Source: Falsiroseomonas stagni DSM 19981 (GTDB taxonomy: Bacteria > Pseudomonadota > Alphaproteobacteria > Acetobacterales > Acetobacteraceae). Taken from it: a stretch of 64,000 bases of DNA. Under the pieces are notes generated by a model, which saw only the letters and a list, made by a program, of their open reading frames with translations, did not search any database and was not told the origin of the DNA. The stretch lies in contig NZ_FOSQ01000001.1 of assembly GCF_900114315.1 (NCBI RefSeq), positions 372,001 through 436,000 of the forward strand. The letters are read 5' to 3'. This document shows positions 1-64,000 of this stretch, in pieces. The translations under genes and the position numbers were made by a program. Position 1 is the stretch's first letter, and each line of letters starts with the position of its first letter.

Positions 1-119
1 TCCGGCTATGTTCACTGCGCCGCCACCCTTCTGCGCCCCCCGCGAAAACGGTGCTAAACGCGCATAAACGGCATAATCGGCTTAAGTCACTAAGCGACTA
101 AAAAGTCACACCCGGACAT

Positions 120-719
120 TCACACCGGCCGCCGCGCCCGCAGCGCCGCCGCCAGCGTGCCCTCATCCAGCACATCCAGCGCGCCCCCCATCGGCACCCC
201 CTGCGCCAGCCTGGTCACGGCCACATCGGCGGGCTTGAGGCGGTCCGTCAGGTAATGCGCCGTCGCCGTGCCATCGACGGTGGCGGGCAGGGCGATGATG
301 ACCTCCGTCACCCCCTCCTGCTCCACCCGTCGAAGCAGCGGCTGGATGGACAATTCCTCCGGCCCGATGCCCGCGAGTGGGGAGAGGGTGCCGCCCAGCA
401 CATGGTACAGCCCGTGATGGGCATGGGCGCGTTCCAGCGCCCAGAGGTCGGCCACCCCCTCCACCACGCAGACCAGGTGCCGGTCCCGCCGCGGATCCGT
501 GCAGATGCCGCAGGGGGATTGCGCGTCGAGGTTTCCGCACACCTGGCAGGGCCGCACCGCCTCCGCCGCCGCCGTCAGCGCTTCCGCCAGCGGCAGCATC
601 GTCTCCTCCGGCTTCATCAGCATGCGCAGCACCGCGCGCCGCGCGCTCCGCCGGCCAAGGCCGGGCGTGCGCGCCAGCAGCGCGATCAGGCGCTCGATGG
701 GATCGTTCGGCAGTGACAA
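120..719 (-). CDS. recR: Recombination protein RecR
   Basis: RecR works with RecF/RecO to load RecA at gapped DNA in recombinational repair. The 199-residue length is normal for the family. The N-terminal helix-hairpin-helix stretch (residues about 10-35, [13 protein letters not shown]) is followed by a four-cysteine zinc finger (C58, C61, C70, C73: CQVC then CGIC) and a Toprim domain from about residue 81 ([12 protein letters not shown]). It is the last gene of a minus-strand dnaX-ybaB-recR set, the classic bacterial order, separated from ybaB by 83 bp that carry a hairpin repeat. The call is secure from motifs plus synteny. Confidence 0.97.
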
Positions 720-736
720 AAGCAGGCCCTATCGCT

Positions 737-780
737 CCCTCTCCCGCAGGGCGGGAGAGGGTCGGGGTGAGGGTGGGACA
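737..780. repeat. Solo G-rich hairpin repeat between ybaB and recR
   Basis: A perfect 11-bp stem (737-747 with 751-761, loop agg) is followed by a G-rich tail (gtcggggtgagggtggga). Sequence and architecture match the 40-bp inverted repeats that frame the DUF559 gene at 62.2-62.6 kb, so this looks like a solo member of the same family. It lies in the intergenic space within the dnaX-ybaB-recR operon and might act as a transcript-stabilising or attenuating hairpin; that role is inference. Confidence 0.7.
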
Positions 781-802
781 GCGCCCACCCCGGACAGTCA
801 GA

Positions 803-1129
803 TCAGAATGGCAGCTTGAGACCGCCGAGGCCGCCCGGGATGTTCATCCCCGCCGTCGCCTTCTGCATCTCCTCCGCCATCATCGCCTCCACCTTCTGCT
901 TGGCGTCGGCATGGGCGGCGACGATCAGATCCTCCAGCACCTCCCGGTCATCCATCAGGGAGGGATCGATGGTCAGGCGGCGCAGGTCACCCTTGCCGGA
1001 CAGCCGCACCTTGACCATCCCGCCGCCGGAGGCGCCCTCCATCTCGGCGGCCTCCAGCTTCGCCTGCATCTCCTGCATGCGCGTCTGCATCTGCTGCGCC
1101 TGCTTCAGCATGTTGCCGAGGTTCTTCAT
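803..1129 (-). CDS. ybaB: YbaB/EbfC nucleoid-associated protein
   Basis: Small DNA-binding, nucleoid-associated protein of the YbaB/EbfC family. It begins with the family hallmark [15 protein letters not shown] and a long amphipathic helix (KLEAAEMEG), then the central [20 protein letters not shown] region. It lies between dnaX and recR as in most bacteria. Start choice: a GGAGG sits at 1143-1147 on the minus strand. It abuts an in-frame TTG at 1141, which overlaps the dnaX stop, and lies 13 nt before the ATG at 1129. I prefer the ATG because homologs begin MKNL; the TTG would add four residues. Confidence 0.93.
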
Positions 1130-1137
1130 GGCGTCGG

Positions 1138-3075
1138 TCAATCCTCCGGTGAGATGTCGTCATCAAGCCCCGCCGGCTCCGCATCCGGCGGCGCGAAGTC
1201 ACGGCCTGGATCGGTGTCGTCGAAGGCCGAGGGTGGGGGCAACCCGTAATTGTCGAGGCTGGCATCACGAACCGCCTCGATCGTGGCGCCCGGGAAGGCG
1301 TCCAGCACCGCCTGCACCAGCGGGTGGGTGCGGGCCAGGGCGCGGCGATCCTGTTCGGCCGCGCGGCCCTGCTCGGCCAGCGTCGGCTCGCCTTCCGCAT
1401 TGGACAGCGCGACGGTCCAGCGCGTGCCCGTCGTCTCCATCAGCAGCGCGGTGATCTGCTGCGCCAGGTCGCGCGGCGCGTCCGCCTTGGTGCGAATCTC
1501 GACCCGGCCAGGCGTGACCTTCACGGGATGGACGCTGTGGACCAGGTGCGCGTGCAGCATCGGCTTCCGCCCATGCGCCAGCGCCGCGATGTCCCGGTAG
1601 CTGGCCACCACCGGCACCGCCGGCGCCGCGGGCGCCGCGGCCACGGCTTCCACGGGTTGTTGCGCGATGGCCACCGCCGCGCCGCCGCCGCCGGCAATGG
1701 CCCGCAGCCCGCCACCACCCGGCGGCGGTGCCGAAGGCCCGGCGGGCGCGGCGGCGCCCTGTTCCGTCAGCCGCCGCACCAGGTCGCCCGGCGTCGGCAG
1801 CTCCGCCACATGGGCGATGCGGATCAGCACCATCTCCGCCGCCGCGCGCCGGTCCACGCCATCCTGCGCGACCTCCTGCAACCCCTTCAGCAGCATCTGC
1901 CAGCAGCGCGCCAGCACCGGGATGGAGAGGCGATCGGCCAGCTGCGCACCGCGCACCCGCTCTGCCTCCGGCAGCGCCGGATCCTTGCGGAGTGCGGGCA
2001 CGGATTTCATCCGGCTCAGCAGATGCGTCAGCTCCAGCAGGTCGGACAGCACCACGCCGGGGTCCGTGCCCCGCGCATGGGCCTGTTCCGACAGGCCGAG
2101 CGCGGTCGCCGCATCCCCCGCCATCAGCGCTTCCATGAGCGAGACGGCGAGCCCCCGCTCGGCGAGGCCCAGCATGTCCACCACGGCCTCGGCCGTCACG
2201 CCGCCGCCGCCCGCCATGGCGATCGCCTGGTCGAGGATGGAGAGCCCATCCCGCACCGATCCATCGGCCGCGCGCGCCACCATGGCCAGCGCCTCGCCCT
2301 CCGCCGGCACCTCCTCGGCCGCGCAGATGCGCTCGAAATGCGCCAGCAGCTGGTCCTGCGGCACGCGGCGCAGGTGGAAGGTCTGGCAGCGGGAGAGGAT
2401 GGTGGTCGGCACCTTCCGCAATTCCGTCGTCGCCAGCATGAACTTCACGTCCGGCGGCGGTTCCTCCAGCGTCTTCAGCAGGGCGTTGAAGGCGGCCGTG
2501 GACATCATGTGGACCTCGTCCAGGATGATGACCTTGAAGCGGCCCTGGGCGGGGCGGAAGCGCAGGCGTTCGCGCAGCTCCCGCACATCGTCGATGCCGT
2601 TGTTGCTGGCGGCGTCCAGTTCCTGCACGTCGGGGTGCCGGTCCGCCAGGATGGCGCGGCATTCCGCGCAGACCCCGCAGGGCTCCGGCGTCGGCCCGCC
2701 CGTGCCGTCCGGGCCGATGCAGTTCAGCGCGCGGGCGATGATGCGGGCCGTCGTCGTCTTGCCTACGCCGCGGACGCCCGTGAGCATGAAGGCGTGGTGC
2801 ACCCGCCCCTGCGCGAAGGCGTTTCGCAACGTCTTTACCAGCGCTTCCTGCCCGATGAGGTCCGCGAAGTTCTGCGGCCGGTATTTCCGCGCGAGAACTC
2901 GATACGGCGTGCCGGAAGCGGCGACCGGGGCAGGTGGTGCGGGGGGCGGTGGCGGCGCGGCGGCGGCCGGCGGATCGGGCTCCCCGAACAGCCCCGGGCC
3001 TTCCTGCGGCGGGGGCGGCGGCAGCCCCTCATCCTCGTCAGGCGGTAGCGGGTTGCCGAAGATATCGCTGGCCAT
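1138..3075 (-). CDS. dnaX: DNA polymerase III subunit gamma/tau
   Basis: Clamp-loader ATPase of the replicative polymerase. A proline-rich N-terminal extension (residues 1-55) precedes the AAA+ core: [13 protein letters not shown], Walker [12 protein letters not shown] (about 100-110), zinc-binding cysteines C119, C133, C136 and C139, the DEVHM Walker B and the LLKTLEEPP sensor region. The tau-like C-terminal part (about 430-645) is rich in Ala/Pro/Gly and ends in an acidic tail. At 645 residues it is of ordinary length for tau. I saw no obvious slippery A/T-run for programmed frameshifting. First gene of the dnaX-ybaB-recR operon, just downstream of the SRP RNA gene. Confidence 0.97.
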
Positions 3076-3120
3076 GCGGTTGTCCGGGTTAGCGTGGGCC
3101 CGGAGGCAGGGCCAGGGTCA

Positions 3121-3223
3121 GGTGGAAGATCGGCGGTCGACCCGCGCGAGAACTCGTTACGGCTGCTTCCTTCCGGACCTGACCGGGTTGGCGAGGAGCA
3201 CGTCCGTCGCCGACCTTCCACCC
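3121..3223 (-). ncRNA. ffs: Signal recognition particle 4.5S RNA
   Basis: The plus strand at about 3160-3185 (ggctgcttccttccggacc and following) is the reverse complement of the invariant SRP RNA domain IV core (ggtccggaaggaagcagcc), which binds Ffh. The ends pair to form the long rod: 3121-3135 with 3208-3222 (15 positions, one as G-U). Size is about 100 nt, typical for the alphaproteobacterial short form. It lies on the minus strand directly upstream of dnaX and divergent from nudC. Exact ends are inferred from the outer helix. Confidence 0.93.
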
Positions 3224-3317
3224 CCAATATCGGGGCTCCGGCGCCCGCCGGCAATGCCCCCAACTGCGTGAACTCCCTCCCTGGACCCGCCGCGGGCCGC
3301 GTGGCAGGGTCCGGCCG

Positions 3318-4247
3318 ATGCTCTCCGTCCCCGCCAGCCGTCCCAATGCCTATACGGGCAGCCCCCTCGATCGCGCCGGTCACCGGCGCGACGATGCGGA
3401 CTGGATCGCCCAGGCCCTCGCCGATCCCGAGACCCTCTTCACCCCCGTCTGGCGCAGCCGCAGCCTGATGAAGGGCGTGGAGGCCGGCACGCCCGAAGCC
3501 GTGCTGCTGACCGGCGCCGCCGCGGAAGCCGTGCGCATGGCCGGCGGTCCCTGGGCCTTCCTGGGGATGTGGGGGGAGCGCCCCGTCTTCACCGTCGATT
3601 GCTCCGGCGCCGAGGACCCGCTGCCCCTGCTGCCGGACGGCATGGGCAGCTTCACGGATCTCCGCCAGGTCGCGGGGCTGCTCCCGGCCGGGGAGGCTTC
3701 GGTCCTCGCCCATGCCCGCGGCCTGATGCATTGGCGCACGCGCCATCGCTTCTGCGGCGTCTGCGGGGCCGAATGCGCGCCGCGCAGCGCCGGCAACGTC
3801 ATGGTCTGCACCGCCTGCAACGCCCAGCACTTCCCGCGCACCGACCCGGCCGTGATCATGCTGGTGGTGCGTGGCGACAAGGCGCTGCTCGGCCATTCCC
3901 ACCGCTTCCCCAATTCGAAGATGTATTCGACGCTCGCCGGCTTCGTGGAACCGGGGGAGAGCCTGGAGGAGGCGGTGCGGCGGGAGGTGAAGGAGGAAAC
4001 CGGCGTGGATGTCGGCGATGTCCGCTACCACTCCTCCCAGCCCTGGCCCTTCCCGGCCTCCATCATGCTGGGCTTCCATGCGGAGGGGCTGTCGGAGACC
4101 GTCACCATCGACCCTGATGAACTGCAGGACGCCCGCTGGTTCACGCGGGAGGAGATGCGCGATGCCGCCGCGCATGGCTTCTCCCTGCCCCGCATCGATT
4201 CGATCGCGCGGCGCCTGATCGAGGATTGGCTGGAGCACGGCGCATGA
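3318..4247 (+). CDS. nudC: NAD+ / NADH diphosphatase, Nudix family
   Basis: Hydrolyses NAD(H) to NMN(H) plus AMP, and in some bacteria removes NAD caps from RNA. Order of parts in 309 residues: an N-terminal NUDIX-like domain, a zinc ribbon (C146, C149, C164, C167), and a catalytic Nudix box (about 208-230, GFVEPGESLEEAVRREVKEE with TGV). The family-specific SQPWPFPAS motif follows, which distinguishes NudC from other Nudix enzymes. The stop overlaps the start of the following lipoprotein gene (ATGA), suggesting coupling. Confidence 0.95.
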   Translation: MLSVPASRPNAYTGSPLDRAGHRRDDADWIAQALADPETLFTPVWRSRSLMKGVEAGTPEAVLLTGAAAEAVRMAGGPWAFLGMWGERPVFTVDCSGAEDPLPLLPDGMGSFTDLRQVAGLLPAGEASVLAHARGLMHWRTRHRFCGVCGAECAPRSAGNVMVCTACNAQHFPRTDPAVIMLVVRGDKALLGHSHRFPNSKMYSTLAGFVEPGESLEEAVRREVKEETGVDVGDVRYHSSQPWPFPASIMLGFHAEGLSETVTIDPDELQDARWFTREEMRDAAAHGFSLPRIDSIARRLIEDWLEHGA

Positions 4248-4531
4248 AGCCCCTTTTCGCCACCCTGCCCCTGGTGCTGGCGGCCGCCTGCGCCAGCCCG
4301 GCGCCCCGGCCCGCGGAGACGCCGGCCATGGCCGAATGCCGCGCGGAAGCCGAGCGGTCGCCCGGCGCGCAGGCGATGTTCAGCCGCATGAACCTCGACA
4401 ACGTCAACAACCGTGATCGCGTGGAGCGGGAGCGGGAGCAGATCGTCAACCGTGCTTATGCGGATTGCCTGACGCGGCGCGGCATCGTGCGCGGCGGCGG
4501 CGTGGAGCCGGTTCGCCGCTCCGGCTTCTGA
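4244..4531 (+). CDS. Small putative lipoprotein
   Basis: A 95-residue product with a lipoprotein signal peptide: MKPLFATLPLVLAAACAS, predicted lipobox AAAC with Cys at residue 16. The mature part is charged (RVEREREQIVNRAYADC) and contains two further cysteines. The ATG at 4244 overlaps the nudC stop (ATGA); a longer reading from 4226 would bury the signal peptide and is unlikely. No family is recognised. Probably membrane-anchored in the periplasm. Confidence 0.7.
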   Translation: MKPLFATLPLVLAAACASPAPRPAETPAMAECRAEAERSPGAQAMFSRMNLDNVNNRDRVEREREQIVNRAYADCLTRRGIVRGGGVEPVRRSGF

Positions 4532-4534
4532 GGC

Positions 4535-5926
4535 ATGTCGGGCGCCGCTCCCCCGCCCAGCCGGGGCCTGGCCGGGTTCCTGGATGCGCTGCGCGATGGC
4601 TGCATCGTGGTGGGCTGGGCGGCCGATCCGCAGGACCCCGCGGCGCGCCCCACCATCCGCCTGATGCGCGGGGTGGAGGTGCTGGCCGAATGCACCGCCG
4701 ACATCCAGCGTGATGACGGCAATCCCGGCTTCCGCCTGCGTTCCCCCATCCCGCTGGCGCCGCGCGACTTCCTCGAGGGGCGGGTGCGGGTGCGCGCGGT
4801 CCTGCCCGGCCGCCCCGTCGCCACCACCCTGGCCATGACGCGGCGCATGCGCGATGCGCTGGAAGCCGAGGCCGAGGGCGCGGCTTCGCCGCCTCCTGCG
4901 CCGCCGCCGCCGCCGCCGCCACCCGCCCCGCCCGTCGCGCCACCGCCGCCACCACCCGCCCCGCCCGTCGCGCCACCGCCGCCACCACCCGCCCCGCCCG
5001 TCGCGCCACCGCCGCCACCACCCGCGCCGCCCGTCGCGCCGCCGCCGCCGCCGCCACCCGCCCCGCCCGCCGCGCCACCGCCGCCGGCGGCGCCCGTGTC
5101 ACCGGCACTGGCCGCCCCCGCGCCCGGCGACCCCGCCTTGCCCGCACCGCTCGGCGCCCTGCACCGCATCGCCCGCGGTCTCGCCGCCGGCCCCGTCGCC
5201 ACGCTCCATCTCCTGCTGCCGCGCCGTGCCAGCGTCCTGGCCGCGCAGGCCGATCCGGCCCTGACGCCGCTGGAGCGGGACGCGGCCGCGGAGCCCGTCC
5301 TCGCCGCCGGCTGGGTGCCGCTGCGCCAGGCCTTCGCCCGGCTGCCAAATCCAGGCCCCCTCTGGCGGCAGGACGGGGAGAGCCTCGCCATCGAGGGTGG
5401 CCTCGCGCTGGTGGAGACGCTGCTCGCCGTCCTGCGGGTGCTGCGGCCGGACGCCGCGGAGCAGATCGGCCGGGCCGCCGCGATCCTCGCCCGGGCCGAC
5501 CTCGCCGCCCTGCCGCGGCGGGAGGTCGCGGACGGATCCGGCCCGGCCGCAGGCCCCGCCTTCATGGGTGTCGCGATGCGGGAGACGGAGCCGGCGCTGA
5601 CCGCCGACATCTTCTATGACCTGCCGCCCCCCCGCCCGATGGCGCAGCCCCTGCCGGGGCTGGAGGCCTGGGCGAGCCCCGGGGCGCCGCTGCCCTGGCG
5701 GGTCGTTGTGATGACGGAAGCGGGCCTCGGCGGCAGCGCCGGCCCCGCCTTCGCGGGCTGGTGGCTCCGCCACCTCGTCGCGGAATGCGTGGTGAGCGAG
5801 GCGCTGGCGACGGTGGACCCCGCCGCCATCCTCGCCACCCGGCCCGACCTGGTGCTGACCCTGGCCAGGGAGCCGGCCCCCCCCCCCGGCGGAGCCGGGC
5901 TAGCGAACTCGGCGGAGCCGGGCTAG
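4535..5926 (+). CDS. Polyproline-repeat protein of unknown function
   Basis: 463 residues with three parts. Residues about 10-110 (GCIVVGWAADPQDP ... GNPGFRLRSP) resemble the small 'GWA-D-P' domains found beside alphaproteobacterial glycosyltransferases. Residues about 118-195 are a low-complexity tract of roughly 11-residue units (APPVAPPPPPP), encoded by 33-bp near-identical DNA units. The C-terminal part (about 200-455) has no family I can name; its last segment (PWRVVVMTEAG ... ATRPDLVLTLARE) faintly recalls SGNH/AlgX-like folds, a low-confidence guess. No signal peptide. The stop codon lies inside a 23-bp triplicate repeat. It begins 4 bp after the lipoprotein gene. Confidence 0.7.
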   Translation: MSGAAPPPSRGLAGFLDALRDGCIVVGWAADPQDPAARPTIRLMRGVEVLAECTADIQRDDGNPGFRLRSPIPLAPRDFLEGRVRVRAVLPGRPVATTLAMTRRMRDALEAEAEGAASPPPAPPPPPPPPAPPVAPPPPPPAPPVAPPPPPPAPPVAPPPPPPAPPVAPPPPPPPAPPAAPPPPAAPVSPALAAPAPGDPALPAPLGALHRIARGLAAGPVATLHLLLPRRASVLAAQADPALTPLERDAAAEPVLAAGWVPLRQAFARLPNPGPLWRQDGESLAIEGGLALVETLLAVLRVLRPDAAEQIGRAAAILARADLAALPRREVADGSGPAAGPAFMGVAMRETEPALTADIFYDLPPPRPMAQPLPGLEAWASPGAPLPWRVVVMTEAGLGGSAGPAFAGWWLRHLVAECVVSEALATVDPAAILATRPDLVLTLAREPAPPPGGAGLANSAEPG

Positions 5927-5956
5927 CGAACCCGGCGGAGCCGGGCTAGCGAACCC
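5888..5956. repeat. Three tandem 23-bp repeats at a convergent gene end
   Basis: Three head-to-tail copies of ggcggagccgggctagcgaa plus a 3-nt tail (ctc once, ccc twice) at 5888-5910, 5911-5933 and 5934-5956; they differ at one base. The array fills the space up to the pheA stop codon (5957), and the upstream plus-strand gene ends within the second copy (TAG 5924-5926). Confidence 0.95.
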
Positions 5957-6820
5957 TCAGTTCCCCTCGCGCTGCGCCAGCCGGTAGGGATGCGCGCGAT
6001 AGGTGCCGAGCACCCGCACATCGGCGGAGAAGAAGGCCAGCTCCTCCAGCGCCCGCGCCAAGGCGGGGTCGTCCGGCCGGCCATCGACATCGGCCAGGAA
6101 CTGCGTCGCGGTGAAGGCGCCGCCGACCATGTAGCTCTCCAGCTTGGTCATGTTCACGCCATTCGTCGCGAAGCCGCCCAGTGCCTTGTAGAGCGCGGCC
6201 GGGATGTTGCGGACGCGGAAGACGAAGCTCGTCACCCAGTCCCCGGCCTCGAACGGCCCTTCCAGCGGCGTGGTACGGCAGACGTAGAAGCGCGTCGTGT
6301 TGTGCGCCGCGTCCTCCACATTCTTCCGCAGGATCTCAAGCCCGTAGATCTCCGCCGCCAGTTCGCTGGCGATGGCCGCGTCCTCCACGCCGCCGCGCTG
6401 CGCGATCAGTTCCGCCGCGCCCGCCGTATCGGCCTCGATCACCGGCTGCAGCGACAGCTCCTTGATCAGCTTCAGCACCTGGCCGAGCGCCACCGGGTGG
6501 CTGTGCGCGCGCTTGAGCGTCGCGATGGAGGCACCCTTGGGGGCCAACAGGCAATGCTCGACGCGCTCGAAATGCTCCCCCACCACATGCAGGCCGCTGT
6601 CGGGCAGCAGGCGGTGGATATCCGGCACCCGGCCGGCGAGCGAGTTCTCGCAGGGCAGCATGGCCAGCCCCGCGCGGCCGTCCCGCACCGCATCCATGGC
6701 CGCTTCGAAGGACGGGCAGGGCAGGGTGGTCCAGCCGGGATAGGCCTTGCGGCAGGACAGGTCCGAATAGGCGCCCGGCAGGCCCTGGAAGGCAATGACA
6801 CCGGCGGAATTGTTGGGCAT
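5957..6820 (-). CDS. pheA: Prephenate dehydratase (phenylalanine biosynthesis)
   Basis: Converts prephenate to phenylpyruvate. It is a 287-residue monofunctional enzyme without a chorismate mutase domain. The catalytic PDT domain starts IAFQGLPGAYSD and includes LPCENSLAGRV and the catalytic NTTRF motif (about residue 170). A C-terminal ACT regulatory domain follows (SFVFRVRNIPAALYKALGGF ... LESYMVGGAFTATQF), which in the family binds phenylalanine for feedback inhibition. The canonical ESRP of that domain appears here as ESYM, as in many alphaproteobacteria. It is divergent from the cytochrome c gene across 222 bp holding a 9-bp-stem hairpin at 6904-6930. Confidence 0.95.
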   Translation of the reverse strand: MPNNSAGVIAFQGLPGAYSDLSCRKAYPGWTTLPCPSFEAAMDAVRDGRAGLAMLPCENSLAGRVPDIHRLLPDSGLHVVGEHFERVEHCLLAPKGASIATLKRAHSHPVALGQVLKLIKELSLQPVIEADTAGAAELIAQRGGVEDAAIASELAAEIYGLEILRKNVEDAAHNTTRFYVCRTTPLEGPFEAGDWVTSFVFRVRNIPAALYKALGGFATNGVNMTKLESYMVGGAFTATQFLADVDGRPDDPALARALEELAFFSADVRVLGTYRAHPYRLAQREGN

Positions 6821-7042
6821 GTGAGGGCGTTGTCCTGCCTGTGGGCGACCAGCCGGGTTGTCGTTGCCGGCGGCGGCCTATATGTTCCGGCGGGTTTTAC
6901 GGCAGGCCGGGCAGGGTGCAAGCCCGGCCTCGTCGCACAGTCTTAACGGTTATCGGGCATCGCATCGTCCACGCCGGTTCGCGGCGCCGCTCCACCGCGG
7001 CGTCCCCGGTTGGTGAAGCGCTTCGGAAGGGTCCATTCCAGG

Positions 7043-7579
7043 ATGAGTCTGGAAGTCAACAAGGTTGCCGCCGCCGTGCTGACGGCCGGCATCGCCTTCA
7101 TGGTCACCGGTCTGATCGGCGACCTGATCGTGCATCCGCGCAAGCTGGAGACCAGCGCGCTGGCCACGCCGGCCGCCGCGCAGCCTGCCGCTGCCGCCGC
7201 GCCCGCCGCGCCGACGCTGGAGCCGATCAGCCCGCTGCTGGCCGCCGCCAATGCCGATGCTGGCCGCGCGCTCGCCAGCCGCCTCTGCGCCTCCTGCCAC
7301 AATTTCGTGCAGGGCGGCCCGAACGGCGTGGGCCCCAACCTCTACGGCATCGTGGGCAAGGGCCATGCGCAGGTCGCGGGCTTCAACTACTCCGCCGCGA
7401 ACCGCGCCCTGGCCGACAAGCCCTGGGATTTCGAGGCCCTGAACGCCTTCATCGCCCGCCCCTCCGCCGCCATGCCTGGCACGCGCATGGCCTTCGCCGG
7501 CGTCAGCAACCCGGCGCAGCGCGCGGACCTGATCGCCTTCCTCCGCACCCTCTCGCCGAACCCGGTCCCGCTGCCCTGA
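7043..7579 (+). CDS. Membrane-anchored class I cytochrome c (CycM-like)
   Basis: A single-heme electron carrier held to the membrane by an uncleaved N-terminal helix (about residues 8-30, AAAVLTAGIAFMVTGLIGDLIV). An Ala/Pro linker precedes the cytochrome domain with heme motif CASCH (C82, C85, H86) and a C-terminal PGTRM segment that supplies the Met ligand. The layout matches CycM/c552-type cytochromes that link the bc1 complex to terminal oxidases. The ATG at 7043 is preferred over the GTG at 7010, since it places charged residues directly before the helix. Its stop overlaps the start of the next gene. Confidence 0.88.
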   Translation: MSLEVNKVAAAVLTAGIAFMVTGLIGDLIVHPRKLETSALATPAAAQPAAAAAPAAPTLEPISPLLAAANADAGRALASRLCASCHNFVQGGPNGVGPNLYGIVGKGHAQVAGFNYSAANRALADKPWDFEALNAFIARPSAAMPGTRMAFAGVSNPAQRADLIAFLRTLSPNPVPLP

Positions 7580-8355
7580 TCCCGGCAGCCTTCCGGGAAA
7601 CCGCCGAAGCGGCGGCGGATGCGGCCGGTGCCGTCATCCGCCCGCTCTTCCGGTCCCAACTCCTCGTCGAAGCCAAGGGCGATGCCAGCCCGGTGACGGA
7701 GGCCGACAAGGCCGCCGAACGCACCATCCGGGCCCTGATCGCCCAGCGCCACCCCGACCATGGCGTGATCGGGGAGGAATACGGGGAGACCAATGCGGGC
7801 GCTGACTGGGTCTGGGTGCTGGACCCCATCGATGGCACCCGCGCCTTCGTCACCGGCCGTCCCCTGTTCGGCACGCTGATCGGGCTGTTGCACAAGGGCG
7901 TCCCCGTGCTCGGCCTGATCGACCAGCCCGCCACGCGCGAACGCTGGACCGGCATCAGCGGCCAGGCGACCGAATTCCGCTCCGATTTCGGCGGCACGCC
8001 GCGCTGCCGGCCCTGCGCCACACTGGCCGAGGCCGAGCTTTCCTGCACTTCCCCCGACATGTTTGACGCCGCCACCGCCCCCCGCTTCGCCGCGGCCAAG
8101 GCCGCCGCGCGCCGCACCACCTGGGGGGGCGATTGCTACGCCTATGGGCTGCTGGCGCTTGGCCTGGTGGATGCGGTGGTGGATGCCACCATGAAGCCCT
8201 GGGACTGGGCTGCGCTGGTGCCGGTCATCGAGGGGGCGGGCGGCCGTTGCACGGATTGGGCGGGCCGGCCGCTCCGCCTCGACAGCGATGGCACCGTCCT
8301 CGCGGTGGGTGACGCCGCCCTGCTGCCGGAAATCTCCCGCCTTCTGGCCGGCTGA
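7576..8355 (+). CDS. hisN: Inositol monophosphatase family / HisN-type histidinol phosphatase
   Basis: Mg-dependent phosphatase of the IMPase fold. About 259 residues carry the metal-site motifs GEEYGE (about 65-70), DPIDGTRAF (about 82-90) and WDWAALVPVIEGAGG near the C-terminus. The RPLF and SPVTEADKAAE segments resemble HisN-type histidinol-phosphate phosphatases; histidinol phosphate is the likely substrate but inositol or nucleotide phosphates are possible. No ATG, GTG or TTG lies at the expected N-terminus. A CTG at 7576 overlaps the cytochrome stop as CTGA and is the best start; the next in-frame candidate, a GTG at 7693, would delete about 39 conserved residues. Confidence 0.85.
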   Translation: MIPAAFRETAEAAADAAGAVIRPLFRSQLLVEAKGDASPVTEADKAAERTIRALIAQRHPDHGVIGEEYGETNAGADWVWVLDPIDGTRAFVTGRPLFGTLIGLLHKGVPVLGLIDQPATRERWTGISGQATEFRSDFGGTPRCRPCATLAEAELSCTSPDMFDAATAPRFAAAKAAARRTTWGGDCYAYGLLALGLVDAVVDATMKPWDWAALVPVIEGAGGRCTDWAGRPLRLDSDGTVLAVGDAALLPEISRLLAG

Positions 8356-8423
8356 GGCTGGCCGCGCGGCTTCCGCCGAAGGCGGACGTTGCGGCGAACA
8401 GGGCGAACCCCCAAACTGTGGGC

Positions 8424-10280
8424 ATGCGCCGCCGCGACCTGATGTCCCTCTCCGCCGCCCTGGGCCTTGCGCCCGGGCTTTCGCATGCCGCCACCCCCGC
8501 CGGCGGCAGCGCCGCCCCGGGCCAGGCCGTGCGCACCCATGCGCTGTCCCTGCTGGGGGAGCCCGCGCTGCCGGCCGACTTCACCCATTTTCCCTGGGTG
8601 AACCCCAATGCGCCCAAGGGGGGTGAGGTCGCGCTGACGGCGCTGGGGTCCTTCGACAGCTTCAACGGCTTCGTCATCCGCGGCACGGCGGCCGTGGGCC
8701 TCAACCTGCTCTACGACACGCTGCTGAAGGAAAGCGCGGACGAGGCCAGCACCGAATACCCCTACCTCGCCCAATGGGTGGAACTGCCGGCGGATCGCAA
8801 GGGCGTCAGCTTCGACCTCAACCCGGCCGCCCGCTGGCATGATGGCCGCCCCGTCACCGCCGCCGACGTGGTCTGGACCTTCAACACGCTGCGCCAGCAC
8901 GGCCGCCCGGGCTTCCGCGCCTACTACGCCGATGTGACGGAGGTGGTGGCCGAATCGGAACGCCGGGTCACCTTCCGCTTCAAGGACGACCAGAACCGCG
9001 AACTGGCCCTGATCCTCGGCCAGATGGTGGTGCTGCCGCAGCATTGGTGGCAGGGGCGGGACTTCGCCCGGCCGCTGCTGGACCCGCCGCTGGGCTCCGG
9101 CCCCTACCGGATCGAGCGTTTCGAGGCCGGGCGCAGCATCGTCTATCGCCGCGTCACCGATTGGTGGGCGAGGGGCCTTCCCTCCATGCGCGGCCAGCAT
9201 AATTTCGACGTCCGCCGCTTCGAGTATTTCCGCGACAACACCGTCTCCCTGGAAGCGTTCAAGGCCGGCCAGATCGATTTCCGCACGGAGAATGTCGCCC
9301 GCGACTGGGCCACGGCCTACGACTTCCCCGCCCGCCGCCGCGGCCTGGTGAAGCTGGACGAGATCCGCCACGAACTGCCGACCGGCATGCAGGCCTGGGC
9401 GGTGAATCTCCGCCGGCCCATCTTCCAGGATGCCCGCGTCCGCCGCGCCCTGGTGGAAGTCTTCGACTTCGAATGGCTCAACGCCAATGTCTTCTTCGGC
9501 GCCTATGCGCGGACCAGCTCCTTCTTCTCCAACTCCGAACTCGCCTCCTCCGCCCTGCCGCAGGGGCGGGAACTCGCCATCCTGGAACGCTTCCGCGGCC
9601 GCGTGCCGGCGGAGGTCTTCACCAGCGAATACCGCCTGCCCGTCACCGACGGCTCCGGCAACAACCGCGATGGCCTGCGCCGCGCGCTGGCGCTGCTGCA
9701 ATCCGCCGGCTGGCAGGTGCGCGACCGCCGCCTGGTGAATGCCCAGGGCCAGCGCTTTGAGTTCGAGATCCTGCTCCAGGGCGCCACCTTCGAACGCGTG
9801 GCGCTGCCCTATGTGCAGTGGCTGGAACGGCTTGGCATGGCGGTGCGCGTCCGCACCGTCGATCCCGCGCAGTACCAGAAGCGCATGGACGAATTCGACT
9901 ACGACATGACCATCGACAGCATGGGCCAGTCGCTGTCCCCCGGGAACGAGCAGCGGGACTACTTCACCTGCGAGAAGGCGCGCGAGCCCGGCAGCCAGAA
10001 CGTCGCCGGCATCTGCGAACCCGCGATCGACGAACTCGTCGAACTCGTCGTCACGGCGCCGGACCGGGAGGAGCTGGTGGCCCGCACCCGCGCCCTGGAC
10101 CGCGTGCTGCTGGCCCATAACTACGTCATCCCCCACTGGCACAGCCGCAGCTTCCGCATCGCCTTCTGGGACAAGCTGATGCGGCCGGAACGGAACCCGC
10201 GCTACAACCTCTCCCTCGACTGGTGGTGGGTGGATGTGGAGCGGGAGCGTGCGCTGCCCGACGCGCGCCGCGCGCTGTAG
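8424..10280 (+). CDS. yejA: Periplasmic oligopeptide-binding protein of a Yej-type ABC importer
   Basis: Family-5 solute-binding protein, 618 residues, with a Tat-like signal (MRRRDLMSLSAALGLA ... SHA). Its mature body is typical of YejA: TLLKESADEASTEYPYLA, NPAARWHDGRPVTAADVVWTF, GSGPYRIERFEAGRSI and TAYDFPA. Yej systems import oligopeptides such as microcin C; related alphaproteobacterial YejBEF systems import cell-wall muropeptides (established for relatives, inferred here). First gene of yejABEF. The ATG at 8424 is preferred over the GTG at 8418. Confidence 0.9.
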   Translation: MRRRDLMSLSAALGLAPGLSHAATPAGGSAAPGQAVRTHALSLLGEPALPADFTHFPWVNPNAPKGGEVALTALGSFDSFNGFVIRGTAAVGLNLLYDTLLKESADEASTEYPYLAQWVELPADRKGVSFDLNPAARWHDGRPVTAADVVWTFNTLRQHGRPGFRAYYADVTEVVAESERRVTFRFKDDQNRELALILGQMVVLPQHWWQGRDFARPLLDPPLGSGPYRIERFEAGRSIVYRRVTDWWARGLPSMRGQHNFDVRRFEYFRDNTVSLEAFKAGQIDFRTENVARDWATAYDFPARRRGLVKLDEIRHELPTGMQAWAVNLRRPIFQDARVRRALVEVFDFEWLNANVFFGAYARTSSFFSNSELASSALPQGRELAILERFRGRVPAEVFTSEYRLPVTDGSGNNRDGLRRALALLQSAGWQVRDRRLVNAQGQRFEFEILLQGATFERVALPYVQWLERLGMAVRVRTVDPAQYQKRMDEFDYDMTIDSMGQSLSPGNEQRDYFTCEKAREPGSQNVAGICEPAIDELVELVVTAPDREELVARTRALDRVLLAHNYVIPHWHSRSFRIAFWDKLMRPERNPRYNLSLDWWWVDVERERALPDARRAL

Positions 10281-10295
10281 CAACCAGAACCCCTG

Positions 10296-11417
10296 ATGGC
10301 CGCCTATATCCTTCGCCGGCTGCTGCTGGTGATCCCGACGCTGTTCGGGATCATCGTCATCAACTTCGCCGTCGTGCAATTCGCCCCCGGCGGCCCCGTG
10401 GAGCAGATGCTCGCGGAACTGCGCGGGGAGGGCCAGGTGCTCGGCCGCCTCACCGGCGAAGGCGGCGGGGAGACGCGGCAGCCCGGCAGCGCCGGACCCT
10501 CCATGACCTCCGGCGAAAGCTCGGGCGGCCCCGTCGGCAATTATCGCGGCGCGCGGGGCCTGGACCCCGCCATCGTGCGGGACATCGAGAAGATGTTCGG
10601 CTTCGACAAGCCCGCCCATGTCCGCTTCCAGGAGATGATGCTGGGCTACCTGACCTTCGATTTCGGCCGCAGCCTGTTCCGGGACCGGCCGGTGGTGGAT
10701 TTGATCGTTGAGAAGATGCCCGTCTCCATCAGCCTCGGCCTCTGGTCCACGCTGATCATCTACCTCGTCTCCATCCCCCTCGGCATCCGCAAGGCGGTCA
10801 GGGACGGTTCGCGCTTCGACCTCTGGACCTCCGGCGTCGTGCTGGTGGGCTACGCCATCCCGGGCTTCCTGTTCGCCATCATGCTCGTCGTCTTCTTCGC
10901 CGGCGGGTCCTTTCTCCAGTGGTTCCCGCTGCGGGGGCTGGCGACGTCAGGCTCCGAAACCTGGCCCTTCTGGCAGCGGTCGCTGGACTATGCATGGCAC
11001 ATGGCGCTGCCGACTCTGGCGCTGGTCATCGGCGGCTTCGCGGGGCTCGTCATGCTCACGAAGAACAGCTTCCTGGACGAGATCGGCAAGCAATACGTCG
11101 TCACGGCGCGGGCCAAGGGCAACACGGAAAACCGCGTCCTCTACGGCCACGTCTTCCGCAACGCGATGCTGCTGATCATCGCGGGCTTCCCCGCGGCCTT
11201 CATCGGCATCCTCTTCACCGGCGCCCTGCTGGTGGAAATCGTCTTCTCGCTGGACGGGCTCGGCCTGCTGGGCTTCGAGGCCGCGATCCGCCGCGACTAC
11301 CCCATCATGTTCGCCACGCTCTACATCTTCACCCTGCTCGGACTGCTCATGCAGATCGTCGGCGACGTCATGTACACCATCATCGACCCCCGCATCGACT
11401 TCGAGGCGCGGCGGTGA
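10296..11417 (+). CDS. yejB: ABC peptide importer permease YejB
   Basis: Inner-membrane permease of the DppB/OppB type, 373 residues. The N-terminal helix ([29 protein letters not shown]) is followed by a Gly/Ser-rich periplasmic insert (about 45-90, [16 protein letters not shown]) characteristic of YejB. The permease domain carries the cytoplasmic EAA-like loop ([22 protein letters not shown]). It starts 15 bp after yejA. A 217-bp gap full of hairpins separates it from yejE, unusual for an importer operon. Confidence 0.93.
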
Positions 11418-11440
11418 GGGGGGTGTGCGCGGGTGGCTTC

Positions 11441-11620
11441 GCAGGGGGGCTTTGCCCCCCTGCACCCCCCACCAGGAGGCAGCGGCCTCCTGGACCACAG
11501 GCCTTGAACGCCGGAGAAGAGGGGGGGCGAAGTGCCCCCCTCTTCTCCGGCGTTGAAAGTTCCGGCGGGGTCCGGGGGGGGCCACGCCCCCCGGCGGGGG
11601 TGCGGGGGCAGAGCCCCCGC
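11441..11620. repeat. Cluster of five hairpins between yejB and yejE
   Basis: Five perfect inverted repeats lie side by side in the gap between yejB and yejE. They pair 11441-11450 with 11454-11463 (10 bp, loop ttt); 11472-11480 with 11485-11493 (9 bp); 11507-11526 with 11535-11554 (20 bp, 8-nt loop); 11572-11579 with 11587-11594 (8 bp); and 11602-11609 with 11613-11620 (8 bp, loop aga). None is followed by a T-run. They could form stable RNA stem-loops that alter the yejB/yejE expression ratio, or be a composite intergenic repeat element. Confidence 0.9.
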
Positions 11621-11634
11621 GAGGCGACCCGCGC

Positions 11635-12665
11635 ATGACCCCCATCACACGCCGCCGCCTGGCGAACTTCCGTGCGAACCGACGCGGCTTCTGGTCGCTC
11701 TGGGTCTTTCTCCTGCTGTTCTTCCTGACCCTCTTCGCCGAGTTCATCGCGAATGACCGGCCGCTGGTCGCGCATGTCGACGGCAAGTGGTTGTTCCCGG
11801 TCGCGATCGGCTATGCGGAGGAAGACGTCCTGCCGGATGGCTTGCCGGTGACGATGGACTGGCATGATCCGGAGTTGCGGAAGGAATTCGCGGATCGCGG
11901 GGGATGGGCGGTGTGGCCGCCGATTCCGTATCGCCATGACACGGTGGTGCGCGATCTCGGCAGGCCATCGCCGGCGCCGCCTTCGGCGCGGAACTGGCTG
12001 GGCACGGATGACCAGGGGCGGGATGTGATGGCGCGGGTCATCTACGGCTTCCGCATTTCCGTGCTGTTCGGCTTCACGCTGACCCTGGTGAGTTCCGTCA
12101 TCGGCATCGCGGCGGGGGCGGTGCAGGGGTATTACGGGGGTTGGGTCGATCTCGGCTTCCAGCGATTCATCGAGGTCTGGTCAGGGATGCCGCAGCTGTA
12201 TCTGCTGATCATCCTGGCCAGCGTGATCGAGCCGAGCTTCTGGACCCTGCTGGTCTTTCTGCTGCTGTTCAGCTGGATGGGGCTGACCGGCGTGGTGCGG
12301 GCGGAATTCCTGCGTGGCCGGAACCTGGACTATGTGCGCGCCGCGCGGGCGATGGGTGTTTCCGACACGGCGCTGATGGTCCGCCACATCCTGCCGAATG
12401 CGATGGTCGCCACGCTGACCTTCCTGCCCTTCATCCTGTCCGGGTCGGTGACGGTGCTGGCGAGCCTCGATTTCCTCGGCTTCGGCCTGCCGCCTGGCAG
12501 CGCATCCCTCGGGGAACTGGTGTCGCAGGGTAAGAACAATCTCCAGGCCCCCTGGCTCGGCATCACCGCCTTCTGCGTGCTGGGCGGCGTGCTGACCTTG
12601 CTGATCTTCGTGGGCGAGGCCGTGCGCGACGCCTTCGATCCGCGGAAGCTTCCGGGAGGTGGGCG

Positions 12666-12669
<4 letters not shown>
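11635..12669 (+). CDS. yejE: ABC peptide importer permease YejE
   Basis: Second permease (DppC/OppC type, 344 residues). The N-terminus ITRRRLANFRANRRGFWSLWVF leads into the first membrane helix. A long periplasmic segment typical of YejE follows (GYAEEDVLPDGLPVTMDWHDPE ... GGWAVWPPIPYRHDT), then LGTDDQGRDVMARVIYGFRIS and the EAA loop (AARAMGVSDTALMVRHILPNAM). The start comes immediately after the hairpin cluster; no strong Shine-Dalgarno is evident. Its stop overlaps yejF (GTGA). Confidence 0.93.
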
Positions 12670-14275
<1,606 letters not shown>

Positions 14276-14279
<4 letters not shown>

Positions 14280-14737
14280 GTGAAGCCAAGGAGCCGGCGG
14301 AGGATGTCGATCCCCGCCCGCCGCTGATCCTGCTGCGCGCGCTGCTGGACAGCCAGGCGGTCAAGCTCGGCGTCCATATCCGCAAGATGAATTCGCCGGG
14401 CAGCCCCGTCTATTTCTACGGGGAGAACATCTGGCCCGCCGCCACAATCCTGACGGCGTCCTTCGCCGGGACGGCGCTGGTGCACTGGTATCTCGGCGCC
14501 GCGATCCTGGCCGTCGGCTGCTACTGGTGGATCTTCAAGGTGCAGCCGCGCATCCGCGACGGCGTCTTCGAACGCACCACCGCGCTTGCGATCCTGTCGG
14601 AGGAGAATTTCGACGCGCTCTGGGCGAAGGGCGTGCTCAGCCTCTATGCCGAGGTGCCGGACGGAAGAAAGTTCGCCGCCACCAGGCGGGATGACTGGCG
14701 CGTCTTCGTGCGCCTGCTGACCAGGGAAACCGCGTGA
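14276..14737 (+). CDS. Small two-helix membrane protein, unknown function
   Basis: 153 residues with two adjacent hydrophobic segments (about 55-70, WPAATILTASFAGTALV, and about 72-88, YLGAAILAVGCYWWIF). They are flanked by a soluble N-terminus (LILLRALLDSQAVKLGVHI) and a C-terminal soluble part (ALAILSEENFDALWAKGVLSLY). I do not recognise the family. Start and stop overlap yejF and the reductase gene by ATGA on both sides, so it is translationally coupled to both and may be a genuine operon partner. Confidence 0.75.
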
Positions 14738-15669
14738 TGGCTGTGCTGCTTTCCACCAAGGCCGCGACGATGGATTGGTGGCGCCGCGCGCTGCTGGCCG
14801 TGGACCCGGGCTTGACCATCCGCCTGTTCCCCGATGCTGGCGACCCCGCCGAGATCGAGGCCGCGGTGGTCTGGACGGCGCATGACATGGCGGAGCTGCG
14901 CCGCTACCCCAACCTGAAGCTCATCGTCTCCATGGGCGCGGGCGTGGATCACCTGCTGCGCCCGCCGGGGCCGCCGCCGGGCATTCCGGTGGCCCGCCTG
15001 GTGGATCGAATGTTGACCACGCAGATGGGCGAATGGGTGCTGCTGAATGTCCTGCGCTTCCACCGCCAGGACCTGGATTATCGCGCGCTCCAGGCCGCGA
15101 AGCGCTGGGAGGAACTGCCCGCGCCGGTCACGGCCGAGACGCGCATCGGCATCCTCGGCCTCGGTGAGCTCGGCAGCCATGCCGCGGGGCTGCTCACGCG
15201 CCTCGGCTTTCCGGTCATGGGCTGGACGCGCCGGCCGAAGGTGGTCGATGGCGTGCAGACCTTCCATGGCGCGGACGGGCTTGCCGCCATGGCCGCGCAG
15301 TCGAACATCCTCGTCTGCCTGCTGCCGCTGACGCCGGAGACGCGCGGCATCGTCGATGCGGCCCTGCTCTCCCGGCTGCCGAAGGGCGCCTTCCTCATCA
15401 ACGGTGCCCGCGGCGGGCATGTGGTGGATGCGGATCTGCTGGCGGCGCTGGAAACGGGGCAGGTGGCTGCGGCGGCGCTGGACGTCTTCCAGCCCGAGCC
15501 TCTGCCGGCGGATCACGCCTACTGGTCGCATCCGAAGGTGGTGATGACGCCGCATGCCGCGAGCATCACCATCCCCGAAAGCGCCGCGCCCCAGGTCGTG
15601 GAGAACCTCCGTCGCGCCCGGGCCGGCGAGGCGCTGATGAACCTGGTGGATTTCAGCGCGGGCTACTGA
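14734..15669 (+). CDS. ghrA: Glyoxylate/hydroxypyruvate reductase A (D-2-hydroxyacid dehydrogenase)
   Basis: NAD(P)H-dependent reductase of the D-isomer-specific 2-hydroxyacid dehydrogenase family, GhrA branch, 311 residues. Visible are SMGAGVDHLL, the Rossmann motif GILGLGELGSHAAGLL (about 138-153), NGARGGHVVDADLL with the catalytic Arg, the catalytic Glu region (DVFQPEPLP) and the catalytic His in MTPHAASIT. The substrate is presumably glyoxylate or hydroxypyruvate. Last gene of the yej operon by overlap (ATGA). A G/C-rich hairpin follows the stop. Confidence 0.88.
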   Translation: MMAVLLSTKAATMDWWRRALLAVDPGLTIRLFPDAGDPAEIEAAVVWTAHDMAELRRYPNLKLIVSMGAGVDHLLRPPGPPPGIPVARLVDRMLTTQMGEWVLLNVLRFHRQDLDYRALQAAKRWEELPAPVTAETRIGILGLGELGSHAAGLLTRLGFPVMGWTRRPKVVDGVQTFHGADGLAAMAAQSNILVCLLPLTPETRGIVDAALLSRLPKGAFLINGARGGHVVDADLLAALETGQVAAAALDVFQPEPLPADHAYWSHPKVVMTPHAASITIPESAAPQVVENLRRARAGEALMNLVDFSAGY

Positions 15670-15685
15670 CCCGGGAAAGCCGGGC

Positions 15686-15707
15686 GCCGCCCCCCTGGGG
15701 GAGCGGC
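15686..15707. terminator. Putative bidirectional terminator hairpin
   Basis: Imperfect stem gccgcccccc / ggggagcggc between the convergent ends of the ghrA-like gene and the MarR gene. There is no poly-T tail, so this is a weak, position-based call. Confidence 0.4.
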
Positions 15708-15715
15708 ACGCGGGA

Positions 15716-16114
15716 TCAGCCGGCGCGGCGGGCTTCGGTCGCGGCGGCTTCGCCGGCGGGTGCGCTTTCGCGTGCCGTCTGCTCGGCCTGCGCCATGATG
15801 CTCCGCATGTCCCGCAGGAAGGACGCGCCCTTCAGCGTGCGCTGCACGAGCACGCTGCGGCGGTCCATCGGGTCCACCTTGCGGCGGGCCAGGTCGAGCT
15901 CGCCCAGCCGGTCCAGCGCCCGCGTGATGGCGGGCTTCGAGACGTTGAGTTCCGCCGCCAGCCCGCGGACGGTGTGCGGGCCGTCGGTGAGATAGACCGT
16001 CAGGAACACGCCAAGCTGTCGGGCGGACAGGTCTGGCCCATCCCGGCGGACGAGGGCGACGACGGTGTCGCGAAGAATGCCGACAAGCTGGTCGGGGGAT
16101 GATTGCGTTGCCAT
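15716..16114 (-). CDS. MarR-family transcriptional regulator
   Basis: 132-residue winged-helix regulator. The DNA-binding core includes LSARQLGVFLTVYL, TVRGLAAELNVSKPAITRALDRL (recognition helix) and the wing DPMDRRSVLVQRT. The start at 16114 is set by a strong Shine-Dalgarno (gaggaagga) a few bases upstream; an open frame continues to 16276 but the added 54 residues are low-complexity. Target genes are not evident; a lower-GC region upstream (16130-16290) probably holds its promoter. Confidence 0.85.
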   Translation of the reverse strand: MATQSSPDQLVGILRDTVVALVRRDGPDLSARQLGVFLTVYLTDGPHTVRGLAAELNVSKPAITRALDRLGELDLARRKVDPMDRRSVLVQRTLKGASFLRDMRSIMAQAEQTARESAPAGEAAATEARRAG

Positions 16115-16292
16115 GGTCTCAAATCCTTCCTCGGCGCGCTTTCGGCTACCGGGCGCCGCCTTGGACGGGGCGCCCTGGCGGCCCGTGGCGCGCCCTTCCG
16201 ATGAATCGCTCTGTGAAAGGTGCTGCCGCTGTATGCTCTTCTGAGAGCGTTTTGAGGCAGAAAGTTCCCGTTTCATCTCGATTTCGTTACCG

Positions 16293-17705
16293 TCAAGGGT
16301 TGTCGCGGTGAAGAAGAAGGGCTGTCACGGCGCGGCTAAGCGCGCGCGCGGTCTGGATTTCCCCGCCTTCCGGCCGCCCGGCGCGTGTCTGATCGTTCCA
16401 GGCATAGAGGTCGACATGGGCCCATCGCAGGTCGTCCGGTACGAAGCGACGGAGGAACAGCGCGGCCACCACCGCACCCGCCATCGGCTTCGAGGCAACG
16501 TTGTTGATATCGGCGACGTTGCTGTCCAGCCAAGAAACGTAACTTCTATGTAATGGCAGCTGCCACAAAGGATCATGCACGTCCAAGCCGAAACGAAGAA
16601 TGGTTTTCGCCACCTGCGCGTCATCGGAGAAAAGTGCCGGCAAATCAGGGCCGAGTGCGACGCGCGCTGCTCCCGTCAGGGTTGCCGCGTCCAGAACCAG
16701 GGCTGGTGCCTGTTCCGCCGCAAAGGCCAGCAGGTCCGCCAGCACCAACCGCCCTTCCGCGTCGGTGTTGCCGATCTCGACCGTCAGCCCCTTTCGAGTC
16801 GCGATGACATCCATCGGCCGGAAGGCAGCGCCGGAGACCGAATTCTCCACCGCCCCCACCAGCAGCAGCAGCCGGATCGGCGCGCCCGACGCCATCAGCA
16901 TCTCCGCCAGCGCGATCATGGTGGCGGCGCCGCCCATGTCCTTCTTCATCCGCAACATCGAGGCGGCCGGCTTCAGGTCGAGCCCGCCCGTGTCGAAGCA
17001 CACGCCCTTGCCGCAGAGCGCCAGCAGCGGTGCATCCGCCGCGGCATCCGGCCCCTGCCAGCGCAGCACCGCCACCCGCGGCGCGCGTGGGCTGCCCTGG
17101 CCGACGGCAGCCACGGCGGGGAAGCCTTCCGCCAGCGCCGCGCCCTCGATCACCTCGAAGGTCGCGCCATGCGCCGCCGCCAGGTCGCCGATCGCGGCGG
17201 CCAGTTCCTCCGGCCCCAGATGCCCGGCGGGGGTATTGATCAGGTCCCGGCCCCGGCAGATGGCGCGTGCTTCCGCCAGCGCCGTCTCCGTGCCCGGCGG
17301 CGTCGCCAGCCGCGCGGGCTGCCGGGATGGCGCCTTGAACCGGCTGTAGCGATAGGCGCCAAGGCACCAGCCCAGCACCGCGGGCGCTGCCTCGGCCTCG
17401 CCCTCCAGGCGCCAATCCGTCCCCTCCGGCAGGGCCATCGGCAAGCCGCCATAGGCCCAAGGGGAGGCCGCGTGGGAGGCCGCATCATCGCCCAGCCCTG
17501 CCACAGCACCGTCGATCCCGGACCCGCCGGTCGCCGACAGACTGGGCAGCAGGCGCCATTCCTGCGCCTTGGCGGTGAAGCCGCTGGCGCGCAGGAAGGC
17601 CGCCTGGCTGGGCGGCAGGCGTTGCAGCAGCCCCGCCAGGCCGCCCCGTGTCACCAGGTGCAGCGGCAGGGCCGGTGCGTCGCCCGGGATCAGACAATCT
17701 AGCAT
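16293..17705 (-). CDS. M17 leucyl aminopeptidase family protein
   Basis: Cytosolic metallo-aminopeptidase, 470 residues, related to PepA. The N-terminal domain is variable. The catalytic domain shows LINTPAGHLGPEELA, the metal/active-site segment GKGVCFDTGGLDLKP, MKKDMGGAATMIALAEML and the signature NTDAEGRLVLADLL. The ADINNVASKPMAGAVVAALFL stretch lines the site. A short stretch of DNA (about 16500-16640, near the C-terminal coding part) is visibly less GC-rich than its surroundings, but the frame and motifs are intact. Confidence 0.92.
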   Translation of the reverse strand: MLDCLIPGDAPALPLHLVTRGGLAGLLQRLPPSQAAFLRASGFTAKAQEWRLLPSLSATGGSGIDGAVAGLGDDAASHAASPWAYGGLPMALPEGTDWRLEGEAEAAPAVLGWCLGAYRYSRFKAPSRQPARLATPPGTETALAEARAICRGRDLINTPAGHLGPEELAAAIGDLAAAHGATFEVIEGAALAEGFPAVAAVGQGSPRAPRVAVLRWQGPDAAADAPLLALCGKGVCFDTGGLDLKPAASMLRMKKDMGGAATMIALAEMLMASGAPIRLLLLVGAVENSVSGAAFRPMDVIATRKGLTVEIGNTDAEGRLVLADLLAFAAEQAPALVLDAATLTGAARVALGPDLPALFSDDAQVAKTILRFGLDVHDPLWQLPLHRSYVSWLDSNVADINNVASKPMAGAVVAALFLRRFVPDDLRWAHVDLYAWNDQTRAGRPEGGEIQTARALSRAVTALLLHRDNP

Positions 17706-17897
17706 CGCGTCTCCGATGGCGGCCTGGCCGCCAGGATTGTCCAGATTCCCCGATGGAGCCTGAACGATGTGTTAACAGCTTGGATGATTGCAACCCATGA
17801 TGGTGCGATCACGGTTGCGATACAGCCGGTGGTGATGGGGTCGGTGGCGGCGATCCGGCGCCCTTTCAGGGTGTCCACCTGGATGGTAGGGCGGGGT

Positions 17898-18986
17898 ATG
17901 CGGATCCTGCTTTGGTATTGGGGGCGGCGCGGCGGTGGCGCGCAATTCTCGCTCGGCCTCGCCCGTGAACTGGCGGGCCGGCCCGGCATCGGGCTCAGCC
18001 TGTCGGTGTCCGCGCAGGGTGAGTTGGTGGAGGGATTCCGCGCCCTGGGCGCGCCGATCGACATGGTGGAGACCTATCGCGGCCTCGGCGGATTCGCCAC
18101 CGGGCTCCTGCGCGTGCCGGGCCTCGCGCGGCGGCTGGTGGAGCAGGCGCGGGGCGCGGATCTCGTGCTCTCGGGCATGACCCACACCTGGACGCCGCTG
18201 GTGGCGCCGGCCCTGGCGAAGGCGGGCATTCCCTTCATCCCCGTGGTGCATGACGCCGCGCCCCATCCCGGCGACCCGGCCTTCGCCTGGGGATGGCGCC
18301 TGCGGCGCGAATTGGGCGCCGCCCGCGCCGCGGTTGCCCTCTCCGACGCCGTGGCGGCGACGCTGGCGCGGGTCGCGCCGGGCCTGCCCGTGGTCCGCAT
18401 GGCGCTGCCCGCGCTGGTCCAGGGCGGCGTGGCGATGCCACGCCCGGCCGGTGCCGGCCTCCGCCTGCTCTTCTTCGGTCGTCTGCGGGCCTATAAGGGC
18501 CTCGACCTGTTGCGCGACGCGTTCCGCGCCTTCCACGCCACGCATCCCGAGGCGACGCTGCGGGTGGTGGGGGAGGGGGATGCCGAATCCTGCGCGCCCG
18601 GCCTTTCCGCGCTGCCCGGCGTCACGGTCGAGCATCGCTGGGTGGCGGAGGACGCCATTGCGGCCCTGCTGGCCGAGGCCGACGCTGTCGTGCTGCCCTA
18701 TCGGGAGGCCAGCCAATCCGGCATCGCCCCGCAGGCGCTCGCGCTCGGCGTTCCGGTGGTGGCGACACCGGTGGGCGGGCTGGCCGAGCAGGTCCGCGAA
18801 GGCCATGGGGGCGTCCTGGCGACGGCGGTGACGGCGGCGGCCTTTGCCGATGCCCTGCGGCACCTGGCTGAACCCGGCGCGCTGGCGCGCCTTGGCGCGG
18901 AAGCGCGCGCTGCCGGCGGGCCGGACTGGGCGGCGGAGGTGGACCGGCTGCTGGCGGGGATCCGCCCCGCCCTCAGCGCGGGATGA
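17898..18986 (+). CDS. Family 4 glycosyltransferase
   Basis: GT-B fold transferase, 362 residues. The N-terminal acceptor half starts MRILLWYWGRRGGGAQFSLGLARE. The C-terminal donor half has LRLLFFGRLRAYKGLDLL, EATLRVVGEGD, the WVAEDAIAALLAEADAVVLPYRE segment and SQSGIAPQALALGVPVVATPVGGLAEQV, where the family's E-x7-E-type donor site lies. The ATG at 17898 follows gcggggt; an upstream frame from 17769 adds no plausible domain. It stands outside the main glycan cluster, so its acceptor is unknown. Tail-to-tail overlap with the next gene. Confidence 0.88.
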   Translation: MRILLWYWGRRGGGAQFSLGLARELAGRPGIGLSLSVSAQGELVEGFRALGAPIDMVETYRGLGGFATGLLRVPGLARRLVEQARGADLVLSGMTHTWTPLVAPALAKAGIPFIPVVHDAAPHPGDPAFAWGWRLRRELGAARAAVALSDAVAATLARVAPGLPVVRMALPALVQGGVAMPRPAGAGLRLLFFGRLRAYKGLDLLRDAFRAFHATHPEATLRVVGEGDAESCAPGLSALPGVTVEHRWVAEDAIAALLAEADAVVLPYREASQSGIAPQALALGVPVVATPVGGLAEQVREGHGGVLATAVTAAAFADALRHLAEPGALARLGAEARAAGGPDWAAEVDRLLAGIRPALSAG

Positions 18987-19188
18987 CGATGCCGCTGCTC
19001 CACTGGAGGATGCCGAGGCCGAAGATGACGGCGCCAATGCCATAGATGACGGAATGCTGCACGGGCGTGACCCGCAGCGCCACCAGCGCCAGCGTGCCGA
19101 ACAGCGCCCGCCAGAAGGACGCGTCCAGCATCAGCAGCCCGACGAAGGTGAAGCCGAGGAAGCACAGAATCCGCACTGCCGTGATCAT
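18973..19188 (-). CDS. Small three-helix membrane protein
   Basis: 71 residues, almost all hydrophobic: ITAVRILCFLGFTFVGLLML, FWRALFGTLALVALRV and YGIGAVIFGLGILQWSSGIV. No family recognised. The start at 19188 places the first helix at the N-terminus; the frame extends to 19242 without coding appeal. The stop lies 14 bp inside the convergent GT4 gene. Confidence 0.55.
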   Translation of the reverse strand: MITAVRILCFLGFTFVGLLMLDASFWRALFGTLALVALRVTPVQHSVIYGIGAVIFGLGILQWSSGIVIPR

Positions 19189-19298
19189 GCCTGGCCTTCC
19201 GATGCGATGCGCCGTTCTGGCGCATGGCGTGCAGCCGGGCAAGCGGAAGGCCGAAGCCGCCGCGCCGCCGTTGTCCCATCCCGGCGCCGCCGGTCGCC

Positions 19299-19364
19299 TA
19301 CGCCAGTACCTCCGGTACCTTATCCCAGCACCTCCGGTACCTTATCCCAGCACCTCCGGTGCGG
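19299..19364. repeat. Three tandem 22-bp repeats spanning a stop codon
   Basis: Copies at 19299-19320, 19321-19342 and 19343-19364 share the core ccagcacctccggt (ccagtacctccggt in the first); the unit is tatcccagcacctccggtac plus ct. The TAA of the eight-repeat protein gene (19342-19344) lies at a unit junction. On the coding strand the copies read PEVLG-stop, then again in the same style downstream, as if the last codons had been duplicated. Confidence 0.93.
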
Positions 19365-22224
19365 AGGCCCGCTCCACATCCGCCTGGTGCAGGCCGGCCA
19401 CGCCGAAATCATCCCATTCGTCGCCATCCCAGGCGAAGTCGTATTCGCTGCCGAAGCCGCTGCGACCGCTCGGCAGGCCGTCGTAGAAGCCGTAGTAGTG
19501 GGTGGTCAGCCAGGTGGCCGAACCGGCATCGTAATAGGCGGCCGTCCAGATGGTGCCGATGCCGTAGTCGGTGCGGTTCGTGTCGGTCTCCGACTGGATG
19601 GTGTAGGTGCCGTTGGGGCGGACGATGGTATCGCCGGGAGCGTAGGTTTCCGCATCCTCCAGCAGCAGGCCGGTATAGGCATCGCCGCTGGTGGCGCGGA
19701 AGATCCAGCTGACCATGACCGCGCGCTCCACCCGGACCTGATGGACACCGCCGACGCCGAAATCATCCCATTCCCGGCCATCCCAGACATAGTCGTATTC
19801 GCTGCCGAAGCCGCCGCGCCCGCTGGGCTGGCCGCCGATCGTATTCCAGAAATAGGTCTCGAAGGTCTGGTTGCTGCCGGCATCGAAGTAGCTGGTAGTC
19901 CAGATCGTGTTCTTCCCTGCGGTGCCGCCCCAGGGGCCTTCATGGGTGATCCGGTAGCTGCCCTGGCTGGTGGCGATGGTGTCGCCGACGGCGTAGCGGG
20001 TGTCGTCCTGGATCAGCCATCCGGTGTAGCGGTCGCCGCTGTTGGCGGTGAAGGTCCAGCCGAACAGCGTGTTGACCGTGACGTTGGCCTGGTGGATGCC
20101 GCCGACGCCGAAATCATCCCATTCGTCGCCATCCCAGATGTAGTCGTATTCGCTGCCGAAGCCGCTGCGGCCGCTGGGTTGCGCGCCCAGCGTGCCCCAG
20201 AAATAGGTCGCGAAGCTGCGGCCGGTACCGGCGTCGAAGTAGCTGTCGGTCCAGATGCTGCCGCGCCCCTGGGTGCCGCCCCAGTCGCCTTCGAAGGTGA
20301 TGCGGTAGCTGCCCTGGCTGGTGGTGATGGTGTCGCCGACGGCGTAGCGCGTGCTGTCCTCGATCAGCCACCCGGAGTAGCGATCGCCGCTGCTGGCGGT
20401 GAAGGTGAAGGCGTGCAGCGTGTTGATGGTGAAGGTGGATTGGTGGACGCCGCCGACGCCGAAATCATCCCATTCGGTGCCGGTCCAGATGTAGTCGTAT
20501 TCGCTGCCGAAGCCGGCCTGGCCGCTGGGCCGCCCGCCGCCCGCCGTCCAGGTATAGGTGCCGAAGCTGCGGCCCGATGCCGCGTCGAAATAGCTGTCGG
20601 TCCAGATGCTGCCGCGCCCCTGGGTGCCGCCCCAGTCGCCTTCCCAGGTGATGCGATAGCTGCCCTGGCTGGTCGCGATCATGTTGCCGACCGCGTAGCG
20701 CGCGCTGTCTTCAACGAGCCAGCCCGTGTAGCGGTCGCCGCTGTTGGCAGTGAAGGTGAAGGCGTGCAGCGTGTTGATGGTGTAGTTCGCCTGGTGGACG
20801 CCACCGACGCCGAAATCGTCCCATTCGCTGCCGTTCCAGATGTAGTCGTATTCGCTGCCGAAGCCGGCGCGTCCGCTGGGCTGCCCGCCGACGGTGCCCC
20901 ACCGGTAGGTATCGAAGCTGCGGCCCGATCCGGCATCGCTGTAGCTGGTGGTGTAGATCGTGCCTGCCCCGGCGGCGCCGCCCCAGGTGCCTTCATAGGT
21001 GATCTGGTAGCGGCCCTGCGCGCCGGCCACGGTATCGCCCGCCGCATAGGCGTCGTCGGCGGCGATCAGCCAGCCCGTATAGCGGTCCCCCGAATTGGCG
21101 GTGAAGGTCCAGCCGAACAGGTTGTTCCGCTCGATGCTCGCCAGATGCACGCCGCCCAGGCCGAAATCGTCCCATTCATCGCCGTCCCAGGCATAGTCGT
21201 ATTCGCTGCCTAGGCCGCGCGTCCCGCTCGCCGTCGTGGCGACGCTGTTCTGGTACGTCGTCATCCATGTATCGAGTGAAGCGTCGTAGTACCGCAACAC
21301 CCAGACCATTCCCTGGGCGCTGGCCGGGCCGCTATAGGCGTTCTCCTGCAGGATATCGTAGTGGCCGTGATCGGTCTCGATCCGGTCGCCCGTCGTCAGG
21401 GCGGAACTGTGGCCGACCATGGAACCGACATACTGGTCTCCATTGTCGGCGGTGAAGCGCCAACTGAAGACGCGGTCCGGCAGCCGGTCCGCCTGCAATG
21501 CGCCGCCCTGGCCCACTGGCATCCAGGCGGTGCCCGTCCAGGCGCGGTCCCATTCGCTGCCGAAGCCGCCATAGCCCGCGGGGCCGGAGGCGCCCGTCTC
21601 CAGCGTGAACTGGATGTCGGCGAAGAAATCCGTGTAGCTGACGATGGTGATCGTGCCTTCCACCCCCGCGCTGCCGAGGTCGCGGCCATAGGGTATCTCG
21701 GTATCGATGCGGTAGGTGCCGAAGGCCGTGCGCCGCGTGTCGCCCGGGTCCCAGTTGCGCGTGTCATCCAGCAGCGTGCCCTGCATGATGTCGCCGCTGT
21801 CGGCCGTGAAGGTCCAGGTGAAGAGGCTGTCCGCCAGGTCACCTGGATCCGCCTGGTCCGATCCGCCCAGGCCGAAGCTGTCCCAGGCCGTGCCGTTCCA
21901 GGCGGCATCGACTTCCGACCCCAGCCCGGCGGTGCCGGAGGCAGTGCCCGCCCCGTTCCGCGTCACCATGAAGACGCCGCTGGCGTCCCGGTACCAGGAG
22001 ACGGCGATCCACCCCTCATTCATCCCGAAGGCGGAGAGGTCCACGCCCTGCGGTGCTGCCGCCACGATGGTGTAGCGCCCGGTGGCGGTGTTCAGGATGG
22101 AGCCGACGACATACCGCGTGCCGTCATCGACCAGCGTCCCACCCCAGCTGTCGCCGGAATTGGCCGTGAAGGTCCAGGTGAAGATGCTGTCGGTGACGTT
22201 GTCGCCCGAAAGCGTCTGCGACAT
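19342..22224 (-). CDS. Protein of eight ~115-residue Trp/Gly/Asp-rich repeats, unknown function
   Basis: 960 residues. After a 10-residue start (MSQTLSGDNV) it consists of eight tandem repeats. Each opens FTWTFTANSGDRYTGWL or a variant, continues YAVGDTI-T-QGSYRI and SYFDAGSGRSF, and closes with a signature like GFGSEYDYIWDGDEWDDFGV followed by GGVHQ. Repeats 1-3 are diverged; 4-7 are close; the eighth is intermediate. A 9-residue tail (RASAPEVLG) ends it. There is no signal peptide, membrane helix or RTX motif. The regular aromatic/Gly/Asp pattern suggests repeated beta-domains, perhaps a surface or secreted protein. A GGAG about 12 bp before the ATG supports the start. It lies next to the polysaccharide locus. 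I do not recognise the family. Confidence 0.85.
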   Translation of the reverse strand: MSQTLSGDNVTDSIFTWTFTANSGDSWGGTLVDDGTRYVVGSILNTATGRYTIVAAAPQGVDLSAFGMNEGWIAVSWYRDASGVFMVTRNGAGTASGTAGLGSEVDAAWNGTAWDSFGLGGSDQADPGDLADSLFTWTFTADSGDIMQGTLLDDTRNWDPGDTRRTAFGTYRIDTEIPYGRDLGSAGVEGTITIVSYTDFFADIQFTLETGASGPAGYGGFGSEWDRAWTGTAWMPVGQGGALQADRLPDRVFSWRFTADNGDQYVGSMVGHSSALTTGDRIETDHGHYDILQENAYSGPASAQGMVWVLRYYDASLDTWMTTYQNSVATTASGTRGLGSEYDYAWDGDEWDDFGLGGVHLASIERNNLFGWTFTANSGDRYTGWLIAADDAYAAGDTVAGAQGRYQITYEGTWGGAAGAGTIYTTSYSDAGSGRSFDTYRWGTVGGQPSGRAGFGSEYDYIWNGSEWDDFGVGGVHQANYTINTLHAFTFTANSGDRYTGWLVEDSARYAVGNMIATSQGSYRITWEGDWGGTQGRGSIWTDSYFDAASGRSFGTYTWTAGGGRPSGQAGFGSEYDYIWTGTEWDDFGVGGVHQSTFTINTLHAFTFTASSGDRYSGWLIEDSTRYAVGDTITTSQGSYRITFEGDWGGTQGRGSIWTDSYFDAGTGRSFATYFWGTLGAQPSGRSGFGSEYDYIWDGDEWDDFGVGGIHQANVTVNTLFGWTFTANSGDRYTGWLIQDDTRYAVGDTIATSQGSYRITHEGPWGGTAGKNTIWTTSYFDAGSNQTFETYFWNTIGGQPSGRGGFGSEYDYVWDGREWDDFGVGGVHQVRVERAVMVSWIFRATSGDAYTGLLLEDAETYAPGDTIVRPNGTYTIQSETDTNRTDYGIGTIWTAAYYDAGSATWLTTHYYGFYDGLPSGRSGFGSEYDFAWDGDEWDDFGVAGLHQADVERASAPEVLG

Positions 22225-22327
22225 CCAAGGGGGCTCCGTGGCCCCTGCTGGGCCTTGGATATCCCCTACCGCAGTACGGTGAAACCGGCGTTAAGCCGGC
22301 CCCGCCAGGGGGGCAACGGGCGTCCGG

Positions 22328-23359
22328 TCAGGCGATCTTCTCGAACCACATGGACCCGCCGCCCCGCCAGCCATCATTCTGCGGGCCGAGGTCCACCGGC
22401 GGTGTCGCGAACCAGTCGGCGAAGGCCGCGTCCCGGCAGACCCAGGTTGTAGGCAGCACCGGCCGCAGCCTGTCCGCCGCCCCGATGATGTAGGCCGCCA
22501 GGATGTAGGCCTCGCTCCAGTACCAGGTGGTGAACATGTCCGGGTAGTCCCAGGGCAGCTGGATGTCGTGCACATGGATCAGCACGCCGGGCTTCACCCG
22601 CGGCAGCACATCCAGCATGAAGACCGTGACGTCGCTGTTCATGAAGACGCGGTGGGAGCCATCCAGGAACAGGATATCCCCGGCCTCCAACTGGTCGAAT
22701 ACCGAGAGGTCGCAGGTCTCGAGCCCCGCGCGCACCACCTCGTCGCAGATGCCGTCGATCGCAGCGCGCGGTTCCGGGTCGATGGAGACGATGCGGGTGG
22801 ACAGGCCATGGTCCTTCACCGACCGCCAGGCGAAGGCGGTGGTGATGCCCGACCCGATCTCCAGGTACAGCTTCGGCTTGCGTTCCCCCACCAGGGTGTA
22901 GAGCGCGGCGCTGTCGAAGGGCGCGATCGGCACGCCGCGCCAGGCGGGTTCCGGCAGCCGGGCAGGGTCGAAATCCAGCGCGATGCGGGCCAGCGCCGGC
23001 ACCCGGGCACGGATCGCCGTCAGCAGCTTCCGGTACTCGGCCTCATGCGGCTTCACCCAGTCGACGATCGGCTGCAGCGGGGGGCGCGTCTCCCCCCAGC
23101 GCGGCCGCAGGTCGCGGGATGGCGGGTACTCCATCGGGATCGCCACCGTGGAGTAGGGCGTGCCGGGCAGTTGCGGCAGCGGCGGCTTGACGGCGGCCAG
23201 GGTGGCCTCCGCCGCGGCAGTGGCGCGGTTCGCGACCTCCCGCAGCGCCGTCATCTCGGTCCGCAGCCCCGTGACCTCCGCCCGCAGGCTGTCGACTTCC
23301 CGGATCAGGTGCCCGGTGCCGGCGATCCGCCGCAACTGGTCGAGTATCATGCGGCGCAT
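22328..23359 (-). CDS. Class I SAM-dependent methyltransferase (Methyltransf_24-like)
   Basis: 343 residues. The N-terminus (MRRMILDQLRRIAGTGHL) and a heptad-like helix (EVDSLRAEVTGLRTEMTALRE, about 20-50) precede the catalytic domain: LYLEIGSGITTAFAWRS (SAM motif I, about 188), VSIDPEPRAAID (motif II), DILFLDGSHRVFMNSDV and GVLIHVHDIQLPWDYP. The substrate is unknown; glycan methylation is likely from context. Its N-terminal 25 residues resemble those of the neighbouring FkbM-type enzyme, hinting at a shared docking element. 46 bp separate the two genes. Confidence 0.82.
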   Translation of the reverse strand: MRRMILDQLRRIAGTGHLIREVDSLRAEVTGLRTEMTALREVANRATAAAEATLAAVKPPLPQLPGTPYSTVAIPMEYPPSRDLRPRWGETRPPLQPIVDWVKPHEAEYRKLLTAIRARVPALARIALDFDPARLPEPAWRGVPIAPFDSAALYTLVGERKPKLYLEIGSGITTAFAWRSVKDHGLSTRIVSIDPEPRAAIDGICDEVVRAGLETCDLSVFDQLEAGDILFLDGSHRVFMNSDVTVFMLDVLPRVKPGVLIHVHDIQLPWDYPDMFTTWYWSEAYILAAYIIGAADRLRPVLPTTWVCRDAAFADWFATPPVDLGPQNDGWRGGGSMWFEKIA

Positions 23360-23405
23360 GCGCGTGCCTGCCTGTGCATCGGGGTGGGCGGGAAGAACGG
23401 GCCGG

Positions 23406-24614
23406 TCAGAATACCAGCGGCCCGGCGATGCCGTCGAAGCCCGGCAGGCGGATCACCTCCACCCCGCGCCAGTCGAGCGTCGGATCCGACCCGTTCAGGA
23501 AGCGCAGGAAGGGCGCGACCTTCGTCGGCCGGTCCAGCTGCACCACCCATTCGCGGTAGCATTCCGCCAGGAAGGCGGTGTGGGTGTGGTAGCGGAAGAC
23601 CACCTCCCCATCCGCCTCCAGCCCGGCGTAGACCTCGTTCTGCTTGCCGCTCGCCGAGAAATCGGCCCGCACCACGTAGCGGCCGGGCGGCAGCACCGGC
23701 GGGTCCGCCAGGCTGGCGCCGCCGGCCGCATCGCGCGTGAAGCGCGACCCGGGGATGGCCATCACCACCTCCTGCCGCTCATCGCAATAGGGATTGTTGG
23801 CGGCCTTCTCCTCCGGCACGAACAGCACGTTGACGACCCCGGTGGGGGAGGTGAAGTCGCTGGACTGGCGGATGCGCCGGCCGGTCGAAAGGTCCACCGC
23901 CACATAGCCGGCGGCCACCAGCAACGCGTGGCAGCGCATGTCGTCGGGCGCCTGTTCCAGCGCCATCACCGGCCGGCCCTCGGCCAGCAGCTTCGGGCAG
24001 CCCTTCAGCGCATCGAGTTCCGCGCCCTCGATGTCCATCTTCACGAAGCTGGGGCTGAGGCCCGTGGCGGCGATGAAATCGTCCAGCGCGAGCGTCGGCA
24101 CCGGGACCCCGCCCGCCCCTTCCGCCACGCGGTCGTTCAGGTGGGACCCGGCCTCGATATGCACGAAGTCGCCGCTGCGGTGCCAGATCGCGCGGTGATA
24201 GAGCGTGACGTTGTTCGCCCCCGCCTGCACCAGATTGTGCTGGGTGCGGCCGATGATCCGCGGGCTGGCCTCGAAGGCGCAGATGATGCCGCGCGGGCCG
24301 GCCTGGCGCGACATCTGCACCGCGAAGGCGCCGGCATTCGATCCCACGTCGAAGGCGATGTCGCCGGGCCGGACATGGTCCCGGATCGCCATCTGCACGA
24401 CGGGTTCCCAGTAGGACCGTTCCCACCAGGCCTGCAGGGGGAAGTCGCCGACGCGGACCAGGCGCTCCATCACTTCCCGCCGCTTCGCCACCTCGCTGCC
24501 CGGCCCCTGGGTGCCCAGCAGCATCGAGACCTCGGTGGCCAGCGCCTCCACGGTGCCACGAAGCTGCTTCGTGCCGGCGGCGCGACGGAAGGTATCGAGG
24601 ATCAGTTGGCGCAT
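23406..24614 (-). CDS. FkbM-family methyltransferase with C-terminal extension
   Basis: 402 residues. The N-terminus (MRQLILDTFRRAAGTKQL) is followed by the FkbM-type core: GDIAFDVGSNAGAFAVQMSR (SAM motif I), ICAFEASPRIIGRTQHNL, TLALDDFIAATG and FVKMDIEGAELDALKG. About 120 residues after the core (PGSRFTRDAAGGASLADPP ... PFLRFLNGSDPTLDWRG) look like a beta-rich accessory domain. The ATG at 24614 has gcagga five bases upstream; the ATG at 24626 lacks a ribosome site. The frame stays open far upstream to 26102 but that is antisense to the aminotransferase gene. Likely O-methylates a glycan. Confidence 0.83.
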   Translation of the reverse strand: MRQLILDTFRRAAGTKQLRGTVEALATEVSMLLGTQGPGSEVAKRREVMERLVRVGDFPLQAWWERSYWEPVVQMAIRDHVRPGDIAFDVGSNAGAFAVQMSRQAGPRGIICAFEASPRIIGRTQHNLVQAGANNVTLYHRAIWHRSGDFVHIEAGSHLNDRVAEGAGGVPVPTLALDDFIAATGLSPSFVKMDIEGAELDALKGCPKLLAEGRPVMALEQAPDDMRCHALLVAAGYVAVDLSTGRRIRQSSDFTSPTGVVNVLFVPEEKAANNPYCDERQEVVMAIPGSRFTRDAAGGASLADPPVLPPGRYVVRADFSASGKQNEVYAGLEADGEVVFRYHTHTAFLAECYREWVVQLDRPTKVAPFLRFLNGSDPTLDWRGVEVIRLPGFDGIAGPLVF

Positions 24615-25058
24615 CAGGTCCTGCATCCGTTCTGGCGGCGGGCCTGCCCGTCGGCCGGGTCGCCCAGCGGAGGCTTGTGGAGAAATGTCGAGCGGCTGTC
24701 CAGCGAACAGCCCGCCGCGCCCTGTCCCGGTGGCTGGTGTCTCAGCCCGCCGGCTTCCGGCAGACCATGAGGTCCTGGACGCTGTCATGGTGTGACCTGG
24801 CGGCAGGACGGCGATCGCCCCCAGCCACCGGCTCCGGAAGCGGCGCGCCCCCTGCTCCAGCGTCCCCGCCAGGGCTACACCCGTTCGGGACAGCGCGACG
24901 TCGTCGACGCGCAGGCGTGCCACAGTTCCATCGCCGCGCCGCCATGCGGCACCGGCGGGGTCGAGAACATCAGTGTGCGCCTCTCCGCTGACGGTATGGG
25001 GGGGGCGATAACACCACTGCGGGTTGACGCTGCCGCGCCGGTGCCCGACACGCCTTGC
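24615..25058. other. 444-bp divergent intergenic region
   Basis: No convincing gene seen. It separates the two minus-strand methyltransferase genes from the plus-strand aminotransferase unit, so it should hold the two promoters. A ttgacg at about 25024 and several short G-runs are visible but no clear -10 partner. Open frames crossing it lack family motifs. Confidence 0.5.
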
Positions 25059-26231
25059 ATGACCGACGCCGCCGCCCCATCCGGTCCGACCCCCGGGAAG
25101 ATCCCCTTCGGCCGCCCGACCATGGTGGGCCGCGAACTCGCCTATATCGAGGAAGCGATCCGCAACGGCACCATCGCCGGCGGCGGCCCCTTCATGAAGC
25201 GCTGCGAGGCCTGGCTGGAACGCGAACTGCCCGCCCGCCGCGCGCTGATGGCCCATTCCTGCACCGCGGCGCTGGAAATGGCGGCGATGCTGGCAGGGGT
25301 GGGGCCGGGGGATGAGGTCATCATGCCCTCCTTCACCTTCTCCTCCACCGCCACCGCCTTCGTGCTGCGCGGCGCGACGCCGGTCTTCATCGATGTCCGC
25401 CCCGATACGCTGAACATCGATGAGGCCCTGATCGAGCCCGCCATCACGCCCCGCACCCGCGCCATCGTCCCCGTCCACTACGCCGGCGTCGCCTGCGAGA
25501 TGGACGCGATCATGGCCATCGCGGACCGCCACAAGCTGCTGGTGGTGGAGGATGCGGCCCAGGCGCACCTGTCCCACTACAAGGGCCGCGCGCTCGGCAC
25601 CATCGGCCATCTCGGCTGCCTGTCCTTCCATGAGACGAAGAACATCATCTCCGGCGAGGGCGGCGCCCTGCTGGTCAATGACGCGGCGATGATCGAGCGC
25701 GCGGAGATCCTGCGGGAGAAGGGCACCGACCGCAGCCGCTTCTTCCGCGGCGAGATCGACAAATACACCTGGCGCGACATCGGCAGCTCCTACTGCCCCG
25801 GGGAGATCGTCTCCGCCTTCCTCTACGCCCAGTTCGAACAGGCGGAAGCGATCATCCAGGCGAGGCGCGCGAGCTACGAGGCCTATCGCATCGGCCTGGC
25901 GGGCCTGGCCCGCGCCGGCCATGTCACGCTGCCCGCGGCGACGGCGGATGAGGCGAATGGCCACATCTTCTGGCTGCTGGCGAAGGATGCCGCGACGCGC
26001 ACCGCGCTGCTGGCGCATCTCGGCGCCCGCGGCATCCATGCGGTTTTCCACTACGTGCCCCTGCATTCCGCGCCTGCCGGGCTGCGCTACGCCCGTGCCC
26101 ATGGCAGCCTGGCCGTGACGGATGACGTCAGCAGTCGCCTGGTGCGCCTGCCCATGTATCTCGGCCTGGGGGATGGGGAGGTCGCGCGCGTCATCGACGC
26201 CATCGCGGCCTTCTACGGAAACAACGCGTGA
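25059..26231 (+). CDS. rffA: dTDP-4-amino-4,6-dideoxygalactose-type transaminase (RffA/WecE-like)
   Basis: PLP-dependent DegT/DnrJ/EryC1 aminotransferase, 390 residues, that transfers an amino group to a nucleotide 4-keto-6-deoxysugar. Motifs: HSCTAALEMAAML, GDEVIMPSFTFSSTATAFV, VVEDAAQAH and SFHETKNIISGEGGALL with the PLP-binding Lys, as in WecE/RffA. GHIFWLLAKD and FHYVPLHSAP follow. The start at 25059 (ATG, TDAAAPSG) is chosen because PFGRPTMVGRELAYIEEAI follows shortly; the frame extends upstream to 24792 without homology. No dTDP-sugar synthase genes (RmlAB) are in the window, so the donor nucleotide is unresolved. First of a tightly coupled six-gene unit. Confidence 0.88.
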   Translation: MTDAAAPSGPTPGKIPFGRPTMVGRELAYIEEAIRNGTIAGGGPFMKRCEAWLERELPARRALMAHSCTAALEMAAMLAGVGPGDEVIMPSFTFSSTATAFVLRGATPVFIDVRPDTLNIDEALIEPAITPRTRAIVPVHYAGVACEMDAIMAIADRHKLLVVEDAAQAHLSHYKGRALGTIGHLGCLSFHETKNIISGEGGALLVNDAAMIERAEILREKGTDRSRFFRGEIDKYTWRDIGSSYCPGEIVSAFLYAQFEQAEAIIQARRASYEAYRIGLAGLARAGHVTLPAATADEANGHIFWLLAKDAATRTALLAHLGARGIHAVFHYVPLHSAPAGLRYARAHGSLAVTDDVSSRLVRLPMYLGLGDGEVARVIDAIAAFYGNNA

Positions 26232-26935
26232 AGCGGGTCGCGATCGTCCAGTCCAGCTACATCCCCTGGCGTGGCGCCTTCGCCATGATCGCGCGCTGTG
26301 ACGCCTTCGTCTTCCTGGACAGCGTGCAGTTCACGCGGCGGGACTGGCGCACGCGCAACCGCATCAAGACCGCGCAGGGCCCGCTCTGGCTCACCATCCC
26401 CGTGAAGCAGAAGGGCAACTACCTCTCCCCCATCGACGCCATGGAGATCGCGGAGCCCGGCTGGGCCGCGAAGCACCTGCGCAGCATCGAGGGCGCCTAT
26501 CGCCGCGGCGCCGGCTTTTCTTCAGGCATCGACGCCGTCCGGACCGCCTATGCTGCTGTGGCGGACCAGCCGATGCTGTCGGGGGTCAACCAGCACCTGA
26601 CGCGGGCGCTCTGCGCCATGCTGGGCATCACCACGCCCTTCCTGCGCGACGTGGACCTGCTGCCGCGTGAGCGGTTGGAGGCGCTGGACCCGACGCAGCG
26701 GCTGGTCGAACTCGCCGCCGCCACGGGGGCCACCCACTACCTCTCCGGCCCCTCCGCCCAGGCCTATCTGGATGAGGGCGCCTTCGCCGCCCGCGGCATG
26801 GCGGTGGAGTGGATGAGCTATGCGGGGCTGCCGGAATACAGGCAGCTCTGGGGCGGTTTCGAACCGGCTGTTTCCGTCCTGGATCCGCTGCTGACGCTGG
26901 GGCCGGACGGCGCACGGGCGGTGCTCGGTGCCTAG
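26228..26935 (+). CDS. WbqC-like family protein
   Basis: 235 residues beginning KRVAIVQSSYIPWRGAFAMI, with FLDSVQFTRRDWRTRNRIKT and WLTIPVKQKG, hallmarks of the WbqC family found in O-antigen clusters, often beside RffA-type transaminases. The biochemical role is not well established; involvement in modification of the amino sugar made by its neighbour is an inference. ATGA overlap with the transaminase gene. Confidence 0.85.
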   Translation: MKRVAIVQSSYIPWRGAFAMIARCDAFVFLDSVQFTRRDWRTRNRIKTAQGPLWLTIPVKQKGNYLSPIDAMEIAEPGWAAKHLRSIEGAYRRGAGFSSGIDAVRTAYAAVADQPMLSGVNQHLTRALCAMLGITTPFLRDVDLLPRERLEALDPTQRLVELAAATGATHYLSGPSAQAYLDEGAFAARGMAVEWMSYAGLPEYRQLWGGFEPAVSVLDPLLTLGPDGARAVLGA

Positions 26936-27551
26936 CGCAGCGTCCCGCTGCCCCCTTTGCGCCTCGCCCGGCGCCCTGCCCGTCGCCGCACCCCGCCGGC
27001 GTTCCATGCTCAGCGACGGCGCGCTGGTCGGCGTAGTGGTCGAGCGCCCGCACTGCCGCGCCTGCGGCGCTGGCTGGCTGCCGCGGCACGAGGCCGCGCG
27101 CCTGCCCCGCCGCACCTTCGGCGATGCCTATGCGCTGGGCGCGGCCCCGCCGACCGAGGCCGACATCGCCCGCGCCGGCGGCTACGCCACCCGCATCGCC
27201 CGGCTGTGGGACGGGTCACCGCCGGCTTCCATCCTCGATGTCGGCTGCGGCAATGGCGCGCTGCTCGGCGCGCTCGGCACCATCTGGCCCGAAGCCCGGC
27301 GCATGGGCGTGGAGGTCGCGCCCCGTGTCGCCGCCGCGGCCCGCGCCACCGGCATCCCCGTGGCGCCCGCGCTCCGCCCGGGCCTGCGCGCGGCGCTGGT
27401 CCTGTCGGTCAATGTCGTGGAGCACACGCCGGACCCAGGCACCTTCCTGGCCAGCCTGCTGCTGGCGCTCCGGCCCGGGGTGCAACCGGCCCTTGCCGCC
27501 CGCTTCGCTGCCTGCCACGTCATCCGCTGGGACGACCTGATCCCCCGATGA
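26928..27551 (+). CDS. Short class I SAM methyltransferase with N-terminal zinc ribbon
   Basis: 207 residues. An N-terminal CPLC ... CRAC pair (about residues 8-11 and 42-45) suggests a zinc ribbon. SILDVGCGNGALLGALG is SAM motif I (about 101), MGVEVAPRVAAAAR motif II, and SVNVVEHTPDPGTFLASLL the post-motif region. The sequence then ends in ACHVIRWDDLIPR, well before the usual C-terminal beta-strands, so it may be a shortened or decayed enzyme. GTG start inside the WbqC 3' end (8-bp overlap). Confidence 0.7.
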   Translation: MPSAASRCPLCASPGALPVAAPRRRSMLSDGALVGVVVERPHCRACGAGWLPRHEAARLPRRTFGDAYALGAAPPTEADIARAGGYATRIARLWDGSPPASILDVGCGNGALLGALGTIWPEARRMGVEVAPRVAAAARATGIPVAPALRPGLRAALVLSVNVVEHTPDPGTFLASLLLALRPGVQPALAARFAACHVIRWDDLIPR

Positions 27552-27561
27552 GAGCCCGGCC

Positions 27562-28377
27562 ATGAAATCCTACGGCATCACCCCCCCCGCGCCCCTCGCC
27601 GCCGACCCTGCCCTGGCGCTGGCGCTGGAGGAACTGTCCCGGCTCGGCTTCACCGTGCTGCGGGATGCCCTGCCCCCCGCCACGGTGGCGGCGATGCGGG
27701 ATGCGCTGGACCGCGTGCTGGCCGACCAGGCCGCCCGCTTCGGGGGGGAGGAAGCGCTTGCCGCCATCGGCGATGCCGGGCAGGCCCGCGCGCTGCTGGA
27801 GGAGGATGACATCTTCCTCGAGATCCTCCGCGCCCCCGCTTTGATGGCGGTGGTGGAGGCGGTGCTGGGCCCCGCCGCGCTGGTCATGCAGCAGAACGGC
27901 ATCGTCATGCCGCCCGATGCGGCGGAGCATCACCAGCAGAACTGGCATCGCGACCTGCCCTACCAATCCTGGGTCAGCACGAAGCCCATCGCGCTCGGCG
28001 CGCTGGCGGTGCTGGATGATTTCGACGCGACCAGCGGATCGACCCTGTTCCTGCCGGGTTCGCATCTGCATGCGGATTTCCCGTCCCAGGCCTTCGTCGA
28101 TCGCTGGGCGATCCCGGCGCATGCGCCGGCGGGCGCCATCGTGGTGTTCGATGCCATGTGCTTCCATCGCGGCGGTGTGAATCGCGGCACCCGGCCGCGC
28201 CGGGCCATCAACACGCTGCACGGCATCCCGCTGCTGGCGCAGCAGGTGGCGTTCCGGGACCGGCCGGGCCTCGACCCCACGCTTCGCCGTCGCCTCGGCC
28301 TGGACTACCAGCCCGCCCCCAGCGCGGATGCCTGGCGTGCCCAGCGCGCCGCGCGCCTCGGAAAGGCCCGCCGCTGA
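27562..28377 (+). CDS. Phytanoyl-CoA dioxygenase (PhyH) family Fe(II)/2-oxoglutarate oxygenase
   Basis: 271 residues with the double-stranded beta-helix motif set: iron ligands His and Asp in NWHRDLPYQSW (about 132-135), distal His in AMCFHRGGVNRG, and the 2-oxoglutarate-binding Arg just after (RPRRAIN). Members in glycan loci hydroxylate or otherwise oxidise small or conjugated substrates; the substrate here is unknown. Lies 10 bp after the methyltransferase, and its stop shares a base with the next start (TGATG). Confidence 0.83.
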   Translation: MKSYGITPPAPLAADPALALALEELSRLGFTVLRDALPPATVAAMRDALDRVLADQAARFGGEEALAAIGDAGQARALLEEDDIFLEILRAPALMAVVEAVLGPAALVMQQNGIVMPPDAAEHHQQNWHRDLPYQSWVSTKPIALGALAVLDDFDATSGSTLFLPGSHLHADFPSQAFVDRWAIPAHAPAGAIVVFDAMCFHRGGVNRGTRPRRAINTLHGIPLLAQQVAFRDRPGLDPTLRRRLGLDYQPAPSADAWRAQRAARLGKARR

Positions 28378-29015
28378 TGGCAGACCCGATCCTGGCCGCC
28401 GTCACCGCGCATTACGAACAGGCCCTCGCCACCCATGGCACCACCGCGAAGGGCGTGGACTGGAAGGACGAGGACGGGCAGCGCCTGCGCCACCGCCAGT
28501 TCCTCCGGCTGGTGGAGGATGACCCGGAGGCCAGCATCCTCGACTTCGGCTGCGGCTATGGCGACTTCCTGCCCTTCCTCCGCGCCCATGGCCATCGCGG
28601 CCGCTATATCGGGCTGGATGTCGCGCCCGCCATGGTGGAGGCCGCGCGGCGCCTGCATGGAGAGGGCCCGGACCGCGTTTTCCACCGCGGCGCCGAAAGC
28701 CCGGAGGTCGCGGACTACGCCATCGCCAGCGGCATCCTCAACGTCATCCGTGGCGCCGATGCCGCGGCCTGGACAGGGTATGTGGATGGCGTGATCGAAG
28801 GCCTGGCCCGCGCATCACGCCGCGGCTTCGGCTTCAACATGCTGAGCCTGAACAGCGATCCGGACCGCCGTCGAGCGGACCTGCACTATGCCGATCCCGC
28901 CGCCATGCTGGCCGCGATGATCGCCCGCCATGGTCGCCACGCCGCGGTTCTGCAGGATTACGGCTTGTGGGAGTTCACCCTGGTCCTGCGACATGCGCCG
29001 GGCTCCCGTGCCTGA
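28377..29015 (+). CDS. Class I SAM-dependent methyltransferase
   Basis: 212 residues. ILDFGCGYGDFLPFLRAHG is SAM motif I (about 56-72), YIGLDVAPAMVEAARRLHG motif II, and YAIASGILNVI the motif-IV equivalent. The middle part (GFGFNMLSLNSDPDRR, LHYADPAAMLAAMIARHG) matches small uncharacterised methyltransferases in polysaccharide loci. The ATG shares a base with the upstream stop; the alternative start at 28158 lies inside PhyH. Its 3' end overlaps the following gene by 23 bp. Confidence 0.8.
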   Translation: MADPILAAVTAHYEQALATHGTTAKGVDWKDEDGQRLRHRQFLRLVEDDPEASILDFGCGYGDFLPFLRAHGHRGRYIGLDVAPAMVEAARRLHGEGPDRVFHRGAESPEVADYAIASGILNVIRGADAAAWTGYVDGVIEGLARASRRGFGFNMLSLNSDPDRRRADLHYADPAAMLAAMIARHGRHAAVLQDYGLWEFTLVLRHAPGSRA

Positions 29016-29931
29016 TCGCCAGCGCTGGCGTACGCTCGGCCATGTGCATGTCGCGGCGGGCGAGGTGCCCGGCCATGCCACCCATGCCTCCTACCCGACG
29101 CCTCTCCGCATGCCGGACGGCAGCCTGCGCGTGTTCTTCTCGCCGCGCGACGAGAAGGGGCGGTCCGGCATCTGGTCGCTCGACCTCGCGCTGTGGCCGG
29201 ATGGCTTCGAGAAGCTGGCCCCGCCGCGTGGCCCCTGGCTTGAAGCCGGGCCTGCGGGCGCCTTCGACGATGCCGGCGCCTCCGTGGGCTGGGTGGGCTG
29301 GCATCCCGACGGAGGCCTCGATTGCTGGTTCCTGGGCTGGAGCTTGGGGCGATCGGTCCCCTTCCGGACCGCAATCGGCCGCGCGCGGGCAGCACCTGGA
29401 GAGGATCGCCTGCACCGTACCTCCTTCGCGCCCGCCCTGGATCGCGACGCGACGGACCCTTTGAGCCTCGGCTATCCCTGGCTGGCGCGGGATGGCGATG
29501 GGCTGTCCATCTGGTACGGCACCCACCAATGTCCGCCGCGCGACGGGCGCGCGATCGACCATCCCGTCCGGCGGGCGTGGTCACGCGATGATGGCGCGAC
29601 CTGGGTGCGGGACGCGCGGCTGGCGCTCGATCACGCCTACGCCGGCGAATGGGCGCTGTCCCGGCCCTGCATCCTGCGCGATGCCGCAGGTTGGCATGCC
29701 TGGTATTGCCGCCGGCTTGACGCCTATGCCCTGGGCTATGCCCATTCCGCGGATGGTTCGACCTGGCTGCGGGATGACGGCGCTGTCGCCTTCACCACGC
29801 CGGAAGCCCCGTGGGAACAGGGCTGTCGCACCTACCCCGCGGTCTTCGACCATGGGGGGCACCGCTACATGCTTTACAACGGCGTTGGCTATGGCCGCAC
29901 CGGCTTCGGGATTGCGGTGCTGGAGGGCTGA
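28993..29931 (+). CDS. GH43-like beta-propeller protein
   Basis: 312 residues with repeating propeller-like blades: HATHASYPTPLRMPDGSLRV, GWHPDGGLDCWFLGWS, LGYPWLARDGDGLSIWYGTH, ALSRPCILRDAAGWHAWYC and YPAVFDHGGHRYMLYNGVGY. The recurrent W/Y-aromatic strands and Asp/His positions resemble the five-bladed GH43/GH32/GH68 or mannosyl-phosphorylase clan. Activity cannot be assigned; it may cleave or transfer a glycan unit. No signal peptide, so cytoplasmic. It overlaps the upstream methyltransferase by 23 bp and the convergent methyltransferase gene by 43 bp. Confidence 0.65.
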   Translation: MRRAPVPDRQRWRTLGHVHVAAGEVPGHATHASYPTPLRMPDGSLRVFFSPRDEKGRSGIWSLDLALWPDGFEKLAPPRGPWLEAGPAGAFDDAGASVGWVGWHPDGGLDCWFLGWSLGRSVPFRTAIGRARAAPGEDRLHRTSFAPALDRDATDPLSLGYPWLARDGDGLSIWYGTHQCPPRDGRAIDHPVRRAWSRDDGATWVRDARLALDHAYAGEWALSRPCILRDAAGWHAWYCRRLDAYALGYAHSADGSTWLRDDGAVAFTTPEAPWEQGCRTYPAVFDHGGHRYMLYNGVGYGRTGFGIAVLEG

Positions 29932-30956
29932 TCCCCGGCACTTCCCGCCTGGACGTCCCCCGCTTCCGCCAGCCGTGCGCGCAAGTTGGCTTCCAGCCAG
30001 TCATGCACCGAAAGCCCTGCCGCGCCAGCCGCGCTTTCGACACGCTGCCGGGTTTCCGGCGTCACGCCCTCCAGCACGCCGTGGTGGCGCGTCCACATGG
30101 TGCCGCCGCGGCGCCCTTTATGGGGGACGTGCGGGTTGATGGGCGGCAGGCCCTCGCCTGCGGTAAAGCTTATCACCCAGAAGCAATTGCCGAGTATCCA
30201 ATCCAGGCGCACCTGCCGTGCCGTCGGCGGCAGCAGGGCAATCGGCGCCTCCCGTCCCCAGAGTGGAATGTTGGCGATCACCATGCGCGCGTAGTCGGTG
30301 CCCCGCAGCCATGGTGCGACACCTTCATCCCCCAGCACCACCCGGCCGCCGGGCCGCACCACGCGCGCCATCTCCGCAATGCCGCCGGCGATGTCGTCGA
30401 ACAGGTTGATGCCGCCGAAGTGGAAGGCGGCATCGAAGGCGCCATCGGCGAAGGGAAGCCGCGCGGCATCGCCGACGGAGAAGCGGGGCTGCATGCCGCC
30501 GGCCCGCGCCCATTGGCCCGCCGCCGCCTGCACCATGGCAGGCGACAGGTCCTGCGCATGGACCTCTCCGCCCGCGCCGACCGCGTCCATGATCGGCGGT
30601 ATGTCGTCGCCCAGGCCGCAGCCCGTCACCAGCACCGCATCGCCGGCCCGCAGCGCCAGCCGCGCCACCATCGCCCGGCGCCAGGCGGCTTCATCCTCCC
30701 CGAAGGTGGCGAAGAGCCAGTCCAGGAAATTGCGGTAGACCGCGGTTGCGGTCGCGGTGTCATACATGGACAGGCTCGCGCGCTGGCCATCCCCGGCGGC
30801 GGCGAGGTCCAGGAAGTTGGGTACCGGTACGGAATCGGCCTGCGCCCGCGGCAGGAAGCGGTAGAGCGCGCCATCCCGCCGGAACAGACCGTCCGGCCCC
30901 GTCGCCAATGCCTCGCGCGTTGCCGGGCAGCGATAGGCGATCCGCCCCATGTCCAT
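29889..30956 (-). CDS. SAM methyltransferase with Trm112-like N-terminus
   Basis: 355 residues. The N-terminus (RIAYRCPATREALATGPDGLFRRDGALYRFLP) resembles a Trm112/YcaR-type small domain. The catalytic part shows AVLVTGCGLGDDIPPIMDAVG (SAM motif I), VHAQDLSPAMVQAA (motif II), ARLPFADGAFDAAFHFGGIN and ARVVRPGGRVVLGDEGV. The ATG at 30956 shares a base with the stop of the upstream acetyltransferase gene (TGATG). Tail-to-tail it overlaps the GH43-like gene by 43 bp. Substrate unknown. Confidence 0.78.
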   Translation of the reverse strand: MDMGRIAYRCPATREALATGPDGLFRRDGALYRFLPRAQADSVPVPNFLDLAAAGDGQRASLSMYDTATATAVYRNFLDWLFATFGEDEAAWRRAMVARLALRAGDAVLVTGCGLGDDIPPIMDAVGAGGEVHAQDLSPAMVQAAAGQWARAGGMQPRFSVGDAARLPFADGAFDAAFHFGGINLFDDIAGGIAEMARVVRPGGRVVLGDEGVAPWLRGTDYARMVIANIPLWGREAPIALLPPTARQVRLDWILGNCFWVISFTAGEGLPPINPHVPHKGRRGGTMWTRHHGVLEGVTPETRQRVESAAGAAGLSVHDWLEANLRARLAEAGDVQAGSAGDQPSSTAIPKPVRP

Positions 30957-31618
30957 CAGATCCGCTTCAGCCGGTGGCTCGGCACCTTGGAGATTTCGGT
31001 CCCCCCAGGCGACAGCACCGACCCGTCCGGGATGTCCTGCAGTACCAACGCCCCCGCGCCGATCACGCAATCCGCGCCGATGGTCACATGGTCCCGGATG
31101 GTCACGTTCACGCCGATGAAGCTGCGCGCCCCGATCGTCACGCCGCCGGACACCACGACATGGGAGGCGATGAACACGTCCTCCGCGATGGTGCTGTGGT
31201 GGCCGATATGGTTGCCCGACCACAGCGTCACGTTCCGCCCCACCCGCGCGAAGGGCTGGATCGTGTTGTCCTCCAGGATGAACTGGTTCTCCGCGGCCTC
31301 GAAGGTGGAGAAGCGGGTGGCGCGGCTGCTGACATAGTGCGCGATGCCGTAGCCCCGGGCCTTCCCCTCATCCACCCGGGCGCGGCGCAGCTTGTTCAAC
31401 TTGGTGTAGGCCAGTGCGACGAAGAGGTCGTATCCAGCCGGGGGGAAGCGCCCCTCCACCTCCTCGAACGGCACCAGGGGCAGGCCGGCGAAGTCGGGCA
31501 TGGTCGCATAGGCCGAGTCGACCGTGAATCCGGCCACGCGGCGCCCGGCATCCTCCCGGAAGTACAGCGCGGCGAGTTCCGCGATCGGACCGGTGCCGAA
31601 GATGACGATGTCCTTCAA
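30956..31618 (-). CDS. PglD/NeuD-like acyltransferase (left-handed beta-helix)
   Basis: About 220 residues. The N-terminal Rossmann-like nucleotide-sugar domain (DIVIFGTGPIAELAALYF, FTVDSAYATMPDFAGLPLVP) is followed by hexapeptide repeats (GRNVTLWSGNHIGHHSTIAEDV, GGVTIGARSFIGVNVTI, HVTIGADCVIGAGALVLQDI). This is the PglD/NeuD architecture, which N- or O-acylates nucleotide sugars and would fit the RffA-type transaminase nearby. The best start is a TTG at 31618 (LKDIVIFGTG); the only upstream ATG, at 32029, lies inside gmhA on the opposite strand. Confidence 0.8.
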   Translation of the reverse strand: MKDIVIFGTGPIAELAALYFREDAGRRVAGFTVDSAYATMPDFAGLPLVPFEEVEGRFPPAGYDLFVALAYTKLNKLRRARVDEGKARGYGIAHYVSSRATRFSTFEAAENQFILEDNTIQPFARVGRNVTLWSGNHIGHHSTIAEDVFIASHVVVSGGVTIGARSFIGVNVTIRDHVTIGADCVIGAGALVLQDIPDGSVLSPGGTEISKVPSHRLKRI

Positions 31619-31784
31619 CGCAAATCGTCCCCGCCATTGTCCCGGGCCAGCATAGCGCCCCGCCGTCGCCCGCGCAGCCCGCCAAGCCTTGCCCACCATC
31701 GCCTGCAGGGGGTGACGCCGCCGCCCTGCCGCCCTAAACCCGCGCGTCGCCCTGGGCCGATGGAACCCGGTGATGGAGATGCGC

Positions 31785-32357
31785 ATGATCACGCTCAATG
31801 CCTGGTTGTCGGACGCCGCCGCGGTGCTCGCGGCCACCCGGGCCCGCGGCCTGGATGCCACGATGCAGGCTGCCGTGGACGCCACCGTCACGGCACTGGC
31901 CGCCAACCGCCCGCTGCTGGTCTGCGGCAATGGCGGGTCCGCCGCCGATGCCCAGCACATCGTGGGTGAGATGGTGGGCCGCTTCCTCAAGGAGCGACGC
32001 GCGCTGAAGGCGATCTGCCTCTCCTCCAACCCCGCCGTGCTGACCGCCTGGTCGAACGACTACAGCTACGAGACGGTCTTCTCCCGCCAGGTCGAAGCCT
32101 ATGGGGAACCCGGCGGCGTGCTGCTCGGCCTTTCCACCTCCGGCAATTCCGGCAATGTGGTGAAGGCGCTGGAAGCCGCGCGGAAGCTCGGCATGGCGAC
32201 CATCGGCCTGACCGGGGAGGGGGGCGGGAAGATGGCCCCGCTCTGCGATCACCTGCTGGCCGTGCCGTCGCGGTCCACCCCCGCCATCCAGCAGGTCCAT
32301 CTGGCGCTCTACCACTGCTACTGCGCAGCGGTGGAGGAACGGCTGGCGGATGCCTGA
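31785..32357 (+). CDS. gmhA: D-sedoheptulose-7-phosphate isomerase
   Basis: First step of heptose biosynthesis: sedoheptulose 7-phosphate to D-glycero-D-manno-heptose 7-phosphate. 190 residues with SIS-domain motifs LLVCGNGGSAADAQHIVGEMVGRF, ICLSSNPAVLTAWSNDYSYE, GLSTSGNSGNVVKAL and the zinc/active-site region ALYHCYC near the C-terminus. ATG codons at 31773, 31779 and 31785 are all possible; ggag at 31775-31778 favours 31785. The stop overlaps the next gene by 8 bp. Confidence 0.93.
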   Translation: MITLNAWLSDAAAVLAATRARGLDATMQAAVDATVTALAANRPLLVCGNGGSAADAQHIVGEMVGRFLKERRALKAICLSSNPAVLTAWSNDYSYETVFSRQVEAYGEPGGVLLGLSTSGNSGNVVKALEAARKLGMATIGLTGEGGGKMAPLCDHLLAVPSRSTPAIQQVHLALYHCYCAAVEERLADA

Positions 32358-33543
32358 GGTGCCGGCACAGGCCGCCATCCTGGTCGGCGGTCGTGGCACC
32401 CGCCTGGGGTCGCTTACGGACACCATCCCGAAGCCGATGGTGGAGGTCGCGGGCCGCCCCTTCCTTCAGTGGCTGATCGAGGAGGTTTCCCGGTTCGCCT
32501 TTCCGCGGATCACGCTGCTCGCGGGCTATCTGGGCCATACGATCGCGGAGGCTTACCACGGCACGACCATCCGCGGATCGCGGATCGAGGTGCTGATCGA
32601 GCCCGAGCCGCTCGGCACCGCCGGCGGGCTGAAGCTGTTCGCGGAGCATCTGGAGGACCGCTTCCTCCTCCTCAACGGCGACACGCGGTTCGACGTCAAT
32701 CTCCTGGACCTGCCGCTGCATGCGGGCGATGCCCTGGCCACGCTGGCGCTGCGCCGCGCCGCGCCCGGTGCGCGCTATGGCACGGTGGAGGTCGATGCCG
32801 CCGGCCGCATCCAGGGCTTCGCCGCCCGCTCCCCCGACCGGTCCGGCCCCATCAATGGCGGCATCTACTGGCTGGACAAGGCGATCCTCGACCATATCGG
32901 CGATGGTCCCGTTTCCATGGAATCGGACGTCTTCCCGAAGCTGGCGGAGGCCGGCGCGCTGCGCGGCGCGCTGTATGACGGAGCCTTCATCGATATCGGC
33001 ATCCCGGAGGATCTCGCTGCCTCCCAGGCCATGATCCCGGCCATGGCCCGCCGCCCCGCGGTCTTCTTCGACCGCGACGGCGTGCTGATCGAGGATACGG
33101 GCTGGCCCCACAAGCCGGCGGAGGCGCGCTGGATCCCCGGCGCCGCCGCCGCGGTGAAGCGGCTGAACGATGCGGGCTGGCTGGTCTTCGTCGTCACCAA
33201 CCAGGCCGGCGTCGCCAAGGGCTTCTTCCCGGAAGCCCAGGTGGGCGTGATGCATGGCTGGATGGCCGCCGAATTCGCCGCCGCCGGCGCGCATGTCGAC
33301 GCCTTCGAATACTGCCCGAACCACCCCCAGGCGCTGGAGGACCGCTACCGCGTGGATTGCGGCCGCCGGAAGCCCCAGCCCGGCATGATCCGGGACCTGC
33401 TGGCGGTCTGGCCGGTGGATGCCGCGCGGTCCTTCCTCGTCGGTGACAAGAACACGGACATCGAGGCCGCGCGCGCCGCCGGGCTGCCCGGGCATCTCTT
33501 CCCCGGCGGCGACCTCGACGCCTTCATCGCCCGGCTGCTGTGA
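32350..33543 (+). CDS. Fused HddC nucleotidyltransferase and GmhB heptose bisphosphatase
   Basis: 397 residues with two enzymes in one chain. Residues about 8-230 are a sugar nucleotidyltransferase (ILVGGRGTRLGSLTDTIPKP, LGTAGGLKLF, LLNGDTRFDVNLLDL, ESDVFPKLAEAG) matching HddC, which makes GDP-D-glycero-D-manno-heptose. Residues about 236-397 are a HAD phosphatase like GmhB: FFDRDGVLIED, FVVTNQAGVAKG, YCPNHP, RKPQPGM and VGDKNTDIEAA. GmhB usually coordinates zinc with Cys-x-His and Cys-x-Cys; here CPNH is kept but the second pair has only one Cys (VDCGRRKP). It overlaps gmhA and the next GT4 gene (GTGA). Confidence 0.92.
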   Translation: MPEVPAQAAILVGGRGTRLGSLTDTIPKPMVEVAGRPFLQWLIEEVSRFAFPRITLLAGYLGHTIAEAYHGTTIRGSRIEVLIEPEPLGTAGGLKLFAEHLEDRFLLLNGDTRFDVNLLDLPLHAGDALATLALRRAAPGARYGTVEVDAAGRIQGFAARSPDRSGPINGGIYWLDKAILDHIGDGPVSMESDVFPKLAEAGALRGALYDGAFIDIGIPEDLAASQAMIPAMARRPAVFFDRDGVLIEDTGWPHKPAEARWIPGAAAAVKRLNDAGWLVFVVTNQAGVAKGFFPEAQVGVMHGWMAAEFAAAGAHVDAFEYCPNHPQALEDRYRVDCGRRKPQPGMIRDLLAVWPVDAARSFLVGDKNTDIEAARAAGLPGHLFPGGDLDAFIARLL

Positions 33544-34781
33544 CCGGCGGCGCGCCCCGTTTCATCATCGCCGATCCGGGGCTGACCGGGCCCCTCGGCC
33601 ACCACCTCTCCTATTCCCGGTCGGTCGCGGAAGCCGCGGCCCGGGCCGGCACGCCGGCCGTCATCCTGGCCGCTCGGGGCTTCAGCGGCACCATCCCCGA
33701 CATCGAATGCCATCCCGTCCTCGGCACCGCCTACCAGAGCGCCGGTGGCGGGGGTGCGCTGCGCCGGGCCTTGTTCGGAGGCCTGTCGCACCTGCCGGCC
33801 CCGATCGCGGCCGCGGCCGCCGACCTGATGCGTGCCGCCCGCCGCCGCCTTTCCGCCCGCGCGCCGGACGGCCTGGCGGCTGAACTCCACGCCGCGCTCG
33901 GCACCCTGGCGGCCGGCCCCGGCGATTGGCTGCTGCTGCACAGCGTCTCCGGCGCCAACCTGGCCTCCCTCGCCGCCGGGCCGGACCTGCACGGCGTCAC
34001 GCTGCTGGTCGTGCTGCGGCGTATGCCCGCGGAGATGGAGGCGGATGACGCCGCGCCGGAACCGCTGCCCGCGCTGCTGGCGCGCCTCGCCGCCCGCTTC
34101 GGCGCGCGCCTGCGCCTCTTCGCGGATACGGACCTGCTGGCCGCGGATTTCCGCCGCCTGTCGGGCCTGCCGGTCCGCACGGTGCCCCTGCCGATCGTGG
34201 TGCCGGACTTGGCGCCACGCGCACCAGGCGCCCTGCCGCATATCGTCTTTGCCGGCGGCGCCAGGCTGGAGAAGGGCTACGATCATCTGCCGGAGGCGAT
34301 CGCGCCGCTGGCCGGCCGGGCGCGCTTCACCATCCAGTCCGGGCCCGTGGGGGCGGGGGCCGATCCCCTGGTCCAGCGCGCCCACCGCGCGCTCCAGGCC
34401 CGGCAGGGCAGGGACCTGATACTGGTCGAGCAGGCCCTGGATGCCCTGGGGTACGCCGCCCTCCTGGCCGGCGCGGACCTGCTGCTGCTGCCCTATGACG
34501 GGCCGACCTATGGCGCGCGCAGCAGCGGCATCCTGGCGGAGGCGCTGGCCCTGGGGCTGCCCGCGGTCATCCCGGCGGGCGGGTGGATGGAAGCGGTCGC
34601 CGGCGACGGCCGTGCCGTCACGATCGTGCAAGGCGGCGGGGTGCGGGCGGTCGCGGCCGCCCTGTCCCGGGCCATCGACCATCTGCCCGAAATGACGGCC
34701 AAGTCCCGCACCATGGCACGAAAATGGCGGGATGAACACAATCCTGACGCGCTTTTCCGGTCATTCGTTGCAACCGGATAA
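33540..34781 (+). CDS. Glycosyltransferase, GT4-like
   Basis: 413 residues, GT-B type. The N-terminal acceptor half has FIIADPGLTGPLGHHLSYSRSV. The donor half has HIVFAGGARLEKGYDHLPEAI, RFTIQSGPVGAG, ALLAGADLLLLPYDGPTYGARSSG and ILAEALALGLPAVIPAGGWME. The GTG start overlaps the preceding stop (GTGA), so it is likely cotranslated with the heptose genes. The donor may be the GDP-heptose made by its neighbours, an inference. Confidence 0.82.
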   Translation: MTGGAPRFIIADPGLTGPLGHHLSYSRSVAEAAARAGTPAVILAARGFSGTIPDIECHPVLGTAYQSAGGGGALRRALFGGLSHLPAPIAAAAADLMRAARRRLSARAPDGLAAELHAALGTLAAGPGDWLLLHSVSGANLASLAAGPDLHGVTLLVVLRRMPAEMEADDAAPEPLPALLARLAARFGARLRLFADTDLLAADFRRLSGLPVRTVPLPIVVPDLAPRAPGALPHIVFAGGARLEKGYDHLPEAIAPLAGRARFTIQSGPVGAGADPLVQRAHRALQARQGRDLILVEQALDALGYAALLAGADLLLLPYDGPTYGARSSGILAEALALGLPAVIPAGGWMEAVAGDGRAVTIVQGGGVRAVAAALSRAIDHLPEMTAKSRTMARKWRDEHNPDALFRSFVATG

Positions 34782-34794
34782 CGCGCCGCTCCGG

Positions 34795-34822
34795 TTGCCC
34801 GGCCCGGTAACAGACTCTATAC
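34795..34822 (+). promoter_or_regulatory. Putative sigma-70-type promoter before the SDR/C-methyltransferase run
   Basis: ttgccc (34795-34800), a 16-bp spacer and ctatac (34817-34822) lie in the 77-bp gap before the gene at 34859. The match is partial; the argument is mainly position. Confidence 0.35.
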
Positions 34823-34858
34823 GCCCGGCGGTACCGGGGTCCGAAGGGAATTTGCTCG

Positions 34859-35791
34859 ATGCATGTGCTTGTCACCGGCGGGGCCGGCTATATCGGATCG
34901 ATGCTGGTGCCGGCTATGTTGGCCCGAGGCTGGCAGGTCACGGTGCTGGATACCTTCGCCGCCGGTGAGCCCTTCCTGGCCCATTCCTGCGCGGATCCGA
35001 ATTTCAACGCGGTGCGCGGCGACACGCGCGACATGCGCGTGCTGGAACCCCTGCTGAAGCAGGCTGATGTGGTGATCCCGCTGGCCGCGCTGGTCGGCGC
35101 GCCGCTCTGCGCCCGGGACGAGATCGGCGCCACCAGCCTGAACCGCGACGCGGTGGTCAACCTGGTCAAGCGCGCCAGCCCCAGCCAGCTGATCGCCTAC
35201 CCCACCACCAATTCCGGCTACGGCATCGGGGAAGGCAACGCCGCCTGCACCGAGGAATCGCCGCTCCGCCCGGTCTCCCTCTATGGCCGGACGAAGGTGG
35301 AGGCGGAGGAAGCGGTGCTCGGCCACGCCAATTCCCTGTCCTTCCGCCTCGCCACCGTCTTCGGCATGGCGCCGCGCATGCGGCTCGACCTGCTGGTGAA
35401 CGACTTCACCTGGCGCGCGGTGAATGACCGCGCCGTGGTGCTGTTCGAGGCGCATTTCCGCCGCAACTACATCCACATCCGCGATGTGGTGAAGGCCTTC
35501 CTGCACGGCATCGACAATGTCGGTACCATGCGCGGGCAGGCCTACAATGTGGGCCTGTCGGAGGCGAACCTCTCCAAGGCCCAGCTCTGCGAGCGCATCG
35601 CGAAGCACGTGCCGGGCTTCGTCTGGCTGGAAGCGCCGGTGGGCGAGGATCCGGACAAGCGGGACTACATCGTTTCCAACGACAAGCTGGAAGCCACGGG
35701 CTGGATGCCGGACCACGGCCTCGACAAGGGCATCCAGGAGCTGATCAAGGGCTACCGCATGCTGCGCAACGGGCGCTTCGCGAATGTCTGA
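34859..35791 (+). CDS. NAD-dependent sugar epimerase/dehydratase family (SDR)
   Basis: 310-residue extended SDR. The NAD-binding motif is GGAGYIG (residues 7-13) and the catalytic Tyr/Lys are in YGRTK (about 141-145). The usual TDE of 4,6-dehydratases is replaced by TNSGYG, so it is more likely an epimerase or reductase. A late motif HIRDVVKAFLHGI is typical of NDP-sugar enzymes. It overlaps the C-methyltransferase gene by 8 bp, a pairing that suggests they act on the same sugar. Confidence 0.85.
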   Translation: MHVLVTGGAGYIGSMLVPAMLARGWQVTVLDTFAAGEPFLAHSCADPNFNAVRGDTRDMRVLEPLLKQADVVIPLAALVGAPLCARDEIGATSLNRDAVVNLVKRASPSQLIAYPTTNSGYGIGEGNAACTEESPLRPVSLYGRTKVEAEEAVLGHANSLSFRLATVFGMAPRMRLDLLVNDFTWRAVNDRAVVLFEAHFRRNYIHIRDVVKAFLHGIDNVGTMRGQAYNVGLSEANLSKAQLCERIAKHVPGFVWLEAPVGEDPDKRDYIVSNDKLEATGWMPDHGLDKGIQELIKGYRMLRNGRFANV

Positions 35792-37061
35792 GGTCGCCTC
35801 CCGGATGGTCGTTCCCGCGCCGGGCGTGAAGCTCGACATGGCCTGCCGCTGCTGCGGCGGGCGCAATGTCGAACTCGTCATCGACCTCGGTGACCAGCCC
35901 CACTGCAACCGCCTGGTGCGGCCGGACCTGGCGCCGGGCGTGGAGCCGCATTACCCCCTGCGCGTCGGCTTCTGCCGGGACTGCACCATGGTGCAGATCG
36001 ACCATACGATTCCGAAGGAATCGATGTTCACCGACTACCCCTACGTCTCCGGCACCACCAAGACGCTGCCGGCGCATTTCCTCGAGACCAGCAAGCGCAT
36101 CGCGGCCGCCTATGGTGTGAAGGCCGGCGACCTCGTCGTCGACATCGGCAGCAATGACGGCACCTGGCTGAAGCAGTGGGCCTTCTCCGGCGCCCGCGTG
36201 CTGGGGGTGGAGGCCGCGGGCAACGTGGCCAAGCTGGCGCAGGATGCCGGCGTGCCCACCTGGAACCGCTTCTTCAACGCGGCATGCTGCGCCGACATCC
36301 GCAAGGAACACGGCCCGGCCAAGGTCATCACCGCCGCGGGCGTCTTCTTCCACCTGGAGGAACTGCACAGCGTGGTGGAGGGCATCGCCTCCCTGCTCGA
36401 CCAGGACGGCGTCTTCGTCGTGCAGGCCATCTATCTCGGCGGCATGGTGGAGAACACCGCCTTCGATCAAGTCTATCACGAACACCTCTGCTACTACACG
36501 CTGAAGTCCCTCTCGGCCCTCCTCGCGCAGCATGGGCTGGAGGTGTTCGAGGCGACGTTGGTCGACATCCATGGCGGCAGCATCGAGGCGCATGTGACCC
36601 GCAAGGGCGTGCGCCCGGTGGGCGACAGCGTCCGCGCCATGCAGGCGCAGGAAATCGCCAAGGGCTTCGGCGAGATCGAGACCTACCGGACCTTCGCCGC
36701 CAACGTCCTCGACCTCCGCAAGCGCCTCGTCGCGCTGCTCGAAGGCTACAAGGCTGCCGGAAAATCGGTCTGGGCCTATGGCGCGCCGGCCAAGGGCGCG
36801 ACGCTGCTCAACAGCTTCGGCATCGGCCCCGACCTGGTGCAGAAGGCGGTCGAGAAGAACGCCATGAAGGTCGGTCTCGCCATCCCCGGCGTCCGCATCC
36901 CGATCGAGGCGGAGGAGGGCGCCCGCCCCGACGCCTACCTCGTCCTCGCCTGGAATTTCATCAATGAGTTCCTCGCGAAGGAGAAGGCGTATCTGGCGGG
37001 CGGTGGCGAACTCATCGTGCCGATCCCGAAGGTGAAGACCTACGGGAAGGCCGACGCGTGA
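35784..37061 (+). CDS. NDP-sugar C-methyltransferase (TylC3/TcaB9-like)
   Basis: 425 residues, three-domain architecture of SAM-dependent sugar C-methyltransferases. The N-terminal zinc-binding domain has two Cys pairs (CRCCG about 23-27, FCRDC about 65-69). The central SAM domain has VVDIGSNDGTWLKQW and GVEAAGNVAKLAQ, with the active-site motif YHEHLCYYTLKSL and HGGSIEAHVTRKG. The C-terminal domain carries VWAYGAPAKGATLLN. The YHEH motif holds the Tyr/His pair implicated in catalysis in TcaB9. Known relatives put a methyl branch on a 4-keto sugar; here the neighbours make GDP-heptose, so a branched heptose is possible. Confidence 0.9.
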   Translation: MSEVASRMVVPAPGVKLDMACRCCGGRNVELVIDLGDQPHCNRLVRPDLAPGVEPHYPLRVGFCRDCTMVQIDHTIPKESMFTDYPYVSGTTKTLPAHFLETSKRIAAAYGVKAGDLVVDIGSNDGTWLKQWAFSGARVLGVEAAGNVAKLAQDAGVPTWNRFFNAACCADIRKEHGPAKVITAAGVFFHLEELHSVVEGIASLLDQDGVFVVQAIYLGGMVENTAFDQVYHEHLCYYTLKSLSALLAQHGLEVFEATLVDIHGGSIEAHVTRKGVRPVGDSVRAMQAQEIAKGFGEIETYRTFAANVLDLRKRLVALLEGYKAAGKSVWAYGAPAKGATLLNSFGIGPDLVQKAVEKNAMKVGLAIPGVRIPIEAEEGARPDAYLVLAWNFINEFLAKEKAYLAGGGELIVPIPKVKTYGKADA

Positions 37062-38071
37062 GTGCGTCCGATGACCGTAGCGCCGCAGGGCGCGAAGGTC
37101 TGAATCGGCCGCAGGGCCAAGGGCTCCCGGAGGCGGTTGTCGTCTGGGGCGCCAGCGGCTTCATAGGACGTAACGTGGTGGATGCGCTGCAAGGGCGCGT
37201 TCCCACCATCATCGGCGTCACCGCCTCCGGCACCCCGGTTCCCGGCTGCGCCATGACGGTCGCGGCCAGCGCGGTGGACACGCTGCCCACACTGCCCGCC
37301 GGCACCGCCATCATCCATGTCGCGGCCTTCCGCTACTTCGCCTCCATCTTCGGCAAGCAGCAGGCGGAAATCCTGTCGGCGAACCTGGCAATGACGGAAG
37401 CGGTCTACCGCTTCGCCATGGCGCGCGGCATTTCGGAAGTGCGCGCCGCCTCCTCCTCCGCCGTCTATCCCGCGTCCTGGGACCTCCAGGACGATGCGCT
37501 GCCCCTCGATCTCAATGCCTGGCCGCATGATGGCGAGGCTGCCTATGCCTGGTCCAAGCGGTGGGGGGAGATCACGGGCGAACTCTGGTCCCGGCGCGCC
37601 GGCATCAGCACCATCAGCTTCCGCCTGACCAACCCCTACGGCCCCCACGATACGCTGGACGAGGCCGAGGCCCATGTCGCTACCGCCTTCGTCATCCGGG
37701 CCTGCGGCGACGCGCCGGAATTCGAGGTCCGCGGCGACCCCGATGCCGAGCGCGATTTCATTTTTTCGGGTGATGCCGCCGAGGCGTTCGTCGAATCCCT
37801 GAAGCTGCGCGGCACGACCGCCGCGGTGAACCTCGCCAACGGCCAGACGCGCACGGTGCGCGATCTGGCCGTGGCGACGATGCAGGCGGCCGGCAGGCAG
37901 CGCCCGATCAAGCTCACTTCCCCGCCCGCCGCCGGCAATCGCGGCGTGAAGGTGCGCCGCGCCACCGCCGCGAAGCTGCGCGACTTGCTGCCGGGCCTCG
38001 CCCCCTTCCGCAGCCTGGAAGACGGCATGGCCGCCACGCTGGCCTGGTATCGCGATGCCCTACGCCGATAG
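37058..38071 (+). CDS. NAD-dependent sugar epimerase/reductase (SDR)
   Basis: 337 residues with a GTG start overlapping the C-methyltransferase stop (GTGA). NAD motif GASGFIG at about 30, SSSAVYPASWD, YAWSKRWGE (catalytic Tyr/Lys) and NPYGPHDTLDEAEAHV. It is probably a reductase or epimerase of the same nucleotide sugar. The first 25 residues are poorly conserved, so a later start is possible. Overlaps the next SDR gene by 17 bp. Confidence 0.82.
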   Translation: MSASDDRSAAGREGLNRPQGQGLPEAVVVWGASGFIGRNVVDALQGRVPTIIGVTASGTPVPGCAMTVAASAVDTLPTLPAGTAIIHVAAFRYFASIFGKQQAEILSANLAMTEAVYRFAMARGISEVRAASSSAVYPASWDLQDDALPLDLNAWPHDGEAAYAWSKRWGEITGELWSRRAGISTISFRLTNPYGPHDTLDEAEAHVATAFVIRACGDAPEFEVRGDPDAERDFIFSGDAAEAFVESLKLRGTTAAVNLANGQTRTVRDLAVATMQAAGRQRPIKLTSPPAAGNRGVKVRRATAAKLRDLLPGLAPFRSLEDGMAATLAWYRDALRR

Positions 38072-38993
38072 CCCCACCATCATCCTCGGCGCCGATGGAT
38101 TCCTCGGCCGGAACCTGTTGGATCGCTGGCAAGCGGAAGGCTGGCCCTGCCATGCCGTCGGCCGCGCCGCCGGCGACTTCACCGACCCGGCCGTGGTGGA
38201 TCGCGCGTTCCGCGACGCCCCCAAGGCCGGCCGCATCTTCCACGTCATCACGAAGCAGCGCACCGGCAACATCCAGTGGGGCATCCAGGGGGAGTTGCTG
38301 CGCGACAATGCCAGCATCCACCTGAACATCCTGGAAGCCTGGCGCCACCACCAGCCGCAGGCGAAGCTCGTCTCGCTCGGCTCCTCCTGCACCTATGCGG
38401 AGGCCAGCCACCCGACGCCGGAGGAGGAATTCGGCATCGGCCGCCCGCATCCCTCCGTGCAGGGATACGCGCTGGCCAAGCAACTGCTGGCCACGGGGTG
38501 CGAGACCTATGGCAAGCAGTATGGCCTGCACTGGCTGCACTGCGTGCTCGCCACCGTCTACGGCCCGCATGCCCATACGGAAGACACGCGCGCCCATTTC
38601 ATGGCGGCGATGATCGACCGCGCCGTGCGCACCAAGCGCAGCGGCGCGATGGAATTCGAGGTCTGGGGGAACCCGCATACGGTCCGCGACCTTCTGCATG
38701 CGCATGACCAGATCGATGCCGTGCTGCTGGCCGACGCCCATTTCGAAGACCGCATCATCAACGTGACGCCAAACGCCCCGGTCGAGGTCGGCGACTGCGC
38801 CACGGCCATCCTGCGCGCGCTGCGCTGGGATGCGCGCATCGTCAGCCCGCCCGGATCCTTCCAGGGCGCAGGCTACAAGAGCCTCGATTCCGCCCGCTTC
38901 CTGGCCGCCACCGGCTGGAAGCCGAAGCTCAGCGTCGAAGCCGGCGTCGCCCAGGTGCTCGCCGCCGATTACGGGGAAGCCATCGCGCCATGA
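38055..38993 (+). CDS. GDP-fucose-synthase-like epimerase/reductase (SDR)
   Basis: 312 residues resembling GDP-L-fucose synthase: IILGADGFLGRNLLDRW (NAD motif), SLGSSCTYAEASHPTPEEE, YALAKQLLATGCETYGKQYG with catalytic Tyr/Lys, and VYGPHAHTEDTRAHFMAAMI. GMER-type enzymes act on GDP-4-keto-6-deoxy sugars; homologs in GDP-heptose modification pathways of other bacteria do the C4 reduction. Its stop overlaps hddA (ATGA). Confidence 0.83.
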   Translation: MPYADSPTIILGADGFLGRNLLDRWQAEGWPCHAVGRAAGDFTDPAVVDRAFRDAPKAGRIFHVITKQRTGNIQWGIQGELLRDNASIHLNILEAWRHHQPQAKLVSLGSSCTYAEASHPTPEEEFGIGRPHPSVQGYALAKQLLATGCETYGKQYGLHWLHCVLATVYGPHAHTEDTRAHFMAAMIDRAVRTKRSGAMEFEVWGNPHTVRDLLHAHDQIDAVLLADAHFEDRIINVTPNAPVEVGDCATAILRALRWDARIVSPPGSFQGAGYKSLDSARFLAATGWKPKLSVEAGVAQVLAADYGEAIAP

Positions 38994-39982
38994 TGATCGT
39001 CTCCCGCACGCCGCTGCGCGTGTCCTTCTTCGGCGGCGGCACCGACTATCCGGAATATTTCGCCCGCGCGCGCGGCGCCGTGCTCGGCATGGGCATCGAC
39101 CAGTATGTCTATGTCGCGGCGCTGCGCCTCTCCACCATCCTCGACTACCGCTACCGCGTCTCCTACTCGCGCATGGAGCAGGTGACGGAACTCGACCAGA
39201 TCCAGCACCCCGTGGTGCGTGAGGCGATCCGCCTCTACGGCTACGACCGGCCGCTCGACATCTCGATCATGGCGGACCTGCCCGCGCGCAGCGGGCTCGG
39301 CTCCTCCTCCTCCTTCGCCGTCGGCTTCATCAACCTGATCTTCGCCCTGCAGGGCCGCGGCGCCACCAAGATGGACCTGGCGCGGGAGGCCGTGCGGATC
39401 GAGCGCGACGTGCTGCAGGAGAATGTGGGGGTGCAGGACCAGCACCACGCGGCCTTCGGCGGCCTCAACCGCTTCGACTTCGAAGGCGGCCGCACGCGCA
39501 TCAGCCCCATCCAGATGACGGCGCCCTGCCAGGATGCGCTGAACTCCTCCCTCTTCCTCGTCTATACCGGCATGACGCGCTTCGCCTCCGCCACGCTCGG
39601 CGAGCAGATGGAAAAGACGAAGTCCGGCGCCGCCGACAAGGATCTCAGCCACCTGCTGGCGCTGGTGGACCAGGCGCAGACCGTCCTGGAATCCAACGAC
39701 CCGGAGGCGATGCTGCGCGATTTCGGCGCCATGCTGCATGAGGGGTGGGAGACCAAGAAGCGCCTGTCCTCCAAGGTCTCCAACCCGCATATCGACAGCC
39801 TCTACGCCCAGGCCCGCGCGGCGGGTGCGCTCGGCGGCAAGCTCTGCGGCGCCGGCGCCGGCGGCTTCCTGCTGATGCTCGTGCCGCCCGAACGCCAGGC
39901 CGCCTTCCGGGCCGGCATGGAAGGCCACTCCATCATCCCCATCGCGCTCGATACCGTCGGCGCGACCATCCTGAAGGGTTGA
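38990..39982 (+). CDS. hddA: D-glycero-alpha-D-manno-heptose-7-phosphate kinase
   Basis: GHMP-family kinase, 330 residues, giving heptose 1,7-bisphosphate. Motifs: RTPLRVSFFGGGTDYPEYF (N-terminal substrate site), ADLPARSGLGSSSSFAVG (ATP-binding GHMP motif), QENVGVQDQHHAAFGG, and a C-terminal GGKLCGAGAGGFLLM. These match HddA of the GDP-heptose branch rather than bifunctional HldE. Together with GmhA and the HddC-GmhB fusion it completes the pathway within 8 kb. Confidence 0.92.
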   Translation: MMIVSRTPLRVSFFGGGTDYPEYFARARGAVLGMGIDQYVYVAALRLSTILDYRYRVSYSRMEQVTELDQIQHPVVREAIRLYGYDRPLDISIMADLPARSGLGSSSSFAVGFINLIFALQGRGATKMDLAREAVRIERDVLQENVGVQDQHHAAFGGLNRFDFEGGRTRISPIQMTAPCQDALNSSLFLVYTGMTRFASATLGEQMEKTKSGAADKDLSHLLALVDQAQTVLESNDPEAMLRDFGAMLHEGWETKKRLSSKVSNPHIDSLYAQARAAGALGGKLCGAGAGGFLLMLVPPERQAAFRAGMEGHSIIPIALDTVGATILKG

Positions 39983-39984
39983 GC

Positions 39985-42900
39985 ATGGCCATGCCGGCAC
40001 CGATGCGCGAACCCGGCGGCCGGCACGTGCTGCTGCTGGAATTCGACCTCTATCACCGCGTCGGCGGCGGCCAGTCCACCTACAGGCGCATCATCACCGG
40101 CCGTCCGCAGGACACCTTCTACTACTTCGCGCGCCGCGAACCCGCCGATGCGCCGCGCCCGGGCAACGCGATCGCCATCCCCTATGCCCGCGCCTGGCAG
40201 GTGAGGCCCGAGATGGAAGCCCGCGGCGGCCATCTGCTCAACCAGTATGTCGAATGCCGCAACCTCGCGGCCTCGGTCGCTACCCATGCCGGGCGCAACC
40301 ACTTCCACGTAGCCGATGGCCCGGACTACAGCCAGCACACGCTGTTCATCCGCCAGGCCCTGGCGGCGGAGGGCATCGAACTCGATACCGTCGCCGTCGC
40401 GCTGCACGGCACGCTCTCCAGCGCCTTCGCGGCGGGCTGGCCGGGTGCTGCGGGCGGCGATGCCTTCATGGAGGAGCTGCGGCAGCGGGAGGAATTGCAG
40501 TTCCGCGCCGCCGATGCCCGCTATGCCATCAGCGAATCCTACGCCGCCGAATGGCAGGACATCGCCGACCTGCCCGTCAACATCCTCGACCCGCTCTGCA
40601 TCGTCGATCCCTTCACGCCGGTTCCGGCGACGAATGGCGGCGCGCCGGACCTGGTTTTCGTCGGGCGGCGGGAGAAGTGGAAGGGGCCCGACCTCTTCCT
40701 CGACCTTGCCTGGTGCATCGATCCAGCCGCCTATGGCGCGCTCCGGGTGGTGGGGCCGGATGGGCCGAACCGGCAGGGAATCGGCTCCTCGGAAACCCTC
40801 GCCGGCATCGCGCGGCGCCGTGCGCTGAAGCCGGAGATCGTGGACGGGCTGGCGCCCGCCGCGCTCCGCTCCCTGTTCCGTGGCCGGTCGCTGCTGATGC
40901 TGCCGTCGCGGCACGACACCTTCAACCTGACGGCCCTGGAAGCACTCGGCCAGGGTTGCGTCGTCATGGCCTCCGACCGCTCCGGCTACGCCCATTGGCT
41001 GCATCGCCACCTGCCGGCGTTGGACTGGACGACGATCTCCCTCGATTGCAGTCGCGTCACGGCTGGTCGGGTGGAAGCGGTACTGCGGGACTATGACCGC
41101 CATCGTGGCCTGGTCCTGGCGGCGCTTGCCCGCGCCATGCCGCGCGCCGACCATGACTGCCTTGGCCGCATCTGGTCCCCGGGCACGACACAGGATGGGG
41201 AAGCACGGCAGACGGTGGTCGATCTGGCGGCGCGCTTCGCCATGCTGGCCGATCTGCGTGAACCATCGCTGCCCCGCCGCGCGGTGCTGCGGACGCTGGA
41301 AAGCGGCCTTTCCACGGCCACGACCCTCGCTGCCCATGTGCCGACGCCGCTGCGCCGGCCCGCGGTGAAGGCCGCCCGGCGCGCCGCCGGCCTCTGGCGC
41401 CTTCGCCACCGCGGCAGCATGGGCGAAATCACCAAGGAACGCATCAAGTCGCGGATGCGGGAGGTAACTGGCGTCTCCCCCCGCACCCTCCAGCAGATCG
41501 TCGGCGCCAGCTCGCTCCCCCGCTTCCGCCGCACCATGTTCACGATGCCGGAGACGACGCCGGAGGAGATCAAGGCGAAGATCGCGGAATTGTCGCGGGA
41601 GATTCCCTGGCGCCTGGTCGACCGCGTGCGCCTGTTCCGCGAACTCGCCAGCCTGGAACGCCGCCAGGGCAATGACCTGATCGCCGCGACCTACATGCTG
41701 CGCATCATCCGCTGGCTGGGTGAGGACCGGACGGGCGACCTGCCCTTCATCACCGCCACCCTCGCCGCCAACGGCTTCCGGCATGAGGCAGCGACGGCAC
41801 ATGCCATGTTCGGCCTGCCGGCGGCGGAACGCGATGCCGCCTGTGCCGCGCTGATGAAGGATGCCTTCGATCGCAACCGCGCCAAGGCCCGCCAGCGGCT
41901 CGCCATCCTCGATGATCCGCGCAGGGCCGACCACACCGCCCGCGTCGCCGTCATCGTCTCGCTCTACAACGCCTCCGACAAGCTGCCGACGCTGCTCGAC
42001 AACCTCGCCCAGCAATCCCTCGCGAAGGCCGGGGGGCTCGAGATCATCCTGGTGGACAGCAATTCGCCGAAGGATGAGGGCGCGGCGCTCCGCCGCTGGC
42101 AGGCCTCCCGCCGCTCCGCCATCCCGATCGTCTATGCCAGGTCGGCGGGGCGGGAGACGATCCAGGCCGCCTGGAACCGCGGCATCCACCTGGCCCGCGC
42201 GCCCTACCTCTCCTTCCTCGGCGCGGATGAGGGGCTGCACCCGGAGGCGCTGACGAAGCTCGCCGCGGCGCTCGACCGCGATTCCGGCGTGGATTGGGCG
42301 ATGGCCGACAGCGTCGTCACCTCGGTGGATGAGAAGGGCGTCTTCGACGCCGACGTCATGCCCTATGACCGCACGGGCTACAGCCAGGACCTGGTGTATC
42401 TGGAGACCTGCTACCTCAGCTGGGTCGGCGGCCTCTATCGCCGGTCCATCCACGAACGCTTCGGCTTCTACGACGAGACCTACCGCGCCGCCGGCGACAC
42501 GGAATTCAAGAACCGTGTCATGCCGCATATCCGGTCAGTCCACGTGCCGGAGATGCTGGGCGTCTTCAACAACTACCCGGAGGAGCGCACCACCCAGCAC
42601 CCGCGGGCGGAGATCGAGGATCTGCGCGCCTGGTACCTGTGGCGCACGCCGGCCGGCATGGACTACGCCTTCGCCCATCGCCCGGTCGAACAGGCCGTCG
42701 CGCTGCTGCGGGCCTGCTTCTCCTATCGCAAATCCTATTGCGGTCACCTCAGCACCGATTTCGAACTGGCCGAATCCCTCGCCCTGCACCTGATGAAGCG
42801 CGGCCATGCCCCTGCCTTCGCCCGCGGGGCGCTGGAAGCGGCGCGGGAAGCGCTGGCGGAGATCCGGTCGGTGGAATTGCTGCCGGATGAGATCATGGGC

Positions 42901-43059
42901 CGCGCCGGCATGACGCTGCACACCAGCCGGGCCGTCCACCGCCTCCGCCGCCAGATGCCGGCGCGCCACCAGGTCGCGCTGACGCTGGCCCATTCACCCT
43001 GGTACGAGATCTTCAACGACAACCGCTACGAACAGCATTGGTGGAGCTGGAGCGGCTGA
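39985..43059 (+). CDS. Bifunctional GT4-GT2 glycosyltransferase
   Basis: 1024 residues. Residues about 10-430 form a GT4-like half (LLLEFDLYHRVGGGQSTYRR, DLVFVGRREKWKGPDLFLD, LRSLFRGRSLLMLPSRHDTF, NLTALEALGQGCVVMAS). A linker with helical segments (430-640) leads into a GT2 half (about 652-900: VAVIVSLYNASDKLPTLL, IILVDSNSPKDEG, APYLSFLGADEG, a DXD-like region, then GGLYRRSIHERFGFYDETY). About 120 helical residues end the chain. Two activities in one chain imply successive sugar additions. The ATG at 39985 lies 3 bp after the hddA stop. Confidence 0.88.
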   Translation: MAMPAPMREPGGRHVLLLEFDLYHRVGGGQSTYRRIITGRPQDTFYYFARREPADAPRPGNAIAIPYARAWQVRPEMEARGGHLLNQYVECRNLAASVATHAGRNHFHVADGPDYSQHTLFIRQALAAEGIELDTVAVALHGTLSSAFAAGWPGAAGGDAFMEELRQREELQFRAADARYAISESYAAEWQDIADLPVNILDPLCIVDPFTPVPATNGGAPDLVFVGRREKWKGPDLFLDLAWCIDPAAYGALRVVGPDGPNRQGIGSSETLAGIARRRALKPEIVDGLAPAALRSLFRGRSLLMLPSRHDTFNLTALEALGQGCVVMASDRSGYAHWLHRHLPALDWTTISLDCSRVTAGRVEAVLRDYDRHRGLVLAALARAMPRADHDCLGRIWSPGTTQDGEARQTVVDLAARFAMLADLREPSLPRRAVLRTLESGLSTATTLAAHVPTPLRRPAVKAARRAAGLWRLRHRGSMGEITKERIKSRMREVTGVSPRTLQQIVGASSLPRFRRTMFTMPETTPEEIKAKIAELSREIPWRLVDRVRLFRELASLERRQGNDLIAATYMLRIIRWLGEDRTGDLPFITATLAANGFRHEAATAHAMFGLPAAERDAACAALMKDAFDRNRAKARQRLAILDDPRRADHTARVAVIVSLYNASDKLPTLLDNLAQQSLAKAGGLEIILVDSNSPKDEGAALRRWQASRRSAIPIVYARSAGRETIQAAWNRGIHLARAPYLSFLGADEGLHPEALTKLAAALDRDSGVDWAMADSVVTSVDEKGVFDADVMPYDRTGYSQDLVYLETCYLSWVGGLYRRSIHERFGFYDETYRAAGDTEFKNRVMPHIRSVHVPEMLGVFNNYPEERTTQHPRAEIEDLRAWYLWRTPAGMDYAFAHRPVEQAVALLRACFSYRKSYCGHLSTDFELAESLALHLMKRGHAPAFARGALEAAREALAEIRSVELLPDEIMGRAGMTLHTSRAVHRLRRQMPARHQVALTLAHSPWYEIFNDNRYEQHWWSWSG

Positions 43060-43080
43060 GGGGAGCGAAGCCGCGCGCGT

Positions 43081-43872
43081 TCAGCCCGGCCCGCCGTCTC
43101 GTGTGACGCGCGCCGCGAGGAAGCGGCGGATTTCCGCCACTACGTCGCGCCATTGCCCGAGGAGGGCGGGCGCCATCAGCACCCGCCAGCGCGTTCCCGC
43201 GACATCCAGCGTCATGCTGCAATCCGGCAGGATGGGCGGGCAGGAGATGACGATGATGTCCTCGGCCTGCTCGTCGATATGCACAAGCACGTGCGGCATG
43301 ATCGTCGGCCGCAGGCCGAACGCGCCAGCGTCCCGGTCTTCATGCCCGTCCAGCAGGGATGCCCGCCGCCTGCTGAAAGCCTGGGTGCCCTCCTCCCGGA
43401 TGCCCGAATAGGACAGCGCGACGATCCCGCATGCCGCCAGTTGCGCCCAGTCGAAGCATCGGGCCAGCGCCGGGGAATTCCCCTCCATCCCCGGATAGGT
43501 CGCCAGTGCAACCAGGGAGACGCGCGTCCCGTGCCGGGGCGATGGATCGGCGGAGACGAGATGGTGGCGCGGGAAGGCCAGGGTGAAGTCCCCGTCGCGG
43601 AGCACCACGGGCTCCTGGCTCAGCGACGGGCTCTGCACGAAGCCCCTGGGGCCATCGCCGGCCGGTGGCCGCCGCAGCCATGCGTGGCCGGCATCGACGG
43701 CCACGGCCCCGAAGAACAGCAGGAACCAGAGGGGGAGGAAGAAGGCGCCGCAACCCGCGATGAGGATCAGCAGGCGCCCGGCGCGCGATGCGGCTTGCCT
43801 GGCGCGGGTCGAGCGGTGTCCGGCCACGGGCGGGCTGGCGTCAGGGACGGCATGGCCATCCCCGATGCCCAT
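43081..43872 (-). CDS. Membrane protein of unknown function
   Basis: 263 residues. A hydrophobic segment (about 33-58, LLILIAGCGAFFLPLWFLLFF) follows a basic N-terminus. A soluble domain follows (DGDFTLAFPRHHLVSADPSP ... DIIVISCPPILPDCSMTLDV). No family is recognised. The start at 43872 shares a base with the stop of the ABC ATPase gene (TGATG), so it is the third gene of the exporter operon and may assist export. The frame extends to 43959 but only as low-complexity sequence. Confidence 0.65.
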   Translation of the reverse strand: MGIGDGHAVPDASPPVAGHRSTRARQAASRAGRLLILIAGCGAFFLPLWFLLFFGAVAVDAGHAWLRRPPAGDGPRGFVQSPSLSQEPVVLRDGDFTLAFPRHHLVSADPSPRHGTRVSLVALATYPGMEGNSPALARCFDWAQLAACGIVALSYSGIREEGTQAFSRRRASLLDGHEDRDAGAFGLRPTIMPHVLVHIDEQAEDIIVISCPPILPDCSMTLDVAGTRWRVLMAPALLGQWRDVVAEIRRFLAARVTRDGGPG

Positions 43873-44603
43873 CACACGCCCATTCCCGCCAGGATCTCCT
43901 CCGCCGGCCCATCGGCGATGATCACGCCGCCCTCCATCCGGATCGCCCGCGTGCACCACCGGCGCACCACGCTGAAATCATGCGTCGCGATCACCAGGAT
44001 GTCGGCGCCGCCGACCAGCCGCGCCAGCCTCTCCTCCGCCTTCGCCATGAAGGCGGCGTCGCCGGCCAGGAACCACTCATCCATCAGCAGCACCTGCGGC
44101 TGCATCGCGGTGGCCAGCGCGAAGGCCAGCCGCACGCCCATGCCGGCGGAATAGGTGCGGATCGGCACGTCGAAGAAATCGCCGAGGCCCGCGAAGGCCG
44201 CGACCTCCTCCACCAGCTCGGCGCATTGCGCGTCCGGCAGGCCGCGATACAGGCCGCGGAGCGTGACATTCTCCCGCCCGGTGGATTCAGGGTCCATCCC
44301 GGCGGCGACATCGATCAGCGCGCCGATCTGGCCTTCCACCAGCAGCCGCCCGACCACGGGTTCGTAGACGCCGGCCAGTGTCCGCAGCAGCGTCGTCTTG
44401 CCCGCGCCATTCGGCCCCACCAGCGCCACCCGTTCGCCGGTGACGATGCGGAAATCCAGGTTGCGCAGCGCCGTCACCACCACGCGGTTGGACGGGTCCG
44501 TGTGCAGCCGCGCACCGCCCAGCAGCCGCTTCTTCAGCGACCGTGCGCCCAGGTGGTAGAAGGGGAAGTCCAGGCAAAGCCCCGAAGCCTCGATCGCTGC
44601 CAT
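43872..44603 (-). CDS. Polysaccharide ABC exporter ATPase (Wzt/KpsT-type)
   Basis: 243 residues with Walker A GPNGAGKTTLL (about 63-73), signature region TYSAGMGVRLAFALATAM and Walker B VLLMDEWFLAGD, which is typical of the polysaccharide exporters (DEW rather than DEP). No C-terminal carbohydrate-binding domain of the Wzt O9a type is present, so it resembles KpsT or a short Wzt. Preceded by the permease gene 4 bp upstream. Confidence 0.92.
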   Translation of the reverse strand: MAAIEASGLCLDFPFYHLGARSLKKRLLGGARLHTDPSNRVVVTALRNLDFRIVTGERVALVGPNGAGKTTLLRTLAGVYEPVVGRLLVEGQIGALIDVAAGMDPESTGRENVTLRGLYRGLPDAQCAELVEEVAAFAGLGDFFDVPIRTYSAGMGVRLAFALATAMQPQVLLMDEWFLAGDAAFMAKAEERLARLVGGADILVIATHDFSVVRRWCTRAIRMEGGVIIADGPAEEILAGMGV

Positions 44604-44607
44604 GGCG

Positions 44608-45450
44608 TCAGACCCAGAATGCCACGCGGCCGCGGAAGCGGACGAAGAAGGCGCCCGCGATCGCCACCAGCAGCACCGTGTAGGTGATCGCCGCGACCCA
44701 GGCGATCAGCGGCCCGCCGCCTTCCACCAGCGGCCCGCGCACCGTCTCCAGCACCGCGTAGAAGGGATTGAGGGGCATCAGTACCTCCCAATGCCCCAGC
44801 AGCCGCGGCTTCCACAGGATGGGCGTGAGGAAGAAGGCCAGTTGCATCACGCTGGCCACGATCGGCCCGATGTCGCGGAAGCGTGCGCAGATCATGCCGA
44901 GCAGCAGGGCGGCCGCGAAGGCGTTGATGGCGATCAGGATGAAGCCCGGGATGGCCAGCAGCGCCTCCGGCCCCGGCAGGTGGCCGCAGGCCAGGAACAC
45001 GACGCCGATCAAGGGCAGGTTGTGCGCCGCGACCAGCCCGTTGCGCATGACGCAGCGCAGCGCATGGACGGTATAGGGCAGGGGCATCTGCCGGATGATG
45101 CCCTCGGACGAGGTCAGGCTTGTCGTCGCCTCGTTCACCATCTGCGCGATGGCGTTCCAGATCACCAGGCTGACCGCCAGGTGCGGCAGGTACTCTGCAA
45201 GCGACATCCGGAACAGCGCAGCATAGAGCAGGCCGAGGCCCAGCAGCATCGCCGCCGTCGACAGCGTCAGCCAGAAGGGGCCGAGGACGGAGCCGCGATA
45301 GCGGTTCCGAAGGTCGAGCCACGCCAGCGCGCTGGCCAGCCGCCACCGGCTGAAGCCGAGGGTGACGTCGGCGATGGCCCGGCGCAGGTGCTGCGGGTCC
45401 GCCGCATCGACGATATAGGCCGGCGACGTCGCCGCGGTTCGGTCGAGCAT
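44608..45450 (-). CDS. Polysaccharide ABC exporter permease (Wzm/KpsM-type)
   Basis: 280 residues of ABC-2 type with about six helices: GPFWLTLSTAAMLLGLGLLY, YLPHLAVSLVIWNAIAQMV, LIGVVFLACG, ALLAIPGFILIAINAFAAAL, VASVMQLAFFLTPILW and WVAAITYTVLLVAIAGAFFV. The N-terminus has the amphipathic ASALAWLDLRNRYRGSVLGP seen in Wzm proteins. It exports the glycan built by the cluster, or its lipid-linked form, across the inner membrane. Confidence 0.92.
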   Translation of the reverse strand: MLDRTAATSPAYIVDAADPQHLRRAIADVTLGFSRWRLASALAWLDLRNRYRGSVLGPFWLTLSTAAMLLGLGLLYAALFRMSLAEYLPHLAVSLVIWNAIAQMVNEATTSLTSSEGIIRQMPLPYTVHALRCVMRNGLVAAHNLPLIGVVFLACGHLPGPEALLAIPGFILIAINAFAAALLLGMICARFRDIGPIVASVMQLAFFLTPILWKPRLLGHWEVLMPLNPFYAVLETVRGPLVEGGGPLIAWVAAITYTVLLVAIAGAFFVRFRGRVAFWV

Positions 45451-45502
45451 GGGCGCCTCATAGCCCGCCCGGGAGGGGCGGGCCAGAGGAAGCGCCGCCG
45501 CG

Positions 45503-46033
45503 CTACTTGGTCAGCGGGCCCGGCTGGCCAGGGAACTGAGAGGTCATCGGCGGCACCGGCCCGCCGGCGGCGCGCGACAGCCGCACGCGGTCGCCGCGGG
45601 TGATGACCACCCGGTCCCCGGCCTGCAGCCCTTCCTCATTCGTCTGCACCACGGCGATGTCGCCGCCCCGGTCCTGGCGGACGATGAATTCCACCGCCTG
45701 GCCCTGGGTCACGCCCCGCTCGATCGCCGTGCCGGCCAGGCCACCCAGGATGGCGCCGCCCACGCCCGCGATGGCGTTGGACCGCCAGTCGCCGCCGATG
45801 AAGCTGCCCGCCAGGCCACCGGCCACGGCGCCGCCCACGGTGCCAACGCCGGATGTGCTGCCGGCCACATTGACCGGGCGGGTGCCGACGATGGTGCCGT
45901 AGTTCACATGGGCGGCGCCGCCGAGCGCACCGGCGGAATAGGTCGTGCCCGTATTGGCCGGCGCACAGGCCGGCACCGCGGCCAGCAGCGCAAGCGCGGC
46001 GGCGGCGGGGATCAGGCGGTGGTTCAGGCGCAT
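45503..46033 (-). CDS. Glycine-zipper outer-membrane lipoprotein (SlyB-like)
   Basis: 176 residues with a signal peptide and lipobox VPACAP (Cys at about 23). The glycine-zipper core is GGAVAGGLAGSFIGG ... IAGVGGAILGGLAGTAIERG. A C-terminal portion (VEFIVRQDRGGDIAVVQTNE ... GDRVVITRGDRVRL) is the usual SlyB-like tail. Likely an envelope stress or structural lipoprotein. Tandem small hairpins lie just upstream of its start. Confidence 0.88.
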   Translation of the reverse strand: MRLNHRLIPAAAALALLAAVPACAPANTGTTYSAGALGGAAHVNYGTIVGTRPVNVAGSTSGVGTVGGAVAGGLAGSFIGGDWRSNAIAGVGGAILGGLAGTAIERGVTQGQAVEFIVRQDRGGDIAVVQTNEEGLQAGDRVVITRGDRVRLSRAAGGPVPPMTSQFPGQPGPLTK

Positions 46034-46446
46034 CGTGATGCCCTTCGTGATGGGTCGTCGCCAAGGCGACGCGGTCTTGATGAGTCGTCGCCAGGCGACG
46101 GGATCGGGTGACAGGTAGCGCATCCCGGGCCGGAATGCCCGCCCCGGATGATTGCGTGCTGTTTCAACTGGTAGCGTGGCAGTAACACGGCACGCTCTGC
46201 CATGATCTCGTCCTTGCCTCCGCCTACCGGCGTGCGGTAGGCGTTGCGCTCGCCGTTTTTTTCGGCGTTCCTTCACGAAACCCATGCCAGATGGCCCAGG
46301 TGGCCAGGCCGGTGCGGGATGGCTTGAACGAACGGGACGGGTATCGGGGGTTGGCCTGGGCCAGGTCGCATCGCGGGGGCGGTGCGCCATGGCCGGGGGG
46401 GCAGGCCTCGGACACTCCGGTTCCGTCAACGGACGGAGAGCATGGC
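46034..46446. promoter_or_regulatory. 413-bp divergent intergenic region with hairpins
   Basis: No gene seen. It contains two similar short palindromes in direct repeat (cgtcgccaaggcgacg at 46056-46071 and cgtcgccaggcgacg at 46086-46100), just upstream of the SlyB-like start. A perfect 9-bp stem (46221-46229 with 46235-46243, loop gcgtg) and a cgccg-T7-cggcg hairpin (46251-46267) follow. The region should hold the promoters of the SlyB-like gene and the transglycosylase gene. Confidence 0.6.
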
Positions 46447-47817
46447 ATGGTCGGCTTCAGCGCTGCGGGCTTGGTTCGCCCGTTGGCTGCGTGCCTGCTG
46501 CTGGGGGCGCTTGCCGCCTGCGGCCAGTCTCCGCAGCGGGCGGTGACGCAGGCGCCGGCGTCGTCCGGCGAATGGGTGCGCCCCACGACCTACGACCCGC
46601 CCGGCCCCGCCGGCGACCCCTGGGGCCCTTACATCCAGACGGCCTCCCGCCGCTTCGACGTGCCGGAACGCTGGATCCGGGAAGTGATGCGCCAGGAATC
46701 CGCGGGCCGAGTCGGCGCCACCTCCCGCGTCGGCGCCATGGGCCTCATGCAGGTCATGCCCGGCACCTATCGCGAGTTGCAGGCCCGCTACGGCCTTGGC
46801 CCCGATCCCTATCACCCCTGGGACAATTTGATGGCCGGCACCGCCTATGTGCGGGAGATGTATGAGCTGTACGGCGCGCCTGCCTTCCTGGCGGCCTACA
46901 ATGCCGGTCCGCGGCGGCTGGAGGATTACCTCTGGGGCGGCCGCGGCCTGCCGAACGAGACGCGCAACTACGTCGCGCGAATCGGGCCGCGCATCGCCGG
47001 CACCAGCCCGAACCGCCGCGCGGCGCCTGAGGTCTACGCCGCCGCCGAGATCCCGCTCGACATCCCGCCGGGGCCGCGCCGCGGCGATGCCGCCACCATG
47101 CTGGCGCTGCGCGAACAGCGCCGCGCGGTGGATCCGGGCGTGCAGGTGGCCCGGCTGCCCGCCGGCCCGGTGGTGCGGATGGAACCCATCCCGGATGGCA
47201 GCACCGCGGTCGATTCCGCCTTCACGCCGCCGGCCGCGCCCGTCCGCACGCAGGTTGCCGCAGCCGGCGGCTTCGCGCCCGCCGGCACCGTCGTCGCCAT
47301 GGCGCCGATCGCCAGCCCCGGCGATTTCCAGACGCGCATGGACCCGATCGAAAGCCCCGGCGACCGCGTGACGCGGATGGAGCCCGTGGCCAGCGCCGGC
47401 GACCCCGGCGTAGCCCCCATCCGCACCGAGTCGCTGGCGCCCCCGCCCGGTGCCTCCCGCGCCATCGCCGCCGCGCCGGCGCCCGCCGGGCGGGGTTTCT
47501 CCCTGATCCCGCAGGCGCATGCCGGCACCCTGCCGGCGGTACCCCGCCCCGCCCCGTCGGCCCCGGCGGGCGGCGGCAATTGGGGCATCCAGGTCGGCGC
47601 CTTCGCGTCGGAGAACCTGGCCCGGGCCGCCGCAGGCCAGGCGCGCGACCAGGTCGCCGCCACCGGCACCCGCGCGCTGGTCGAGCCCTCCGGCCAGGGC
47701 CGCGGCGTGCTCTACCGCGCCCGCGTCACCGGCCTTTCCAGCCGCGGTGCGGCCGAGCAGGCTTGCGAAAGGCTGCGTGGCCGAGGCGCCTGCATGATCG
47801 TCGCGCCCGGCGTCTGA
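46447..47817 (+). CDS. Lytic transglycosylase lipoprotein with SPOR domain
   Basis: Cleaves peptidoglycan glycan strands; 456 residues. The signal peptide ends in LGALAACG (lipobox, Cys at about 27). The SLT domain follows with catalytic Glu in VMRQESAGRVGA and GAMGLMQVMPGTYRELQA, AAYNAGPRR and NYVARIG. A Pro/Ala-rich stretch (about 200-375) contains recurring MDPIESPGD-like and MEPVASAGD-like units. A C-terminal SPOR domain (WGIQVGAFASENLARAAAGQ) would bind denuded glycan at division sites. The ATG at 46447 has ggagag six bases upstream. Confidence 0.92.
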   Translation: MVGFSAAGLVRPLAACLLLGALAACGQSPQRAVTQAPASSGEWVRPTTYDPPGPAGDPWGPYIQTASRRFDVPERWIREVMRQESAGRVGATSRVGAMGLMQVMPGTYRELQARYGLGPDPYHPWDNLMAGTAYVREMYELYGAPAFLAAYNAGPRRLEDYLWGGRGLPNETRNYVARIGPRIAGTSPNRRAAPEVYAAAEIPLDIPPGPRRGDAATMLALREQRRAVDPGVQVARLPAGPVVRMEPIPDGSTAVDSAFTPPAAPVRTQVAAAGGFAPAGTVVAMAPIASPGDFQTRMDPIESPGDRVTRMEPVASAGDPGVAPIRTESLAPPPGASRAIAAAPAPAGRGFSLIPQAHAGTLPAVPRPAPSAPAGGGNWGIQVGAFASENLARAAAGQARDQVAATGTRALVEPSGQGRGVLYRARVTGLSSRGAAEQACERLRGRGACMIVAPGV

Positions 47818-47848
47818 CGCCGGGGCGCCCCATCCCATGATGAGGCCC

Positions 47849-47876
47849 GCGGCCCGCCCCCACCGGGGCGGGCCGC
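47849..47876 (+). terminator. Strong hairpin after the transglycosylase gene
   Basis: A perfect 12-bp stem (47849-47860 with 47865-47876, loop cacc) followed by gcttcgttat. The weak T-content means it could be a terminator or a 3'-end stabiliser. Confidence 0.65.
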
Positions 47877-48038
47877 GCTTCGTTATGGGGCAGCATCACC
47901 AGGGCGGGTCCGCCTCGGCTCGAAATGCTCGTGCAGGTTGTGTCTCCCTGCTCTCGATCACGAATTCGAGGTCAAAAAAATGTGACCGCTCACCCAATAG
48001 GCAGTGGAATGATTCGTCGCGATGTCGATAATGGACAC

Positions 48039-48335
48039 ATGGCGATGGAAGCTCCGACAGGGCAGGTCCCCCCCGGCCTGCTAGGCCTCCGTCCTCCGGC
48101 CGATCTGGCGGAGGCCCCGGTGGCGCGTGCGCCGGTCCCCCCGGCATCCCGGCCCAAGGCAGCCCCCAAGGCAGCCGAACAGCCTCCCGAACGCCCGGCC
48201 TATCCGGTGATCTCCTCCGGCTGGGACAGCGAGGATGAGGAAAGCCGCGGCAAGACCAGCGACCTGATGACGGCGGTCAAGGCGCTGGCCGTCCTCAGCC
48301 TCTTCATCGTCGCGGTCGCGCTACTGATCCGCTGA
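48039..48335 (+). CDS. Small tail-anchored membrane protein
   Basis: 98 residues. The N-terminal part is Pro/Ala-rich and soluble (GQVPPGLLGLRPPADLAEAP); a charged region (SGWDSEDEESRGKTSDLM) leads into one C-terminal helix (AVKALAVLSLFIVAVALLI) ending with Arg. The start is uncertain: ATG at 48039 or at 48009 with cagtgga upstream. The 190 bp upstream include a low-GC patch with ggtca/tgacc half-sites around 47970-47987, a likely promoter or operator. No family recognised. Confidence 0.6.
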   Translation: MAMEAPTGQVPPGLLGLRPPADLAEAPVARAPVPPASRPKAAPKAAEQPPERPAYPVISSGWDSEDEESRGKTSDLMTAVKALAVLSLFIVAVALLIR

Positions 48336-48422
48336 CCCCGCCCGGGCTTCCCGGCCCGGGTAGTCTTGTCCCCGCCGCACCGCTCCCCCACCCTGCCGCC
48401 GACTGGCTCAGGGGAGGCGCAT

Positions 48423-50501
48423 CTGTCCTTCAAGGATCTCGACCGGCTGCTGAGGCCGAAGGCCGTAGCCGTGATCGGTGCGTCGGATGATCCGGTGCGG
48501 ATCGGCGGCCGCCCCATCGCCTACATGAAGGCGCGCGGCTTCGCCGGGCCGCTGATGCCGGTGAACCCCAACCGCGCGACCGTCCAGGGCCTGCAGGCCT
48601 GGCCCGCCATCGCCGACCTGCCCGTGACGCCGGATGCCGCCATCGTCGCCATCCCCGGGGAGGGCGCGATCCAGGCGGTGGAGGATCTCGGCGCCCGCGG
48701 CTGCGGCGCGGCCATCGTCTTCACCGCGGGCTTCGCGGAGGTGGGGCCGGACGGCGCGGCGATGCAGGCGCGACTCGTCGCCGCCGCGCGCCGGCATGGC
48801 ATGAGGCTCGTTGGCCCCAACTGCCTCGGCCTGTTCAACGCCGCGCTCGGCTACTACCCCATCTTCTCCGCGAGCTTCGAGGGCGGCTGGCCGCTGCCCG
48901 GCGCCGTCGGCATCGCCTCCCAATCCGGCGCCTATGGCAGCCATCTGTTCGCGGCCGCGCGGGACCGCGGCATCGGCACCCCCGTCCTGGTCACCACGGG
49001 GAACGAGGCCGATACCAACCTCGCCGACATCATCGGCTGGATGGCGGAAAGCGAGGAGGTGTCCGTCATCGCCGCCTATGCGGAGGGCATCAAGGACGGC
49101 CCGCGCTTCATCGCCGCGCTGGAAGCCGCCCGCGCCGCGCGCAAGCCGGTGGTGATGATGAAGGTCGGCCGCTCCGCGCTCGGCCAGGCCGCCGCGCAAT
49201 CCCACACCGCCTCCATCGCCGGCGATGACCGGGTGATGGACGCGATTCTCGCGGAATATGGCGTCCATCGCGCGCGGACGACCGAGGAATTGCTGGACGT
49301 CTGCTACGTCGCGCAGAAGCGCCTCTACCCCGCGGGCAACACGCTCGGCGTCGTCACCATCTCCGGCGGCGCGGGGGTGCTGATGTCGGATGCGGCGGAA
49401 GCGGCGGGGCTGCCCATGCCGCCCATGCCGCAGCACGCGCAGGATGCGCTGCGCAAGCTGGTTCCCTTCGCCTCCCCCCTCAACCCCGTGGACTGCACCG
49501 CGCAGGCCTTCAACGACATGAGCGTGATCGGCAGCTTCGCCGAGAGCATGGTCACCGATGGCGGCTACAGCAGCGTCATCGCCTTCTTCACGGCCTGGGG
49601 TGGCACGCCCTCCATGGCGCCGCGCCTGCGCGCCGAACTCAAGAAGGTGCTGGACCGCCACCCCGACCGCCTCTTCGTCCTCTCCATCCTGGCCAGCACG
49701 GAGCGTGTCCGGGAATGGGAAGCCGACGGCTTCCTCTGCATCGAGGACCCGTCCCGCGCCGTCATCGCCCTCGCCGCCATGGGCCGCTTCGGCGATGCCT
49801 TTTCGTCAATGCCGCCCGCGCCTGCACCCGTCCCCGCCGTATCCCTGCCCGCGACGGCGCCGAACGAGGCCGAGGCCAAGCGCATCCTGGCCGAGGCCGG
49901 CGTGCCGATGGTGCCCGAGGCCGCCTGCGCCACGGCGGAGGAAGCGGTCGTCGTCGCCCGCCGCATCGGCTTCCCGGTGGTGGCAAAGATCCTGTCGCCC
50001 GACATCCTCCACAAGAGCGAGATCGGCGGCGTCATCCTGAACATCGCCGATGAGGCCGCGCTGCGCGACGCCCACGCCACCCTCCTCTCCCGCGCCGCCG
50101 AACGCGCCCCCGCTGCCCGCATCGATGGCGTGCTGGTGGCGAAGCAGGTCATGGGCGGGGTGGAGATGGCGCTCGGCGTGGTGCGCGATCCCGTCTTCGG
50201 CCCCGTCGCCATGGTGGGCCTGGGTGGCGTCTTCATCGAAGTGTTCAAGGACGTCGCCTTCGCCCGCTGCCCGGTCGATCCGGCGCGGGCGGAGGCGATG
50301 ATCCGCTCCCTCAAGGGCTTTCCTCTGTTGGATGGCGCGCGAGGCCGCCCCAAGGCGGATGTGGCGGCGCTCACGAAAGCCCTCGTCGCCCTGTCCCGCT
50401 TCGCCGCCGGCGCCGGCCCGCGGCTTCTGTCCGCGGAGGTGAACCCCCTTCTCGTCACCCCGGATGGCGCCTTCGCCGCCGACGCCGTCATCGAGGTCTG
50501 A
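48423..50501 (+). CDS. NDP-forming acyl-CoA synthetase family (fused alpha/beta)
   Basis: About 692 residues. The alpha part includes a CoA-binding Rossmann domain (RPKAVAVIGASDDPVRIGGR), a succinyl-CoA-ligase-like region (GIASQSGAYGSHLFAAARDR, TGNEADTNLADIIGWMAE) and a phospho-His region (AQSHTASIAGDD). A C-terminal ATP-grasp part follows (NEAEAKRILAEAGVPMVPEA, PVVAKILSPDILHKSEIGGV). It activates an acid with ATP and CoA, giving ADP (or GDP) plus phosphate. The start is probably CTG at 48423: GGGGAGG (48411-48417) lies five bases before it and homologs begin SFKDLDRLL. A TTG at 48366 is the alternative. Confidence 0.88.
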   Translation: MSFKDLDRLLRPKAVAVIGASDDPVRIGGRPIAYMKARGFAGPLMPVNPNRATVQGLQAWPAIADLPVTPDAAIVAIPGEGAIQAVEDLGARGCGAAIVFTAGFAEVGPDGAAMQARLVAAARRHGMRLVGPNCLGLFNAALGYYPIFSASFEGGWPLPGAVGIASQSGAYGSHLFAAARDRGIGTPVLVTTGNEADTNLADIIGWMAESEEVSVIAAYAEGIKDGPRFIAALEAARAARKPVVMMKVGRSALGQAAAQSHTASIAGDDRVMDAILAEYGVHRARTTEELLDVCYVAQKRLYPAGNTLGVVTISGGAGVLMSDAAEAAGLPMPPMPQHAQDALRKLVPFASPLNPVDCTAQAFNDMSVIGSFAESMVTDGGYSSVIAFFTAWGGTPSMAPRLRAELKKVLDRHPDRLFVLSILASTERVREWEADGFLCIEDPSRAVIALAAMGRFGDAFSSMPPAPAPVPAVSLPATAPNEAEAKRILAEAGVPMVPEAACATAEEAVVVARRIGFPVVAKILSPDILHKSEIGGVILNIADEAALRDAHATLLSRAAERAPAARIDGVLVAKQVMGGVEMALGVVRDPVFGPVAMVGLGGVFIEVFKDVAFARCPVDPARAEAMIRSLKGFPLLDGARGRPKADVAALTKALVALSRFAAGAGPRLLSAEVNPLLVTPDGAFAADAVIEV

Positions 50502-50503
50502 CC

Positions 50504-51364
50504 ATGCCCATCGTCACCGAAACCCTGCTCAACTTCCCGATCCCCGAGATCCGCCAGGTGCTGCGCTGGCAGGACACCGCGCTCTACGCCCTCTCGCTCG
50601 GCGTCGGGCAGGACCCGATGGATGAGGCCGATCTCCGCTTCGTCACGGAAGGCGCGGCCATGCAGGCCCTTCCCACCATCCCCGTCGTGCTCGGCTATCC
50701 CGGCTTCTGGCTGGCCGATCCCGCGACAGGGGTGGATGCCGTCCGCCTGGTGGCGGGGGAGCAATCCGTCGAACTCCACGCGCCGCTGCCCGTGGAAGGC
50801 GAGATCATCGGCCGGTCCCGCGTCACCGGCCTGGTCGATCGCGGCGCGGGCAAGGGCGCGCTGCTCTATGTGGCGCGGGAGGTGATCGAAGCCGCGACGG
50901 GCCAGACGCTGGCGACGGTGGACCAGACCATCTTCCTGCGCGGCGATGGCGGATTCGGCGGCCCCACCGGCCCCGTGAAGAAGCCCGCCCCGGAAGCCGA
51001 GGGCCCGCCCGCCCTCACGCTCGACCTGCCGACGCGCCCCGAAATGGCGCTGCTCTATCGCCTGAACGGCGACCACAACCCGCTGCACAGCAGCCCGGGC
51101 CTGGCGGCCAAGGCGGGCTTTCCCCGCCCCATCCTGCACGGCCTCGGCACCTTCGGCGTTGTCGGCCGCGCTTTGCTCCGCGCGGTCTGCGGGGGCGATC
51201 CCGCGCGCTTCGGCCGGATGGAATGCCGCTTCTCCGCCCCCGTCTTCCCGGGCGAGACCATCCGCACGGAAATCTGGCCCGACGCCACTGGTGCCGCCTT
51301 CCGTAGCCGCGTCATGGAGCGCGATGTCGTGGTCATCTCCAACGGGCGATTGACCCTCCGTTGA
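50504..51364 (+). CDS. MaoC-like hydratase (2-enoyl-CoA hydratase 2 type)
   Basis: 286 residues with a double hot-dog fold: an N-terminal half (PTIPVVLGYPGFWLADP, VRLVAGEQSVELHAPLP) and the C-terminal catalytic half containing the hydratase-2 motif YRLNGDHNPLHSSPGLAAKAGF, with the catalytic Asp/His. The family hydrates trans-2-enoyl-CoA to 3R-hydroxyacyl-CoA. It begins 2 bp after the synthetase stop. Part of the acyl-CoA catabolic run to 53635. Confidence 0.88.
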   Translation: MPIVTETLLNFPIPEIRQVLRWQDTALYALSLGVGQDPMDEADLRFVTEGAAMQALPTIPVVLGYPGFWLADPATGVDAVRLVAGEQSVELHAPLPVEGEIIGRSRVTGLVDRGAGKGALLYVAREVIEAATGQTLATVDQTIFLRGDGGFGGPTGPVKKPAPEAEGPPALTLDLPTRPEMALLYRLNGDHNPLHSSPGLAAKAGFPRPILHGLGTFGVVGRALLRAVCGGDPARFGRMECRFSAPVFPGETIRTEIWPDATGAAFRSRVMERDVVVISNGRLTLR

Positions 51365-51450
51365 TCGTCTGGACGCCGCTTGCCCAAGCGGCTACCGAGA
51401 CGCACCCCCGCAGGGGGGGCGACCAGGTGGTGGAGGCTGCGGCAGCGCGC

Positions 51451-52131
51451 ATGATCAACAAGATCGTCCAATCCATCGCGGAGGCGCTGTCCGGCATCAA
51501 GGACGGCTCGACCGTCCTGATGGGTGGCTTCGGCGCCGTCGGCCAGCCCGACGAACTGATCGAGGGCCTGATCGAGCAGGGTGCCAAGGACCTCACCGTC
51601 GTCGCCAACAATGCCGGCGCGGGTCGCGTCGGCCTGGCGAAGCTGATGGAGATGGGGCGCGTCCGGAAGATCATCTGCTCCTTCCCCCGCTCCGCCGGAT
51701 CGACGGTGTTCGAGGAACTGTACCGCGCCGGCAAGCTGGAACTGGAGATCGTCCCCCAGGGCACGCTGGCGGAGCGCATGCGCGCCGCGGGCGCCGGCAT
51801 CCCCGCCTTCTTCACGCCGACCGCGGCCGGCACGAAGCTCGCCCAGGGCAAGGAAGCCCGCGACTTCAACGGCCGCCCGCATATCCTGGAACTGGCCCTG
51901 CCCGGCGATGTCGCGCTGGTGGAGGCCTGGGAGGCCGATCGCTGGGGCAACCTCACCTATCGGGAGGGTGGCCGCAACTTCAACCCGGTGATGGCCATGG
52001 CCGCCACGCTGACGGTGGCGCAGACGCACCACATCCGCGAACTCGGCGACATCGCGCCGGACAACGTCCACACCCCCGGCATCTATGTGCAGCGCGTCGT
52101 GCAGGTCGCGCGCGGCGCTCCTTGGAATTAA
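51451..52131 (+). CDS. pcaI: 3-oxoadipate / 3-oxoacid CoA-transferase subunit A
   Basis: 226 residues, alpha subunit of a family I CoA transferase: DGSTVLMGGFGAVGQPDELI, TVVANNAGAGRVGLAKLMEM, RKIICSFPRSAGSTVFEELY, PQGTLAERMRAAGAGIPAFF, RWGNLTYREGGRNFNPVMAM. It resembles PcaI (3-oxoadipate:succinyl-CoA transferase) closely, though acetoacetate-type activity is possible. The ATG at 51451 is chosen; an open frame back to 51361 lacks homology. 86 bp separate it from pcaJ. Confidence 0.85.
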   Translation: MINKIVQSIAEALSGIKDGSTVLMGGFGAVGQPDELIEGLIEQGAKDLTVVANNAGAGRVGLAKLMEMGRVRKIICSFPRSAGSTVFEELYRAGKLELEIVPQGTLAERMRAAGAGIPAFFTPTAAGTKLAQGKEARDFNGRPHILELALPGDVALVEAWEADRWGNLTYREGGRNFNPVMAMAATLTVAQTHHIRELGDIAPDNVHTPGIYVQRVVQVARGAPWN

Positions 52132-52217
52132 CGGCGGCCGATTCAGACCTCCGGGCCAAGTGGCCCTCCGGTCATCGGGCGCCGGCCCCGATCCTCGAAC
52201 GTCTCGGAGGCTTATCA

Positions 52218-52862
52218 ATGTCCAGCTTCACCCGCCAGCAGATGGCCGCCCGCGTGGCGGACGACATTCCCGAGGGCTGGTTCGTCAACCTCGGCATCGG
52301 CATCCCGACCATGGTCGCGGACTATGTGCCGATGGACCGCGAGGTCATCCTGCACAGTGAAAACGGCATCCTCGGCATGGGCCCCGCGCCGGCGCCGGAC
52401 AAGGTGAATGCCTGGCTGGTCAATGCCGGCAAGCAGCCCGTCACGCTCCGCCCCGGTGGCAGCTTCTTCCACCATGCCGACAGCTTCGGGATGATCCGCG
52501 GCGGCCATATCGACCTCTGCGTCCTCGGCGCCTTCGAGGTCGCGGAGAATGGCGACATCGCGAACTGGGCGACCAGCGAGAATGACAGCGCCCCCGCCGT
52601 CGGCGGCGCGATGGATCTGGCCGCCGGCGCCAAGCGCCTCTGGGTCGTGATGGACCACACCACGAAGGATGGCCGCCCCAAGCTGGTCGAGACCTGCGGC
52701 TACCCGCTGACCGCGCATGGCGCCGTGCAGCGCATCTACACCAACCTGGCCGTCATCGACGTGGTCCGCGGCCGCGGCTTCGTGGTGCGGGAGATCGTGC
52801 CGGGCATGTCGCTGGCCGACCTGCAGGCGAAGACCGGCGCCGTGCTGCATACCGACTCATGA
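52218..52862 (+). CDS. pcaJ: 3-oxoadipate / 3-oxoacid CoA-transferase subunit B
   Basis: 214 residues, beta subunit with the catalytic Glu in the SENGILGMGP motif (residues about 50-59). NLGIGIPTMVADYV, ADSFGMIRGGHIDLCVLGAF and GAMDLAAGAKRLWVVMDHTT are also typical. GGAGG at 52206-52210 sets the ATG at 52218. The stop overlaps the next gene (ATGA). The AB pair makes the catalytic heteromer. Confidence 0.88.
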   Translation: MSSFTRQQMAARVADDIPEGWFVNLGIGIPTMVADYVPMDREVILHSENGILGMGPAPAPDKVNAWLVNAGKQPVTLRPGGSFFHHADSFGMIRGGHIDLCVLGAFEVAENGDIANWATSENDSAPAVGGAMDLAAGAKRLWVVMDHTTKDGRPKLVETCGYPLTAHGAVQRIYTNLAVIDVVRGRGFVVREIVPGMSLADLQAKTGAVLHTDS

Positions 52863-53635
52863 GCGACGCCCCGGTTTGCCGCGTGACGGAACAGCGCGAC
52901 GGCGCCGTCCTCACGCTGACGCTGGACTACCCCGCCCGCCGCAACGCGCTGAACGTCGCGCTGCGGGAGCAGATGTTCGCGATCCTCGAAGCCGCCCAGG
53001 GCGATGACGGCATCCGCGCCATCGTGCTGACGGGTGAGGGCGGGAATTTCTGCTCCGGCGGCGACATCTCCGGCATGGATGTGCGCGACGCCGAGCAGGG
53101 GCGCGAACGCATGCGCCGCACCCACCGCATGGTGCGCCTGATGATCGGCGGCCGCATCCCGCTGGTGGCGGCGGTGGAGGGCTGGTGCGTCGGCGCCGGC
53201 CTGTCCATGGCCTGCGCCTGCGACACCATCGTGGCTGCGGAGGATGCCCGCTTCGCCGCGGGCTTCGGCCGCGTCGGCCTGATGGCCGATCTCGGCCTGC
53301 CCTGGACCCTGCCCAACCGCATCGGCCCTGCGCGCGCGAAGCAGATGCTGCTCTACCCCGACCAGATCGCGGGCGCGGAGGCCGAACGTATCGGCCTGGT
53401 GGATCGTCTCGTGCCGAAGGGCGGCGCCCTGGCGAAGGCGCAGGAACTCGCATCCTTCCTCGCCCAGCAGGCGCCGCTCCCCATCGCACTCACGAAACGC
53501 TTGCTGGCGGAGGGCCTGGACGCCGCGCTGGAGCGCGAGCGCGACTGGCAGACGATGTGCTTCCTCAGCGCCGACCACGCCGAGGGCCGCAGCGCCTTCA
53601 TGGAAAAGCGCGCGCCGGTGTTCGGCAGGAAGTAG
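52859..53635 (+). CDS. Enoyl-CoA hydratase/isomerase family protein
   Basis: 258 residues, crotonase fold. It has RRNALNVALREQMFAIL, the oxyanion-hole motifs GEGGNFCSGGDISGMD and VEGWCVGAGLSMACACDTIV, and FAAGFGRVGLMADLGLPWTL. The second catalytic carboxylate position is not clearly Glu (LMADLG), so hydratase, isomerase or another crotonase activity is undecided. Last gene of the acyl-CoA operon, overlapping pcaJ by four bases. Confidence 0.88.
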   Translation: MSDAPVCRVTEQRDGAVLTLTLDYPARRNALNVALREQMFAILEAAQGDDGIRAIVLTGEGGNFCSGGDISGMDVRDAEQGRERMRRTHRMVRLMIGGRIPLVAAVEGWCVGAGLSMACACDTIVAAEDARFAAGFGRVGLMADLGLPWTLPNRIGPARAKQMLLYPDQIAGAEAERIGLVDRLVPKGGALAKAQELASFLAQQAPLPIALTKRLLAEGLDAALERERDWQTMCFLSADHAEGRSAFMEKRAPVFGRK

Positions 53636-53639
53636 TCCG

Positions 53640-53705
53640 AACTCAACTTGACCGTGCAATATTGCCGGACTTAGAGTCGATATAGCAATAAGTCGGGTGT
53701 ATAAT
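53640..53705 (+). promoter_or_regulatory. Low-GC promoter region before the lipoprotein operon
   Basis: About 65 bp of much lower GC than flanking DNA. It holds ttgacc (53648-53653), tatagc (53681-53686) and a perfect tataat (53700-53705) that overlaps the ATG of the first lipoprotein gene. No pair has ideal 17-bp spacing, so the exact promoter is unresolved. Confidence 0.45.
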
Positions 53706-54255
53706 GTTTCCTCGGTCCTGCCGAATACTGCTTGCCTCGCCGCTGATCCTCACCCTCGCCGCCTGCCAGGATCCCGATTGGGCCAACCGGGCCGCGCTCC
53801 AGATCGGCGCGCCACGCGCCGAGGCCGCCGCCATCCGGCAACGACAGACTGCCCGCTTCGACGGCGTCCCTGAAACCCGGCTGCTCGTCGAAGCCACGCA
53901 GGTTCTCCAGGACCTCGGCTTCACGATCGAGGAGAGCGCGGCGCGCCACGGCGTGCTCGCGGGCGCCAAGGACCGCGACGCGGTGGAAACGCCGCAGGTG
54001 GTTGGCCAGGTGGCGCTAACGGTTGCCTTGCTGGTTCTTGGCGTCCGCTACGATCCGATCTGGGATACCGACCAGATCATCCGCGCGACCCTCACGACCC
54101 AACCGATGGGCCAGCGTGATTCGGTATTGCGCGTGTCCTTCGAACGGATCGTCACGAACAACAAGGGCGGGACGCGCGTGGAACAACTGACCGAGGCCGA
54201 ATTCTCCACCGGCTTCTTCGACCGGGTCCGCGCTGGCCTGGCAAGGCAGGCCTGA
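53704..54255 (+). CDS. Lipoprotein, paralog 1 of a local family
   Basis: 183 residues. Signal peptide (PRSCRILLASPLILTLAACQ) with lipobox LAAC, Cys at about 21. The mature protein has ARFDGVPETRLLVEATQVLQ then DLGFTIEES, the shared family segment, then a hydrophobic helix (VGQVALTVALLVLGVRY), unusual for a lipoprotein, and a beta-like part (IIRATLTTQPM, DSVLRVSFERIVT). Similar segments occur in the genes at 55229 and 55701. Function unknown; probably envelope. Confidence 0.75.
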   Translation: MFPRSCRILLASPLILTLAACQDPDWANRAALQIGAPRAEAAAIRQRQTARFDGVPETRLLVEATQVLQDLGFTIEESAARHGVLAGAKDRDAVETPQVVGQVALTVALLVLGVRYDPIWDTDQIIRATLTTQPMGQRDSVLRVSFERIVTNNKGGTRVEQLTEAEFSTGFFDRVRAGLARQA

Positions 54256-54258
54256 CGC

Positions 54259-54816
54259 ATGAACCGCATCCTTCCTGCCCTCGGCCTTGTCGCCCTTCTC
54301 GCGGCCTGCGCGCCGCCGCAGACGCAATTCATTGCCAGCCAGCGCAGCGCCGTCGAATTGCGCGCGATGCAGGCCCGCGTGGTGCCCGCCGACGCCGATG
54401 CGGCGATGCGCGCCGTCATCGCCACGCTGCACGACCTCGGCTACCGCATCACGCGGGTGGAGCCCGAGGCGCTGACCGTCTCCGCCACGCGCCAGACAGC
54501 GCTGCGCATGGCCGTCATCGTGCAGCAGCGCGAACAGGGGACCAGCACCGTCCGCGCCAACGCCTCGATCGTGGACGCCTTCCGCGAAGCGCAGGTCGAC
54601 AGCCCCGATTTCTACCGCCGCAACTTCTTCGAACCCCTGGAAGCCACGCTCGGCCGCACCCTGGCCGCCTTGCCGCCCACCGATGCCTCGCCCGAAGCGC
54701 CACGCCCCGTCGCGGAACTGAACACGCTGCGGGAAAGGCAGGCCGCCGCTGGCCGTGCCGCGACGCCTGTCACCACCTCCGCCGCGACCCCCACCGCAGG
54801 AACACCCGCACGATGA
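54259..54816 (+). CDS. Lipoprotein, divergent paralog 2
   Basis: 185 residues, lipobox LLAAC (Cys at about 17). The core AAMRAVIATLHDLGYRITRV parallels LQDLGFTIEES of the neighbours; TVSATRQTALRMAVIVQQ and ASIVDAFREAQVDSPDFYRR follow, then a Pro/Ala/Thr-rich tail (TTSAATPTAGTPAR). It starts 3 bp after paralog 1, and its stop overlaps the next gene (ATGA). Confidence 0.72.
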   Translation: MNRILPALGLVALLAACAPPQTQFIASQRSAVELRAMQARVVPADADAAMRAVIATLHDLGYRITRVEPEALTVSATRQTALRMAVIVQQREQGTSTVRANASIVDAFREAQVDSPDFYRRNFFEPLEATLGRTLAALPPTDASPEAPRPVAELNTLRERQAAAGRAATPVTTSAATPTAGTPAR

Positions 54817-55229
54817 CGCGCTTCAGGCTCCAGGCCGCGCTGCTGCTGTCCTTCCTGGCGGCCGCCTGCACGCCAGCCAGCGAACACGCGCGTGAAGTCG
54901 CCTCCCGCGATTCGCGGGACCGCCTGACGCTCGGCACCGTCCAGCGCGAGATCCGGGAGGGGATGAGCGGCGCCGAAGTCGCCGCCGCCCTCGGCGCGCC
55001 CAACATGGTCACGAGCGACGAGCGCCGGCGCGAGACCTGGGTCTATGACCGTATCGCGACCGAGCAGGTCTATTCGAACTCCTCCGGCGGGGTGAACGCG
55101 CTGTTCCTGGCCGGCGTGTCCGGGCGGTCCGGCGCCAGCCAGACCACGCAACGCAGCCTGACCGTGATCATCCGCTTCTCGGAAGGCGGGACCGTGAGGG
55201 ACTTCACCTACCGCTCATCCTCCTTCTGA
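54813..55229 (+). CDS. BamE/SmpA-like lipoprotein
   Basis: 138 residues. Lipobox AAAC (Cys at about 20). The mature part (LTLGTVQREIREGMSGAEVA, AALGAPNMVTSDERRRETWVY) has the SmpA/OmlA beta-alpha pattern in which a 'G-M-S-x-x-E-V-x-x-x-L-G-x-P' motif precedes a W-x-Y strand. It is shorter in context than the housekeeping BamE and lies amid paralogs 1, 2, 4 and 5, so it may be a specialised accessory. Its stop shares one base with the next start. Confidence 0.68.
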   Translation: MTRFRLQAALLLSFLAAACTPASEHAREVASRDSRDRLTLGTVQREIREGMSGAEVAAALGAPNMVTSDERRRETWVYDRIATEQVYSNSSGGVNALFLAGVSGRSGASQTTQRSLTVIIRFSEGGTVRDFTYRSSSF

Positions 55230-55696
55230 TGCGGCGTCGCCAGGTCGTCCGGGGCCTTCTCGTCACCCCTTTCCTGGTGCTGGCGGGGTGCACGCCGCCG
55301 ACCGGCGAGCAGCAGGCCAGCGCCTTCACCCCCACGGCTTCCGCCGTGGCGACGCGCGCCCGCCAGTCGCGTCGCTTCGACACGCTCGACCAGCGCCTGA
55401 TGATCCAGGCCTCGCTCGGTGCCCTCCAGGACCTCGGCTTCACCATCGAGGAAAGCCAAAGCGAGGCCGGCATCATCGTCGGTTCCAAGATCGCGGGCGG
55501 GCGCATTCGCGCGCAGGTCTCCGTGCGTCCCGTCCCGGGGCAGTCATCCTCGGTCGTGCGGGTCACCTTCCAGCGCATCGTGCCGCGCCCCGGCGCCATG
55601 CTGGCGCTGGGAGAGACGCTGGACGATCCGTTGCTCTACCAGGGCTTCTTCGAACGCATCGCCCAGTCCGCCTTCCTCACCGCGCATGAGATCTAG
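55229..55696 (+). CDS. Lipoprotein, paralog 4 of the local family
   Basis: 155 residues. Twin-arginine-rich N-terminus (RRRQVVRGLLVTPFLVLAGC, Cys at about 20). The shared segment is QSRRFDTLDQRLMIQASLGA then LQDLGFTIEES, followed by IIVGSKIAGGRIRAQVSVRP and VVRVTFQRIV. Closest to paralogs 1 and 5. It is followed 4 bp later by paralog 5. Confidence 0.75.
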   Translation: MRRRQVVRGLLVTPFLVLAGCTPPTGEQQASAFTPTASAVATRARQSRRFDTLDQRLMIQASLGALQDLGFTIEESQSEAGIIVGSKIAGGRIRAQVSVRPVPGQSSSVVRVTFQRIVPRPGAMLALGETLDDPLLYQGFFERIAQSAFLTAHEI

Positions 55697-55700
55697 CCCG

Positions 55701-56123
55701 ATGCCCCGTCTCCCGCGGTTCGCCCTGGCCGCCTGCCTGCCGCTGCTGGCCGCCTGCCAGACGGACAGCCGCCAGCATGTCCTAGCCACCACGAACAGCC
55801 AGCTTGCCCAGCGGGCCATCTCCACCCGCGCCTTCGATACCGAGGATCGCACCGCCGTCTTCCGCGGCGTCCTGTCCGCGCTGCAGGACCTCGGCTTCGT
55901 CGTGGATCGGGCCGACCCTGTCCTTGGCACCGTCTCCGCCACCCGCTTCGGCAATGGCGTGGTGCGCTTCACCGTCACGGTGCGGGCCGGCAATGGCCCA
56001 CGCAGCATCGTCCGCGCCTCCGGCCAGTTGAACCAGCACGAATTGTCGGACCCCGCCCCGTTCCAGCGCTTCTTCGAAGCCCTGTCCCAGGCCCTTTTCC
56101 TCCAGGCCAACCAGATCGACTGA
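55701..56123 (+). CDS. Lipoprotein, paralog 5 of the local family
   Basis: 140 residues. Lipobox LLAAC (Cys at about 19). The core is STRAFDTEDRTAVFRGVLSA then LQDLGFVVDRA, continuing TVSATRFGNGVVRFTVTVRA and GPRSIVRASGQL. Start at 55701 directly after the paralog 4 stop. It ends the run; the amidase gene follows after 79 bp. Confidence 0.75.
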   Translation: MPRLPRFALAACLPLLAACQTDSRQHVLATTNSQLAQRAISTRAFDTEDRTAVFRGVLSALQDLGFVVDRADPVLGTVSATRFGNGVVRFTVTVRAGNGPRSIVRASGQLNQHELSDPAPFQRFFEALSQALFLQANQID

Positions 56124-56202
56124 CACGGGTTTCTGCGGCGCCGGCTATGGCCGGCAGCGGGAGGGCGGCCATAATGGGCCGCAGCCCGCGGAGACCGACC
56201 CC

Positions 56203-57600
56203 ATGACCGAGTTCTGGCGCCTTCCCGCCACCGAGATCGCCGCCCTGGTGCGCGCCCGCCGGGCCAGCGCGACGGAGGTCGCGAAGGACGCCCTCGCGCG
56301 GCTCGATGCCGTGAACCCCGCCCTCAACGCGGTGGTGGATCACCGCCCCGCCGATGTGCTGGCCCAGGCCGCCGCCATCGATGCCGCCACCGCGCGGGGG
56401 GAGGATCCCGGCCCCATGGCCGGCGTGCCCGTCACCATCAAGGTGAATGTGGACCAGGAAGGCTACGCCACCACCAACGGGCTGCGGATCCAGAAGGACC
56501 TGGTCGCGAAGCAGGACAACCCGGTCGTCGCCAATTTCCGCAAGGCGGGCGCGGTGCTGCTGGGGCGCACCAACACGCCCGCCTTCAGCCTGCGCTGGTT
56601 CTGCCGCAACTCGCTCCATGGCCACACGAAGAACCCGCGCGACCCGTCCATCACGCCGGGCGGCTCCTCCGGCGGCGCCGCGGCGGCCACGGCGGCGGGC
56701 ATCGGCGCGGTCGGGCACGGCACGGATATCGGCGGCTCCATCCGCTACCCCGCCTATGCCTGCGGCATCCACGGCCTGCGCCCGACGCTCGGCCGCATTC
56801 CCGTCTGGAATGCCTCGGGGGCGGAGCGTGCGATCGGCGGGCAGGTCATGGCCGTCTCCGGCCCCCTCGCGCGGACCATCGGCGACCTGCGCCTGTCCTT
56901 CGCCGCGATGTGCCAGCGGGATATCCGCGACCCCTGGTGGGTCGATGCCCCCACCGAGGGGCCGCCCGCGCCGAAGCGTGCCGCGCTCTGCGTGCGGCCA
57001 GAGGGCATGCCGACGACGCCGGAGGTCGAGGCCGCGCTGCGCGACGCCGCCCGCCGCCTGGAAGCCGCGGGCTGGGTGGTCGAGGAGGTGGACGTCCCCC
57101 CGCTGCGCGAACCCGCCGCCATCCAGGCCATGCTCTGGCTGGCGGAGAGCCGCCGCGGCCTCAACGCCGCGCTGCACCAGGAAGGCGATGCCGACGCCAC
57201 CTTCATCTTCACCGCGATGGAGGAACTCTGCCCGACGCCGGACATGAACGCCTTCCAGGACGGGCTGCAGAAGCGCGCCTATTTCGTCCGCCTCTGGATG
57301 CAGTTCTTCGAGCAATACCCGGTCGCCATCACGCCCGTCTCCGCGGAGCTTCCCTTCCGCGACCAGTCCGATGTGGAATCGACGGAGAGCTTCCGCCGCA
57401 TCATGGAAGCGCAGCTCACGCAGGTCGGCCTGCCGCTGATGGGCCTGCCGGGCCTGGTGGTGACGACGGGCCTGGTCGGCCGCGTCCCCGTCGGCGTGCA
57501 GCTGCTGGCCGGCCGGTACCGGGAAGACCTGCTTTTCACCGCCGCCGAGGCGATCGAGGCGGCGGGCACCCCGGCCAGCCCCATCGACCCGCAGGGCTAA
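56203..57600 (+). CDS. Amidase-signature family enzyme
   Basis: 465 residues with the Ser-cisSer-Lys catalytic set: Lys in VTIKVNVDQEGY (about 82), and the Ser residues in GGSSGGAAAATAAG and GTDIGGSIRYPAYACG (about 155-185). ATG start and GC-rich codon use match neighbours. The substrate amide is unknown; related enzymes include indoleacetamide hydrolases. Overlaps the convergent DMT gene by a few bases. Confidence 0.88.
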   Translation: MTEFWRLPATEIAALVRARRASATEVAKDALARLDAVNPALNAVVDHRPADVLAQAAAIDAATARGEDPGPMAGVPVTIKVNVDQEGYATTNGLRIQKDLVAKQDNPVVANFRKAGAVLLGRTNTPAFSLRWFCRNSLHGHTKNPRDPSITPGGSSGGAAAATAAGIGAVGHGTDIGGSIRYPAYACGIHGLRPTLGRIPVWNASGAERAIGGQVMAVSGPLARTIGDLRLSFAAMCQRDIRDPWWVDAPTEGPPAPKRAALCVRPEGMPTTPEVEAALRDAARRLEAAGWVVEEVDVPPLREPAAIQAMLWLAESRRGLNAALHQEGDADATFIFTAMEELCPTPDMNAFQDGLQKRAYFVRLWMQFFEQYPVAITPVSAELPFRDQSDVESTESFRRIMEAQLTQVGLPLMGLPGLVVTTGLVGRVPVGVQLLAGRYREDLLFTAAEAIEAAGTPASPIDPQG

Positions 57601-58502
57601 CCGCCCAGCAGCACCAGCACGACGCCCGACACCACCACCAGCGCGCCCAGCACATCGGCGCGCTTCGCCTTCTCCCGCAGGTAGAAGCGGGAGAAGGCCA
57701 GGGTGAACAGGATCTCCACCTGCCCCACCGCGCGCACCATGGCGACGGGGGCCAGGGCGAAGGCCGAGAACCAGCAGGCGGAGCCGAGCGCGGAGAGCGT
57801 CCCGACCTGCGCGGAGATCCGCCAGCTCCGGAAGACCGCCACGAATTGCGCGGGCTCCCGCCAGGCCAGGTAGCCGCCCTGCATCACCGTCTGCATCGCA
57901 TTCGTCATCGCCAGGATCAGCAGCGCCTTGAAGATGAGGTCGTCGCCCGGCATGACCTGGTTCGCCGCCTTGATCAGCACCCCGGTGAAGCCGAAGCAGA
58001 ACCCCGCACCGATCCCGCACAGCGCCGCCGGCTGCGTCACGCCGCGCAGCAATTCGACCGGCGTCGTGCCCCGACCCGCGAGCGAGAGATACAGCACGCC
58101 ACCGACACCAACCCCGATGCCAAGCCAGGCGAGTGGTGACAGATGCTCCCCCAGCAGGATGGTCGCGACGACCGCGGTCTGCATCGCTTCCGTCTTGGAA
58201 TAGGCGGTGCCGACGGCGAAGTTGCGGTAGCCGAAGGCCATGATGAGCAGGTTGGTGCCGAGGATCTGGAGAAACCCCGCCGCCGCGCAGAGCACGAGCA
58301 CGGCGAGCCCGATCACCGGCAGCGAATACCCCATCGCCAGCCCGTATCCCGCCGCCAGCGCCACGCCGAGCGGCACGCCATAGAGATACCGCACCACCCC
58401 CGCCGCATTGACGGAAAGCTGGTCCCGCAGCCGCTGCTGCATGGCCGTCCGCCAGCACTGGAACAGCGCGGCGGCGACGCTGAAGGCGATCCAGGCCGGC
58501 AT
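57597..58502 (-). CDS. EamA/DMT-superfamily transporter
   Basis: 301 residues with about ten helices (AFSVAAALFQCWRTAM, IGLAVLVLCAAAGFLQIL, WLGIGVGVGGVLYLSLAG, VLGALVVVSGVVLVLLGG) in two EamA repeats. Substrate unknown. The ATG at 58502 shares a base with the stop of the enolase-superfamily gene upstream (TGATG). It is the last gene of the minus-strand run with the enolase-superfamily gene and the Bug-type binding protein gene. Confidence 0.85.
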   Translation of the reverse strand: MPAWIAFSVAAALFQCWRTAMQQRLRDQLSVNAAGVVRYLYGVPLGVALAAGYGLAMGYSLPVIGLAVLVLCAAAGFLQILGTNLLIMAFGYRNFAVGTAYSKTEAMQTAVVATILLGEHLSPLAWLGIGVGVGGVLYLSLAGRGTTPVELLRGVTQPAALCGIGAGFCFGFTGVLIKAANQVMPGDDLIFKALLILAMTNAMQTVMQGGYLAWREPAQFVAVFRSWRISAQVGTLSALGSACWFSAFALAPVAMVRAVGQVEILFTLAFSRFYLREKAKRADVLGALVVVSGVVLVLLGG

Positions 58503-59647
58503 CAACCGAGCCTCGGGTCCAGCCAGGGCCGGTCCATGCGCTTCCATGCCGGCAGCGTCGTCGGTGCGAGCGTCACGCCGAGTCCTGGCGCGGTTGAGAG
58601 CCGTGCGGTGCCGTGATCGAAGCGCAGGCTTTCGCCCTGCACGATGTCGAAGAACGCCTCGGTCTCCCCGAATTGGACTTCCAACATGAGAAAATTCGGG
58701 ATGGTGGCGCAGAGGTGGACGGAATGGGCGTGGCACACCGGGCCGGTCGGGTTGTGCGGCGCCATCTCGATCCCCGCGGTCTGGGCCAGCGCGCCGATGC
58801 GGCGGATCTCCTCGATGCCGCCGGCATGTTTCGCATCGGGCATCAGCACATCGTAGCAGCCCGCCTCGACCAGGGGGCGATAGGCGCTGAGGCCCGAGAG
58901 CGTCTCCGCCCCCGCCAGCCGCATGCCGCGGTCATTCGCCATGCCGCGCAGCCGCGTGATCGCCGCGTGGTTCGCCTCCGCCACCGGGCATTCCAGCCAG
59001 AACAGGCCGAAGGGCGCGACATCCCGCACCAGCGCCGCGGCGCCACCGGCGGAGAAGCGCCAATGCGCATCCACCATCACCGCGACATCCGGGCCGACCG
59101 CGTCGCGCACCGCCGCGATGCGGGCCAGCCCCTCAGCATAGGCGGCACGGTTGGCCGGCGTGTGGCCATCCTCCCAGACCAGCGGATCGAAGGGGGCGAG
59201 CTTCACCGCGACGAAGCCCTCGCCGACCGCGCGCATCGCGGCCGCGGCGAAGCCCGCGGGGGTGCGGGGATTCGTGCCGCGGTTGATGTTGGCATAGAGC
59301 GTGACGGGATCATGCAGCGCACCGCCGAGCCAGGCGTGGATCGGCATCCCCGCCCGCTGCGCCGCCAGGTCGCACAGCGCCTGGTCCAGCGCGGAAAGCG
59401 CCGTCGCCGCCACCAGCCCGCCCGGCGCATGCGGCAGGTAGCGCGCGATGCGGTTGCGCGCCCCCGCATCCTGCCCGCGCAGCAGCGCATCCAGCCGCGC
59501 GACCTCCGCCGCCACCAGCGGCTCCTGGTTCGCCAGCGTGCATTCGCCAATCCCGACGAGCCCTTCGGTCGTCGTCAGTTCGAGAAAACACCAGTTGGTC
59601 CTGGGCGTGACGTTGAGGCCGCGGAAGGCGATGCGCTCGATGATCAT
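58502..59647 (-). CDS. Enolase-superfamily enzyme (mandelate racemase / muconate lactonizing type)
   Basis: 381 residues. Visible catalytic features are Lys in GFVAVKLAPFD, metal ligands in VMVDAHWRF, FWLECPVAEAN and LAGAETLSG, the MPDAKHAGG strand, and His in MAPHNPTGP. The reaction (dehydration or epimerisation of an acid sugar, or lactonisation) is not resolved. The start at 59647 is the ATG overlapping the upstream stop. Its neighbour, a Bug-type binding protein, suggests uptake of an organic or sugar acid. Confidence 0.87.
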   Translation of the reverse strand: MIIERIAFRGLNVTPRTNWCFLELTTTEGLVGIGECTLANQEPLVAAEVARLDALLRGQDAGARNRIARYLPHAPGGLVAATALSALDQALCDLAAQRAGMPIHAWLGGALHDPVTLYANINRGTNPRTPAGFAAAAMRAVGEGFVAVKLAPFDPLVWEDGHTPANRAAYAEGLARIAAVRDAVGPDVAVMVDAHWRFSAGGAAALVRDVAPFGLFWLECPVAEANHAAITRLRGMANDRGMRLAGAETLSGLSAYRPLVEAGCYDVLMPDAKHAGGIEEIRRIGALAQTAGIEMAPHNPTGPVCHAHSVHLCATIPNFLMLEVQFGETEAFFDIVQGESLRFDHGTARLSTAPGLGVTLAPTTLPAWKRMDRPWLDPRLG

Positions 59648-60621
59648 CCGTCGATCCTGATATTGGCGCGCTGCGCCAGATCCTTCCACCGCGCGATGTC
59701 GGCCCGCACCCGCGCGGCCAGCACCTCCGGCGCCGAGGCCACCAGATCGCCGCCCAGGGCCCGCAGCCGCGTGCGGACCTCCGCGATTGCGGCCACCCGC
59801 CGCAATTCCGCCAGCATGCGCGCGACGATGGGTGCGGGCGTGCCGGGGGGCGCGAACATCGCGTTCCAGGCCAGCGTCTCGAAGCCCCGCAGGCCGCTTT
59901 CATCCAGCGTCGGCACCTCCGGCAGGTCGATGCTGCGCGTCAGGCTGGTGACGGCAAGTGGCGTCAACTCGCCGCGCTGGATGAAGCCCATGACGTTGAC
60001 GAGGTTGCCGACCAGCACCGGCGCATCCCCCTGCACCGCCGCCTGCGCCATGGCCGGCGCCCCGCGATAGGGGATATGCACCAGGTCGAGCCCCGCCACC
60101 GACTTGAACAGTTCCATCGAGAAATGCGCCGAGGACCCCGGCCCGGCGGAGGCGTAGTTGATCTGCCCCGGCCGCGCCCGGACATGGCCGATCAGCTCCT
60201 GCACGGTCTTCACCGGCAGCACGCGGCTGTTCACCGCCAGCAGGTTCGGCCCCGTCACGAGCAGCGAGACGGGGATGAACGACGTCTCCAGGTCATAGGG
60301 CAGGTCGCGGTAGAGCGCGGCGTTGATGCCATTCGATCCCGCATTGCCCAGCAGCCAAGTGTAGCCATCGCCGGGGCTGCGGAAGGCCGCCTCCACCCCG
60401 ATCCGCCCGCCCGCGCCGCCGCGATTATCCACCGCGACGGGCTGGCCGAGCCCCTGTTCCAGGTAGTGGGAGAAGATGCGCGCCGTGCTGTCATTCCCGC
60501 TGCCCGGCGTATCGGGCAGCAGCAGGCGGATCGGCCTGGCCGGCCAGGCCTGCGCGCGCGCCAGACGGGGCACGGCGAGGCCCGCAAGAGCGGTGGCGAG
60601 AACGGCGCGGCGCTGCGGCAT
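59644..60621 (-). CDS. Tripartite tricarboxylate transporter binding protein (Bug family)
   Basis: 325 residues. A signal peptide ends at RARAQA. Family motifs are PIRLLLPDTPGSGNDSTARI, VDNRGGAGGRIGVEAAF, INYASAGPGSSAHFSMELFK, HIPYRGAPAMAQAAVQG, and MFAPPGTPAPIVARM. No membrane TctA/TctB genes lie nearby, so it may be an orphan binding protein. It overlaps the enolase-superfamily gene (ATGA), a common functional pairing. Confidence 0.93.
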   Translation of the reverse strand: MPQRRAVLATALAGLAVPRLARAQAWPARPIRLLLPDTPGSGNDSTARIFSHYLEQGLGQPVAVDNRGGAGGRIGVEAAFRSPGDGYTWLLGNAGSNGINAALYRDLPYDLETSFIPVSLLVTGPNLLAVNSRVLPVKTVQELIGHVRARPGQINYASAGPGSSAHFSMELFKSVAGLDLVHIPYRGAPAMAQAAVQGDAPVLVGNLVNVMGFIQRGELTPLAVTSLTRSIDLPEVPTLDESGLRGFETLAWNAMFAPPGTPAPIVARMLAELRRVAAIAEVRTRLRALGGDLVASAPEVLAARVRADIARWKDLAQRANIRIDG

Positions 60622-60706
60622 GGTGGTGGTCTCCGGTGGCGTTTCCCGGGGGCGATCATCACCCAGCCCGCCGCGCGCGGCCAGCGCGCCGCGCGCGGGT
60701 CAGGTG

Positions 60707-62122
60707 CTACCGCTTCACCTTGCCCCAGCCCGGATCCTCGACGGTCATGTGCCGCAGGCCGGACCGCTCCAGCATCGCATCCGCCTCCCGCCACGCCGCC
60801 GTCGCGATCTCCGTCGCATCGAGGTGCGGCGTCACGCGGTCGCGCATCAACACCTGGCCGTCCACCACCACATCCATCACGTCATGGCCATTGGCGAAAT
60901 AGACCACGCGCGCGACGGGCATGTTGGCCGGCACCATATGCGGTCCGGTCAAATCCACGGTGATGACATCGGCCTTCTTGCCGACCTCGAGGCTGCCGAT
61001 CTCCGCATCCAGGCCCATGCCCTTGGCGGCGTCGATCGTCACCATCTCCAGCGCCTTGCCGGGCGGGATCATCGTCTCGTCCCGGAAGTGGCGCTGGTGG
61101 TAGCGGATGCACTGGAACATGTGGCGGAACATGTCGCCGCTGCGGTCGGGCGCGGTGGCGTCAGACCCGATCATCACCGTCACGCCATCCTGCATCATCC
61201 GCGGCGCCGGGCAGTAGCCCCGCACGGCCGCGATGGCGGAGGGGTTGTGCACGACGGAGGCACCGGTCCGCACCAGCGTCTCGATATCCGCATCGGTCAG
61301 GTCGGTGCAGTGGCTGTGCCAGCTGTCGGGGCCCATCAGGCCGAACATGCGGTCCGCCATCTCGATGCTGCCCTGGCGATGGCCATCCTGGTGGAACCAG
61401 GCGCCATGCTTCTTGCCGATATCGCGCACCAGCCGCCCCTGGCGCTCGATCTCGCGCACCTTGGCCGGATCGTGCTTCGCTTCCCGGTACACCGGCATCA
61501 GCGTCGCCAGCTTCACGCGGCCCCTGTTGTGCCAGGCTTCCAGCGCCGCGGTGATGGTCTCCAGCTGCTGCTCGAAGGAGACGGGGCGTTCGACGCCATC
61601 CGGCCCCACATAGGGCCGCGGGAAGGGCGGCCGCGTCGGCCCCACCACCAGGATGCTGCGGATGCCGACGGCTTCCGTCGCCGTCGCATGGGCATCGGCG
61701 AAGGCGGGATCATCGACGCGCCCGATGCTGTCGCCGCCGCCCAGCAGCGAGACGCCCGTGGTCACGCCGAAGCGCAGCCTTTCATGCGCCGCCAGCATCG
61801 CCTCCGCCTTCCAGAAGGAGGGGGGGGAGGCGAGGGTGTAGATGATCCGGCACGCCTCCGACCAGGCGGCGCCGTCATTGTTGCCCATGGTCTTGACCAG
61901 GCCATGCCCCGCATGGGCGTGGCCATCGATGAGCCCGGGCAGGATCGCGCGGCCCTTGGCCTCGATCACCGTCGTCGCATTGCCATGCGCCGCGACGACC
62001 TCGGCCGTCGGCCCGACAGCCACGATGCGGCCATCCTTGATGGCGACGGCGCCGTCATCGATGACGCGGCGCGTCGTGTCCATGGTGATGAGGACACCGC
62101 CGCGGATGAGAAGATCGGTCAT
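60707..62122 (-). CDS. Amidohydrolase-superfamily metal enzyme
   Basis: 471 residues, with an N-terminal beta-sandwich (LLIRGGVLITMDTTRRVIDD), metal-binding HxH in PGLIDGHAHAGHGLVKT, mid-chain His in WHSHCTDLTDADI and terminal Asp in MIGSDATAPDRSG. Resembles the AtzA/TrzN/SAH-deaminase branch, so deamination of a heterocycle is plausible but the substrate is unknown. Start at the ATG at 62122, about 50 bp from the DUF559 cassette. Confidence 0.87.
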   Translation of the reverse strand: MTDLLIRGGVLITMDTTRRVIDDGAVAIKDGRIVAVGPTAEVVAAHGNATTVIEAKGRAILPGLIDGHAHAGHGLVKTMGNNDGAAWSEACRIIYTLASPPSFWKAEAMLAAHERLRFGVTTGVSLLGGGDSIGRVDDPAFADAHATATEAVGIRSILVVGPTRPPFPRPYVGPDGVERPVSFEQQLETITAALEAWHNRGRVKLATLMPVYREAKHDPAKVREIERQGRLVRDIGKKHGAWFHQDGHRQGSIEMADRMFGLMGPDSWHSHCTDLTDADIETLVRTGASVVHNPSAIAAVRGYCPAPRMMQDGVTVMIGSDATAPDRSGDMFRHMFQCIRYHQRHFRDETMIPPGKALEMVTIDAAKGMGLDAEIGSLEVGKKADVITVDLTGPHMVPANMPVARVVYFANGHDVMDVVVDGQVLMRDRVTPHLDATEIATAAWREADAMLERSGLRHMTVEDPGWGKVKR

Positions 62123-62170
62123 GGAGTCTCCTGGTCAGTCATTCGTTCGTTCACTCCGGCGCGCTCTTGC

Positions 62171-62210
62171 TCCCTCCCCCGCGCTTGCGGGGGAGGGCCG
62201 GGGTGGGGGT
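62171..62210 (+). repeat. Left arm of a 40-bp inverted repeat
   Basis: A hairpin (62172-62182 with 62187-62197, loop gctt) is followed by ccggggtgggggt. As a whole it is inverted relative to 62594-62633 with one mismatch in 40. Confidence 0.95.
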
Positions 62211-62224
62211 ATTCCCGGCCCTGT

Positions 62225-62590
62225 TCAGCCGCGCGCCGCCATCATTTCAGCGATCACGCGCCGAATATCGCTGACAACGCCATCGGCATTCGCCAGCACG
62301 TCATTGTTCCAGTACCGCAGCACCCGCCAGCCCTGCGCCGCCATCGCCGCATCACGCGTTGCATCATGCGGGCCACTGTGCTGTCCGCCATCAACCTCGA
62401 TGACGAGCTTCATCGCTGTACAGGCGAAATCCGCGAAGTACGGCGGTATCGGATGCTGCCGCCGGAAGCGCACGCCGAGCGCTTCCTGTTGGAGCAACGC
62501 CCACAGCTTCTGCTCCGCTTCCGTCGCGTCACGACGCAGTCGTCGTGCTGTCGCATGGCGTTCTGGCTCTGCGATTGGTGGATGCAGCAT
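62225..62590 (-). CDS. DUF559 (VSR-like endonuclease fold) protein
   Basis: 121 residues of DUF559. Conserved features are RDATEAEQKLWALLQ, FRRQHPIPPYFADFAC (Asp of a PD-(D/E)xK-like site), LVIEVDGGQH and GWRVLRYWNNDVL. The fold resembles very-short-patch repair endonucleases; activity is inferred. The ATG at 62590 is 4 bp from the right repeat arm, whose G-run (gggggt on the coding strand) would serve as the ribosome site. Confidence 0.88.
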   Translation of the reverse strand: MLHPPIAEPERHATARRLRRDATEAEQKLWALLQQEALGVRFRRQHPIPPYFADFACTAMKLVIEVDGGQHSGPHDATRDAAMAAQGWRVLRYWNNDVLANADGVVSDIRRVIAEMMAARG

Positions 62591-62593
62591 CGG

Positions 62594-62633
62594 ACCCCCA
62601 CCCCGACCCTCCCCCGCAAGCGCGGGGGAGGGA
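62594..62633 (-). repeat. Right arm of the 40-bp inverted repeat
   Basis: The stem is 62607-62617 with 62622-62632, loop aagc, preceded by acccccaccccga. It is the inverted copy of 62171-62210 (39/40). Confidence 0.95.
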
Positions 62634-62645
62634 GTGTCTATCCCC

Positions 62646-64000
62646 TCACTCCACCTTCACCAGCCACAGCCGCAGCCGGTTGTCCGGCGCCTGGCGCAGG
62701 TCGATCCCGCGGCGGGATGCCCAGGCGATGGGCTGCTGGAACAGCGGCACATGCGCGATCTCCGCGCGTTCGATCGCCAGCGCGTCGCGGATGAAGCCAC
62801 GCCGCGCCGTCTCATCCGCCGCTTCCGCCGCGCGCTCCACCAGCGCGTCGAAGGCCGCGTTGGACCAGCGGCCGTAGTTCAGCCCGCCCGTCGTCCGCCC
62901 CGCCGTGCGCAGCACCTCGTTCAGCGTGGAATAGCTGTCCGCCAGCGGCAGCCCGGCATGGCCCAGCAGGTAGATCGAGAAGTCGCGGTTGGCCGTGCGG
63001 CGGGACCAGACCGCGGTCGGCTCGCTCTGCAGCTGCAGCCGTATGCCGACCCGCGCCAGCATGGCGGCGATCGCCTGGCAGGTGCGTTCGTCATTCACGT
63101 AGCGGTCATTCGGGCAGACGATGCCGACGGTGAAGCCCTGCGGATACCCGGCCTCCGCCAGCAGGCGCCGGGCGCCATCGGGGTCGAAGGGCAGGCGGCC
63201 ATTGAGGTCCTGCGGCGCGCCGGTCAGGAAGGGGCTCACCATCATCCCCGCGGGCCAGGCCTTCTCCCGCATCACGGTGCGGACCAGCGCGTTCACATCG
63301 ATGGCGCGGTAGATCGCCTCCCGCACCCGCCGGTCCTTCAGCGGATTGCGGCCGCGCACGTCGGAATAGAGCAGTTCATCCCGCTCATGATCGAAGCCGA
63401 GATAGATGGTCCGCAGCTCCGGCCCCTCGATCACCTGCACGCGGCTGTCCTGCAGCAGGCGCGGGATGTCCTGCAGCGGCACCTCCACATTCGCGTCGAT
63501 GGCGCCTGACAGCAGCGATGCCGTCCGCGTCGCGGCGCTGCGGATCGGCTGGAAGGTGACACGGGTCAGATTATGGACCGGCCGGTCCCACCAGCCGGCA
63601 TGCGGCTCCAGCACCGTGCGCTCATCCGGCCGACGCTCCGTGATCCGGAAGGGCCCCGTGCCATTCGCCACGCGCGTCGCGCCGCTTTCCTGCTGCCCGG
63701 CCAGGTTCGCGGCCTCCGTCGCGTTGTTCGCGCGGCTCCAGCCCTCATCCATGATGAAGAACTGCGTGATGGAGGCCGGCAGGATCGGGAAGGGACGATG
63801 CGTCTCGATCTCGATCACATGGCTGTCGACCTTGCGGACCTCCTTGATCGCGCCCAGCAGCCCGCGCGCCATGGACCCCGGCGAATTCACCCGCGCCCAG
63901 GTGAAGACCACGTCATCCGCGTCGAAGCTTTCCCCGTTGTGGAACACCACGTTGCGGCGAAGGTTGAAGCGCCAGATCGTCGGCGTCGTGCGCTCCCAGC
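62646..64000 (-). CDS. Family-5 ABC solute-binding protein, N-terminus beyond the window
   Basis: Peptide/nickel/opine-type binding protein; about 451 residues are visible and the frame is open to the window edge. Typical stretches are WRFNLRRNVVFHNGESFDAD, DDVVFTWARVNSPGSMARG, NGTGPFRITERRPDERTVLE, KDRRVREAIYRAIDVNALV and FDPDGARRLLAEAGYPQGF. Signal peptide and start are outside. It stops 12 bp from the right repeat arm of the DUF559 cassette. Ligand unknown. Confidence 0.88.
   Translation of the reverse strand, partial: WERTTPTIWRFNLRRNVVFHNGESFDADDVVFTWARVNSPGSMARGLLGAIKEVRKVDSHVIEIETHRPFPILPASITQFFIMDEGWSRANNATEAANLAGQQESGATRVANGTGPFRITERRPDERTVLEPHAGWWDRPVHNLTRVTFQPIRSAATRTASLLSGAIDANVEVPLQDIPRLLQDSRVQVIEGPELRTIYLGFDHERDELLYSDVRGRNPLKDRRVREAIYRAIDVNALVRTVMREKAWPAGMMVSPFLTGAPQDLNGRLPFDPDGARRLLAEAGYPQGFTVGIVCPNDRYVNDERTCQAIAAMLARVGIRLQLQSEPTAVWSRRTANRDFSIYLLGHAGLPLADSYSTLNEVLRTAGRTTGGLNYGRWSNAAFDALVERAAEAADETARRGFIRDALAIERAEIAHVPLFQQPIAWASRRGIDLRQAPDNRLRLWLVKVE

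Follow-up and report, generated by a model that had tools for sequence, protein, structure and literature searches.

The closest described counterpart of the locus reported here is the pair formed by REP sequences, or REPINs, and RAYT enzymes (TnpA-REP), also called REPtrons. According to the accessible text of the respective studies, these repeats are tagged short palindromes that occur in many copies and in inverted doublets, a small DNA-processing gene is located between repeats, and enzyme and repeat co-evolve (PMC3116915, PMC8266576, PMC3733652). A second relevant repeat is the bacterial triplex motif (TM, formerly PIT), which comprises a pyrimidine arm, a purine arm and a purine third strand. 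It was found in more than 260 genomes, with 23 copies and five inverted pairs in E. coli MG1655, and was linked to genomic instability; in its accessible text, the study of Holder et al. 2015 names neither a class of flanking genes nor a mobility gene for the TM, and cites an earlier study in which the E. coli motif exhibited no promoter or terminator activity (PMC4666352). For a hairpin counted 100 times in Enterobacter sp. 638, the authors presume a role in termination, as stated in the accessible part of their report (PMC2869309). Concerning DUF559, the Caulobacter protein VsrA was read as a mismatch-repair enzyme in a 2026 study, the accessible text of which reports no link of VsrA to a repeat (PMC12907096).

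Here, we describe a DUF559 gene of Falsiroseomonas stagni that is located between two inverted copies of a short repeat. REP/RAYT is the known kind of such a pair, from which our locus departs in the family of its enzyme as well as in that of its repeat. Our literature search, which covered accessible open-access text and little of subscription papers and bioRxiv, returned no report of a link between DUF559 and a repeat; an earlier report is possible.

A DUF559 gene between two inverted arms

All positions refer to the window, i.e., the whole stretch of 64,000 nucleotides of F. stagni DNA that was analysed (Table 1). A preliminary description had placed a complete DUF559 gene within a near-perfect inverted repeat, 14 bp and 3 bp from the two arms, each of which was said to contain a hairpin with an 11-bp stem. 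This layout was recovered in full. The arms comprise 41 nt each, are 98% complementary (40/41) and enclose a spacer of 383 nt; the two distances follow from the coordinates of the ORF and the arms, and arm, gene and arm form a unit of 465 bp. Folded as DNA, each arm pairs over 11 bp around a loop of 4 nt (-16.4 and -16.3 kcal/mol; z = -3.3 and -4.6), and none out of 200 shuffled sequences was as stable as the real arms. A 22-base part of the arm has three matches in the window at up to three mismatches, compared to none in 100 shuffles. Shuffles and the reversed control patterns reported below rule out a chance origin of the arms. Beyond the stem, the sequence continues gene-ward on both sides with TC or CC, followed by GGGGTGGGGGT. 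Both G-rich tails face the gene, the upstream one pointing to the start codon and the downstream one to the stop codon. An amidohydrolase gene and a gene for a family-5 solute-binding protein are the neighbours, one on each side.

Table 1. Features of the DUF559 locus and of a further repeat copy in the window.
Feature	Position	Strand	Remarks
DUF559 gene, 121 aa, PD-(D/E)XK / Vsr-like fold	62225..62590	minus	PF04480
Upstream arm	62594..62634	minus	stem 62632-62622 / 62617-62607, loop 62621-62618, tail 62604-62594
Downstream arm	62170..62210	plus	stem 62172-62182 / 62187-62197, loop 62183-62186, tail 62200-62210
G-rich tail of upstream arm, candidate ribosome-binding sequence	62594..62604	minus	3 bp before ATG, from sequence
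Third copy, A-type (GGGAGAGGG arm, GGGTGAGGG tail)	733..776	plus	pattern search, fold

The encoded protein matches PF04480 (DUF559) with 121.7 bits at a gathering cut-off of 20.6 (E = 1.6e-35). The best fold matches of the DUF559 model are, in this order, a putative nuclease, the homing-endonuclease domain of I-Bth0305I, and Vsr, all of them of the PD-(D/E)XK type; the Vsr families themselves score below their curated cut-offs (PF03852, 16.1 vs 27 bits; TIGR00632, 28.8 vs 97.85 bits). The residues E26, D54, H71 and D76 are invariant across 45 sequences and are candidate counterparts of the active site of I-Bth0305I. We take the latter to belong to the class of EDxHD homing endonucleases, with the active-site motif E-D-x-H-D, and we know of no recognition of hairpin repeats by this enzyme. 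Its catalytic domain (PDB 3r3p) has the catalytic fold in common with DUF559 at an identity of 21%, while for NGO0050 (PDB 3hrl), an endonuclease-like protein, the entry title gives the function only as putative. Unlike intron- or intein-encoded homing endonucleases, the DUF559 gene is a stand-alone ORF: an Rfam search at 61800-63000 gave no intron match up to E = 1, and no RNA family reached its gathering score. The Rfam family Chlorobi-1 RNA scores weakly on both arms (62175-62221 and 62587-62629; 23.7 and 18.9 bits at a cut-off of 50) and might itself be a TM-like repeat. Matches of the DUF559 protein were found in 2 out of 50,697 phage records and in 45 out of 72,556 plasmid records.

The arm as a triplex motif and its copies in the genome

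The 11-bp hairpin of each arm is followed by a G-rich tail that mirrors the purine side of the stem; read in reverse, the tail gives the purine arm again, with A or T opposite A. At our locus, the arm GGGGGAGGG is accompanied by the mirrored tail GGGGGTGGG, with a match of 9/9. By this architecture, a hairpin plus a third purine strand, the arm is a TM and is predicted to form a triplex. It agrees in architecture with the motif described before, for which the accessible text gives no gene link (PMC4666352), whereas here the motif is tied to DUF559.

The F. stagni genome (6.38 Mb) contains 24 matches to a 24-base segment of the arm at up to three mismatches, compared to none for the reversed control. 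Two of these are the arms of the locus and 22 are located away from DUF559, of which the genome holds a single match; their position with respect to coding regions is blurred, as GC-rich DNA yields long open frames. At the third copy of the window, the profile search of the genome gave no DUF559 match. Among the copies are inverted doublets of 91 to 100 bp with tails outward (L005, L006 and L017), and L005 folds into a single long hairpin (-58.6 kcal/mol, z = -13).

Dispersed palindromes, some of them in inverted doublets, are common to this repeat and to REP/RAYT, and the tail-out doublets resemble REPINs. Two properties differ. The tag of the DUF559-linked repeat is a G-rich third strand and not GTAG or CGTC; membership in the GTAG or CGTC REPs was rejected, as the arm carries ACCCCCACCCCGA before the stem. 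Moreover, the enzyme is not of the HUH/Y1 type, since DUF559 matches PD-(D/E)XK folds. A RAYT as local enzyme was ruled out: Y1_Tnp (PF01797) has no match in the F. stagni genome, while the control gave matches in 5 out of 14 genomes.

DUF559 genes and triplex motifs are neighbours in distant bacteria

Species genomes were scanned with the protein alone, so that the repeat was absent from the query. At least 538 relatives were obtained, the best 80 of which were used. Among these best 80, a C/T-G/A hairpin precedes the matched start by no more than 150 bp in 64 out of 78 loci with enough upstream DNA, compared to 5 out of 126 neighbouring ORFs of at least 150 aa; the downstream side has such a hairpin in 24/77 loci vs 10/162 neighbouring ORFs.

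The best 80 were then pooled with 17 loci from the family (L106-L122; L123-L134, weaker and for the most part fragments of long ORFs, were dropped), 16 from the genus (including our own locus; one weak hit dropped), 30 from the phylum, and E. coli ycjD, which yields 144 DUF559 loci. As the loci share descent, p-values overstate their independence. A loose hairpin test was positive in 128 out of 134 DUF559 genes vs 23 out of 118 controls, but also in 17 out of 40 ORFs of the window. Because of this high background, we rely on a strict test, which demands a hairpin plus a third strand mirroring it at 0.85 or better within 200 bp. In its first version, it was positive on either side in 91 out of 134 evaluable DUF559 genes vs 5 out of 132 controls (upstream 70/141 vs 2/146, downstream 51/137 vs 9/190). 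Upstream tails point gene-ward in 65 cases and away in 19, and two tail-inward arms were seen in 21/134. Since the ORF frequently extends into the downstream arm, we recounted from the end of the domain, with 123 evaluable loci (21 were dropped for a short flank or an unrecognised domain end). A strict TM then occurs on at least one side in 97 out of 123 genes and on both sides in 48; it is present downstream in 83, 74 of them with the tail toward the gene, and overlaps the ORF end in 51. A near-identical test on control ORFs, which covered 200 bp upstream and the range from -120 to +200 around the end and left out ORFs lying no more than 500 bp from the DUF559 gene, gave a TM in 1 out of 101 and none on both sides. 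DUF559 genes regularly lacking the repeat, which the preliminary description had regarded as an argument against the pair, are thus not what we observe.

Framing by two arms fared differently: it holds at our locus, but as a rule it fails elsewhere, given the 48 genes with motifs on both sides and an ungapped inverted-repeat test in which the arms outscored every one of 20 random pairs drawn from their own locus in only 14 out of 76 cases (17/76 score at least 15). A long near-perfect inverted frame was therefore rejected as a general feature; what the loci have in common is the single motif.

Loci with a hairpin and a well-mirrored tail belong to Pseudomonadota, Chloroflexota (L065), Omnitrophota (L062, L092, L095), WOR-3 (L047), Sericytochromatia (L061), Thermodesulfobacteriota (L097) and Acidobacteriota (L104). 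This recurrent pairing in distant bacteria suggests DUF559 as the missing partner of a widespread repeat of unexplained origin.

Some further observations concern the genes themselves. The C-terminal tails of 76 out of 123 DUF559 ORFs are proline-rich or of the GEG type, e.g., in L036, L058, L070 and L093; they look like translated TM arms, and the predicted protein ends may thus be partly repeat-derived. Three DUF559 genes, L204 and L209 (both family f2) and L205, lack a Y/R hairpin in the 250 bp to either side and possibly represent a domesticated subgroup such as Caulobacter VsrA. In L203, the gene is located between another, longer inverted repeat with an inner palindrome, which is not a TM.

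The third strand covaries with the hairpin and follows the protein tree

Out of 114 loci, 91 have an upstream hairpin, and 82 of these have a purine arm of at least 6 nt. Within these 82, a match of tail and arm at 0.85 or better occurs on the gene side in 65 loci and on the far side in 6. The mean match is 0.891 and drops to 0.813 when tails are swapped between loci (sd 0.008, maximum 0.843 of 2000). Arm and tail change together, such that GGGGGAAGG occurs with GGATGGGGG, GGGAGAGGG with GGGTGAGGG, and GGAGAAGGA with AGGATGAGG. In several poorly mirrored loci, reading by eye revealed an extended form, in which another hairpin separates the tail from the arm.

The DUF559 tree comprises 140 rows, 71 of which were scored, i.e., those with arm types of at least four members. 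The arm types need 18 changes on this tree, whereas 200 free shuffles required 40.5 on average and at least 34, and 200 shuffles within orders 33.3 on average and at least 29; in the latter, 27 rows without an NCBI rank formed one stratum, and taxonomy is only partly controlled. We conclude that the type of repeat follows the lineage of the enzyme.

Co-occurrence at the genome level

Across the family (150 genomes), the pattern GGGRGAGGGNNRGGGTGRGGG is present in 13 out of 17 genomes with a strong DUF559 match and in 20 out of 133 without. A wider pattern gave a similar picture in 398 genomes of the phylum, with the repeat in 63/110 vs 29/288 genomes, at least five copies in 39/110 vs 7/288, and, counted by genus, 41/67 vs 17/146; the reversed control pattern had one to three hits in ten of the 398 genomes. 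The cut-offs for a strong match (E < 1e-15 in the family set, E < 1e-12 in the phylum set), meant to set hits to the whole domain apart from partial ones in long ORFs, were picked after the tables had been seen. In 47 of the 110 DUF559 genomes the searched pattern is missing; other arm types exist and are outside this count. Conversely, seven phylum genomes hold at least 10 repeats without a strong DUF559 match, among them G301 (129), G460 (97) and G360 (67). Such TM-rich genomes would be expected if the gene was lost or overlooked, but also if the repeats do without it.

Among the 15 genomes of the own genus, the eight with DUF559 have 1 to 4 strong matches and 6 to 145 repeats each, while no DUF559 gene was found in G150 (45 repeats) and G158 (88 repeats). 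Within the genus, the test is a weak one: the numbers of DUF559 genes and repeats correlate with a Spearman coefficient of 0.52 (p = 0.045), and presence alone gives p = 0.059.

The preliminary description had asked for a tabulation of arms and DUF559 genes over the whole genome and regarded arms without any link to DUF559 as speaking against the pair. Across genomes, the association is evident from the phylum counts; within F. stagni, most copies are remote from the gene. Its further idea of a repeat-plus-nuclease pair in the manner of REP/RAYT, with another enzyme family, gains support from this association, from the neighbourhood counts and from the absence of Y1_Tnp matches.

The ycjD gene of E. 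coli

The gene ycjD (b1289) of E. coli K-12 is annotated as DUF559 and matches PF04480 with E = 1.4e-49. A TM begins approximately 170 bp past its stop codon, which itself is spanned by a decayed-looking hairpin. With 23 TMs in the genome, any given gene of this length would have one within 250 bp by chance in about 0.4% of cases. A long palindrome that is not a TM (CACCTCATTCTGACAA...TTGTCAGAATGAGGTG) precedes ycjD and overlaps its GTG start (L190, about 2759-2801). At a coverage of at least 80%, the ycjD region is present in 3362 out of 5426 E. coli genomes. In E. coli 2017-01-4CC, about 106 bp are deleted at ycjD, seemingly between direct repeats, and the downstream TM is intact. One E. coli control genome gave no PF04480 match despite the clear score of YcjD from K-12, which is either a miss of the search or a strain without ycjD, as more than one third of the genomes have no region covered at 80%.

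Turnover of the repeats

At the orthologous site, the unit of arms and gene is absent from all 11 aligned congeners (of 14 in the genus sample), and armed DUF559 genes of congeners occupy other genomic places. Four of the 11 (L158, L160, L161, L162) carry other TM-like elements at this site, as judged from the alignment. In the three nearest relatives (L155-L157; G150, G155, G158), approximately 350 bp of other sequence is located between the flanking genes. Comparison with relatives, as proposed in the preliminary description, thus confirmed the absence but yielded neither a clean empty site nor a target duplication in the 11 relatives, where the stretch is too divergent for borders to be drawn. 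The L005 doublet is spanned by a single match in the three nearest relatives; among the matches listed for the other eleven, the site is represented by separate flank pieces or by one side only.

In Azospirillum, the DUF559 gene is found at one syntenic place in 7 records, adjoining a tail-out doublet (interrupted in L256). On each of these seven Azospirillum chromids, a query of 2.7 kb matches at 19 to 39 places, most of which are presumably copies of the repeat. Some IS110 elements target REPs. An IS110-family element apparently inserted into the TM doublet by the DUF559 gene of Azospirillum argentinense (L256 1-1070, NZ_CP032322.1; hit H100).

Three A. brasilense strains were compared over two 50-kb stretches each, with six comparable repeat sites (sites without partner flanks were not counted). 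Four out of six are common to the strains, including one with 60 nt of extra spacer in Sp7 and one that was seen in two strains only. The fifth is in a different state in each strain, and the sixth, a doublet of two strains, is missing from Sp7, which has approximately 20 nt instead. No target-site duplication was seen at these six sites in the three strains. Whatever the mechanism, this shows turnover of the repeat.

Interpretation and alternative explanations

We consider it rather probable that DUF559 is the dedicated enzyme of the TM repeats, in a REP/RAYT-like system in which a Vsr-like nuclease replaces the HUH tyrosine transposase. This is based on the adjacency in several phyla, the covariation of the third strand, the arm types that follow the protein tree and the co-occurrence in genomes, as well as on REPIN-like doublets, the presence or absence of a doublet between strains, and a nuclease fold in which acidic and His residues are invariant. 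Speaking against it are the TM-rich genomes with no DUF559 gene detected, the 47 DUF559 genomes in which the searched pattern is missing, the small share of loci with two tail-inward arms or a long inverted repeat, the four shared Azospirillum sites and the absence of a target-site duplication there, the weak test within the genus, and the reading of VsrA as a mismatch-repair enzyme. Four other explanations were weighed.

In line with the repair role proposed for Caulobacter VsrA (PMC12907096), DUF559 could be a housekeeping Vsr-like repair nuclease for hairpin or triplex DNA or TG mismatches, which TM-rich genomes keep and which spreads no repeats. This is unlikely, as a repair enzyme would not need its substrate beside its own gene, and in a form matched to its lineage, and as there are TM-rich genomes without a detected DUF559 gene.

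The flanking TM could also serve the DUF559 gene in regulation or processing, i.e., as an attenuator, ribosome site, terminator or autoregulatory binding site, with the dispersed copies arising otherwise. The upstream tail, which is G-rich by the ATG and directed at the start codon, speaks for such a role, and so does the ability of hairpins at gene ends to terminate, as presumed in the accessible text for the Enterobacter copies (PMC2869309). It leaves the inverted downstream motif, the link of gene and copies at the genome level and the tail-out doublets unexplained, and the lack of promoter and terminator activity of the E. coli motif, reported in the earlier study according to the accessible text of PMC4666352, is at odds with it. 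We regard a purely regulatory role as improbable.

It is similarly doubtful that the 465-bp unit moves as a whole, like a small transposon, rather than the enzyme acting in trans on doublets. Its absence in the aligned relatives, with armed DUF559 genes elsewhere in congeners, and the 48 genes with motifs on both sides would be expected of a mobile unit, but the Azospirillum gene has a constant place across 7 records, genus genomes hold far fewer genes than repeats, and neither a clean empty site nor a target duplication was found.

Finally, coincidence or an insertion hotspot, with C/T-rich hairpins being common in the GC-rich intergenic DNA where DUF559 genes sit, is in line with the background of the loose hairpin test but is very improbable in view of the strict-test background of 1/101 (5/132 in the first version), the covariation of tail and arm, and a pairing that holds in E. 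coli K-12 as well.

Proposed mechanism and implications

The chances seem evenly balanced that TMs represent a second class of REP system that works without HUH enzymes, in which miniature mobile elements are spread by stand-alone Vsr-like DUF559 proteins, E. coli YcjD included; these would read hairpin or triplex DNA and copy the repeats via cut-and-repair. To our knowledge, a lone PD-(D/E)XK domain does not join strands. The DUF559 protein would most probably bind its own TM when folded as a hairpin or triplex and nick or cut it at the end of stem or tail, and host repair would then copy TM doublets to new places, in a homing-like manner rather than by classical transposition. Cleavage and spread of the TM by DUF559 are what we infer from the comparative data. 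In addition, the arm before the DUF559 gene may couple expression of the gene to the repeat.

A cognate enzyme makes questions about the TM testable in E. coli K-12, where ycjD and the 23 reported copies are already at hand, and the E. coli genomes with and without the ycjD region offer a ready natural comparison. If true, the proposed pair would give a role to DUF559, a large uncharacterised protein family, and perhaps reveal a nuclease that reads the shape of DNA, be it a hairpin or a triplex.
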